Source: Chloroflexi bacterium HGW-Chloroflexi-9
GTDB taxonomy: Bacteria > Chloroflexota > Dehalococcoidia > UBA2979
DNA: 34,534 nucleotides
Direction: 5' to 3'
Assembly: GCA_002840675.1 (NCBI GenBank)
Contig: PHBR01000044.1
Coordinates: 1-34,534, forward strand
Shown: positions 1 through 34,534 of the stretch, piece by piece
Layout of the letters: each line of letters begins with the position of its first letter
Position numbering within the stretch: position 1 is the first letter of the stretch
The notes under the pieces: generated by a model
What the model saw: the letters and a program-made list of their open reading frames with translations, nothing else
Database searches by the model: none
Told to the model about the DNA's origin: nothing
Made by a program: the position numbers and the translations under genes

Positions 1-1
1 G

Positions 2-688
2 GTCCGCGCCCCCGGCGCCCGCCCGGCCGCTGCCGATGGCCGCCGGAGCGGCAGCCTGGGCGAGGTGCTCAGGACGCCCTCGGTGCACCGGCTCCTGCTC
101 GTGCTCGCGCTCGCGGGGCTGGCGTCGTCCGCCTTGCTGATCCACCAGGTCGCGGTGATGCAGGCCGCGGGCCTCACGCTGGCCGCCGCGTCTGGCTTCG
201 CCGGTGCGCGGGGCGCGTTCCAGATCCCCGGGCGGCTGCTGATGACACCGTTGGTGGTCCGCTTCGGCGTCCGAGGCACGATCGCGCTCTGCTACGGGGG
301 CGCCACGTTCGGCTCGGTCGCCCTCCTGCTCGCGCTCGGCGGTGGTGCCGCGGGCCCGCTGGCCTTCCTGTACGCGGCGATCTGCGGGATGACGCTGGGC
401 CTGCTGTCACCCCTCAACGGGCTGTTCCAGGCGGAGGTGTTCGGCGATGCGCGGCTGGGGACGCTGACCGGGGTGTCCACGGTGGTGGGCAGCCTGTCCC
501 AGGCGACCGGCGCGTGGGGGGCCGGCCTGGCGGTGGACCTCGCCGGGTCGTACGCGGTGCCGCTGACGGCGGTCATCCTGCTCCAGGGGGCGGCGCTAGC
601 GGCGCTCTGGTGGCAACGGCAGGCCGGTGCGGATAGCGTGACGCACGGAATCAGCCGGGCCTATGATTCGCCGGCTGGCCGCGGATAG
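2..688 (+). CDS. MFS transporter, C-terminal part (5' end off window)
   Basis: The reading frame is open from the first bases, so the gene begins upstream of the window; the GTG at 65 is probably internal. The visible part is a run of hydrophobic segments (about six) separated by short basic loops, such as the GRLLMTPLVVRFGVRG loop, which is the pattern of the C-terminal six-helix half of a major facilitator superfamily permease. It ends in a short polar tail after the last helix (ALAALWWQRQ). MFS proteins are secondary transporters in the cytoplasmic membrane; the substrate cannot be read from this half. The gene stands about 60 nt before the usp gene, on the same strand. The family call is good; the substrate is unknown. 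Confidence 0.8.
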   Translation, partial: VRAPGARPAAADGRRSGSLGEVLRTPSVHRLLLVLALAGLASSALLIHQVAVMQAAGLTLAAASGFAGARGAFQIPGRLLMTPLVVRFGVRGTIALCYGGATFGSVALLLALGGGAAGPLAFLYAAICGMTLGLLSPLNGLFQAEVFGDARLGTLTGVSTVVGSLSQATGAWGAGLAVDLAGSYAVPLTAVILLQGAALAALWWQRQAGADSVTHGISRAYDSPAGRG

Positions 689-748
689 GCTGCGACCGCT
701 CCGGCCCGGAATCGCCGGGAGGACGAGAAGTAGGACGAGGCGCGCCGA

Positions 749-1228
749 ATGTACAAGAAGATCTTGCTGACGCTGGATGGCTCCGAGGTATCGATGCAGG
801 CGGTACCGCACGCGGCCGCACTCGCGAAGGCCACCAACGCACCCGTGGTGATCCTGCAGGTGATCGACTCGGAGGCGCAGATCATCTCGCAGGCCTCCGG
901 GGCGTCCATCGAGCCGATTTCGATGGGTTCGATCACCGTCGAGATTGCACAGGAAGCCGTGGCTGCTCAGCGCCAGTCTGCCCAGGCAAACCTGGAGGCG
1001 GCCAAGGCGCAGATGGTGGCGGACGGCGTCGCGAATGTGTCGACCGTGGTGCGTGAGGGTTCGCCCGGCGACCAGATCGTGGAGGCTGTGGAGCAGGAGG
1101 GCGCGGACGTGGTCGTGATCTCGACCCACGGCCGCTCCGGCATCCGCCGCGTGATCATGGGCTCCGTCGCCGACCACGTGGTCCGCAACACGCCGACCGC
1201 CTCTGTGTTGCTGATCCGCGCGCACTAG
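749..1228 (+). CDS. Universal stress protein, UspA family
   Basis: This 159-aa protein has the single-domain Usp fold. The N-terminal strand YKKILLTLDGSE carries the family Asp, and the C-terminal nucleotide-binding loop reads STHGRSGIRRVIMGSV. Known ATP-binding Usps have G-2x-G-9x-G-S/T; here the first Gly is Ser, and the other two Gly and the Ser are kept, so ATP binding is likely but not certain. Usps are cytoplasmic dimers that modulate stress survival. A possible -10 hexamer TAGGCT lies at 686-691, and a GGACGAGG-like ribosome site precedes the ATG. The gene is monocistronic, bounded downstream by a perfect hairpin shared with the convergent DUF3090 gene. Confidence 0.93.
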   Translation: MYKKILLTLDGSEVSMQAVPHAAALAKATNAPVVILQVIDSEAQIISQASGASIEPISMGSITVEIAQEAVAAQRQSAQANLEAAKAQMVADGVANVSTVVREGSPGDQIVEAVEQEGADVVVISTHGRSGIRRVIMGSVADHVVRNTPTASVLLIRAH

Positions 1229-1247
1229 CGTCTAGCGCGGGTTGAAC

Positions 1248-1282
1248 CGAAGCGGGCGAGGCCACCGGCCTCGCCCGCTTCG
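1248..1282. terminator. Bidirectional hairpin terminator
   Basis: A perfect 16-bp inverted repeat (arms 1248-1263 and 1267-1282, core GCGGGCGAGGCC) has a 3-nt loop ACC and is followed on the + strand by TTGTCT. It sits between the converging usp and DUF3090 genes, so it can end transcripts from both sides. There is no long U tract. Confidence 0.85.
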
Positions 1283-1309
1283 TTGTCTGCGCGTGGCTGC
1301 GGAGGAGCG

Positions 1310-1858
1310 CTATTCGTCCTCCGGCTCGTCGTCCTCGACGGGCGGAACCTCGAGTTCCTTCGAGTGGCCGTTGGTGTGCGGGCAGAAGTGCTGCTCGCCC
1401 TCGAAGTTCAGGGGCTGCTTGCACATCGGGCAGACCGGCCGGCCGGCGGTGACGATCTCCTCGATCAGCCGGATGGTGGCGACGGCCTGGTCGCGGCTCA
1501 TCGCCATGCGGAAGGCCGGCGTGTCGCCGCGCTCCATCGCACTCTGGTCGTCGGCCAGGAGGATGAGCTGCTCTGCGTCGCCGTCGTAGTCCATCCCGAG
1601 GCGGGCGACCTGCATGTCCACCTGTGCGCGCTGCGGGAAGTTGCCGACGGTCTCCACCGGGGTCGTCGGCTGGCCTCGGAGCTTCGAGCGCTCGGCGAGG
1701 AGTTGCGAGAAGAGCCGGCCTAGCTGGGCCAGTTGTTCCTTCTCAATCCAGAGGGCGGCGTAGGAGTCGCCGGAGCGGGCGCGGAGGCGGAACGTGCGCT
1801 GGCCGGGCTGGCCGATCGCCTCGGCATCGACCGCGTCTACCAGGCCGAAGTCGATCAT
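1310..1858 (-). CDS. DUF3090 family protein with C-terminal zinc-finger-like motif
   Basis: The 182-aa product begins MIDFGLVDAVDAEAIG and has the family hallmark GQPGQRTFRLRARSG, followed by the WIEKEQLAQLGRLFSQLL helix. The C-terminus has CPMC (about residue 147), then CPHTNGH: a Cys2-Cys-His cluster that probably binds zinc. DUF3090 proteins of about 180-200 aa occur in Actinobacteria and Chloroflexi; their function is not established. A much longer open frame continues upstream on this strand, but it is the shadow of the amidase gene, and similarity starts at this ATG. No good ribosome site is visible; a possible -10 TACGCT lies at 1905-1900 on this strand. Confidence 0.88.
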   Translation of the reverse strand: MIDFGLVDAVDAEAIGQPGQRTFRLRARSGDSYAALWIEKEQLAQLGRLFSQLLAERSKLRGQPTTPVETVGNFPQRAQVDMQVARLGMDYDGDAEQLILLADDQSAMERGDTPAFRMAMSRDQAVATIRLIEEIVTAGRPVCPMCKQPLNFEGEQHFCPHTNGHSKELEVPPVEDDEPEDE

Positions 1859-1936
1859 CGGGTGCCGATCATCTCGTCGAGGGATGGGGTGGAGGCCGGA
1901 GCGTAGGCGCGGCCCGCGCGCCCGGTCAATCTCGCA

Positions 1937-1979
1937 GCGACCTGCACGCCATCTGGTGGAAACGCGGCTGCCGTAGGAT
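1937..1979 (+). promoter_or_regulatory. Promoter with 11-bp-phased operator for the 2003 amidase
   Basis: The 5-mers GCGAC (1937-1941), GCCAT (1948-1952) and GAAAC (1959-1963) are each separated by 6 nt. Ten nt then lead to the -10 hexamer TAGGAT (1974-1979). This geometry matches five other nitrogen-gene promoters in the window. The expected transcript start is near 1986, giving a leader of about 17 nt that holds the GGAGG ribosome site. Confidence 0.7.
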
Positions 1980-2002
1980 GCCCCCGGAAGCGGAGGGCGC
2001 AC

Positions 2003-3406
2003 ATGTCTGACCACGGGATCTACTACCTCACGATCGCGGAGGCGAGCGCGAAGATTGCCTCGCGTGAACTCTCGCCGGTCGAACTCACCGAGGCGGTGTT
2101 CGCCCGCATCGAGGCGACCGACGAGCAGTTGAACGCCTACAACCGGCTGATGAAGGCGTCCGCACTGGCGGAGGCCATCGCCTCTGCGGACCGCGCGAAG
2201 ACCGGTGCCCTCCTCGGCCCGCTGGATGGCATCCCGGTCGGGGTGAAGGACCTGTACGACACGGCGGGCGTCATCACGACCGGCGGCACCGGCGCGTATC
2301 GGCAGCGTGTCCCCGCGCAGGACGCGACCGCCGTACGGCTGCTCCGCGAGGCCGGCGCGGTGATCGTCGGGAAGACGAATACGCACGAACTCGCGCTCGG
2401 CGGGACGACGAACAACGCGCACTACGGCCCCACGCGGAACCCGTGGCGGACCGACCGCGTGCCGGGCGGTTCCTCGGGCGGCTCCGGGGCGGCGATCGCG
2501 GCCGGCCTCGCGCTGGGTGCGCTCGGCACGGACACCGGTGGGAGCATCCGCATCCCCGCCGCGCTCTGCGGCATCACCGGGCACAAGCCCTCGCACGGCC
2601 TCGTGAGCCGGGGCGGCGTGCTGCCGCTGTCGCTGACGCTGGACCATGCCGGCCCCATGACGCGGTCGGCACTGGACTGCGCACTGATGCTGAACGTGCT
2701 CGCCGGGTACGACCCACGCGACTTGGACTCCGTCCCGCGTCCGAAGCAGGACTACGCGGCCGGCATCAACGAGCCGATCCGCGGCCTGCGGCTGGCCGTG
2801 ATCCCCTCGTTGCTCTCGGAGTGCCAGCCCGCCGTCGTCGCCTCGTTCGAGGCGTCGCTGGAGGTGTTCCGGTCGCTCGGTGTGGAGATCGGGAGCGCGG
2901 AGCCGATGGCCGGGTTCGACGACTGGAAGTCGGAGACGCTGCCGATCATGATCACGGAGGCCGCCTCCTACAACGAGAAAATCCTGGACGACATCCCGCC
3001 CTCGGTGAGCGAACCGATCCGGACGATGATGAACCGCGGCTTCGAGGTGAAGGCGGTCGCGTACCAGCGGGCGCTGGATTTCCGGAAGGTGATGGAGCAG
3101 CGATACGAGCAGGCGCTCGCCACCGGTGGCTTCTCCGCCTACGTCACGCCGACCTCGCCGCAGGTGGCGGAACTGATCGCGGCCGACCCCACGAACGAGC
3201 CGCCGCAGCCGCTGAAGTTCCGGAACACCGGCGTCTTCAACCAGAACCGCCAGCCTTCGATCAGCATCCCGAACGGCTTCGACGCCGACGGGCTGCCGAC
3301 CGGCCTGCTGATCAGCGCCGCGCGCTGGGATGACGCGACCGCGCTGAGGATCGCGCACGCCGTCCAGCAGGTGACGGACTGGCACACGAAGCACCCCGGG
3401 GTCTGA
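2003..3406 (+). CDS. Amidase (amidase signature family)
   Basis: This 467-aa protein has the full amidase signature. Lys82 in GIPVGVKDLYD, cis-Ser157 in PGGSSGGSG and nucleophile Ser181 in DTGGSIRIPA form the Ser-cisSer-Lys triad; the 24-residue gap between the serines matches fatty acid amide hydrolase. Family members hydrolyse carboxamides to acid plus ammonia, or act as the A subunit of tRNA amidotransferases. No gatB or gatC is adjacent, so a free-standing amidase is more likely than GatA. The substrate is unknown. There is no signal peptide, so it is cytoplasmic. The GGAGG site seven nt upstream fixes the ATG. Its promoter carries the operator shared with the urease, asparaginase-like and peptide ABC genes, which suggests nitrogen control. 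Confidence 0.93.
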   Translation: MSDHGIYYLTIAEASAKIASRELSPVELTEAVFARIEATDEQLNAYNRLMKASALAEAIASADRAKTGALLGPLDGIPVGVKDLYDTAGVITTGGTGAYRQRVPAQDATAVRLLREAGAVIVGKTNTHELALGGTTNNAHYGPTRNPWRTDRVPGGSSGGSGAAIAAGLALGALGTDTGGSIRIPAALCGITGHKPSHGLVSRGGVLPLSLTLDHAGPMTRSALDCALMLNVLAGYDPRDLDSVPRPKQDYAAGINEPIRGLRLAVIPSLLSECQPAVVASFEASLEVFRSLGVEIGSAEPMAGFDDWKSETLPIMITEAASYNEKILDDIPPSVSEPIRTMMNRGFEVKAVAYQRALDFRKVMEQRYEQALATGGFSAYVTPTSPQVAELIAADPTNEPPQPLKFRNTGVFNQNRQPSISIPNGFDADGLPTGLLISAARWDDATALRIAHAVQQVTDWHTKHPGV

Positions 3407-3416
3407 CGGCAGCGGC

Positions 3417-3487
3417 GAGGTGCCTCGCGTGCTGAAGCGTGGCGACGGAGGAGCGTGGTGAGGGCCTGCGACGTAGGAGCATGCTGA
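3417..3487 (+). repeat. Short imperfect direct repeats with 26-nt period
   Basis: The 9-mer GC(G/A)TG(C/G)TGA occurs at 3427-3435, 3453-3461 and 3479-3487, exactly 26 nt apart. The last two copies extend to 19 nt (CGACG(G/T)AGGAGC...TGA). The tract fills the gap between the amidase and the murB promoter. Its role is unknown; it could be a regulator site or chance. Confidence 0.4.
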
Positions 3488-3499
3488 CGCGCGGAGCCG

Positions 3500-3505
3500 T
3501 AGGAT
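3500..3505 (+). promoter_or_regulatory. murB -10 hexamer, probable leaderless start
   Basis: TAGGAT lies six nt before the murB ATG, so the transcript would start at or next to the A of the ATG. No ribosome site stands at a usable distance, which fits a leaderless mRNA. Confidence 0.6.
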
Positions 3506-3511
3506 CGGCGC

Positions 3512-4450
3512 ATGACCTCCTCGCCCGCCCCGCTCCCCGCCGCACCGCCTGACCTGGGGCTGGTGCGTGACGAGCCGCTGGCGAAGCACACCTACATTCG
3601 CCTCGGCGGGCCCGCCGCCTACTTCGGCACGCCCGAGGACCTCACGGCCGTGGAGCGGATCGCGGCCTGGGCGCACGAGGTGGGCCTGCCGCTCCGCGTG
3701 CTGGGCGGCGGCTCCAACCTGCTCGTGTCTGACTCAGGCGTGCGCGCCGTGATCCTCTCCCTGCGCCGCGCCTGTGGCCGGGTCGCCTTCGACGGCGTCG
3801 AGGTGGAGGCGGGCGCGGCGGTGATGCTGCCGGCGCTGGCGCGCCAGGCGGCGGAGCACGACCTCGGCGGGCTGGAGTTTGGCATTGGCATCCCCGGCAC
3901 CGTCGGGGGTGCGCTGCAGACGAACGCCGGCATCGGTGACGGCCGTTGCATCGGGGACCTCATCCGTTCGGTCGAGGTGCTGCGCGACGGGCGGCGCGTG
4001 ACCGTGCCGCGCGAGGCGATCACCTTCACCTACCGGCACACGTCCCTGCGCGGCTCAGGCGACATCGTCCTCGGCGCGCGGCTCGCGCTGACGCCCCGGC
4101 CGCGTGCGGAGTGCGAGGCGGAGACGCGACGCCTGCTGGAGGCGCGGCAGCGCTCGCAGCCCACGGCAGAGCCCAACAACGGCTCCGTGTTCCGCAATCC
4201 GGAGGGCGACCACGCCGGGCGGCTGATCGAGGCGGCCGGGTGCAAGGGACTGCGCGTCGGCGGCGCCTCGGTCAGCACGCTCCACGCCAACTTCATCGTG
4301 CACGACGGCACGGCGAGCACGGCGGACGTGCTAGGCGTGATGGGCGAGGTGCAGCGCCGCGTGGCGGAACGCTTCGGCGTGCGCCTGGTGCCCGAGGTGG
4401 AGTGGTGGGGCGAGGGCGCGCCGCCCCCGCCCTTCGCACCGGCGGTTTAG
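3512..4450 (+). CDS. murB: UDP-N-acetylenolpyruvoylglucosamine reductase
   Basis: MurB reduces UDP-GlcNAc-enolpyruvate to UDP-MurNAc with NADPH and FAD, the second committed step of peptidoglycan synthesis. The 312-aa product has the FAD-binding loops GGPAAYF and LGGGSNLLV, then GIGIPGTVGGALQTNAG. It also has FTYRHTSLRG, the catalytic-Ser segment NNGSVFRNP (about residues 224-232), and the C-terminal PEVEWWGE with the conserved Glu. The layout is that of short type II MurB enzymes. The ATG at 3512 is chosen because a -10 hexamer ends six nt upstream; there is no Shine-Dalgarno. Its stop codon interlocks with that of the convergent MaoC-like gene. Presence of murB shows that the organism makes peptidoglycan, in keeping with the carboxypeptidase at 10.2 kb. 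Confidence 0.97.
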   Translation: MTSSPAPLPAAPPDLGLVRDEPLAKHTYIRLGGPAAYFGTPEDLTAVERIAAWAHEVGLPLRVLGGGSNLLVSDSGVRAVILSLRRACGRVAFDGVEVEAGAAVMLPALARQAAEHDLGGLEFGIGIPGTVGGALQTNAGIGDGRCIGDLIRSVEVLRDGRRVTVPREAITFTYRHTSLRGSGDIVLGARLALTPRPRAECEAETRRLLEARQRSQPTAEPNNGSVFRNPEGDHAGRLIEAAGCKGLRVGGASVSTLHANFIVHDGTASTADVLGVMGEVQRRVAERFGVRLVPEVEWWGEGAPPPPFAPAV

Positions 4451-5292
4451 CCGCGCTCGGCGGGCGGGGCCACGCGGAAGATCGTCCAGTGGCGGAGCCG
4501 CGCGAGAGCGGTGCCGTCCTGTCCCTGCACCAGGCAGTCGAAGTTCGCGATGTGGTGGCCCTTGCGCTCATACGCCTCGAGGAAGCGCGCGCCCGTGGTG
4601 ATGCGCTGGCCGGCGCGCGCCGGGGCCAGGTGCTGGATGCGGCTGCGCGTGTGGATCGAGTTCGGGATCGAGACGTTGTGCCGCATGATCCGCTCGGCGC
4701 GCCCCGCGATGAACGCCGGGTGCAGGCGCGGGCGCTCGCCGATGAACAGCGCGTCGGTGCTGCGCTGCCCGTGGCTGGAGAACTCGCGCGCGTCCGGGAT
4801 CGGTGTCTCCTCGCCCATGCCGCGCCAGTCCTGCCCGGCGGGCGCCGAGGCCAGTTCGAGCGGCGGCTTGGGGCTCGGTGAGGCCTGACCGGCCATCGGG
4901 CCCGGGGTAACGTACTCATCGATCCACGGCGCGTTGCCCAGGCCGACGGAGGCGACGACGCAGAGCACGCCGTCCTGGTTCGTCATAGTTACCGACCACG
5001 CGTCCGGGCCGGCGTCCGAGCCCGGCGCGACCCGCACGGCGAGTGTGTCGCCGGGGTAGGTCGGCTGGCGGAAAGCGAAGTCCGCCCACCCTCGGTCCAG
5101 CCAGCCCGGCCCGAGGGCCTCCAGGATCGCAGGCGTCGCCCAGCCCCAGACCGTCACGCCGCCAACCAGCGCCGCCTTGAAGCCGTAGCGCTGTGCCGTG
5201 GCGCTGGAGTGGATCGGGTTGGAGATGTCTTCGCTGTCCTCGTGCGGCAGGAAGGCCTGGATGGACTGTTCGACGGCGGTGGTGCCGGGCAT
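4447..5292 (-). CDS. MaoC-like double hotdog dehydratase-family protein
   Basis: The 281-aa product looks like two hotdog domains. The N-terminal one (about residues 20-130) has NPIHSSATAQRYGFKAALVGG, a 'hot' helix, and the FAFRQPTYPGDTLAV strand typical of MaoC/FAS1-type dehydratases. The C-terminal one (about 165-275) includes IHTRSRIQHLAPARAGQRI and a final RHWTIFRV strand. Such proteins hydrate enoyl-CoA or related thioesters, or act as thioesterases. The classic MaoC Asp-x4-His pair is not obvious, so the reaction is uncertain. GGAG lies eight nt before the ATG. A -10-like TATCAT is at 5323-5318, divergent from purK. The 3' end overlaps murB by 4 nt. Confidence 0.72.
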   Translation of the reverse strand: MPGTTAVEQSIQAFLPHEDSEDISNPIHSSATAQRYGFKAALVGGVTVWGWATPAILEALGPGWLDRGWADFAFRQPTYPGDTLAVRVAPGSDAGPDAWSVTMTNQDGVLCVVASVGLGNAPWIDEYVTPGPMAGQASPSPKPPLELASAPAGQDWRGMGEETPIPDAREFSSHGQRSTDALFIGERPRLHPAFIAGRAERIMRHNVSIPNSIHTRSRIQHLAPARAGQRITTGARFLEAYERKGHHIANFDCLVQGQDGTALARLRHWTIFRVAPPAERG

Positions 5293-5317
5293 GGGCGTTC
5301 TCCTCTGAAGCCCCGGG

Positions 5318-5350
5318 ATGATACGGCGCTACGGGAGGGTCAGGTAGGAT
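5318..5350. promoter_or_regulatory. Divergent promoters for MaoC-like gene and purK
   Basis: On the minus strand TATCAT (5323-5318) faces the MaoC-like gene; on the plus strand TAGGAT (5345-5350) faces purK. The purK leader is about 23 nt with a GAGGGAGG ribosome site. Neither has the 11-bp repeats of the nitrogen promoters. No purine riboswitch or PurR-like palindrome is evident in the 87-nt gap. Confidence 0.5.
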
Positions 5351-5379
5351 GAACGCACGGTTCGAGAGGGAGGCGCGCG

Positions 5380-6537
5380 ATGACCCCGGACGGCTTCCCG
5401 GTGGTCGGCATCGTCGGTGGCGGCCAGCTCGCCCGGATGATGATCCAGGCCGCCATTCCCCTGGGCATCCATATCCGGCTGCTCTCCGAACGTGCCGATG
5501 ACAGCGCCGCACGCGTCTGCACGGAGGTGGTGATCGGCTCGCCCGACTCCATCGATGACCTCGTCAACTTCGCTGCCGGCTGCGACGCCGTCACGCTCGA
5601 CCACGAACTCGTGAACCTCGATGCGCTGGAACGCATCGAGGCGGCGGGCGGGGTGGTGCGTCCCGGCCCCTTCACGCTGGCGTTCGCGAAGGACAAGGCA
5701 CACCAGCGCCGCGAGTTCGCGGCGGCTGGTCTCCCGGTGCCGGAGTTCGCGGAGGTCACGACCGCCGAGGAGATCGAGGCGTTCGCATCCCGCCTCGGCG
5801 GGTGGCCGGTGGTGGTGAAGGCTCAGCGCGGCGGCTACGACGGCCGCGGCGTCTGGGTGGTGGACAGTCCGGAGGGCGCCGACGAACTCGCCGCCGAGGC
5901 GGCCGAGCGCGGTGTGGCGCTGATCACGGAGCGCTTCGTGCGCATCAAGAACGAGCTCGCGGTCCTCGTCGCACGGCGTCCGGGTGGGCAGATGGTGGTC
6001 TACCCGGTGGTGGAGACGGTGCAACGCGACGGCATCTGCCACGAGGTGCTGGCGCCCGCGCCAGTGCCGCCGGACGTCGTGGAGCGGGCGCTCGCGATCG
6101 GCCTGCGCGTCGCGGACCTGACGTGCGCTACCGGCATCGTCGCGACCGAGTTGTTCTGGTCGGAGGGCGACGAGGTGTTGATCAACGAGATCGCCACCCG
6201 GCCCCACAACTCCGGCCACTTCTCCATCGATGGCGCGCAGACCTCGCAGTTCGCGAACCACCTCCGAGGCGTGCTGGACTGGCCGCTCGGCGACACCTCG
6301 CTGCTGGCGCCCGCGGTGGTGATGGCGAACCTGCTGGGTGCGGACTCGGAGAGCCTGGCGCCGCGGATGGCGGCGGCGCTGAGGCAACCGGCGCCGGGTG
6401 TGCATCCGCACCTGTACGGCAAGGGCGTGCGGCCCGGCCGGAAGTTGGGCCATGTGAACGCGCTGGGCGATGACCCGGTGGAGACGCGCGAGCGCGCGGT
6501 GCGGGCGGCGGCGGTGCTGACGGGGAGGGCCGAATGA
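5380..6537 (+). CDS. purK: N5-carboxyaminoimidazole ribonucleotide synthetase
   Basis: PurK uses ATP and bicarbonate to carboxylate AIR to N5-CAIR in de novo purine synthesis. The 385-aa product shows the N-terminal nucleotide-fold loop [12 protein letters not shown]. The ATP-grasp region holds [15 protein letters not shown] with the glycine-rich loop (about residues 147-161), then EITERFV-like and [29 protein letters not shown] near residues 268-295, the ADP/Mg-binding and substrate segment typical of PurK. Length is normal for the family. It overlaps purE by 4 nt (ATGA), so the two are translationally coupled and supply consecutive steps. Confidence 0.96.
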
Positions 6538-7049
6538 CGGATGCACGACCGGTCGTGGGCATCGTGATGGGGAGCGACTCCGACCTCCCCGTGATGCGCG
6601 CCGCCGCGGAAGCCCTGGCCGAACTCGACATCCCGCACGAGGTGCGCGTGGTCTCCGCGCACCGGACGGCGGCCGGCATGCTGGAGTATGGCCAGACCGC
6701 TGTGGCGCGGGGCCTGAAGGTGATCGTGGCCGGGGCCGGGGGTGCGGCGCACCTGCCGGGCATGCTCGCCTCGGTGACCCCGCTCCCCGTGATCGGTGTG
6801 CCCGTCCCGCTCAAGTACCTCGATGGGATGGACTCGCTGCTGTCGATCGTGCAGATGCCCGCCGGCGTGCCGGTCGCGACGGTCGCGATCGGCAACGCGC
6901 GCAACGCAGGCCTGCTGGCCGCGCGGATTCTCGGCGCGCAGGACGAGGCGATCCGTGCGCGGGTCGCCGCCGCGCAGGCCGACCTGATCGAGGCGGTCGC
7001 GGAGAAGGATGCTCGTGTTCGGGAAGAGTTCCCGAACCGCGCGAAATAG
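6534..7049 (+). CDS. purE: N5-CAIR mutase (class I PurE)
   Basis: The 171-aa product converts N5-CAIR to CAIR, directly after PurK. The substrate-binding loop [13 protein letters not shown], the VSAHRTA motif with the catalytic His, and [14 protein letters not shown] are all present, as expected for the octameric class I enzyme found in bacteria that also have PurK. The ATG lies inside the purK stop. It is followed by a small hairpin and the c-di-AMP receptor gene. Confidence 0.97.
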
Positions 7050-7058
7050 CGAGCGAAT

Positions 7059-7077
7059 CGCCGGGGGAGACCCGGCG
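7059..7077 (+). terminator. Small hairpin between purE and the c-di-AMP receptor gene
   Basis: Arms CGCCGGG (7059-7065) and CCCGGCG (7071-7077) form a perfect 7-bp stem with loop GGAGA. No U tract follows, so it may attenuate or process the transcript rather than end it. Confidence 0.4.
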
Positions 7078-7093
7078 GGAAGGGAAGCCTCGC

Positions 7094-7447
7094 ATGGCGG
7101 AGGTCCAGGGCTCGATGAAGATGTGCATCGTGATCGTGCCGGCGCAGGACGGCGACCGGCTGCTCGCCGCCATGGCGGAGCAGGGCATGCGCGCCACCCG
7201 CATCGGCTCGACCGGCGGATTCCTGAAGCGAGGCAGCGCGACCGTCCTCACGGCCGTCGAGGAGAGCAAGGTCGATGACCTCGCGGCGCTGCTGCACGAG
7301 GAGTTCCCTGAGGTCGTGGAGCGGATGCCGCTGACCAGCCTCCCCTTCGCCGATGAGATGGAGGGCGGCCCCACCGCGATGGTGGACGTCCGCGTGGGCG
7401 GCGCCGTGCTCTTCGTCCTGGGTCTGGACCGTGTTGAGCGTGTGTGA
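7094..7447 (+). CDS. Cyclic-di-AMP receptor, PstA/DarA-like (PF06153, formerly DUF970)
   Basis: The 117-aa product matches the whole PstA/DarA pattern: MKMCIVIVPAQDGDRLL at the start, then the ligand-binding segment MRATRIGSTGGFLKRGSATVL (about residues 33-53, in two parts), and the C-terminal strand VRVGGAVLFVLGLDR. These trimeric PII-like proteins bind c-di-AMP; their downstream partners are mostly unknown. The GGGAAGGGAAG ribosome site supports the ATG at 7094; the family start would correspond to Met8 or Met10. It overlaps the sortase gene, so the two are coupled. The organism should therefore encode a diadenylate cyclase elsewhere. Confidence 0.9.
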   Translation: MAEVQGSMKMCIVIVPAQDGDRLLAAMAEQGMRATRIGSTGGFLKRGSATVLTAVEESKVDDLAALLHEEFPEVVERMPLTSLPFADEMEGGPTAMVDVRVGGAVLFVLGLDRVERV

Positions 7448-8318
7448 CCGCACGCTGCGAGGCGGCTGGCGGCGGTTGCGACTGGCCGCCGTGGTGCTGG
7501 GCACGCTCACGCTGCTGTCCGTTTCCGCGACGGCGGTAGCCGCGACGCCGCCGGCGCTGGCCGCCTTCGTGGAGACCACGGGTAACCCTCCACAGGCCAC
7601 GTACGCGCGGCTGCGCATCCCGGCGATCGGTGTCGATGCAGCGGTCGCGTCCCACCTCGTGCCCGGCGGGGGAGGGGCACTCCCCGACCCCTACGGTCCG
7701 GCGGATGTCGCCTGGTACGACCTGCGCGAGTACCTGGGCCTCGGCGGCACACCCGGTGGTGGCGGCAACGCCGTCTTCTCCGGCCACATCAACTACAGCG
7801 CCAACGTCCCCTATGCCGGCGTCCGCTATCGCGGCCCCGGGGTCTTCGAGGGGCTGGACCGCATCAAGCAGGGCGACCTGGTAGAGGTGGTCCGCGGAGG
7901 CCAGACGTATACCTACGCCGTGTCGTGGATCCAGGTGCTGTCGGAGGAGTCGTCGCGCTGGGGCGACATGCTGACGGGCTCCGTGCCCGTGGACTCCGTC
8001 ACGCTGTTCACGTGCACCGGCGACTTCAACCCCCTCACCGCGGGGTACTCGCATCGCACGGTCGTGCGCGCGGAGCGTGCGGAGGGCACGGCACAGGTGG
8101 CGCGGCTCACGGCCGATGGCCGGTTTGGGGTGGGCATCTCCGGTGTCACCCATCCGGCGCTGGTCGCGCAGGCGCAGCCGTACGAGGTGAGCACCGTGTA
8201 TGCGCAGGATCCCGTCACGGGCAAGTGGCTGAGTTATCAGCCGGGAGCGCCGGCGTTCGCGAACACGCTGCTCGGACATCTCCGCGTCGATTCGGTCGTC
8301 ATCCTGAGGAAGCGGTAG
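7431..8318 (+). CDS. Sortase (class E/F-like) with C-terminal extension
   Basis: With the GTG at 7431 the product is 295 aa; GTG 7440 is an equally possible start, overlapping the previous stop as GTGTGTGA. An N-terminal basic patch and one hydrophobic segment (about residues 16-40) anchor it outside the membrane. The sortase core starts at YARLRIPAIGVDAAV. The catalytic trio is visible: His119 in FSGHINY, Cys195 in TLFTCTGDF and Arg209 in SHRTVV. Sortases join sorting-signal proteins to the cell wall or to each other. About 70 residues follow the catalytic Arg (DGRFGVGISG... to the end), more than usual. No LPxTG-type substrate is encoded in the window. Confidence 0.9.
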   Translation: MLSVCDRTLRGGWRRLRLAAVVLGTLTLLSVSATAVAATPPALAAFVETTGNPPQATYARLRIPAIGVDAAVASHLVPGGGGALPDPYGPADVAWYDLREYLGLGGTPGGGGNAVFSGHINYSANVPYAGVRYRGPGVFEGLDRIKQGDLVEVVRGGQTYTYAVSWIQVLSEESSRWGDMLTGSVPVDSVTLFTCTGDFNPLTAGYSHRTVVRAERAEGTAQVARLTADGRFGVGISGVTHPALVAQAQPYEVSTVYAQDPVTGKWLSYQPGAPAFANTLLGHLRVDSVVILRKR

Positions 8319-8321
8319 CCA

Positions 8322-9248
8322 ATGCGCGTCCTGGTCACTGGATCATCGGGCTTCGTCGGGAGCCACCTCGTCCGTCGCCTCGTGGCGGACGGGCACGAGG
8401 TCGCCGGGCTGGACATCGCGGAGCAGCGCCGCCCGTTCGAGGGCTACCGCGACATCCGCGCCGACATCCGCGACGACGCGGCGGTGACGCGCGCGCTGCA
8501 GGAGATCCGCCCGGAGGTGGTCTTCCACCTCGCGGCGCAGGTGTCCGTCTCCGTCTCCATGCGTGAGCCGCGGCTGGACATCGAGACGAACGTGCTGGCG
8601 ACGGTGCTGCTGGCGAACGCCGCCGCGGCCGCCGGTACCCGGCGGTTCGTCTTCACCTCCAGTGGCGGCGCCATGTTCGGCCAGCCGCCGGAGGTGCCGG
8701 CGACGGAAGCGACGCGGGTCGCGCCCGCCTCCTTCTACGGCGCGTCAAAGGTGGCCGCGGAGCGCTACCTCGCGATCATCGAGGCGGAGACGGGGATGTC
8801 GGTCGCCTCGGTACGCCCGTCCAATATCTACGGTCCCTGGCAGGACCCGCACGGCGAGGCGGGCGTGGTGGCGATTTTCGCGCAGCGGATGCTGCGCGGA
8901 CAGGACGTGACGATTTTCGCGCCCGGCACGGACACGCGTGACTACGTGTACGTCTCGGACGTGGTGGAGGCGCAGGTCGCCGCGGCGGCGGCGCCGAAGG
9001 GCGCCATGTGCCTGGTCGGCACCGGCGTGGAGACGAGCACGCGCGAGATCTTCGACTCGCTGGCCGCGCATTGCGGCTACGAGCGCCCGCCCGTCATGGG
9101 CCCGCGGCGCCCCGGCGACATCGAGCGGATCGCGCTCGACGCCTCGCTCGCGCGCGAGGTGTGGGGGTGGTCGCCGCGCGTGTCGCTGGACGAGGGGATG
9201 GGCTACACCGTCGCCGCGTTCCGCGGGGACTATGAGGCGGCGCACTAG
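8322..9248 (+). CDS. NAD-dependent epimerase/dehydratase (extended SDR)
   Basis: The 308-aa product has the Rossmann motif VTGSSGFVGSH (residues 5-15) and the TSSGGAMFGQP segment. The catalytic FYGASKVAAERYL supplies the Tyr and Lys of YxxxK, and VRPSNIYGPWQDP is the extended-SDR substrate segment. This layout is that of UDP-glucose 4-epimerase-like or dTDP-glucose dehydratase-like enzymes acting on nucleotide sugars for surface polysaccharide; the exact substrate cannot be read. It begins 3 nt after the sortase stop, so it belongs to the same transcript. Its TAG stop interlocks (CTAG) with the stop of the convergent selenoprotein gene. Confidence 0.9.
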   Translation: MRVLVTGSSGFVGSHLVRRLVADGHEVAGLDIAEQRRPFEGYRDIRADIRDDAAVTRALQEIRPEVVFHLAAQVSVSVSMREPRLDIETNVLATVLLANAAAAAGTRRFVFTSSGGAMFGQPPEVPATEATRVAPASFYGASKVAAERYLAIIEAETGMSVASVRPSNIYGPWQDPHGEAGVVAIFAQRMLRGQDVTIFAPGTDTRDYVYVSDVVEAQVAAAAAPKGAMCLVGTGVETSTREIFDSLAAHCGYERPPVMGPRRPGDIERIALDASLAREVWGWSPRVSLDEGMGYTVAAFRGDYEAAH

Positions 9249-10072
9249 CGTCGCCGGCGGCGCACCTTCGCCAGACCGGCCTGGATCAGATCCCGGTACT
9301 CCTCCGTGGAGCGACGGAGGCCCTCGACGTTGTCGAGGGTGATCGAGGCAGCGCGCATCGCCTCGAAGTAGAGCGCCAGCCGTTCGCCCTCCGGGAAGGC
9401 GTCCGGGTGGGTGGTGAGCCAGGTGCGTGCGTCCTCTTCTGACCAGAAGAGATTGTTGGTCCCTCAGGTGCCGCCGCGTAGCAGGTAGAGCGACTCCGGG
9501 TCGGTGCCCGCGACCTCGCCGCCATCGAAGCGCACCCGCATGCGCCGGTGCGTCTGGGTGCAGGCGTCCTCAATGGTGAGGCGGTGGTCGGGGTAGTTGC
9601 TGCTGACCAGCAGCAAGAAGTCCACCGCTCAGGGGACGTTGAACGCGGCCTCACCCTCCACGCGCACGGTGTGGAACTGCAGCCCGGTCCCTTCGAGGAA
9701 CCTCGACACGTCGTCCGCGATCCGGCCGCGGTGCAGGAACCCGGTGGCGGTGAGCACGCGCCGGGCGATGGAGGCGCCAGGGGCGTCCAGGCCCGCGCGG
9801 GTCAGCGCCTCGGTGAGCGGCACGCCGTCGAGGAGATGGCGCGCGACGACCTTTTCGTCCTCGGTGAGCGTCAGCGTGAGCGGGGTCGCTCCGTAGCCGG
9901 CGACCGGCTTCCACGCCGCCTTCGAGTGCTGGAGGACGGCGAGCAACCGCAGCCGCTGGGCGGTGTCGCGCGGCAGCCCGAGCGCTTCCTGCGCCTGCTG
10001 CACCGTGGACACGTCTAACTGGCGCCGCCATCGGCGCTTCAGCAGATCGAGCACGGCGCCGTCAGTCGTCAT
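9245..10072 (-). CDS. MerB-like organomercurial/organometal lyase selenoprotein with two UGA (Sec) codons
   Basis: Conventional translation stops after 147 codons at UGA 9631-9629. Reading that UGA and a second in-frame UGA (9466-9464) as selenocysteine gives one 275-aa protein ending at TAG 9247-9245. The join reproduces MerB: an N-terminal winged-helix-like part, then AFNVP-U148-AVD151 where MerB has AWC96-ALD99. Cys171 (EDACTQTH) aligns with structural Cys117, and GGT-U203-GTNNLFWSEEDARTWL aligns with the Cys159 segment. So both catalytic cysteines are Sec and the catalytic Asp is kept. MerB cleaves carbon-mercury bonds in the cytoplasm. Each UGA is followed 12 nt later by a perfect GGUC-loop hairpin. 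No merA or merR is adjacent. The ATG 10072 lacks a ribosome site; GATACT (10085-10080) seven nt upstream allows a leaderless start. Confidence 0.9.
9434..9451 (-). other. SECIS element for second UGA (Sec203)
   Basis: In the mRNA, 12 nt after the second UGA, CUCUUCU pairs with AGAAGAG in a perfect 7-bp stem closed by the tetraloop GGUC (DNA 9444-9441). A short stem with an apical GGUC loop 15-40 nt after UGA is the form of bacterial SelB-binding SECIS elements such as that of E. coli fdhF. Confidence 0.9.
9597..9616 (-). other. SECIS element for first UGA (Sec148)
   Basis: In the mRNA, 12 nt after the first UGA, UUGCUGCU pairs with AGCAGCAA in a perfect 8-bp stem closed by the tetraloop GGUC (DNA 9608-9605). 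Spacing and loop are identical to those of the second element. Confidence 0.92.
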
Positions 10073-10140
10073 GCCGGGCAGTATCCGCGAGTCGCACGGT
10101 GTCCGCACCCCGGCCCGTGCGGAGTGCGCAACGCGGGGCG

Positions 10141-10146
10141 TATGCT
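10141..10146 (+). promoter_or_regulatory. -10 hexamer of the carboxypeptidase gene
   Basis: TATGCT lies 29 nt before the ATG at 10176. The predicted leader of about 23 nt contains the GGTGGAG ribosome site. It shares the 103-nt gap with the start of the divergent selenoprotein gene. Confidence 0.45.
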
Positions 10147-10175
10147 GTTCCTCGGCGGGTGGGGTGGAGCCTTGT

Positions 10176-11654
10176 ATGCCGGGCGGTCGCACCTTCCGCG
10201 CGTCTGTTTTCGCGATCCTGCTCGTGGCGATGCTGCTCCCCCCGGGGCTCATCGGTCACCCGGCGTTCGCAGCCCCCGACACTGAGACCGGCCAGCAACG
10301 GATCGACGGCGAGCCGCTGGTTCCTGGCACGCTCGCGATCGTGAGAGGCGACGGCGATTGCCTGCGCGTGCGTGATACCCCCGGCCTGGCCGGGACCCGG
10401 ATCGACTGCATCCCGGATGGCGGGATCCTGACCGTCCTGCCCAATACGGCCGAGGTGGACGGCTACCGCTGGCAGTTCACCTCCTACCGCCAGACCACCG
10501 GCTGGGTCGCGGATGAGTTCCTGGAGCCTTACAACGGCCCGCCGCCGACTGATGGCTGCAGTGCCGCGTCCACGATTCAGCCCGGCTTCACTGGGGCCGC
10601 ACCGGCCGGGGGTGGCTTCGGGCTGGTCGTCTGGGGTGGTGGCACCACCGGCGGTATCCAGACGCTGGCCCTGTCGCAGGGCTGCCAGTTGCGGGCGGTG
10701 TGGGGCAACAGCCCTTCGGGCGGCCTCGTTGGCTACACCTTTGGCGCGCCGGACTTCGTGAACCGCAACTGGCTGGAGGCGTTCCCCGGGGGATCGATCT
10801 CCGCCGGCACGCCGCTGATGCTGGTCTGCCAGCCGCCCGGCTCCACGATCGCCTCCATCTCCTCGGTACCGCTGCCCGTGCCCACGCGGTCGGCGCCGCG
10901 GTTTAGCGGCAGCACGCCGGCGCCGGAGATCGATGCCCGTGCGGCGGTGATCATCGACGAGGCGTCCGGCGCGGTCCTCTTCGATCACAACGCCTACGAG
11001 GCGGTCCCCCCGGCGAGCCTGACCAAGATCGTCACCGCGGTGATCGCACTGGAGGCCGCGGACCCGGAGTCCTGGGTGCACGTCGCGGACGTGGACTACC
11101 GACAGATGCCGGGCAGCAGCGTGGTGGGGCTGGTCCCCGGCGACTGCTTCCGGCTGCGTGACCTCGTGTACGGGCTGATGTTGCCGTCCGGCAACGACGC
11201 CGCGCTCGCGATCGCCCGCTACCAGGCCGGAAGCGATGCGAGCTTCGTCCACCTGATGAACACGCTGGTGACCCGTATCGGACTCTCCTCCAGCCACTTC
11301 ACCGACCCGCACGGCCTCGGCAGCTCGGAGCACGTCATGTCGGCCTACGACGTGGCGATGGTCTCTCGCTATGCGATGACGCTGCCGATGTTCCGTCAGG
11401 TGGTCGCGGCGCGTTCGTGGACGGCGAGCGGCGACCGCGACCTCTCGATGCTGAACGTGAACTCCTTCGCCTCGCAGTACGCTGGCGGGGACGGCGTGAA
11501 GACCGGGTTCACGGAGGAGGCGGGCCGGACGCTCTCCGCCTCCGCCACGCGGGACGGGCACCGGCTCTACGTGGTGCTCCTGAACGCGCCCGACCGCTAC
11601 GGCGACGCCCGGGCGCTGCTGGACTGGGCCTTCGCGAACCACGCCTGGGAGTAG
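10176..11654 (+). CDS. D-alanyl-D-alanine carboxypeptidase (peptidase S11) with SH3-like domain
   Basis: The 492-aa exported enzyme trims the terminal D-Ala from peptidoglycan stem peptides. A signal peptide (about residues 1-32, VFAILLVAMLLPPGLIGHPAFA) is followed by a bacterial SH3-like domain (about 50-115, LRVRDTPGLAG to GWVADEFLEPY). A Gly-rich linker region comes next, and the S11 penicillin-binding fold starts near 250. The active-site motifs are Ser281-Leu-Thr-Lys284 (SxxK), Ser338-Gly-Asn (SxN) and Lys442-Thr-Gly (KTG). The SH3 domain presumably binds the wall. The GGTGGAG ribosome site six nt upstream fixes the ATG; the frame is open further upstream but without signal-peptide character. 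Confidence 0.94.
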   Translation: MPGGRTFRASVFAILLVAMLLPPGLIGHPAFAAPDTETGQQRIDGEPLVPGTLAIVRGDGDCLRVRDTPGLAGTRIDCIPDGGILTVLPNTAEVDGYRWQFTSYRQTTGWVADEFLEPYNGPPPTDGCSAASTIQPGFTGAAPAGGGFGLVVWGGGTTGGIQTLALSQGCQLRAVWGNSPSGGLVGYTFGAPDFVNRNWLEAFPGGSISAGTPLMLVCQPPGSTIASISSVPLPVPTRSAPRFSGSTPAPEIDARAAVIIDEASGAVLFDHNAYEAVPPASLTKIVTAVIALEAADPESWVHVADVDYRQMPGSSVVGLVPGDCFRLRDLVYGLMLPSGNDAALAIARYQAGSDASFVHLMNTLVTRIGLSSSHFTDPHGLGSSEHVMSAYDVAMVSRYAMTLPMFRQVVAARSWTASGDRDLSMLNVNSFASQYAGGDGVKTGFTEEAGRTLSASATRDGHRLYVVLLNAPDRYGDARALLDWAFANHAWE

Positions 11655-11707
11655 CGGGAACCGCCGAGCCACCTTGTACGTCATAACGACGTGTCGAGGA
11701 GGCAGCG

Positions 11708-12166
11708 GTGCATCAGGCGGTCAGGACGGCTTCATGCCGGATGGTTTCAGGGCGGCGAGCCGTCCGGTGGGCGGTCGGAGTGCTGGTCGCGCTTGCCGTG
11801 ACGATCGCGCTCGGCTGGACGCCGGTCGACATCGCGGAGGGCGACCCGGCGCCACCTGTGCCCCCGGCAGCCGCAGCGCAGGGGCTCCCGTACTTCTCGG
11901 TCGTGGAGGCGCAGGCGAGTGGCTTTGGTGAGCCGGTGCGCGTGCACGGCTTCATGGTCGTGAACGATGGCGAGATGCGCCTGTGCCAGGCGCTCGCGAA
12001 GTCGCTTCCGCCGCGCTGCGCCGGCGACTCGCTGCGGGTCATTGGCCTCGCACTGTCCGGCCTGCCGCTGGTCACGGTCGAGGGCACGACCTGGTCGACC
12101 GAGCCGCTCGACCTCATCGGTACGGTGTCGGATGGCGTGCTGACGGTCGCGCTCCGCCTCGGCTGA
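11708..12166 (+). CDS. Small membrane-anchored exported protein, function unknown
   Basis: The 152-aa product starts at GTG with GAGGAGG eight nt upstream. A basic N-terminus and one hydrophobic segment (about residues 21-38, WAVGVLVALAVTIALGW) are followed by an Ala/Pro linker (PAPPVPPAAAA). The soluble part, EPVRVHGFMVVNDGEMRLCQALAKSLPPRCAGDSLRVIGL, looks like a small beta-barrel (OB-like) with two Cys that could form a disulfide outside the cell. Similar LC-x-A-L-x(5)-PP-x-C patterns occur in uncharacterised actinobacterial proteins, from memory. No function is proposed. Its stop codon lies in the loop of a terminator hairpin. Confidence 0.75.
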   Translation: MHQAVRTASCRMVSGRRAVRWAVGVLVALAVTIALGWTPVDIAEGDPAPPVPPAAAAQGLPYFSVVEAQASGFGEPVRVHGFMVVNDGEMRLCQALAKSLPPRCAGDSLRVIGLALSGLPLVTVEGTTWSTEPLDLIGTVSDGVLTVALRLG

Positions 12167-12178
12167 CCGAGGCGGAGC
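12151..12178. terminator. Bidirectional hairpin terminator with stop codon in its loop
   Basis: Arms GCTCCGCCTCGG (12151-12162) and its exact complement (12167-12178) form a perfect 12-bp stem. The CTGA loop contains the TGA stop of the upstream gene. It serves both this gene and the convergent aminotransferase gene. Confidence 0.8.
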
Positions 12179-12188
12179 CACGCGCGGG

Positions 12189-13577
12189 CTAGAGGCCGAT
12201 CTCCGCCTCCAGGGCGGTGATCGTGCGGTCCAGCCCGTCCACCAGTTCATCCACCTCTTCGCGGTTGATGACCAGTGGCGGGGCGACCTGGATCGAGGCG
12301 CCCCCACGCGACAGGATGCCGTTCTCTTTCAGGAGCCGTGGCACCCGGTGTGAGAGGTCGTCGTCCGGGGTGAACTCCACGCCCGCGGCCGGGTCCTTCT
12401 TCATCTCGATCACCTGCATCAGCCCAATGCCTCGCGTCGCGGAGACAATGTGGTGGCGCGACTTCAGTTCGTCGAGTTGCGTCGTGAGGTACGTGCCCAC
12501 CTTCGCCGAGTTCTCGACGAGGTGCTCGCGCTGCATGATCTCGATGTTCGCGAGCGCCACCGCGCACGACACCGGGTGCGCACCGAAGGTGGAGCCGCCG
12601 ATGAAGGCGTCCTGCGGGCCGCCTCGGAAGCCCTCCGCGACCTTCTCGGTCGTGACCACGGCCGCGATCGGGGCGTAGCCGGAGGAGATCTGCTTGGCGA
12701 TGGTCATCAGGTCCGCCTGCACGTCGAAGTGCTCCATGGCGAACCAGGTGCCGGTGCGGCCGAAGCCGTTGATGACTTCGTCAACGATGAGCAGGATGCC
12801 GTACTTGTCGCACAGCGCCCGAATTGTCTGCCAGTACTGCTTCGAGGGTACGACCGAGCCGTTGGAGGTGGAGATCGGTTCGGTGATGAACGCGGCGATG
12901 GTCTCCGGCCGCTCCGAGATGATGAGCTGCTCCAGGTACTTGAGGCCGGCCGGCGTCTCACAACCCGGCAGGCATGTCTCGCCACAGCCGTTGCAGGCGA
13001 CGGCGGGCGCCTTCAGCGTCCCGGGCAGCAGCGGCTCGAACGGGGTCTTGTTGAGGGCGGTGGCGTTGTTCACCGAGAGCGCGCCGAGCGTCATGCCGTG
13101 GTACGAGCCGATGCGCGAGATGAACTTGTAGCGCTTCTGCTGGCCGCGGTTGTATTGCCACTGGCGCGCCATGCGCAGCGCGGTCTCCACCGCCTCCGCG
13201 CCGCCATTCACGAAGAACGTGCGCGTGAAGCCGGCCGGTGTGACCTCCGCGATCTTCGTGGCAAGGTCCACGGCGGGCATGGTGGCATACGCGAACGGGT
13301 TTGCGTACGCCATCTGCTCCATCTGTCGCTTCGCCACCTCCGCGAGTTCGCGCCGGCCGTGGCCGATGGCGACGACCCAGAGGCCGGACATTGCGTCGAT
13401 GTAGCGGCGGCCGTGGATGTCCGAAAGGTAGATGCCCTCGCCGCCGTCGATCACGGTGTAGGCGTCGTCCTGAGCGAGTTCGTTCTCCTGCTGGGTGTGG
13501 ATCCACAGGTGCTCGCGGCCGCGGCGGATGTAGTCCTCCACCGTGGCGTGGTCGAGTCCGGTACGCGTGTCGAGCAT
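12189..13577 (-). CDS. Class III aminotransferase (PLP-dependent)
   Basis: The 462-aa product is a fold-type I omega-aminotransferase. It has the N-terminal GEGIYLSDIHGRRYIDAMSGLW segment (quoted in part), FFVNGGAEAVETALRMAR for PLP-phosphate contact, and SYHGMTLGALS. LLIVDEVINGFGRTGTWFA supplies the Asp that pairs with the PLP nitrogen, and Lys295 in TIAKQISSGYAP is the Schiff-base Lys. Likely substrates are omega-amino acids, amines or beta-alanine with pyruvate; this is not resolved. An unusual Cys-rich insert, CNGCGETCLPGC (about residues 190-201), might bind a metal. AAGGAGG precedes the ATG. The promoter shares the phased operator of the nitrogen genes. Confidence 0.93.
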   Translation of the reverse strand: MLDTRTGLDHATVEDYIRRGREHLWIHTQQENELAQDDAYTVIDGGEGIYLSDIHGRRYIDAMSGLWVVAIGHGRRELAEVAKRQMEQMAYANPFAYATMPAVDLATKIAEVTPAGFTRTFFVNGGAEAVETALRMARQWQYNRGQQKRYKFISRIGSYHGMTLGALSVNNATALNKTPFEPLLPGTLKAPAVACNGCGETCLPGCETPAGLKYLEQLIISERPETIAAFITEPISTSNGSVVPSKQYWQTIRALCDKYGILLIVDEVINGFGRTGTWFAMEHFDVQADLMTIAKQISSGYAPIAAVVTTEKVAEGFRGGPQDAFIGGSTFGAHPVSCAVALANIEIMQREHLVENSAKVGTYLTTQLDELKSRHHIVSATRGIGLMQVIEMKKDPAAGVEFTPDDDLSHRVPRLLKENGILSRGGASIQVAPPLVINREEVDELVDGLDRTITALEAEIGL

Positions 13578-13602
13578 CTATAGCCTCCTTCGTGGCGTGC
13601 TG

Positions 13603-13634
13603 ATCCTACGACGCAGCTGTTACGCCCTCGTGGC
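13603..13634 (-). promoter_or_regulatory. Promoter with phased operator for the aminotransferase
   Basis: Reading leftward: GCCAC (13634-13630), 6 nt, GTAAC (13623-13619), 10 nt, -10 TAGGAT (13608-13603). Only two clear 5-mers are seen, but the 6- and 10-nt spacings match the other nitrogen promoters exactly. The leader is about 19 nt. Confidence 0.65.
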
Positions 13635-13719
13635 GCGTCGCTCGCCGGGGTATTGCGGAGGCATCGACGCGGTATGTCGGGCGGCCGCAGAGCCCTGGCG
13701 TGCAGAGCCACCGCAAGCA

Positions 13720-13746
13720 GAGGGGCCGCCCGCAGGGCGGCCCCTC
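13720..13746. terminator. Hairpin terminator after the peptide-binding protein gene
   Basis: A perfect 12-bp stem (13720-13731 with 13735-13746, core GGGGCCGCCC) has a 3-nt GCA loop. It lies 38 nt downstream of the stop of the minus-strand substrate-binding protein gene. The rest of the 206-nt gap up to 13577 holds only the aminotransferase promoter and operator. Confidence 0.8.
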
Positions 13747-13783
13747 CTGTCCTCGGACGGTCCGTTCGGACGGTGGAGTGCGG

Positions 13784-15457
13784 CTACTCCGCCATCCACA
13801 CCTCGCGGATGTCGATGAACCAGGACTGCGGCTGGACGAAGCCCTTCACCTTGGGTGACATCACCCGCAGGTTCAGGTCGTGCACGGTGATCAGGACGGG
13901 GGCGTCCTTCATCATCGTGGACTGGAACTGCTTCAGCAGCCGGTCCTGTTCCGCCTTGTCGAACGTCTCCTGCGCCTGGAAGTACAGGGCGTCGGCGACT
14001 TCCGAGGCGTAGCCCGACTGGTTGCAGCACCCGCTCGGCGGGATGTATGCACCCACGTAGGAGCGGAAGCCCGTGGGGGCGACCGGCGCCAGCGAGATGT
14101 ACGACATGTCGTACTGCGCCCAGTCCGGGTTGGCGAAGCCGGCCCGCAGCGCGGTCAGGATGTTGTTCCACTCAATCGGGATCAACTCCACGTCCACGCC
14201 CACGGCGGCCAGGTCCTGCTTCAGCTTCTCGTTCATCGGCCCGGGGAACATGTTCCCCGAGCCACCGGTCGGGTAGATCATCTTCAGCTTGAGGCCGCCG
14301 GAGTAACCCGCTTCCGCGAGGAGCGCCTTCGCCTTCTCCGGGTCGTAGGTATAGCCCTCCCACGCCTCGTCGAACCACGGGTGACCGGGGTACATGTACT
14401 GGGAGGCCGGGAAGCCCACGTTGTTGATCAGCGTGGAGGTGCCCTCGCGGTCGACCGCGTAGTTCAACGCCTGGCGGACACGGACGTCGTGCAGCGCGCT
14501 GCCCTCGTACGTGTTCAGCTGGTAGGTGATCACGTGGGGGTAGTTCTTCAAGAAGATCTGGAAGCCGCCCGCCTCCAGCTGCGCGACCGAGTCCGGCGGC
14601 GGGAGTTCCGCCCAATCGATGTCGCCGGCTTGCAGGGCGGCGAGGCGCGTAGCGGCCTCAGGCATCGGCAGCAGGACGATCTTGTCCAGCGACGGTCGCC
14701 CGTCCCAGTACTGCTCGAACGCCTCGAGCTCCATCACCTGGCCGTCGACGTACTTGGTCATCTTGAACGGGCCGGTGCCGGTCGCGCTCTTGATGTAGTC
14801 GTCGTTGCCCACGGCCATCACCACTTCCGGCGAGGGGAAGTAGATGTATGCGAGGTCGTACGGCAGGAAGGCGTTGGGGGCCTTCGTAGTGATCGCGATC
14901 GTGTACTGGTCGACCTTCTCCCACTTCGCGATCGAGCCGAGCGAGGAGCCGTTCGTGGCCGCCACGTTGGCGTCGTAGTACTCAAACTCCTTGTCCGCCA
15001 TGCGGCGGAACTGGAAGACCGTATCGTCCGCGTCGAAGGTCGTGCCGTCGTGGAACAGCACGCCCTCGCGCAACTTGAACGTCCAGGTCAGGTTGTCTTC
15101 AGAGCGGGTGACGGACTCGGCCAGCGCGAGCTCCGGCTCAGGGACCGTGTCTCCCTGATAGGTCGTCCACCGGTAGAGCGCGTCGTAGATCTGGTAGCCG
15201 ACGAAGCGGCGCCCCTCGAAGCCCTCGTTGGGGGGCGTGTTCGGGAAGGGCAGGTTGCCCGCCGTCAGCCCAATGCGCAACGTGCCGCCGGTCCCGCTGG
15301 TGTCCACCGGCGCCAATGATGCGTTGGTGCCGACCGGAGACGTCGCCGTGGCACCATCGCCACCGGCTTCGTCGCTCGATCCGCAGGCCGTCAACACCAT
15401 GGCGGAGATGAACGTCAGCAAGGCCAGGGAGACGCCCCGGAACCTCTTGATGCTCAA
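13784..15457 (-). CDS. Peptide/solute ABC transporter substrate-binding lipoprotein (family 5)
   Basis: The 557-aa protein captures a peptide-like ligand outside the membrane for the ABC transporter encoded divergently. A TTG start (15457) with GGAGG six nt upstream gives a lipoprotein signal ending in the lipobox LTAC, so the mature N-terminus is a lipid-anchored Cys at about residue 24. Family 5 (SBP_bac_5) features follow: TFKLREGVLFHDGTTFDADD, TGTGPFKMTKYVDGQ, and DVRVRQALNYAVDRE. Length is normal for an Opp/Dpp binding protein. The ligand is not predictable; nearby amidases suggest amides or peptides. Its promoter has the fullest version of the shared operator. Confidence 0.94.
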   Translation of the reverse strand: MSIKRFRGVSLALLTFISAMVLTACGSSDEAGGDGATATSPVGTNASLAPVDTSGTGGTLRIGLTAGNLPFPNTPPNEGFEGRRFVGYQIYDALYRWTTYQGDTVPEPELALAESVTRSEDNLTWTFKLREGVLFHDGTTFDADDTVFQFRRMADKEFEYYDANVAATNGSSLGSIAKWEKVDQYTIAITTKAPNAFLPYDLAYIYFPSPEVVMAVGNDDYIKSATGTGPFKMTKYVDGQVMELEAFEQYWDGRPSLDKIVLLPMPEAATRLAALQAGDIDWAELPPPDSVAQLEAGGFQIFLKNYPHVITYQLNTYEGSALHDVRVRQALNYAVDREGTSTLINNVGFPASQYMYPGHPWFDEAWEGYTYDPEKAKALLAEAGYSGGLKLKMIYPTGGSGNMFPGPMNEKLKQDLAAVGVDVELIPIEWNNILTALRAGFANPDWAQYDMSYISLAPVAPTGFRSYVGAYIPPSGCCNQSGYASEVADALYFQAQETFDKAEQDRLLKQFQSTMMKDAPVLITVHDLNLRVMSPKVKGFVQPQSWFIDIREVWMAE

Positions 15458-15508
15458 TCCACACCTCCGACTGTGTCCCCGCAACGCGGGGTTCCTCTGG
15501 TGCGGAGC

Positions 15509-15562
15509 ACGCTACGGCTGCCGATTTGCGCCCTCATGACCGGGCGATGAATCCTCCGTGAC
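15509..15562 (-). promoter_or_regulatory. Promoter with four phased operator repeats for the binding protein gene
   Basis: Reading leftward: GTCAC (15562-15558), TTCAT (15551-15547), GTCAT (15540-15536) and GCAAA (15529-15525), each separated by exactly 6 nt, then 10 nt to -10 TAGCGT (15514-15509). The leader is about 45 nt. Confidence 0.8.
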
Positions 15563-15653
15563 CGGCTTCTGTCCGTGCCTTCTCTATCGCGTTACGTCCG
15601 CGTGACGTGGCCTGCGCGGAGGGCGGACGCAGAAACATTCGCGCAGCAACTGC

Positions 15654-15707
15654 GTCACTCACGATTCACGCACGGGTCATGAGCGCGTCATGCGCCCCTC
15701 GTACGGT
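15654..15707 (+). promoter_or_regulatory. Promoter with four phased operator repeats for the ABC/amidase operon
   Basis: GTCAC (15654-15658), TTCAC (15665-15669), GTCAT (15676-15680) and GTCAT (15687-15691) are spaced by 6 nt. Ten nt then lead to -10 TACGGT (15702-15707). The same layout runs the other way 90 nt upstream, so the divergent pair is probably co-regulated. Confidence 0.8.
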
Positions 15708-15735
15708 CGTTGTCGACAGGACGAGGAGTACACCG

Positions 15736-16758
15736 ATGGCCGTTCACGTACCGCAACGATCGACCACCACGAATGTCCCGCCCGCGCTGGCGCCGGGTGA
15801 GCCGCTGCTGAAGGTGCGCGGCCTCACCACGCGCTTCCCGACAAAGAGCGGCTGGCTCACCGCCGTGAACCAGGTCTCCTTTGACCTGGCGCCGGGCCGC
15901 GTCTTGGGCGTCCTGGGCGAGTCCGGGTCTGGCAAGAGCGCCATGCTCCGCACGATCCTGGGACTGCAGCCCCCCACCGCTCAGATCGAGGGCGAGGTCA
16001 TCCTCAACGGGCGCGACCTGGTCGCGATGTCCCCCGCCGAGCGCAGCGCCATCCGCGGCTCCTGGGTCTCGATGGTGTTCCAGGACCCGATGACGGCGCT
16101 GGACCCGGTCTTCTCCGTGGAGCAGCAGTTAGTCGAGACGATCCGCCGCCACAGCGACCTCTCTAAGAAGGACGCCGTCGACCGCGCGATGGAACTGCTG
16201 ACGCTTGTGCAGATCCCGTCGCCGGAGCGGCGGCTGAAGGCGTACCCCTTCGAGCTGTCCGGCGGCATGCGTCAGCGCGTCGTCATCGCCCTCGCGCTGG
16301 TCTCCAACCCGACGCTCCTGCTCGCGGACGAGCCGACGACGGCGCTGGACGTGACGGTGCAGGCGCGCGTGCTGGACCTGTTCCGTGACCTGAAGGAACG
16401 GCTGGGGATGGCGGTGATCTTCGTCACCCACGACCTGGCGGTCGCCGCCGAGATCGCGGACGAGATCGCCGTCATGTACGCCGGTCGCATCGTGGAGCAG
16501 GGCACGGTCCCGGACATCGTCCGGTCGACGGCGCACCCGTACACGCGCGGCCTGCTGGAGGCGAACGTGCGCCCGGGCCAGTTGACCCGGCCCGAGGCGA
16601 TCCCCGGCGCGCCGCCGAACCTCGCGAAGTTGCCCCCGGGCTGCTCGTTCGCCCCGCGCTGCTCGGTGGCGGAGGACCGCTGCTGGGAGTCGCTTCCCGA
16701 CCTGGTCACCCTGACGAACACCCACAGCGCGCGCTGCGTGCGCGTGGCCCGAGGCTAG
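15736..16758 (+). CDS. Oligopeptide/dipeptide ABC transporter ATP-binding protein (DppD/OppD-like)
   Basis: The 340-aa cytoplasmic ATPase powers import. Walker A is GESGSGKS (residues 61-68). The Q-loop MVFQDPMTALDP, the signature LSGGMRQR, Walker B LLLADEP and the switch His in FVTHDLAVA follow in order. The C-terminal oligopeptide-transporter domain (PGCSFAPRCSVAEDRCWES) with spaced Cys is typical of DppD/DppF. The ATG at 15736 has GAGGAG eight nt upstream; the frame is open further upstream across the operator, which is not coding. First gene of the operon running to 22680. Confidence 0.94.
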   Translation: MAVHVPQRSTTTNVPPALAPGEPLLKVRGLTTRFPTKSGWLTAVNQVSFDLAPGRVLGVLGESGSGKSAMLRTILGLQPPTAQIEGEVILNGRDLVAMSPAERSAIRGSWVSMVFQDPMTALDPVFSVEQQLVETIRRHSDLSKKDAVDRAMELLTLVQIPSPERRLKAYPFELSGGMRQRVVIALALVSNPTLLLADEPTTALDVTVQARVLDLFRDLKERLGMAVIFVTHDLAVAAEIADEIAVMYAGRIVEQGTVPDIVRSTAHPYTRGLLEANVRPGQLTRPEAIPGAPPNLAKLPPGCSFAPRCSVAEDRCWESLPDLVTLTNTHSARCVRVARG

Positions 16759-16767
16759 GAGTCCGCG

Positions 16768-17621
16768 ATGGCGATGGTGATCCTCCGCCGGCTCGGCATG
16801 GCAATCCCGACGCTCCTGGGCGTCTCGCTCCTGATCTGGCTCCTGCTCTCCATCCTGCCCGGCGACCCGCTGGTGGGGCTGCTACCCCAGGACGCCACAC
16901 CGCAGGACCGTGTTGACCTTGAGATCGCGATGGGCCTGGACCGACCCCTCCCGGTCAGATACGTCGCATGGATGGGCGATGTCCTGCGCGGTGACTTCGG
17001 CTACTCACCGTTCCGCCGGCGTGATGTCTCCGAGTTGATCGCGACGGCGTGGAAGAACACGGCCGTGCTGGCGGCGGTGTCCGCCGGGTTCGGCCTCTCG
17101 ATCGGCCTACTGGCCGGCACGGTTGCCGGTGTCTACCGCGGGCGCTGGATTGACCGGGTCGTGACGAGCTTCTCCATCGTCGGCCTGAGCGTGCCCTCGT
17201 TCTGGATCGCGATCCTGCTGCTCATCGTCTTCTCAGCGGAGTTGAAGATCCTGCCCGCCGGGGGCCGAGCCGACTTCTCAGACGGCCTCTTCAACTACGC
17301 GAAGTACCTGGTGATGCCGGTCTTCGCCGGCTCGCTCATCACGATCGCGATCACTGCGCGCGTCGCGCGGGCCAGCATCGTGGAGACGTACCAGGCGGAG
17401 TTCGTGGAACTGCTCCGGGCCAAGGGGCTCCGCGAGTGGCAGGTGCTGCTGCACGTCGGTAAGAACGCCATCTCGCCGGTGCTCACAACGCGATCGCCGC
17501 TCGGGATCTGGCAGTGGTGCAGGCCACCACGCTGCTCATCGCCGTGACGTTCGTCCTGCTCAACCTGGCGGTAGACATCCTCCAGGTCACGTTCGACCCG
17601 CGCCAGAAGCGCGCGGCTTAG
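16768..17621 (+). pseudogene. ABC transporter permease (DppB-like), broken by internal deletion/frameshift
   Basis: The first 240 codons are a normal DppB-type permease: MVILRRLGMAIPTLLGVSLL helix, periplasmic loop, further helices, then the EAA loop ending HVGKNAISPVLTT. At about 17487-17494 the frame is lost and would end at 17547. The expected C-terminus continues in another frame, AIAARDLAVVQATTLLIAVTF to DPRQKRAA, ending at TAG 17619-17621. In intact relatives roughly 30 residues (the GGAVVVE-type segment) lie between these parts, so about 85-90 nt are missing. Either the allele is inactive or the assembly dropped a GC-rich stretch. The flanking reading frames are otherwise clean, which favours a recent event or an artefact. 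Ribosome site GGAG precedes the ATG. Confidence 0.85.
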
Positions 17622-17631
17622 GAGGCGCCCG

Positions 17632-18540
17632 ATGACGACGCTCAACCCCGCCGCATCCTCCATTGCCGCGCGATGGCGCGAGGCGGATGCGCCCGCCGCG
17701 CCGGAGTCCTATCTGCAGGCCGCGCGCCGGCGGTTCATGAAGCATCGAGTGGGCCAGGTGGCTTTCGGGGTGCTGGCGCTGCTGGTGCTCTCGGCGATCT
17801 TCGCGCCCATCCTGACCACATACGACCCGATCGTCGGGACGCCGGCGGACCGTCTCAAGGGGATTGGCTCTGCCGGCCACTTCCTGGGGACGGATGAGCA
17901 GGGCCGCGACATGCTGACGCGCCTGCTGTACGGCGGCCGGCTCTCGCTGATCGCCGGCATCGTGCCGGTGCTCATCGCCACGGTGATCGGGACCGCCCTC
18001 GGCTCGTTCTCCGGGTACGTGAAGGGCTGGGTGGCGGCGCTGATCATGCGCGCCATGGACATGCTCTACGCGTTCCCGACGGTGCTGCTGGCGATCGCGG
18101 TGTCCGCCTCGCTCGGGCCGGGCCTCACGAACGTGATCATCGCGATGACTGTGGTCTACATCGCCCCGCTCGCGCGCGTCGCGGAGTCGGCGACGCGCAG
18201 AGTGGTGGTCGCCGAATACATCGAGGCCGCGCGGCTGACTGGGGCGGGGACGCCGAAGATCCTGCTCACGCAGGTCCTGGCGAACATCTTCAGCCCGATC
18301 TTCGTCTATGCCTCCGGCCTGGTGGGCCTGTCGATCGTGATCGCGGCGAGCCTCTCCTTCCTGGGGCTCGGCGTGAAGCCGCCCGCGCCGGAGTGGGGCT
18401 TCATGCTCAACAGCCTGCGGGGAACGATCTACGTGAACCCGTGGGTGGCGGCGCTGCCGGGGTTCTTCATCTTCCTCACGTCTATCTCGTTCAACATGCT
18501 CGCGGACGCCATCCGCGACTCGCTGGACGTGCGAGGGTAG
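17632..18540 (+). CDS. ABC transporter permease (DppC-like)
   Basis: The 302-aa inner-membrane subunit pairs with the DppB-like permease. It has the cytoplasmic N-terminus, a first helix (FGVLALLVLSAIFAPIL) and the OppC-type extracellular segment HFLGTDEQGRDMLTRLLYGGR. The conserved RAMDMLYAFPTVLLAIAV helix is followed by the EAA loop YIEAARLTGAGTPKILLTQV, which docks on the ATPases, and the GLGVKPPAPEWGFML segment. GGAGG stands eight nt before the ATG, 10 nt after the DppB-like stop. Confidence 0.94.
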   Translation: MTTLNPAASSIAARWREADAPAAPESYLQAARRRFMKHRVGQVAFGVLALLVLSAIFAPILTTYDPIVGTPADRLKGIGSAGHFLGTDEQGRDMLTRLLYGGRLSLIAGIVPVLIATVIGTALGSFSGYVKGWVAALIMRAMDMLYAFPTVLLAIAVSASLGPGLTNVIIAMTVVYIAPLARVAESATRRVVVAEYIEAARLTGAGTPKILLTQVLANIFSPIFVYASGLVGLSIVIAASLSFLGLGVKPPAPEWGFMLNSLRGTIYVNPWVAALPGFFIFLTSISFNMLADAIRDSLDVRG

Positions 18541-18549
18541 GAGCGCATC

Positions 18550-19635
18550 ATGACCACGCTATCCGTCGAGACCGACCCGCTGGTTGCGGTAGTGGACGGC
18601 GATGCCGGCCGGCCGCCGCTCTTGGAGGTCCGCAACGTCTCTAAGAGCTTCCCGGTCCGCCTGAGCCCGTTCAAGAAGGGCTACGTATCCGCGGTGGACG
18701 GCCTTTCGTTCACCGTGAAGCACGGCACCACCGTCGGCATCGTGGGCGAGTCCGGCTGCGGGAAGTCCACCGCCGCCCGGCTGATCCTCGGGCTGATCGA
18801 CATCGACAACGGTGACGTGCTGTTCGAGGGGCGGAACGTGAAGGCGCAGCGGGAGTCGCCGCAGACGCCGGACGACCGGCGCGAGCTGCGCCGGAACATG
18901 CAGATGGTGTTCCAGGACCCGCACTCCGCGCTGAACCCGCGCGCCTCTATCGGCGAAATTATCTCGTTCCCGATGAAGGTGCACGGCTTCTCGAAGGAGG
19001 AGCAGCAGGAGCGCACCCAGTGGCTGCTGGAGCAGGTGGGCCTGCACGCGAACCATGCGTCCTACTACCCGCACCAGATGTCCGGCGGCCAGCGCCAGCG
19101 CGTGAACATCGCGCGGGCGCTCGCCCTCTCGCCCCGGCTCGTCGTGTGCGACGAGGCGGTGAGTGCGCTCGACAAGTCCGTGCAGGCGCAGGTGCTCAAC
19201 CTGCTGAAGGACCTGCAGGCGGAACTGGGCCTGACCTACCTATTCATCAGCCACGACCTGAACGTGGTCCAGTACATGAGCGACGAGGTGCTCGTGATGT
19301 ACCTCGGGCAGGCCGTCGAGATGACGGACTCCGCCCGGCTGTACGCGAAGCCGCTGCACCCGTACACGCAGGCGCTGCTCGCCTCCACGCCGCGCCTGGA
19401 CGACGCGGATGGACCGGTCGCGCCGCCGCTCGAGGGCGAACTGCCGAGCCCGCTGGACCCACCGTCTGGCTGCCGGTTCCGGACGCGCTGTCCGTATGCC
19501 ATGGAAGTCTGTGCCCAGGAGCGTCCGCTCCTGGTGGAGGCCGCGGACGGTCACCGCGTGGCCTGTCATCTGTATGTCGAGGGTTCGGTGGAGATGCGTG
19601 CGACCTCGCCCGCGCTCGCCGTGTCCGCCAGCTAG
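18550..19635 (+). CDS. Oligopeptide/dipeptide ABC transporter ATP-binding protein (DppF/OppF-like)
   Basis: The 361-aa second ATPase subunit has Walker A GESGCGKS (about residues 64-71), Q-loop MVFQDPHSALNP, signature MSGGQRQR, and Walker B LVVCDE followed by AVSALD. The switch segment is FISHDLNVV, and the C-terminal domain is PPSGCRFRTRCPYAMEVC with Cys spacing typical of OppF. It starts 9 nt after dppC with TAGGAG as ribosome site. OppD/OppF-type ATPases act as a heterodimer. It is followed 26 nt later by the GatC-like small gene. Confidence 0.94.
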   Translation: MTTLSVETDPLVAVVDGDAGRPPLLEVRNVSKSFPVRLSPFKKGYVSAVDGLSFTVKHGTTVGIVGESGCGKSTAARLILGLIDIDNGDVLFEGRNVKAQRESPQTPDDRRELRRNMQMVFQDPHSALNPRASIGEIISFPMKVHGFSKEEQQERTQWLLEQVGLHANHASYYPHQMSGGQRQRVNIARALALSPRLVVCDEAVSALDKSVQAQVLNLLKDLQAELGLTYLFISHDLNVVQYMSDEVLVMYLGQAVEMTDSARLYAKPLHPYTQALLASTPRLDDADGPVAPPLEGELPSPLDPPSGCRFRTRCPYAMEVCAQERPLLVEAADGHRVACHLYVEGSVEMRATSPALAVSAS

Positions 19636-19661
19636 CGCCCGCAGGGCGAAGGAGAGTCACC

Positions 19662-19865
19662 ATGCCCGTCCCGAAGGATGTGCCCGCCGCCGTCCGCACC
19701 ATGCTGGAGGCCGCCGGCCTCAGCGTGAGCGAGGAAGAGTTCAAGGCGTTCGTGGAGATGTACCCGATGCTCCGCGAGGCCACGGACACCCTCTACGTCG
19801 AGGAAGTCCGCTACGAGGAGCCGGCGCTGGTCTTCACGCCCGTTGCTCCCATGAAGGGCGCCTAG
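19662..19865 (+). CDS. GatC/AtzG-like small amidase partner (67 aa)
   Basis: AAGGAG eight nt before the ATG and tight packing (2 nt before the next start) support a real gene. The sequence AVRTMLEAAGLSVSEEEFKAFVEMYPMLREATDTLYV is a short helical hairpin that opens like GatC or AtzG (aa-GL-x-ls-x-eE). It is followed by an extended tail, YEEPALVFTPVAPMKGA, like the one GatC wraps around GatA. Known small partners of this kind stabilise amidase-signature enzymes such as AtzE. The role here, as a subunit of one or both downstream amidases, is inferred from fold pattern and position, not from confident homology. Confidence 0.65.
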   Translation: MPVPKDVPAAVRTMLEAAGLSVSEEEFKAFVEMYPMLREATDTLYVEEVRYEEPALVFTPVAPMKGA

Positions 19866-19867
19866 CC

Positions 19868-21277
19868 ATGACGCTGCCCATCACCATCCAGGAGGCCGCC
19901 GCCGCGCTGCGTGCGGGCGAAATCTCCAGCGCTGAACTGACCAGCGCCGCCCTCGAACGCATCGCCGCGCTGAACGGCACCGTCGGCGCGTTCATCGCCG
20001 TTACGGACGACATCGCGATGGCCGGCGCGAAGCAGGCCGATGCCGACTTCGCCGCGGGCGTCGACCGCGGCCCGCTGCAGGGCATCCCGTTCGCGATCAA
20101 GGACCTGCTTGCCACGAAGGATGCGCCGACGACGGCGAACTCGCTCATCCTCGACCCGGCCTGGGGTGCGGGTTACGACGCCGTCGCCGTCGAGCGCATC
20201 CGCGCGACTGGCGCTTCGCTGCTCGGGAAGCTCGTGCTATCCGAGTTCGCGATCGGTGCGCCGGACGCGACGAAGCCGTTCCCGGTGCCGAAGAACCCGT
20301 GGGGCCTAGACCGCACGCCGGGTGGCTCGTCCAGCGGGACGGGCATCGCGGTCGCCACGGGCATGGCCCTCGGCGGCCTCGGCACGGACACGGGCGGCAG
20401 CGTCCGCTTCCCGGCGGCGTACTGCGGCCACACCGGTCTGAAGGTCACCTACGGCCGCGTGCCGAAGTGGGGCTGCGCGCCGCTGGGGTACACGCTCGAC
20501 TCGATCGGCCCGATGGCGCGCTCGTCATGGGACGCCGCGGCGATCCTGAACGCCATGGCCGGGTACGACCCGCGTGACCCCACCTCCTCGAAGGCGCCGG
20601 CGGAGGACTACCTCGCCGGCATCGAGGGCGGCGTGAAGGGGCTGAAGATCGGCGTGCCGGTCGGCTACTTCTTCGACCACCCGATGCTGGACCCGGAGGC
20701 GAAGTCGACGACCCTCGCGGTGATCGAGGTCCTCAAGGGCCTCGGCGCCGAGGTGGTTGAGGTCGACCTGCCGTACTCCGCGCAGGCGAAGGAGGCGAAT
20801 ACGATGACGATGCTCACCGAGGCGTTCTCCTACCACCGCATGGACATGGCCAGCCGGTGGACTGACTACGGCAGTGGCACGCGCCAGATCATCGCGCGGG
20901 GCGCGTTCACCTCCGCCGCGGACTACGTGCAGGCGCAGCGCTTCCGCTCCTACTACGCGAAGGAGGCGGCGAAGGTGATGGCGAAGGTGGACGTGCTGAT
21001 CACGCCCACGATCTTCGAGCCGGCGCAGGTCGCGGCCAACATGGACCTGAACAAGCGCATGCTCTCGCCGTCCTACACCGGGCCGTTCAACCTGCTCGGC
21101 TACCCCGCACTCGCGATCCCCTCGGGCTTCTCGAAGGACGGGCTGCCGCTGTCCGCGCAGATCGTGGGTGCGCCGTTCGCGGAGGCGCTCGTCCTCCGCG
21201 CCGGGCACGCCTACCAGCAGGTGACCGACTTCCACCTCCAGGTGCCGGAGATCGCGAAGCAGGGAGTGGTCGCGTGA
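19868..21277 (+). CDS. Amidase (amidase signature family), first of tandem pair
   Basis: The 469-aa enzyme has Lys78 in FAIKDLLAT, cis-Ser154 in PGGSSSGTG and nucleophile Ser178 in DTGGSVRFPA, giving a complete catalytic triad. It is cytoplasmic, with no signal peptide. The ATG at 19868 starts 2 nt after the small gene; the frame is open far upstream, but that stretch is out-of-frame ABC ATPase sequence. It probably cleaves amides brought in by the co-transcribed ABC system, possibly with the 67-aa partner. It is a paralogue of the following gene; both share the GPLQGIP, KDAPTTA, PFPVP-N-PW and YGRVPK-GCAPLGY segments. Confidence 0.93.
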   Translation: MTLPITIQEAAAALRAGEISSAELTSAALERIAALNGTVGAFIAVTDDIAMAGAKQADADFAAGVDRGPLQGIPFAIKDLLATKDAPTTANSLILDPAWGAGYDAVAVERIRATGASLLGKLVLSEFAIGAPDATKPFPVPKNPWGLDRTPGGSSSGTGIAVATGMALGGLGTDTGGSVRFPAAYCGHTGLKVTYGRVPKWGCAPLGYTLDSIGPMARSSWDAAAILNAMAGYDPRDPTSSKAPAEDYLAGIEGGVKGLKIGVPVGYFFDHPMLDPEAKSTTLAVIEVLKGLGAEVVEVDLPYSAQAKEANTMTMLTEAFSYHRMDMASRWTDYGSGTRQIIARGAFTSAADYVQAQRFRSYYAKEAAKVMAKVDVLITPTIFEPAQVAANMDLNKRMLSPSYTGPFNLLGYPALAIPSGFSKDGLPLSAQIVGAPFAEALVLRAGHAYQQVTDFHLQVPEIAKQGVVA

Positions 21278-22680
21278 CTGACATCCCGCTCACGATCACC
21301 GAGGCCGCCGAGGGACTGCGCGCGAAGCGCTACAGCAGCGTGGAACTGACGTCCGCAATGCTGAAGCGTGCGGACTCCCTCGATTCGCAACTCGGCGTCT
21401 ACATCACCAGGATGGACGAGCCAGCGCTGACGGCCGCCGCGCAGGCGGACGCCGCCTTCGCGGCGGGCGTCGATCAGGGGCCGTTGCAGGGCATCCCGCT
21501 CGGCATCAAGGACATCATCGCGACGAAGGATGCGCCGACCACCGCGCAGAGCCTGATCCTGGACCGCAAGTGGGGCGAAGGCATCGACGCCCCCGTGATC
21601 GCGCGGCTGCGTGGGGCGGGGGCAGTCATCATCGGCAAGACCTCCACCATGGAGTTCGCGATTGGCATGCCGGACGCGAGCAAGCCGTTCCCGGTGCCGC
21701 GTAACCCGTGGAATCCGTCGACGTGGCCGGGTGGCTCCTCCTCCGGCAGCGGTGCCGGCGTGGCGGCGGGGTTGTTCCTCGGCGCGCTTGGTACCGACAC
21801 GGGCGGCAGTGTCCGCATCCCCGCGGCGTTCTGCGGGATTAGCGGCCTGAAGCAGACCTACGGCCGCGTCCCGAAGGCCGGCTGCGCGCCGCTGGGCTAC
21901 TCGCTCGACCACATTGGCCCGATGACGCGCAGCGCCCGCGACGGCGCGATCATGCTGCAGGTCATGGCCGGCTACGACGCGTCGGACCCGTACTGCGCGG
22001 ATGTGTCCGTGCCGGACTACCTGGCCGCGCTCACCGGCTCCGTGGCCGGTCTCCGTATTGGCGTGGAGCGGGCGAACCACCTCACCTGGCCAGGCGTCCT
22101 ACCCGAGGCGGTGAGTGCGTTCGAGGACGCCGTCGCGGCGCTCGCCTCGGCCGGCGCGGAGACGCCCGAGGTCGTGGTGCCGCACTACCAGCAGTTGCGG
22201 AACGCGAACACCCTGATGCTGCGCGCGGAGGCGTCCTCGTACCACCTGGCGGACCTCCGCGTCCGCTTCGAGGAGTACGGGGTCCACACCAGCAAGGCGG
22301 TCTCCGGCGGCGCGTTCGCGAGCAGCGGGGACTTCGTGCAGGCGCAGCGGTTCCGCTCGCTCGCCCGCCAGGAGATCTCCGAACTGATGGCGCCGCTGGA
22401 CGCGATGGTGATGCTGACGGTCGGGTGCGGAGCGCCCGAGGTCGAAGGCCTGAACCATGCCTCCTTCGCACAGTGGCCGGTGTTCACGGGGCCCTGGAAC
22501 CTCCTGGGCCTGCCCGCCTACGCCATCCCGATCGGCTTCACCGCGAGCGGGATGCCGCTCTCTATGCAGGTTGTCGGGAAGCCGTTCGCGGAGGAGACGG
22601 TGATCCGCATCGCGGACGCGTTCCAGCGGCTGACGGACTTCCACCTGCAGTTGCCGCCCCTGGTGGCCGCAGCCGTCTAG
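21274..22680 (+). CDS. Amidase (amidase signature family), second of tandem pair
   Basis: The 468-aa paralogue of the preceding amidase has Lys79 in LGIKDIIAT, cis-Ser155 in PGGSSSGSG and nucleophile Ser179 in DTGGSVRIPA. The GTG start overlaps the upstream TGA by 4 nt (GTGA), with GGGAG upstream, so translation is coupled. The pair is much closer to each other than to the amidase at 2003, which points to tandem duplication followed by divergence; they may differ in substrate or form a hetero-oligomer. Last gene of the operon, ending at a strong hairpin. Confidence 0.93.
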   Translation: MTDIPLTITEAAEGLRAKRYSSVELTSAMLKRADSLDSQLGVYITRMDEPALTAAAQADAAFAAGVDQGPLQGIPLGIKDIIATKDAPTTAQSLILDRKWGEGIDAPVIARLRGAGAVIIGKTSTMEFAIGMPDASKPFPVPRNPWNPSTWPGGSSSGSGAGVAAGLFLGALGTDTGGSVRIPAAFCGISGLKQTYGRVPKAGCAPLGYSLDHIGPMTRSARDGAIMLQVMAGYDASDPYCADVSVPDYLAALTGSVAGLRIGVERANHLTWPGVLPEAVSAFEDAVAALASAGAETPEVVVPHYQQLRNANTLMLRAEASSYHLADLRVRFEEYGVHTSKAVSGGAFASSGDFVQAQRFRSLARQEISELMAPLDAMVMLTVGCGAPEVEGLNHASFAQWPVFTGPWNLLGLPAYAIPIGFTASGMPLSMQVVGKPFAEETVIRIADAFQRLTDFHLQLPPLVAAAV

Positions 22681-22703
22681 ACGTCGGTTCGTCTGACGAG
22701 CCA

Positions 22704-22731
22704 CGGGGCCGGGGAGTGATCCCCGGCCCCG
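22704..22731 (+). terminator. Terminator of the ABC/amidase operon
   Basis: A perfect 12-bp stem (22704-22715 with 22720-22731, core GGGGCCGGGGA) and loop GTGA are followed by CCTCGTTGT. Confidence 0.85.
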
Positions 22732-22796
22732 CCTCGTTGTCGGGCGTACGATCCGGCCGAGTCCGTCGCACGGGCGGCGGAGAGAGGTCTGGCGCG

Positions 22797-23315
22797 ATGA
22801 CCGCCCTGGTGATCTTCGAGTCCATGTTCGGCAACAACCGCAAGCTCGCCGAGGCGGTCGCACAGGGGATCGCCCCGCAACGACCGGCCACGGTGGTGGA
22901 GGTGGGCTCCGCGCCCACCTCGGTCGATGCGACCGTGACGCTGCTGGTGGTGGGCGGGCCGACGCACGGCTTCGGGATGACCCGGCCGAACACCCGGCGC
23001 GACGCGGCGAAGCAGGCCGCCGGGGCGCTCGTGTCGACGGGCATCGGCGTGCGCGAGTGGTTGGAGGCGGCCAGTGTGCCGGCCGGGATCGCCGCGGCGG
23101 CGTGGGACACGAGGGTGGAGCGCCCCGCCTTCCTGAAGCTCATCGACCGCAGCGCGGAGGGCATGGCGAAGGGGCTGAAGCGGCTGGGCTGCCACCTCGT
23201 CGTCCCGCCGCAGCACTTCGCGGTGCAGGGCGTGCAGGGCCCCCTCGGTCCGAACGAACTCGAGCGCGCCCGCCGCTGGGGCGAGCAACTCGCTCAGGCG
23301 GCGCTCGGGAACTGA
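22797..23315 (+). CDS. Flavodoxin-like protein
   Basis: The 172-aa product starts with the flavodoxin P-loop region TALVIFESMFGNNRKLAEAV (in two parts), where flavodoxins hold the FMN phosphate. The second loop, VVGGPTHGFGMTRP, matches the site that stacks on the isoalloxazine ring. The last part (FAVQGVQGPLGPNELERARRWGEQLA) fits similar 'flavodoxin family' proteins in actinobacteria and Chloroflexi. Its redox partner is unknown. GAGAGAGG precedes the ATG by about ten nt. A possible -10 TACGAT is at 22747-22752, without the phased operator. Confidence 0.85.
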   Translation: MTALVIFESMFGNNRKLAEAVAQGIAPQRPATVVEVGSAPTSVDATVTLLVVGGPTHGFGMTRPNTRRDAAKQAAGALVSTGIGVREWLEAASVPAGIAAAAWDTRVERPAFLKLIDRSAEGMAKGLKRLGCHLVVPPQHFAVQGVQGPLGPNELERARRWGEQLAQAALGN

Positions 23316-23320
23316 GGCGG

Positions 23321-23360
23321 ATCGAGACAGGCCGGGGATTACTCCCCGGCCCGTCTCGAT
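23321..23360. terminator. Bidirectional hairpin terminator
   Basis: The outer 8-bp stem ATCGAGAC/GTCTCGAT and the inner 9-bp stem GGCCGGGGA/TCCCCGGCC are separated by one A-C mismatch; the loop is TTAC. It lies between the converging flavodoxin and asparaginase-like genes. Confidence 0.85.
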
Positions 23361-23379
23361 GTGTGGCTGTTCGTCGGCG

Positions 23380-25074
23380 CTAGTGGCTGTCGAATACCGC
23401 CTGGTACTTCGCGATCACCTCGCGCGTCGCGGCGACCTCGTCCGGGGTCGGCGCCATCGGGTCCTTCGCCGGCGGCGGCGCGCCGAACGTCAGCAGGCAG
23501 GCCATCAGCAGGATGCGCGCCTTAATGGACGTCAGGTTGCTGCCGGCGATCAACAGCGGGTCGATCTTGGAAGCAAGGCCACCCGTGGCACCCCGGCCGC
23601 AGCGCGCGACCGGCATGCCGCTGAACGTCGCCACCAGCAGCGCGTCGTCCGTGGACCGGTTCATGGAGCCGTAGGGGGAGGCGCCTTCGCCCACGAACCC
23701 GGCGAGGGGCCTCGATCGGAGGTTCTCCTGGATGCGCGCCATGATCTCGACCTCGTCGGCCGCGCCCGAACCGGCGCTATCCGGTTGGTAGCGCGCGTAC
23801 TTGGCGAGCGTGACCTTCGGCATGACGTCCGGCAGCAGGTAGCCGGCTGCATCCTTCACCTGCACGGTGACGGGCTGGATGACGCCCTCGCCGCCGCGCA
23901 CGCCCATGACGGTCGCCGGCATCTTGCTCAGGTTCACGTCCGAGCGCCAGGTGTGCTTCTTCGTCGGGATGTAGGTGAGGGCGGGCGGGCCGTAGCCGCC
24001 CATCAGCGCCACCACGCCGCCGTGGCCGCCCGTCGCCTGGTAGTTGCCCGGGCGCGCGTCCGTCTTCGTCACCTCGCGCGAGTGGAAGACCTGCTCATCC
24101 ACGATCATCACCCCGCCGACGGCGTCCTTCGCGCCGCCGTTCGAGGAGATGCCGGAGACGATGTACTTCACGCCGTCGTAGATGTTCTTGTCGCCGTCCG
24201 CGCTCACGGTCTGGTGCGGCCGCTGCGCGGAGTGCCCGACGAGCGGGATCGTGGTGTCGATCACCAGGTTCAGCCAGTACATGGACTCCTCGGTCGTCGG
24301 GGAGCCCTCCAGCCACTGGGCGCCGGCATACTCGCCGCTCGCGAGCGCCTTCGCGACGACGTTCGTCGCTCGCGCCAGCGCGCTCATCGGCGGTTCCGCG
24401 CGCAGGTGGCGCGGGTAGTACATGAAGAAGTCCTCGCCCCACGTCTCCGGCGCGATGTCGCCCTCGCCGGTGTCGGTCCGCAGCGAGGCGGGCCGGCCCT
24501 TCCGCCAGCCGCCGGAGGGCGCGGGCCGGTAGAAGTCGAAGTCGGCCTGGTTGGAGAGCAGGCTCGACTGGCCGTTCGAGTCGAGGCCGAAGCGGTCGAT
24601 CTCCTCGTAGATGCGGGAGGCGTCCGGGTAGAACGTCTGGCGTGAAGCATCGGACGGCGCGAGGGGGTAGGACGAGGCCTCGTCCCACGGCTTCCCGTCT
24701 GCCTGGCGCGCCATGTACGGCAGCATGAACAGGCCGTCGGAGGGTTCCAGCGTCACACGGTAGACCGGGCGGTCTGCCGCGCTCGTCGCCGCCTCGTGGA
24801 ACGCGCCGGAGGCGTCCAGGTAGCCGTCGGGTGCGGCGTACAGCTCGGGCACGTCCTCCTCCAGCGGGTGGGCGGAGAGGTAGTCCACGTACACGGTGAC
24901 CGGCGCGGCGAGGCGCTGCGCACGCACGGCATCCTGCGCAATCGGCGCGCCTGCGCCGTCCGTGAGCAACGGCCACCCATGCAGGGCGCGTGCCTTGTTG
25001 CTGGTCACCAGCGGCGGGCTGTTCTGGATGGTGGCGGTGGGTCCCGAGAAGACCGCGATTCGTGGCTTCGCCAT
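23380..25074 (-). CDS. Divergent asparaginase/glutaminase-superfamily protein
   Basis: The 564-aa product contains a recognisable L-asparaginase core. RIAVFSGPTATIQ is at the start (normally TGGTIA). WLEGSPTTEESMYWLNLVID (about 255-273) matches the THGTDTMEETAYFL region, and PLVGHSAQRP...VSADGDKNIYDGVKYI matches VGAMRP...SADG-NLYNAV. SREVTKT matches GRDVTKT. The Thr-Asp pair of the active site is Ser258-Pro259 here, so the catalytic Asp (Asp90 in E. coli AnsB) is lost; a Lys in GGAKDA may match Lys162. The family normally releases ammonia from Asn or Gln. Activity here is doubtful or altered. It is longer than usual (about 330 aa), with extra N-terminal and C-terminal parts. GGGAG supports ATG 25074. 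The nitrogen operator lies upstream. Confidence 0.75.
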   Translation of the reverse strand: MAKPRIAVFSGPTATIQNSPPLVTSNKARALHGWPLLTDGAGAPIAQDAVRAQRLAAPVTVYVDYLSAHPLEEDVPELYAAPDGYLDASGAFHEAATSAADRPVYRVTLEPSDGLFMLPYMARQADGKPWDEASSYPLAPSDASRQTFYPDASRIYEEIDRFGLDSNGQSSLLSNQADFDFYRPAPSGGWRKGRPASLRTDTGEGDIAPETWGEDFFMYYPRHLRAEPPMSALARATNVVAKALASGEYAGAQWLEGSPTTEESMYWLNLVIDTTIPLVGHSAQRPHQTVSADGDKNIYDGVKYIVSGISSNGGAKDAVGGVMIVDEQVFHSREVTKTDARPGNYQATGGHGGVVALMGGYGPPALTYIPTKKHTWRSDVNLSKMPATVMGVRGGEGVIQPVTVQVKDAAGYLLPDVMPKVTLAKYARYQPDSAGSGAADEVEIMARIQENLRSRPLAGFVGEGASPYGSMNRSTDDALLVATFSGMPVARCGRGATGGLASKIDPLLIAGSNLTSIKARILLMACLLTFGAPPPAKDPMAPTPDEVAATREVIAKYQAVFDSH

Positions 25075-25113
25075 TGGATGCTCCCTGTTCACTCTGGTTG
25101 GAGGGTGCAGCAG

Positions 25114-25167
25114 AGCCTACGGATCGCGCATGTCCGCGCTGTGACGGTGCGGTTGCGCGCGGGTGTC
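25114..25167 (-). promoter_or_regulatory. Promoter with four phased operator repeats for the asparaginase-like gene
   Basis: Reading leftward: GACAC (25167-25163), GCAAC (25156-25152), GTCAC (25145-25141) and GACAT (25134-25130), spaced by 6 nt, then 10 nt to -10 TAGGCT (25119-25114). The leader is about 33 nt. Confidence 0.75.
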
Positions 25168-25214
25168 ATTTCCGCGTCGGCCGCAACGATCTGAAACCGC
25201 TGCGTGACGCGCGC

Positions 25215-25268
25215 GCCATCCGCTCTTCATGGAGGTGTCACGGCCGCGCAACCGAACCTGCCTACGGT
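25215..25268 (+). promoter_or_regulatory. Promoter with four phased operator repeats for the urease genes
   Basis: GCCAT (25215-25219), TTCAT (25226-25230), GTCAC (25237-25241) and GCAAC (25248-25252) are spaced by 6 nt, then 10 nt to -10 TACGGT (25263-25268). The last two 5-mers read GTCAC-n6-GCAAC, which fits the actinobacterial GlnR half-site pattern GTnAC-n6-GnAAC. Confidence 0.8.
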
Positions 25269-25300
25269 GGGCCTCTCACTGAGCACGGAAGGGACCGCGC

Positions 25301-25942
25301 GTGAAGCTGTCGCAGACGGAGATCGACCGCGTCCTCATCTTCAACATCGCGGAGATGGCGCGCCGCCGGCGGGCAAAGGGCCTGAAGCTCAACTACCCGG
25401 AGGCCGTGGCGCTGATCTCGGACGAGATGATGGAGCGCGCCCGCGAGGGCGCCGACTACCAGGAGGTCCGGAGCCACGGCCTCTCCGTCCTCACCCCGGA
25501 CGACGTGATGCCTGGCGTCCCGACGCTGTGCCGGGGGCTCACGCTGGAGCCGATGTTCGAGGACGGGCCGCGCATCATCGTGCTGCCTGACCCGATCATG
25601 GGTGAGTCGCCTGTGGGCGCGCCCGGCGAGCGGTTCTTCGTGGACGCACCAATCGAGATCAACGCTGGCCGCGACGTGGTGACCGTGGAGGTCACCAACG
25701 GCTCCGACCATGTCGTGAACATTTCGTCGCACTACCACTTCTACGAGGTGAACCCCCGCATGACCTTCGACCGCGCGGCGACGTACGGGCGGCACCTGGA
25801 TATCCAGGCCGGCCGGTCGGTGCTGTGGGAGCCGGGCGAGACGAAGGCGGTGGACCTGGTCCCTTACGCGGGTGACCGGCTCATTGAGGGGTTCCAGCAG
25901 GTGCCGCCGCCGGCGGGCATCCCGTCGCTGGTGAAGGAGTAA
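25301..25942 (+). CDS. ureAB: Urease gamma-beta fusion subunit
   Basis: The 213-aa product joins the gamma subunit (residues 1-100: MKLSQTEIDRVLIFNIAEMARRR, LNYPEAVALISDEMMERAREG, VMPGVP) to the beta subunit (about 105-213: GERFFVDAPIEINAGRD, NGSDHVVNISSHYHFYEVNP, FDRAATYGRHLDI). Urease hydrolyses urea to ammonia and carbamate in the cytoplasm. Gamma-beta fusions are known in Helicobacter (named UreA there) and some other bacteria. The start is GTG with GGAAGGG nine nt upstream. The ureC start follows 2 nt after its stop. The promoter carries the shared nitrogen operator. Confidence 0.95.
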   Translation: MKLSQTEIDRVLIFNIAEMARRRRAKGLKLNYPEAVALISDEMMERAREGADYQEVRSHGLSVLTPDDVMPGVPTLCRGLTLEPMFEDGPRIIVLPDPIMGESPVGAPGERFFVDAPIEINAGRDVVTVEVTNGSDHVVNISSHYHFYEVNPRMTFDRAATYGRHLDIQAGRSVLWEPGETKAVDLVPYAGDRLIEGFQQVPPPAGIPSLVKE

Positions 25943-25944
25943 CC

Positions 25945-27630
25945 GTGCCGTTCCAGGTCAGCAGGCAGCAGTACAACCTGATCCACGGCCCGACCACGGG
26001 CGACCGCATCCGCCTGGCCGACACCACGCTGGTGCTGGAGATTGAGCAGGACTACGCCGAGTACGGCGACGAGGTGGTGCCCGGCTGGGGGAAGAACTTC
26101 CGGCAGGGGATGATGATCCGCGGCCGCCGCGTCGGTGAAAGCGAACTCGACACGGTGCTCGTCGGTGCGATCATCGTCGACCCGGTGCTGGGCATCTTCA
26201 AAGGCTCCATCGGCATCAAGGGCAACCGCATCGTCGCGATCGGCAACGCCGGTAACCCGGACATCGCGGACAACATCGACGCGCTGATCGGGCCGGGCAC
26301 GAACGTCACGCCGGCCGGCCACCTGATCGCCACACCCGGCGGCATCGACAGCCACGTCCACCTCGTCACGCCGCGCCTCATCCCGGTGGCGCTCGAGGGT
26401 GGGGTGACCACGCTCATCGGCGGCGGGCTCCAGCACCAGCCCGCGATGAACCTGCAGATTCCGCTCGCCGCGATGGAGACGTTCCCGGTAAACGTGGGGC
26501 TGCAGGCACGCGCCTCCTCGCACGAGCCGTCCGCGATGGATGGCTACATCGCGGCGGGTGCGTGTGGCTTCAAGGTGCACGAGGACATGGGCGCCTACGC
26601 GCCGATCATCGACGCGGCGCTCACCGTCGCGGAGGGCATGGACATCTCGGTCTGCCTGCACACGGACGGTCTGAACGAGGCGGTCGAGTTCAGCGACACG
26701 ATCGAGGCGACGCGCGGCCGCACGCTGCACGCGTACCACGTGGAGGGCGCCGGCGGCGGCCACACCCCGGACGCGCTGATGATGGCGACACGCGAGAACA
26801 TCATCGCGTCGTCGACGACGCCCACCGTGCCCTACGGCATCGGCGCGGTCCCGGAGCACATCGACATGATGTCGATCATGCACGGGCAGAACTACGGCCT
26901 CCCGGAGAACGTGGAGGCGGTGCGTCTGCGCATCCGCTCTACCTCGATGGAGGCGGAAGACCTGCTCCACGAGATGGGCGCGATCAACATCATCAACTCC
27001 GACTCGCAGGGGATGGGCCGCATCCAGGAGACGGTGCGCCGCACCTGGCAACTCGCGGACGCGAACAAGACGCGTGGCATCGCCACCGGCGACGTGGTCG
27101 AGGGCGCAAACGACAACGACCGCATCCTCCAGTACCTCGCCAAGTACACGATCAACCCGGCGATCACGCACGGCATCGCCGACTACGTCGGCTCGCTGGA
27201 GGTGGGGAAGCTTGCCGACATCGTGCTGTGGGACCCGCGCTTCTTCGGCGTGAAGCCGGAGACCGTGATCAAGGGCGGCCAGGTCGCGTGGGCTCCCCGA
27301 GGTGACGGCAACGCCAGCGCACGTCTCGCGGAGCCCGTGGTCTACGGGCCCATGTGGGGCGGGCTGGGCAAGGCGATCGACCGGCTGGCGGTGAACTTCG
27401 TCGCGGAGGCGGCGATCGAGGCTGGCGTGAAGGACCGCATCAAGTCCAACCGGGAGTTCCTCCCGACGAAGGGCGCGCGTGGCATCGGCAAGTGCAACCT
27501 CGTGCGGAACGCCGCGAGCCCGGAGTTGAAGATCGATGCGATGACCGGCGAGGTGTGGGCGGACGGCAAGCGGCTGGTCTGCGAGCCGCTGGAGACGGTG
27601 TCGCTGGGCCGGAAGTACCTGCTCTCCTGA
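25945..27630 (+). CDS. ureC: Urease alpha subunit (catalytic), divergent
   Basis: The 561-aa catalytic subunit keeps the nickel-site residues: His137 and His139 (DSHVHLV), Lys210 (GFKVHED; carbamylated in urease), His239 (CLHTDG), His265 (YHVEGAGGGH) and Asp353 (NSDSQGMGR). Substrate-side His212 and the catalytic flap His313 are also present. The flap Cys that precedes that His in most ureases (VCHH) is Met312 here (IMHG). The segment 160-200 is also unlike typical UreC. GTG start. No ureD, E, F or G follows; the next gene is a response regulator, so nickel insertion must depend on genes elsewhere, or this is a urease-like paralogue with another substrate. Confidence 0.92.
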   Translation: MPFQVSRQQYNLIHGPTTGDRIRLADTTLVLEIEQDYAEYGDEVVPGWGKNFRQGMMIRGRRVGESELDTVLVGAIIVDPVLGIFKGSIGIKGNRIVAIGNAGNPDIADNIDALIGPGTNVTPAGHLIATPGGIDSHVHLVTPRLIPVALEGGVTTLIGGGLQHQPAMNLQIPLAAMETFPVNVGLQARASSHEPSAMDGYIAAGACGFKVHEDMGAYAPIIDAALTVAEGMDISVCLHTDGLNEAVEFSDTIEATRGRTLHAYHVEGAGGGHTPDALMMATRENIIASSTTPTVPYGIGAVPEHIDMMSIMHGQNYGLPENVEAVRLRIRSTSMEAEDLLHEMGAINIINSDSQGMGRIQETVRRTWQLADANKTRGIATGDVVEGANDNDRILQYLAKYTINPAITHGIADYVGSLEVGKLADIVLWDPRFFGVKPETVIKGGQVAWAPRGDGNASARLAEPVVYGPMWGGLGKAIDRLAVNFVAEAAIEAGVKDRIKSNREFLPTKGARGIGKCNLVRNAASPELKIDAMTGEVWADGKRLVCEPLETVSLGRKYLLS

Positions 27631-27782
27631 GGCCGGTAGCGGCGGGAGTTACTCGACATAGGTAGTTCTTAGAGACGTTCCGGGCGAGTTTAGCGGGGCA
27701 GCGGGGGTGCTGGCGTACATTGGTTCTCGCGGGGCCGAAGACGAGCGCCGGCTCGGTCGCCGCTCGCGAGAGGGTCATGTTG

Positions 27783-28181
27783 ATGCCGCTCCCCCCCGCC
27801 CACATTCTCCTCGTAGAGGACGACGCACCCAGCCGCCGGTTGTTGGCGCTGGCGCTGCGCTCCGAGGGGTACGAGGTCACCGACGCGTCCTCTGCGGAGG
27901 ACGCGCTGGCCGCCCTGGAGGCGGGCGACATCGCCTTCCGCGTGCTGGTGACGGACGTCAAGATGCCGGGCATTGGCGGCACGGGCCTGCTCCAGCGGCT
28001 GCGTACGATGGAGCGCTGGCGGAGCCTCCCCGCCCTGGTGGTGACCGGCCTCGCCAACCCGGCGGAGGCGCTCTGTGAGGCGGGTGAGGGACGTGTCGCG
28101 TACCTCGCGAAGCCGGTCCACCTGAGCGAGTTCTTCTCGGTCGTCGCCAGCCTGGTGGACGGCAGGGAGCTGCGGGCGTGA
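27783..28181 (+). CDS. Response regulator receiver protein (stand-alone)
   Basis: The 132-aa product is a single CheY-like receiver: acidic pocket VEDD (residues 11-14), phospho-acceptor Asp58 in LVTDVKMP, Thr in LVVTG and Lys in LAKPV. It has no output domain. ATG 27783 is preferred over ATG 27777 because GAGAGGG stands eight nt away. The 152-nt gap before it holds a possible -10 TACATT (27716-27721). The next gene starts inside its stop codon. Confidence 0.88.
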   Translation: MPLPPAHILLVEDDAPSRRLLALALRSEGYEVTDASSAEDALAALEAGDIAFRVLVTDVKMPGIGGTGLLQRLRTMERWRSLPALVVTGLANPAEALCEAGEGRVAYLAKPVHLSEFFSVVASLVDGRELRA

Positions 28182-28576
28182 CCGGCCCGGTCGTCCCCGG
28201 CCTCCCCGTCCTGGTGGCTGAGGACGATCCCCGCAGCCTGCGGATGGTCACCCTGATGCTCCAGTCGCTCGGCGCGCAGGTCACCGCCGTGACGAACGGC
28301 CAGGACGCGCTCGACGCCATTCTGGGCGCGCCCGGCGCCTTCCGGGCCGCCGTCATGGACCTCCAGATGCCGATCCTCTCGGGCGTCGATGTCGTGCGTC
28401 GCCTCCGAACGGAGCCGGCCGTCCAGGCGTTACCAGTAGTGATCGTCACCGCGTTCGCCTACCCACAGGATGAGGCAGCCGCGCGGGAGGCGGGCTGCGA
28501 CTACTTCCTGACGAAGCCGCTCTCCCTGGACGTTCTGGAGACGGCGATGCGTGACATTCACGCGAGGTACTCATGA
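28178..28576 (+). CDS. Response regulator receiver protein (stand-alone)
   Basis: This second single receiver domain (132 aa) has the acidic pocket AEDD (residues 14-17), phospho-acceptor Asp61 in VMDLQMP, Thr in IVTAFAYP and Lys in LTKPLS. The start GTG overlaps the previous stop (GTGA). It is distinct in sequence from its neighbour, so the pair could pass phosphate between partners. No histidine kinase is encoded in the window. Confidence 0.9.
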   Translation: MTGPVVPGLPVLVAEDDPRSLRMVTLMLQSLGAQVTAVTNGQDALDAILGAPGAFRAAVMDLQMPILSGVDVVRRLRTEPAVQALPVVIVTAFAYPQDEAAAREAGCDYFLTKPLSLDVLETAMRDIHARYS

Positions 28577-28848
28577 TCCTGAGATGGCTTCGACGCGACC
28601 CCGATGTTTATCCGGATACGCCCGGCACGAACGCCCTGCACCCGGTCTCCGCCGAACTCTCGGAGATCGTGGACACCCTGCTGGCTCAGGCTGTGCGACT
28701 GGAATCGATGATCACCGCCGGCGACGGCTCCGAGGAGAGCCACGCGCGTCGCGACACGGTGGTGGCAGTCCTGGAGCAGACGCGCGCGCGGGTAGCGGAC
28801 GCGCAACTGGTCCTGAGCGAGGGCCAGGCCCGCCACCGCGCCCGCTAG
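28573..28848 (+). CDS. Small helical protein of unknown function, coupled to receivers
   Basis: The 91-aa product starts at ATG overlapping the previous stop (ATGA). After a basic, aromatic N-terminus ([15 protein letters not shown]) it is mostly helical: [23 protein letters not shown] and a second helix [23 protein letters not shown], possibly a short coiled-coil hairpin. No known domain is recognised. Position in a three-gene run with two receivers suggests a signalling partner; that is inference. Its TAG interlocks with the stop of the convergent ABC ATPase (CTAG). Confidence 0.65.
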
Positions 28849-29609
28849 GACTCGTCCCGCTCCAATACCCGCTGGAGGAAGCGCCGTGTGCGCTCCTCGC
28901 GGGGAGACTCGAACAACTCGGCCGGGGGCGATTCCTCCAGGACCACGCCCTCGTCGATGAACGCGACGCGGTCGGCGACGCGGCGGGCGAAGCCCATCTC
29001 GTGCGTCACGACCAGCATGGTCATCCCCTCGTCCGCCAGTTCCCGCATCACCCGGAGCACCTCGCCGACGAGTTCCGGGTCGAGGGCGCTCGTCGCCTCG
29101 TCGAAGAGCATCACGCTCGGATCCATCGCCAGCGCCCGCGCGATTGCGACGCGCTGCTGCTGGCCGCCGGAGAGCCGCGCCGGATACTCGTGACGCTTCT
29201 CCTCCAGCCCCACGCGCCGCAGCATCGCCATCGCCGTGTCCACAGCGAGGTCATGTGGACGCCCCAGCACCGTCTCCTGCGCGATGGTCACGTTCCGTTC
29301 GACGGTCAGGTGCGGGAACAGGTTGAACTGCTGGAAGACCATCCCCACGCGCGCGCGCACGCGGTCGATGTCGCAGTCGGGTGCCGTCACCTCGACCCCC
29401 TCGACGAGGACACGGCCGCTGGTGGGCCGCTCCAGCAGGTTCACGCAGCGCAGCAGCGTCGACTTGCCGGACCCTGACGCACCGATGATGCAGATCTTCT
29501 CGCCGGCAGCGACACGCAGGTCGATGCCGCGCAGCACCTCCAGCCGGCCGAACGACTTGCGGACGTCCTGAAGGTCCACGGCGGGCACGGCGCCCGCTTC
29601 GGTGGTCAT
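28845..29609 (-). CDS. Polar amino acid ABC transporter ATP-binding protein (GlnQ/HisP type)
   Basis: The 254-aa ATPase has Walker [11 protein letters not shown]-loop [11 protein letters not shown], signature LSGGQQQR, Walker [15 protein letters not shown] and the switch His in VVTHEMGFA. These features, especially FNLFPHLTV and HEMGFAR, are typical of the polar amino acid (PAAT) subfamily. It overlaps the upstream permease by 4 nt. Last gene of the leftward SBP-permease-ATPase operon. Confidence 0.94.
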
Positions 29610-30442
29610 CGGGACGCCCTCGCACGCCGCTCCAGGTAGCCGGCGAGACGGGTCATGGGCAAAGTGAGCGCGAGGTAGACGAGGCCGGCCACCACCAGCG
29701 GCGTCGCGTTGGCGTTCGCATTCACGCCGTCACGGCCGAAGCGGGTGAGCTCCTTCGTCGCCTCCGTCACGCCGATCACGGAGATCAAGGCCGTGTCCTT
29801 CAGCAACAGCACCAGTTCGTTCGTCATGGGCGGGATGATGATGCGGAACGCCTGCGGGATCACGATCCGCCGCATCGCCTGCCCGTGGCTCATGCCCAGT
29901 GACCGGGCCGCCTCCGTCTGCCCCTTCGGCACCGCCTCGATGCCCGCGCGCACGACCTCCGCGATGTAGGCGGAGGAGACGATGGCGAGCGCGACGGAGC
30001 CGCGGCCGTATGTGCCGGGGATGCGGATGTCGAGGGCGATCGGGAGCCCGAAGGCGATGAAGATCAGCACCAGCAGCGCCGGCAGCCCCCGGATCACGTC
30101 GATGTAGACGGCCGCGAACCAGCGGTAGGGCCGGAAGGTGGACAGGCGCATCAGCGCGAGCACCACGCCCAGCGCGAGGCCGCCCGCAAACCCGAAGGCG
30201 GTGAAGATCAGGGTGTTCTTCGCCGCCTGCGTGACGATGCGGGGGAATTGGTCCAGCACTAGGTCCGTGCGGAACATCTTGTCCTGCAGCCGCGCCCAGT
30301 CGACCGCCACGGCCAGGAACATCACCACGGCCAGCGTCCCGCCGTACAGCGCCCACTGGCCCAGGGTGCTCGTGGAAACAGGGAGCCGCCGCCGTGATGG
30401 CGGCGGCTCGTGCGCGGGGCGCATACCGGCCCCGGAGGTCAT
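29606..30442 (-). CDS. Polar amino acid ABC transporter permease
   Basis: The 278-aa membrane protein has a proline- and arginine-rich N-terminal tail. About five hydrophobic segments follow, together with the HisM/GlnP-type conserved loop [29 protein letters not shown] (about residues 190-218, quoted in parts), which contacts the ATPase. The [20 protein letters not shown] segment is also typical. The start is the ATG at 30442, 4 nt after the binding protein stop. Confidence 0.93.
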
Positions 30443-30446
30443 GCGG

Positions 30447-31220
30447 CTACTCGCCGAACCACTTCGCGTGGACCTCGGCGTACTTGCCGCTGCTACGCAG
30501 CTTGCCGAGTTGCTCGTTGACGGCCTCGATCAGGGCCGTGTTCTTCGGGTCCACGGCGAAGCCGTACTGCTCACCGGTGGCGAACGTCTCCGTGACGACC
30601 ATGCCGGCGTCCTGCGTCTGCCGGTACCCGTTCACCGGCAGGTCTTGCAGGATCGCGTCCACCTCGTTGGACTCCAGGGCCAGGAACATCGCGGCCGGCT
30701 CGTCGAACGAGACGAGCGTGGCGCCCGCCGGGGTGTGCTCCTTCGCGTACGCCTCCCCGGTGGTGCCGGTCTGCACGGCGATGCGCCTGCCGGCGAGGCT
30801 GGCGAGGGTGGCGTAGGTTGCCTCGTCCGCCGCGCGCACCAGCAGCGACTGGTCGGCGTCAAAGTACGGGTCGGAGAACAGGGCGGAGGCCCGACGTTCG
30901 TCGGTGATCGTCATCGCGGAACCCACGATGTCGCACTCGCCCGCAGCCGGGAGCAGCCAGATGCCGTCGAACGGCACGACCTTGACGTCCAGCGTCAGAT
31001 CGAGCCCGGAGCCGATCTCGCGGAGCAGATCCATGTCGAAGCCGGTGAACTGACCGCTGGCGTCCTGGAACTCGAACGGCTCGTACGGGGAGTCCGTACA
31101 CACGCTGAGGGTGTCCGCTTTGACCAGGCCCAGTTCGCTCTTGGAGTCGCCGGAGCAGCCCGCCAGGATCAGCGCGCTGGCCGTGGCGACCAGGGCGAGG
31201 CGTGTGAGTGATCGAATCAT
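30447..31220 (-). CDS. Amino acid ABC transporter substrate-binding lipoprotein (family 3)
   Basis: With the ATG at 31220 the product is 257 aa: MIRSLTRLALVATASALILAGC is a lipoprotein signal with the lipobox LAGC. The family 3 core follows: LSVCTDSPYEPFEF, GFDMDLLREIGSGL, WLLPAAGECDIVGSAMTITDERR, VQTGTTGEAYAKE and a C-terminal GKYAEVHAKWFGE. It binds a polar amino acid outside the membrane. Upstream in-frame starts ATG 31232 and GTG 31250 are possible but give a poorer signal peptide. It has a TAGGAT promoter without the nitrogen repeats. Confidence 0.92.
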   Translation of the reverse strand: MIRSLTRLALVATASALILAGCSGDSKSELGLVKADTLSVCTDSPYEPFEFQDASGQFTGFDMDLLREIGSGLDLTLDVKVVPFDGIWLLPAAGECDIVGSAMTITDERRASALFSDPYFDADQSLLVRAADEATYATLASLAGRRIAVQTGTTGEAYAKEHTPAGATLVSFDEPAAMFLALESNEVDAILQDLPVNGYRQTQDAGMVVTETFATGEQYGFAVDPKNTALIEAVNEQLGKLRSSGKYAEVHAKWFGE

Positions 31221-31271
31221 CGGAGTCCCCATCTCCACTGGTCGGGACACACGCCCGCGCCGAGTACCGGC

Positions 31272-31277
31272 ATCCTA
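31272..31277 (-). promoter_or_regulatory. -10 hexamer of the amino acid ABC operon
   Basis: TAGGAT reads leftward from 31277, in GTAGGATG, about 50 nt before the ATG. The positions where the phased 5-mers would fall hold unrelated bases, so this promoter is outside the proposed nitrogen regulon. Confidence 0.5.
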
Positions 31278-31334
31278 CGCAACGGGGTGAGGCGGGTCTA
31301 CGGTCGCCCACTCCTGCGTGACGCGGTTCCGACG

Positions 31335-31340
31335 TACCGT
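31335..31340 (+). promoter_or_regulatory. -10 hexamer with probable leaderless start
   Basis: TACCGT is followed by six nt and then the ATG at 31347, the same spacing as at murB. No ribosome site is visible, which supports a leaderless transcript. Confidence 0.5.
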
Positions 31341-31346
31341 CGCCAC

Positions 31347-31991
31347 ATGGCAGACAGTCCCGAGACCTCGCGCATAACCGGCCTGCTCGTGGGCCTGCCG
31401 GCTGACGTCGTGCAGGACGGCGCGCGCTGGCTGCACCAGCAGTGCTGGCTCTGGGGACGTGACCTTCGCAGCCCGCAGGGCAACCTGCTGGTGAGGTATG
31501 GGTTCCGTCGCCTCGGGCCCCCCGAGGCGCAGAGCGGCGGCCACCGCACGCGCTACGGCATGACCACGGCCGAGGGGCGCCACGTCGTGGTCTGGAGTGG
31601 CGGCTACGCCCTCGGTGACGACTCCGATGTGCTCTGCTTCCCGCGCCTGCGCTTCCAGCCGGTGGTGCTGGAGCCCGGCGTCGCCGCGCCCGAGGATGTT
31701 CCGGTGATCCTGGGGCCGCCGGAGGCGTCTGGCCCGGCCCCCGTAGAGCACCTCGTTCTCCGTCTGCTGGCGCCGGCCCTGGACTGGCTCGCGGGGTACG
31801 AGGCCCATGTGGCGCGCGTGGCACCCGGCCATCGCGCGGCGTGTGCGGTGGAGTGGGACCGGGTGGAGCACGAGGCGGTCCGCCTCGCCGCGGGCGAGGG
31901 TATCGAGTACCACGCGCTGGCCGGGATCTCGCCGGATGGACTGGCGTCATCGTGGCGCTCGCTGGCCGCGCGCGTGCGCGCCACCGCGTAG
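31347..31991 (+). CDS. Hypothetical protein, function unknown (214 aa)
   Basis: No family is recognised. The protein is soluble, without signal peptide or membrane segment. Visible features are WLHQQCWLWGRDLRSPQGNLLVRYGF near the N-terminus, FPRLRFQP in the middle, and a C-terminal helical part (EHLVLRLLAPALDWLAGYEAHVAR). GC-rich third positions and a good hexamer six nt before the ATG argue that it is a real gene. The frame continues 20 codons upstream but without a ribosome site. It stands divergent from the amino acid ABC operon. Confidence 0.7.
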   Translation: MADSPETSRITGLLVGLPADVVQDGARWLHQQCWLWGRDLRSPQGNLLVRYGFRRLGPPEAQSGGHRTRYGMTTAEGRHVVVWSGGYALGDDSDVLCFPRLRFQPVVLEPGVAAPEDVPVILGPPEASGPAPVEHLVLRLLAPALDWLAGYEAHVARVAPGHRAACAVEWDRVEHEAVRLAAGEGIEYHALAGISPDGLASSWRSLAARVRATA

Positions 31992-32095
31992 GCGGTTCGC
32001 GCCAGATCAAAGACCCTTCACACTCTCGGTGAGTCGCTCCGGTACGGTGGAGTCCGGCGAGGCGAGCCTGTGGCACCGGCGGACGTGGAGGTTAC

Positions 32096-32734
32096 ATGGG
32101 CGGGAATCGACGCGACCGGGTGCGCGAACGGCGTGACGCACGGACGGCTGCCGCGAGCACGACGCCTGTTTCGCAAACGGCCGGGAAGCCTCGACCGGGC
32201 TGGCGCCGGACGCTCGACTCGTTCGGTGGCTTCGCGGTCGTCGTCCCGCTGCTGCTGACGGTGTTCGCCGCGATCGTGATCCTGGCACGTCAGCCGCTGG
32301 GCCTCTCGCAGTCGGAGGACGCGCTGATGGGCGATGAAGTGGCGTTCACGAGTTCGCCCCACGTCGCGGACGGCGCCCTCGGCGAGCGCGGCCCGCAGCC
32401 GCCGGCTGGCGGCGCGCACTACACCGTGCCGCAGCCCGTCGGCGCGTATGACGAGGTCCTGGACGACGGCCACCTGGTCCACTCGCTGGAGCACGGGATC
32501 GTCTGGATCGCCTACGACCCGGAGCAGGTGACCGCGGACCAACTCGAGGGACTGCGGGAGGTCTACGACGCCTTCTCGGGCGACGTCATCCTCGCGCCCC
32601 GACCTGAGAACGACGCGGCGGTCTACGTCATGTCTTGGGGCCGGCGCATGTCCGTGTCGCCCGACGACACCGACACGCTCCGAGAGTTTGTGACGACGAA
32701 CCGGAACCGCTCACCGGAGCCCGGCATCCGCTAG
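32096..32734 (+). CDS. DUF3105 family membrane-anchored protein
   Basis: The 212-aa product has a basic N-terminal tail, one transmembrane segment (about residues 45-64, AVVVPLLLTVFAAIVILA) and an outside domain with the DUF3105 hallmarks. These are the PPAGGAHYTVPQPVGAYDEVL segment, LVHSLEHGIVWIAYDP with the conserved His-Glu-His, ILAPRPENDAAVYVMSWGR, and a final NRNRSPEPG. DUF3105 proteins are common in actinobacteria and Chloroflexi; the function is unknown. TGGAGG precedes the ATG; a possible -10 TACGGT is at 32043-32048. Its stop interlocks with that of the Rrf2 gene. Confidence 0.9.
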   Translation: MGGNRRDRVRERRDARTAAASTTPVSQTAGKPRPGWRRTLDSFGGFAVVVPLLLTVFAAIVILARQPLGLSQSEDALMGDEVAFTSSPHVADGALGERGPQPPAGGAHYTVPQPVGAYDEVLDDGHLVHSLEHGIVWIAYDPEQVTADQLEGLREVYDAFSGDVILAPRPENDAAVYVMSWGRRMSVSPDDTDTLREFVTTNRNRSPEPGIR

Positions 32735-33189
32735 ATCTGGTAGCGGGCCGTGGGCTGGCGGTCGCGCTGCCGCTGCGCGAGGTCGGCGAAGGTCGTGTGG
32801 TCGACGACGGAGGAGATGGCGTCGCGCACGTCCATCCACATGCCGCGCAGGACGCAATCGGCCTCGGAGGGGCAGAGGTACGCCGGGCAGGGGGCGTGCT
32901 GCGTCCGGCTGGCGCAGAGCGTCGGCGCGAGCGGCCCTTCCAGAACGCGGATCACCTCGCCCACCGTCAACTGGTCAGCCGGACGCGCCAGCGTGTAGCC
33001 GCCGAGCTTGCCGCGGCGGGCGCGCACCACCTGCGCCGCGCGCAGCAGTTTGAAGATCTGCTCCAGGTACTTGAACGGGATGCCCGTCCGGTTCGCGACC
33101 GTGGCGAGCGAGGTCGGCTGGTCCGGTGGGGCCAGCGCAATCTCCAGCAACGCGCGCACTGCGTAGTCGCCGCGGGACGAAAGTTTCAC
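32731..33189 (-). CDS. Rrf2/IscR-family transcriptional regulator, probable Fe-S sensor
   Basis: The 152-aa DNA-binding protein starts at GTG with GGAGG upstream. The winged helix (MKLSSRGDYAVRALLEIAL, SLATVANRTGIPFKYLEQIFKLL, RGKLGGYTLARP) is typical of Rrf2. Cys92, Cys101, Cys106 and Cys112 lie in the region where IscR and NsrR hold an Fe-S cluster, so it probably senses iron-sulfur status, oxygen or nitric oxide. CymR-type cysteine regulators lack these Cys. A -10-like TAGCAT is at 33213-33208. No isc or suf genes are nearby, so targets are unknown. Confidence 0.9.
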   Translation of the reverse strand: MKLSSRGDYAVRALLEIALAPPDQPTSLATVANRTGIPFKYLEQIFKLLRAAQVVRARRGKLGGYTLARPADQLTVGEVIRVLEGPLAPTLCASRTQHAPCPAYLCPSEADCVLRGMWMDVRDAISSVVDHTTFADLAQRQRDRQPTARYQI

Positions 33190-33238
33190 GCGCTGCCCTC
33201 CGACCTCATGCTACGACGCGTCCGCGAGGGGCGCGCGG

Positions 33239-34483
33239 TCAGCGGGCCAGGCGCTCGATCTTGCGGACGAGGCGCTCGCGACGGCGCACCCAGCCCTCGG
33301 GGGTGTGACGCGTCGTGCTCGCCTCCACGATCGCGAGCGCCCGGTCGAGGTCGCGGGCATGGTGTTCGTAGTGCACGGCGAGTTGCTGCCGGGCCCATGC
33401 ACCGTGCGCCTCGGACTGGTCGGCGAGCCAGTGCCACTCCACCACGGCCAGGTCGCGCCGCCCGGTCAGCCGGTATGCCGCCGCGAGGTCCCGCACCGCG
33501 TCCTCTCGCGCACTGGCACGCACCAGGCGGCGCGCGGCGACCTCCAGGTGTGGGAGCGCCTCCTCGTACCGACGGCCGGCCAGCGCCAGCCGGCCGAGGG
33601 CGAGCGACCGCCGCGGTTCTTCGGCCAGGGCGATGCCGCGCGCACCCTCATGCAGGTGCGCGACGAGCGCCGCCAGCGCGAGCACGTCGACCGCGTTATG
33701 TTCGAGGATCGGGTTGATGAAGCGCATCGAACCGCTGCGGACGAAGCGGAAGTACCAGCCCGGGATGTCCGCACCCGCCACCTCGAACTCGGGACGGGTG
33801 ACGCCCAGCACGGACGCCTCGACGGTCGCGAGGCGGTTCGAGGGCAGCATCCCGCGGTAGCCGCGCCGGACGGTGTGGAGCAGGTCCAGGTGGCGCGCGG
33901 CCTGGAGCCCGGAGCGGCGGCGGTGCATCGTCGCGCGCTCGTCGATGAACGGGGCATCGAAGGTGCGGCCGTTGTACGTAACCAGGACCGGATCGTCGTG
34001 CGACCGCATCACGCCCAGGACGGCGTCCACCAGCGCACCCTCGTCCGCCGGGGACGGCGAGACGTGTTGCCGCAGCACCAGCACGCCATCCTCGATGCGT
34101 GCGGTCGCGACCATGAACACGGCCGCGCCCGCCCCACCGAGGCCCGTCGTTTCGATGTCGAAGAAGACCAGGTCGGAGGCGCAGGTGCCGTCGTCAGGGG
34201 CGAAGTCCGGGTCGCCGCGCGTGAGCAGCGAGATCGTGGGCGCGTCCGCCTCGAACAGCGGTGCGAGGGACTGGGAGCCGACGACCTCGTCCGGGCCATA
34301 TCGCAGTTCGCGGTACCCGACCGTGCCGCCTTCGCCCGTGTGCCATGCGAGTGAGGAGGTGGCCGCGGCCGGGGGCGGGACCGCACGAGGCCGTGCGGGG
34401 CGCTGCTCGATCTCGCGGATCAGCGTCTGCAGCGCACGCCGCGTCTCGGCGCGCTCGATGAGGCTGGGCGCGACCGCGGTCAC
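33239..34483 (-). CDS. RNase H-like exonuclease with TPR-like C-terminus (YprB/MrfB-like)
   Basis: The 414-aa product has a DEDD-type exonuclease core: FFDIETTGL (first Asp-x-Glu), VTYNGRTFDAPF (second Asp) and ILEHNAVDVLAL (His-x4-Asp type end). YRGMLPSNRLATVEASVLG lies between them. The C-terminal 130 residues form repeated helix pairs (ALGRLALAGRRYEEALPHLEVAARR), like TPRs. Bacillus subtilis YprB (MrfB) has this layout and acts with helicase MrfA in repair of mitomycin damage. The start GTG overlaps the stop of an upstream frame (GTGA), which fits an mrfA-mrfB order. Confidence 0.85.
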   Translation of the reverse strand: MTAVAPSLIERAETRRALQTLIREIEQRPARPRAVPPPAAATSSLAWHTGEGGTVGYRELRYGPDEVVGSQSLAPLFEADAPTISLLTRGDPDFAPDDGTCASDLVFFDIETTGLGGAGAAVFMVATARIEDGVLVLRQHVSPSPADEGALVDAVLGVMRSHDDPVLVTYNGRTFDAPFIDERATMHRRRSGLQAARHLDLLHTVRRGYRGMLPSNRLATVEASVLGVTRPEFEVAGADIPGWYFRFVRSGSMRFINPILEHNAVDVLALAALVAHLHEGARGIALAEEPRRSLALGRLALAGRRYEEALPHLEVAARRLVRASAREDAVRDLAAAYRLTGRRDLAVVEWHWLADQSEAHGAWARQQLAVHYEHHARDLDRALAIVEASTTRHTPEGWVRRRERLVRKIERLAR

Positions 34484-34533
34484 ACTGCCGCCGCGAGCGT
34501 CGGCCGTGCGCCGGCCGCCAGCACCTGCAGGAC
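34480..34533 (-). CDS. 3' end of an upstream gene (possibly MrfA-like helicase)
   Basis: The last 17 codons visible read VLQVLAAGARPTLAAAV and end in TGA overlapping the next GTG by 4 nt. The identity is guessed only from the usual partner of MrfB-like genes; too little sequence is present to test it. Confidence 0.35.
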   Translation of the reverse strand, partial: VLQVLAAGARPTLAAAV

Positions 34534-34534
34534 G

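Follow-up and report, generated by a model that had tools for sequence, protein, structure and literature searches.

Evidence for selenocysteine at both metal-binding cysteine positions of a MerB-like lyase in a Chloroflexota genome

Introduction

The window analysed here, a stretch of 34,534 nucleotides from Chloroflexi bacterium HGW-Chloroflexi-9, contains a MerB-like gene with an in-frame UGA at each of the two positions where MerB has its metal-binding cysteines. It is very probable, in our judgement, that the product of this gene is an organometal lyase of the MerB type, and most likely one that acts on organomercurials, with selenocysteine (Sec) 148 in the place of MerB Cys96 and Sec203 in that of Cys159. 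The double-Sec reading of the gene is strongly supported, in the absence of any measurement of the protein or of selenium. The Sec positions, the hairpins that accompany them, the decoding machinery, the MerB fold and the mer gene context in relatives were all computed here. The window is a contig of a 2.5 Mb assembly of 151 contigs, which is 82% complete.

A MerB-like reading frame with two UGA codons

The minus-strand frame from 10072 to 9245 has 275 codons, and TGA at codons 148 and 203 are its sole interruptions. The frame and its two UGAs are confirmed as real, as is the continuation of the frame to a TAG codon that the original prediction had described. Translation with the standard code stops after codon 147, and so annotation that is not Sec-aware would, as had been foreseen, list a truncated protein of 147 residues. 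The gene has the following parts.

9245..10072, minus strand: double-Sec MerB-like lyase gene, 275 aa, with ATG at 10072 and TAG at 9247-9245
9674..10072, minus strand: N-terminal part, residues 1-133, an all-helical extension and a winged-helix-like part, conserved in relatives
9401..9673, minus strand: MerB catalytic domain (Pfam PF03243), residues 134-224, from Pfam and structure matches
9629..9631, minus strand: UGA codon 148, read as Sec, at the MerB Cys96 position (frame, MerB2 and family alignments)
9620..9622, minus strand: Asp151 codon, at the MerB Asp99 position (alignments)
9560..9562, minus strand: Cys171 codon, at the MerB Cys117 position, structural (alignments)
9464..9466, minus strand: UGA codon 203, read as Sec, at the MerB Cys159 position (frame, MerB2 and family alignments)

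When the 275 aa readthrough product is compared with PF03243, the match at residues 134-224 covers both UGAs and, at 31.2 bits, exceeds the gathering score of 27 (E = 2.4e-7). The PDB sequences contain one match to a seven-member family profile, MerB2 (5c17; E = 5.3e-8), in which the first ~60 residues of the window protein have no counterpart. Position 148 lies opposite 'W-C-AIS' and position 203 opposite 'GGT-C-KQIHYF', and the cysteines of these two MerB2 motifs are the equivalents of Cys96 and Cys159. The sequence around the Sec is 'PUAVD' at 148 and 'GGTUG' at 203. The equivalents of Asp99 (Asp151) and Cys117 (Cys171) are retained. This alignment upholds the earlier placement of the UGAs at the Cys96 and Cys159 positions with the aspartate kept.

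The requirement of MerB for Cys96 and Cys159 is not met, both codons being UGA and read as Sec; because this is selenium for sulfur at unchanged ligand positions, the protein is here called MerB-like and not canonical MerB. It falls far short of the two NCBIfam MerB cut-offs (18.2 against 193 bits and 16.7 against 200 bits). Two further MerB of Dehalococcoidia, whose scores are more typical, are likewise below the NCBIfam cut-off.

An AlphaFold model of the window protein has a mean pLDDT of 94.5. Used as the query of a structure search, this predicted model matched 11 PDB entries at E <= 0.001, all of them MerB. Its whole-protein TM-scores to MerB are low (0.27–0.34 by query length) because the N-terminal part differs from MerB. 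Residues 128-275 of the model superimpose on the MerB2 and MerB structures with 2.0–2.6 Å rmsd over about 115 columns, and the modelled catalytic part alone reaches a TM-score of 0.60 to MerB2 at 2.6 Å. As far as a predicted structure can tell, the expectation of a MerB fold in the catalytic part is met.

Gene neighbourhood and substrate

The lyase gene stands alone in the window, outside any mer operon, with an epimerase and a carboxypeptidase as its flanks. By Pfam, its eight neighbours are an AIR carboxylase, a c-di-AMP receptor, a sortase, the epimerase, the carboxypeptidase, an unnamed protein, an aminotransferase and a solute-binding protein.

10167..11654, plus strand: divergent neighbour, D-Ala-D-Ala carboxypeptidase (Peptidase_S11), a synteny marker outside the system

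The same divergent carboxypeptidase adjoins a homologue with Cys at both sites (Cys/Cys) in genome G187. Elsewhere in the window, at 25301-27630, urease beta- and alpha-like subunit genes were recognised by their translations among amidase and transporter genes. No MerA above the cut-off was found in the window genome at its 82% completeness, the best score being 138.9 against 454.

Some relatives lie among mer-type genes. The G458 relative belongs to the same clade and is also Sec/Sec; just upstream of it, on the same strand, are a CcdA-like gene and a MerA that scores 502 bits against a cut-off of 454. In G007 the order is ArsR, a MerB with Cys at the first site and Sec at the second (Cys/Sec), and MerA, with adjoining ends. 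The C-terminal Cys pair is kept in both of these MerA. In G163 and G284 the Sec/Sec gene has in its vicinity a CcdA-like protein, an HMA (MerP-like) protein and regulators of the MerR family and of the ArsR type. Also close by are a small membrane protein that contains CLPC and a rhodanese-CBS protein whose gene has two UGAs. The CcdA-like assignments were made by eye, without a Pfam or NCBIfam match, and the MerR-family protein is below the mercury-specific MerR cut-off (96.5 vs 150.85). The rhodanese-CBS protein (L044:3169-3867, minus strand; also L043 and L045) has its two UGAs in the active-site loop, VVVYUMDGLUDMS; the UxxxxU spacing is as for TsoB, but the score is 26 bits against a TsoB cut-off of 805.

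The presence of a mercuric reductase (MerA) above its curated cut-off beside two Sec-containing relatives supports organomercury cleavage. For the window gene itself organomercury is inferred as the substrate, by association in relatives only, because the gene stands alone and the genome shows no MerA; mer genes beside relatives with identities of at most about 40% leave the substrate of this copy undecided. The proposal of an organometal lyase with two Sec is supported as to Sec at both sites, and as to mercury it has only the association in relatives behind it.

Could a double-Sec MerB-like enzyme have a substrate other than organomercury? It might act on another organometal(loid), or use the MerB fold in a metal-binding, chaperone or redox role. 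The solitary gene without mer genes or a MerA above the cut-off leaves room for this, as do the additional N-terminal helical region and a weak match to the copper chaperone NosL in the fold search. Another double-Sec subgroup has Glu for Asp99, so the chemistry may vary. Against this, the Asp99 and Cys117 equivalents are retained in the window's own subfamily, MerA is on the same strand in G458 of the same clade, and the G163 and G284 genes are in a metal-resistance island. This alternative survives better than the others that were weighed and is still improbable; a MerB-type organometal lyase, most likely acting on organomercury, remains the preferred reading.

Conservation of the UGA codons

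Are the UGAs true stops, and the locus a pseudogene or the gene of a truncated protein of 147 residues? TGA is the ordinary stop of nine of the 29 window genes, a usage that led us to reject an alternative genetic code and that would agree with true stops here. The homologues speak against such stops. In a class-wide sample seven of 393 genomes, the window genome included, had a homologue match; all three sampled genomes of the genus and 5 of 44 of the family have the gene. Two TGAs are present in the homologues of G310 (82% identity), G227 (57%), G236 (split over two contigs), and G163 and G284 (39–42%, with two copies in G284), and the identity of homologues with two TGAs ranges from 39 to 97%. 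All Sec/Sec relatives that were found have both UGAs at the same codons, which are thus kept down to about 40% identity. The syntenic G187 homologue (53% identity) has no TGA, and carries TGT at 148 and TGC at 203. Homologues with Sec or with Cys at the two positions therefore both exist, and the homologues extend beyond codon 147, with either readthrough or Cys at both sites. The named homologue records are Chloroflexi or Dehalococcoidia MAGs.

In comparison with the 82%-identical congener, each of the three segments that the UGAs delimit has a dN/dS of about 0.2. All three, and so the whole frame across both UGAs, are under purifying selection. With readthrough homologues and this dN/dS, a pseudogene or truncated protein was rejected; together with the covarying hairpins described below, this makes true stops barely credible, and the gene is taken to be a double-Sec lyase read through to its TAG.

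A mobile origin was also considered and rejected: 72,556 plasmids gave no match, and among viral contigs no relative could be confirmed. One Sec/Sec relative (L046; JADFPE010000328.1, 3,017 bases) is on a short contig labelled Acidobacteria, which could be a binning error.

Selenocysteine machinery of the genome

The components needed for Sec decoding, for which a search had been suggested, are present in the genome. A tRNA-Sec was found at 71.4 bits (cut-off 47) and was called SeC by ARAGORN. SelA (550.6 bits), SelB (287.4 bits) and SelD (356 bits) are all above cut-off, although the SelB gene is incomplete where it runs into a contig end. The SelD gene (L019; G000:C144:5560-6498, minus strand) has an in-frame UGA of its own near the start, SCAGUAGKMG, and SelD is probably a selenoprotein.

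Identical UGAs are found in independent assemblies, including JAQCKI, JAQBZW and JAUXUW, and for this reason sequencing error is ruled out in practice. That UGA is reassigned to or read as another amino acid (e.g. Trp or Gly), or results from assembly errors, can be set aside, since nothing was found in its favour, the homologous residue is Cys, the Sec machinery is full, TGA is used as a stop and the independent assemblies agree. Neither a lack of machinery, nor homologues ending at codon 147, nor TGC or TGT in place of the UGAs, the three results that would have refuted the original prediction, was encountered.

SECIS-like hairpins

Downstream of each of the two MerB UGAs, at nearly equal spacing (about 12 nt), there is a hairpin with perfect pairing and a GGUC loop.

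9597..9616, minus strand: SECIS-like hairpin for Sec148, TTGCTGCT-GGTC-AGCAGCAA, 12 nt past the UGA
9433..9452, minus strand: SECIS-like hairpin for Sec203, TCTCTTCT-GGTC-AGAAGAGG, with seven inner Watson-Crick pairs that begin 12 nt past the UGA

A hairpin was scored when GGTC, enclosed by six or more pairs, lay 17–22 nt after a TGA. Only two of the 771 TGA triplets in the window satisfy this criterion, and they are the two catalytic UGAs; 0.04 such hairpins per strand are expected in shuffled sequence. The criterion was fixed after the first two hairpins had been seen, so the homologues are the real test. In all other loci collected at that stage it is satisfied by 52 of 10,843 TGAs, and all 52 are at MerB-family UGAs (some of these loci are duplicates). 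The G187 homologue, with TGT and TGC, has neither hairpin.

For the five stem pairs common to the hairpins, 98.3% of cells are paired. Four of the five vary on both sides, with 26 such cells compared with 6.1 in shuffles. At the closing pair CGG (Arg) is found with TCG (Ser) and TGG (Trp) with TCA (Ser), so that the synonymous base of the Ser codon tracks its partner. The hairpins and their covariation are positive evidence for Sec decoding, beyond what the original prediction had offered; there are no SelB-binding data.

A scan of the window with Rfam at the gathering threshold gave no match, so that by this standard the hairpins match none of its curated families. When the genome was searched with a covariance model for the MerB SECIS (R1), the two sites already known were the only ones recovered. 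This model is dominated by coding sequence and therefore says little about other selenoproteins.

Selenocysteine and cysteine states in the wider family

The wider family was sampled with PF03243 across the class and with NF040728 across the phylum. Its MerB-like proteins carry 0, 1 or 2 TGAs and are nearly all from Chloroflexota. At least one TGA was present in 25 of the 49 MerB matches of the class-wide Pfam scan. The 59 proteins that were aligned comprise 26 Sec/Sec, 14 Cys/Sec, 19 Cys/Cys and no Sec/Cys forms. Since TGA-bearing loci were fetched on purpose, the proportions of Sec among these 59 are biased upward; this choice does not explain the absence of Sec/Cys. Sec at the Cys96 position is always accompanied by Sec at the Cys159 position, without exception in 40 Sec forms, for a reason that is unexplained.

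In an alignment of 31 proteins, 30 from the window's phylum and one from a contig labelled Acidobacteria, only columns 148, 203 and F209 are invariant. On a quick tree the window's clade (support 100) has eight Sec/Sec members and one Cys/Cys member. The Sec and Cys states require 10 changes on this tree, far below the 26.8 obtained when the labels are shuffled, and the order of gain and loss is unresolved. Of the 35 genomes with Sec forms, 32 had SelA above cut-off, as did 8 of the 14 with Cys forms only (Fisher p = 0.011, uncorrected for relatedness). Among the three Sec-form genomes without SelA above cut-off, two have a completeness of 72%; in the third, G169, a fragment of SelA lies at the edge of a contig.

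Further Sec/Sec subgroups were noted. A second one has Glu at the Asp99 position (QUGFE; L067, L069-L073, L075, L078, L080, L081, L089 and L090), and its chemistry may differ. In a third (AAUAVD ... FURKxxFFWSEEH; L082, L083, L084, L086 and L087) the first UGA is followed ~19 nt downstream by a hairpin with a CGTGC loop and the second UGA by a GGUC hairpin. One Sec-type MerB copy (L085; G366:C10:140947-141147, minus strand) is interrupted by a TAG and by a shift of frame, and is possibly a pseudogene or an assembly error.

Proposed mechanism

The active site of MerB is lined by Cys96, Asp99 and Cys159; these residues hold the mercury, the part played by Asp99 being accessory (PMC4525700). In the window protein, each UGA would be decoded during translation by SelB and Sec-tRNA, directed by its own GGUC-loop hairpin about 12 nt downstream. 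On the analogy of MerB, both selenolates would then coordinate the Hg of R-Hg+, its bond to carbon would be weakened, and a proton from Asp151 would release R-H. On the same analogy, Hg(II) may be held on the Se pair until it is taken by thiols or an acceptor. These catalytic steps are inferred, as are mercury as the substrate of the window copy and any advantage of selenium over sulfur.

Among small molecules, selones cleave the Hg-C bond more rapidly than the corresponding sulfur compounds (PMC11639659). Sec at both Cys positions should give stronger mercury binding. That Sec speeds the enzyme is an inference, and tighter binding could instead slow the release of the product. A bolder possibility, which we hold to be unlikely without dismissing it, is that the window gene represents a widespread and so far unlisted class of double-Sec organometal lyases that, where the genome has no MerA, as here, act as self-contained detoxifiers. 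These would cleave Hg-C and hold the Hg(II) or pass it on as Hg-Se species, possibly inert HgSe, without giving it to a mercuric reductase.

Implications

The chemistry of MerB rests on two soft metal ligands, and here both are changed to selenium, whichever way gain and loss proceeded. With Cys/Cys, Cys/Sec and Sec/Sec forms in one family, what is gained by Sec over Cys outside redox enzymes can be tested on a single scaffold.

There is also a consequence for surveys of methylmercury breakdown, which are likely to miss Sec forms. Standard gene callers stop at the first UGA, and in a published merB survey homologues were filtered for Cys96, Asp99, Cys159 and Cys117 (PMC8261052), so that Sec forms would be missed or discarded. 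Given the frequency of TGA among the class-wide MerB matches, the extent to which microbes of these groups degrade methylmercury may be underestimated.

Comparison with known systems

A 2026 review lists 119 prokaryotic selenoprotein families and subfamilies, among which the MerB-like entry is SaoL, with one Sec (PMC13188914). SaoL (NF040728; SAO system; Haft and Gwadz 2023) is, according to that review, also a MerB-like protein with Sec. It is given there with a single Sec in a 'CU' motif (PMC13188914), whereas the window protein has two, in 'PUAVD' and 'GGTUG'. Membership of the SaoL system, which had been raised as a possibility, is unsupported: the window protein scores 15.7 bits against the NF040728 cut-off of 140 and lacks the single-Sec CU motif, and identity with SaoL was rejected. 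None of 400 genomes of the phylum passed the NF040728 cut-off. No published description of a MerB with two Sec was found in a literature search that did not include the original SaoL paper.

The UxxU metal-binding protein NF041115, a putative mercuric transport protein and HgcA/HgcB are also predicted to have Sec at a presumed soft-metal site; their folds and functions are unrelated, and none of them is a metal-carbon lyase (PMC13188914).

The closest known systems are MerB of the R831b type and MerB2 (5c17). The window protein shares with them the catalytic domain, in sequence and in predicted fold, both metal-binding positions and the Asp99 and Cys117 equivalents, and relatives of its gene are in mer-type neighbourhoods with MerA. 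It differs from them in having Sec at both metal-binding positions, an extra N-terminal helical region, a stand-alone gene and scores far below the NCBIfam MerB cut-offs.
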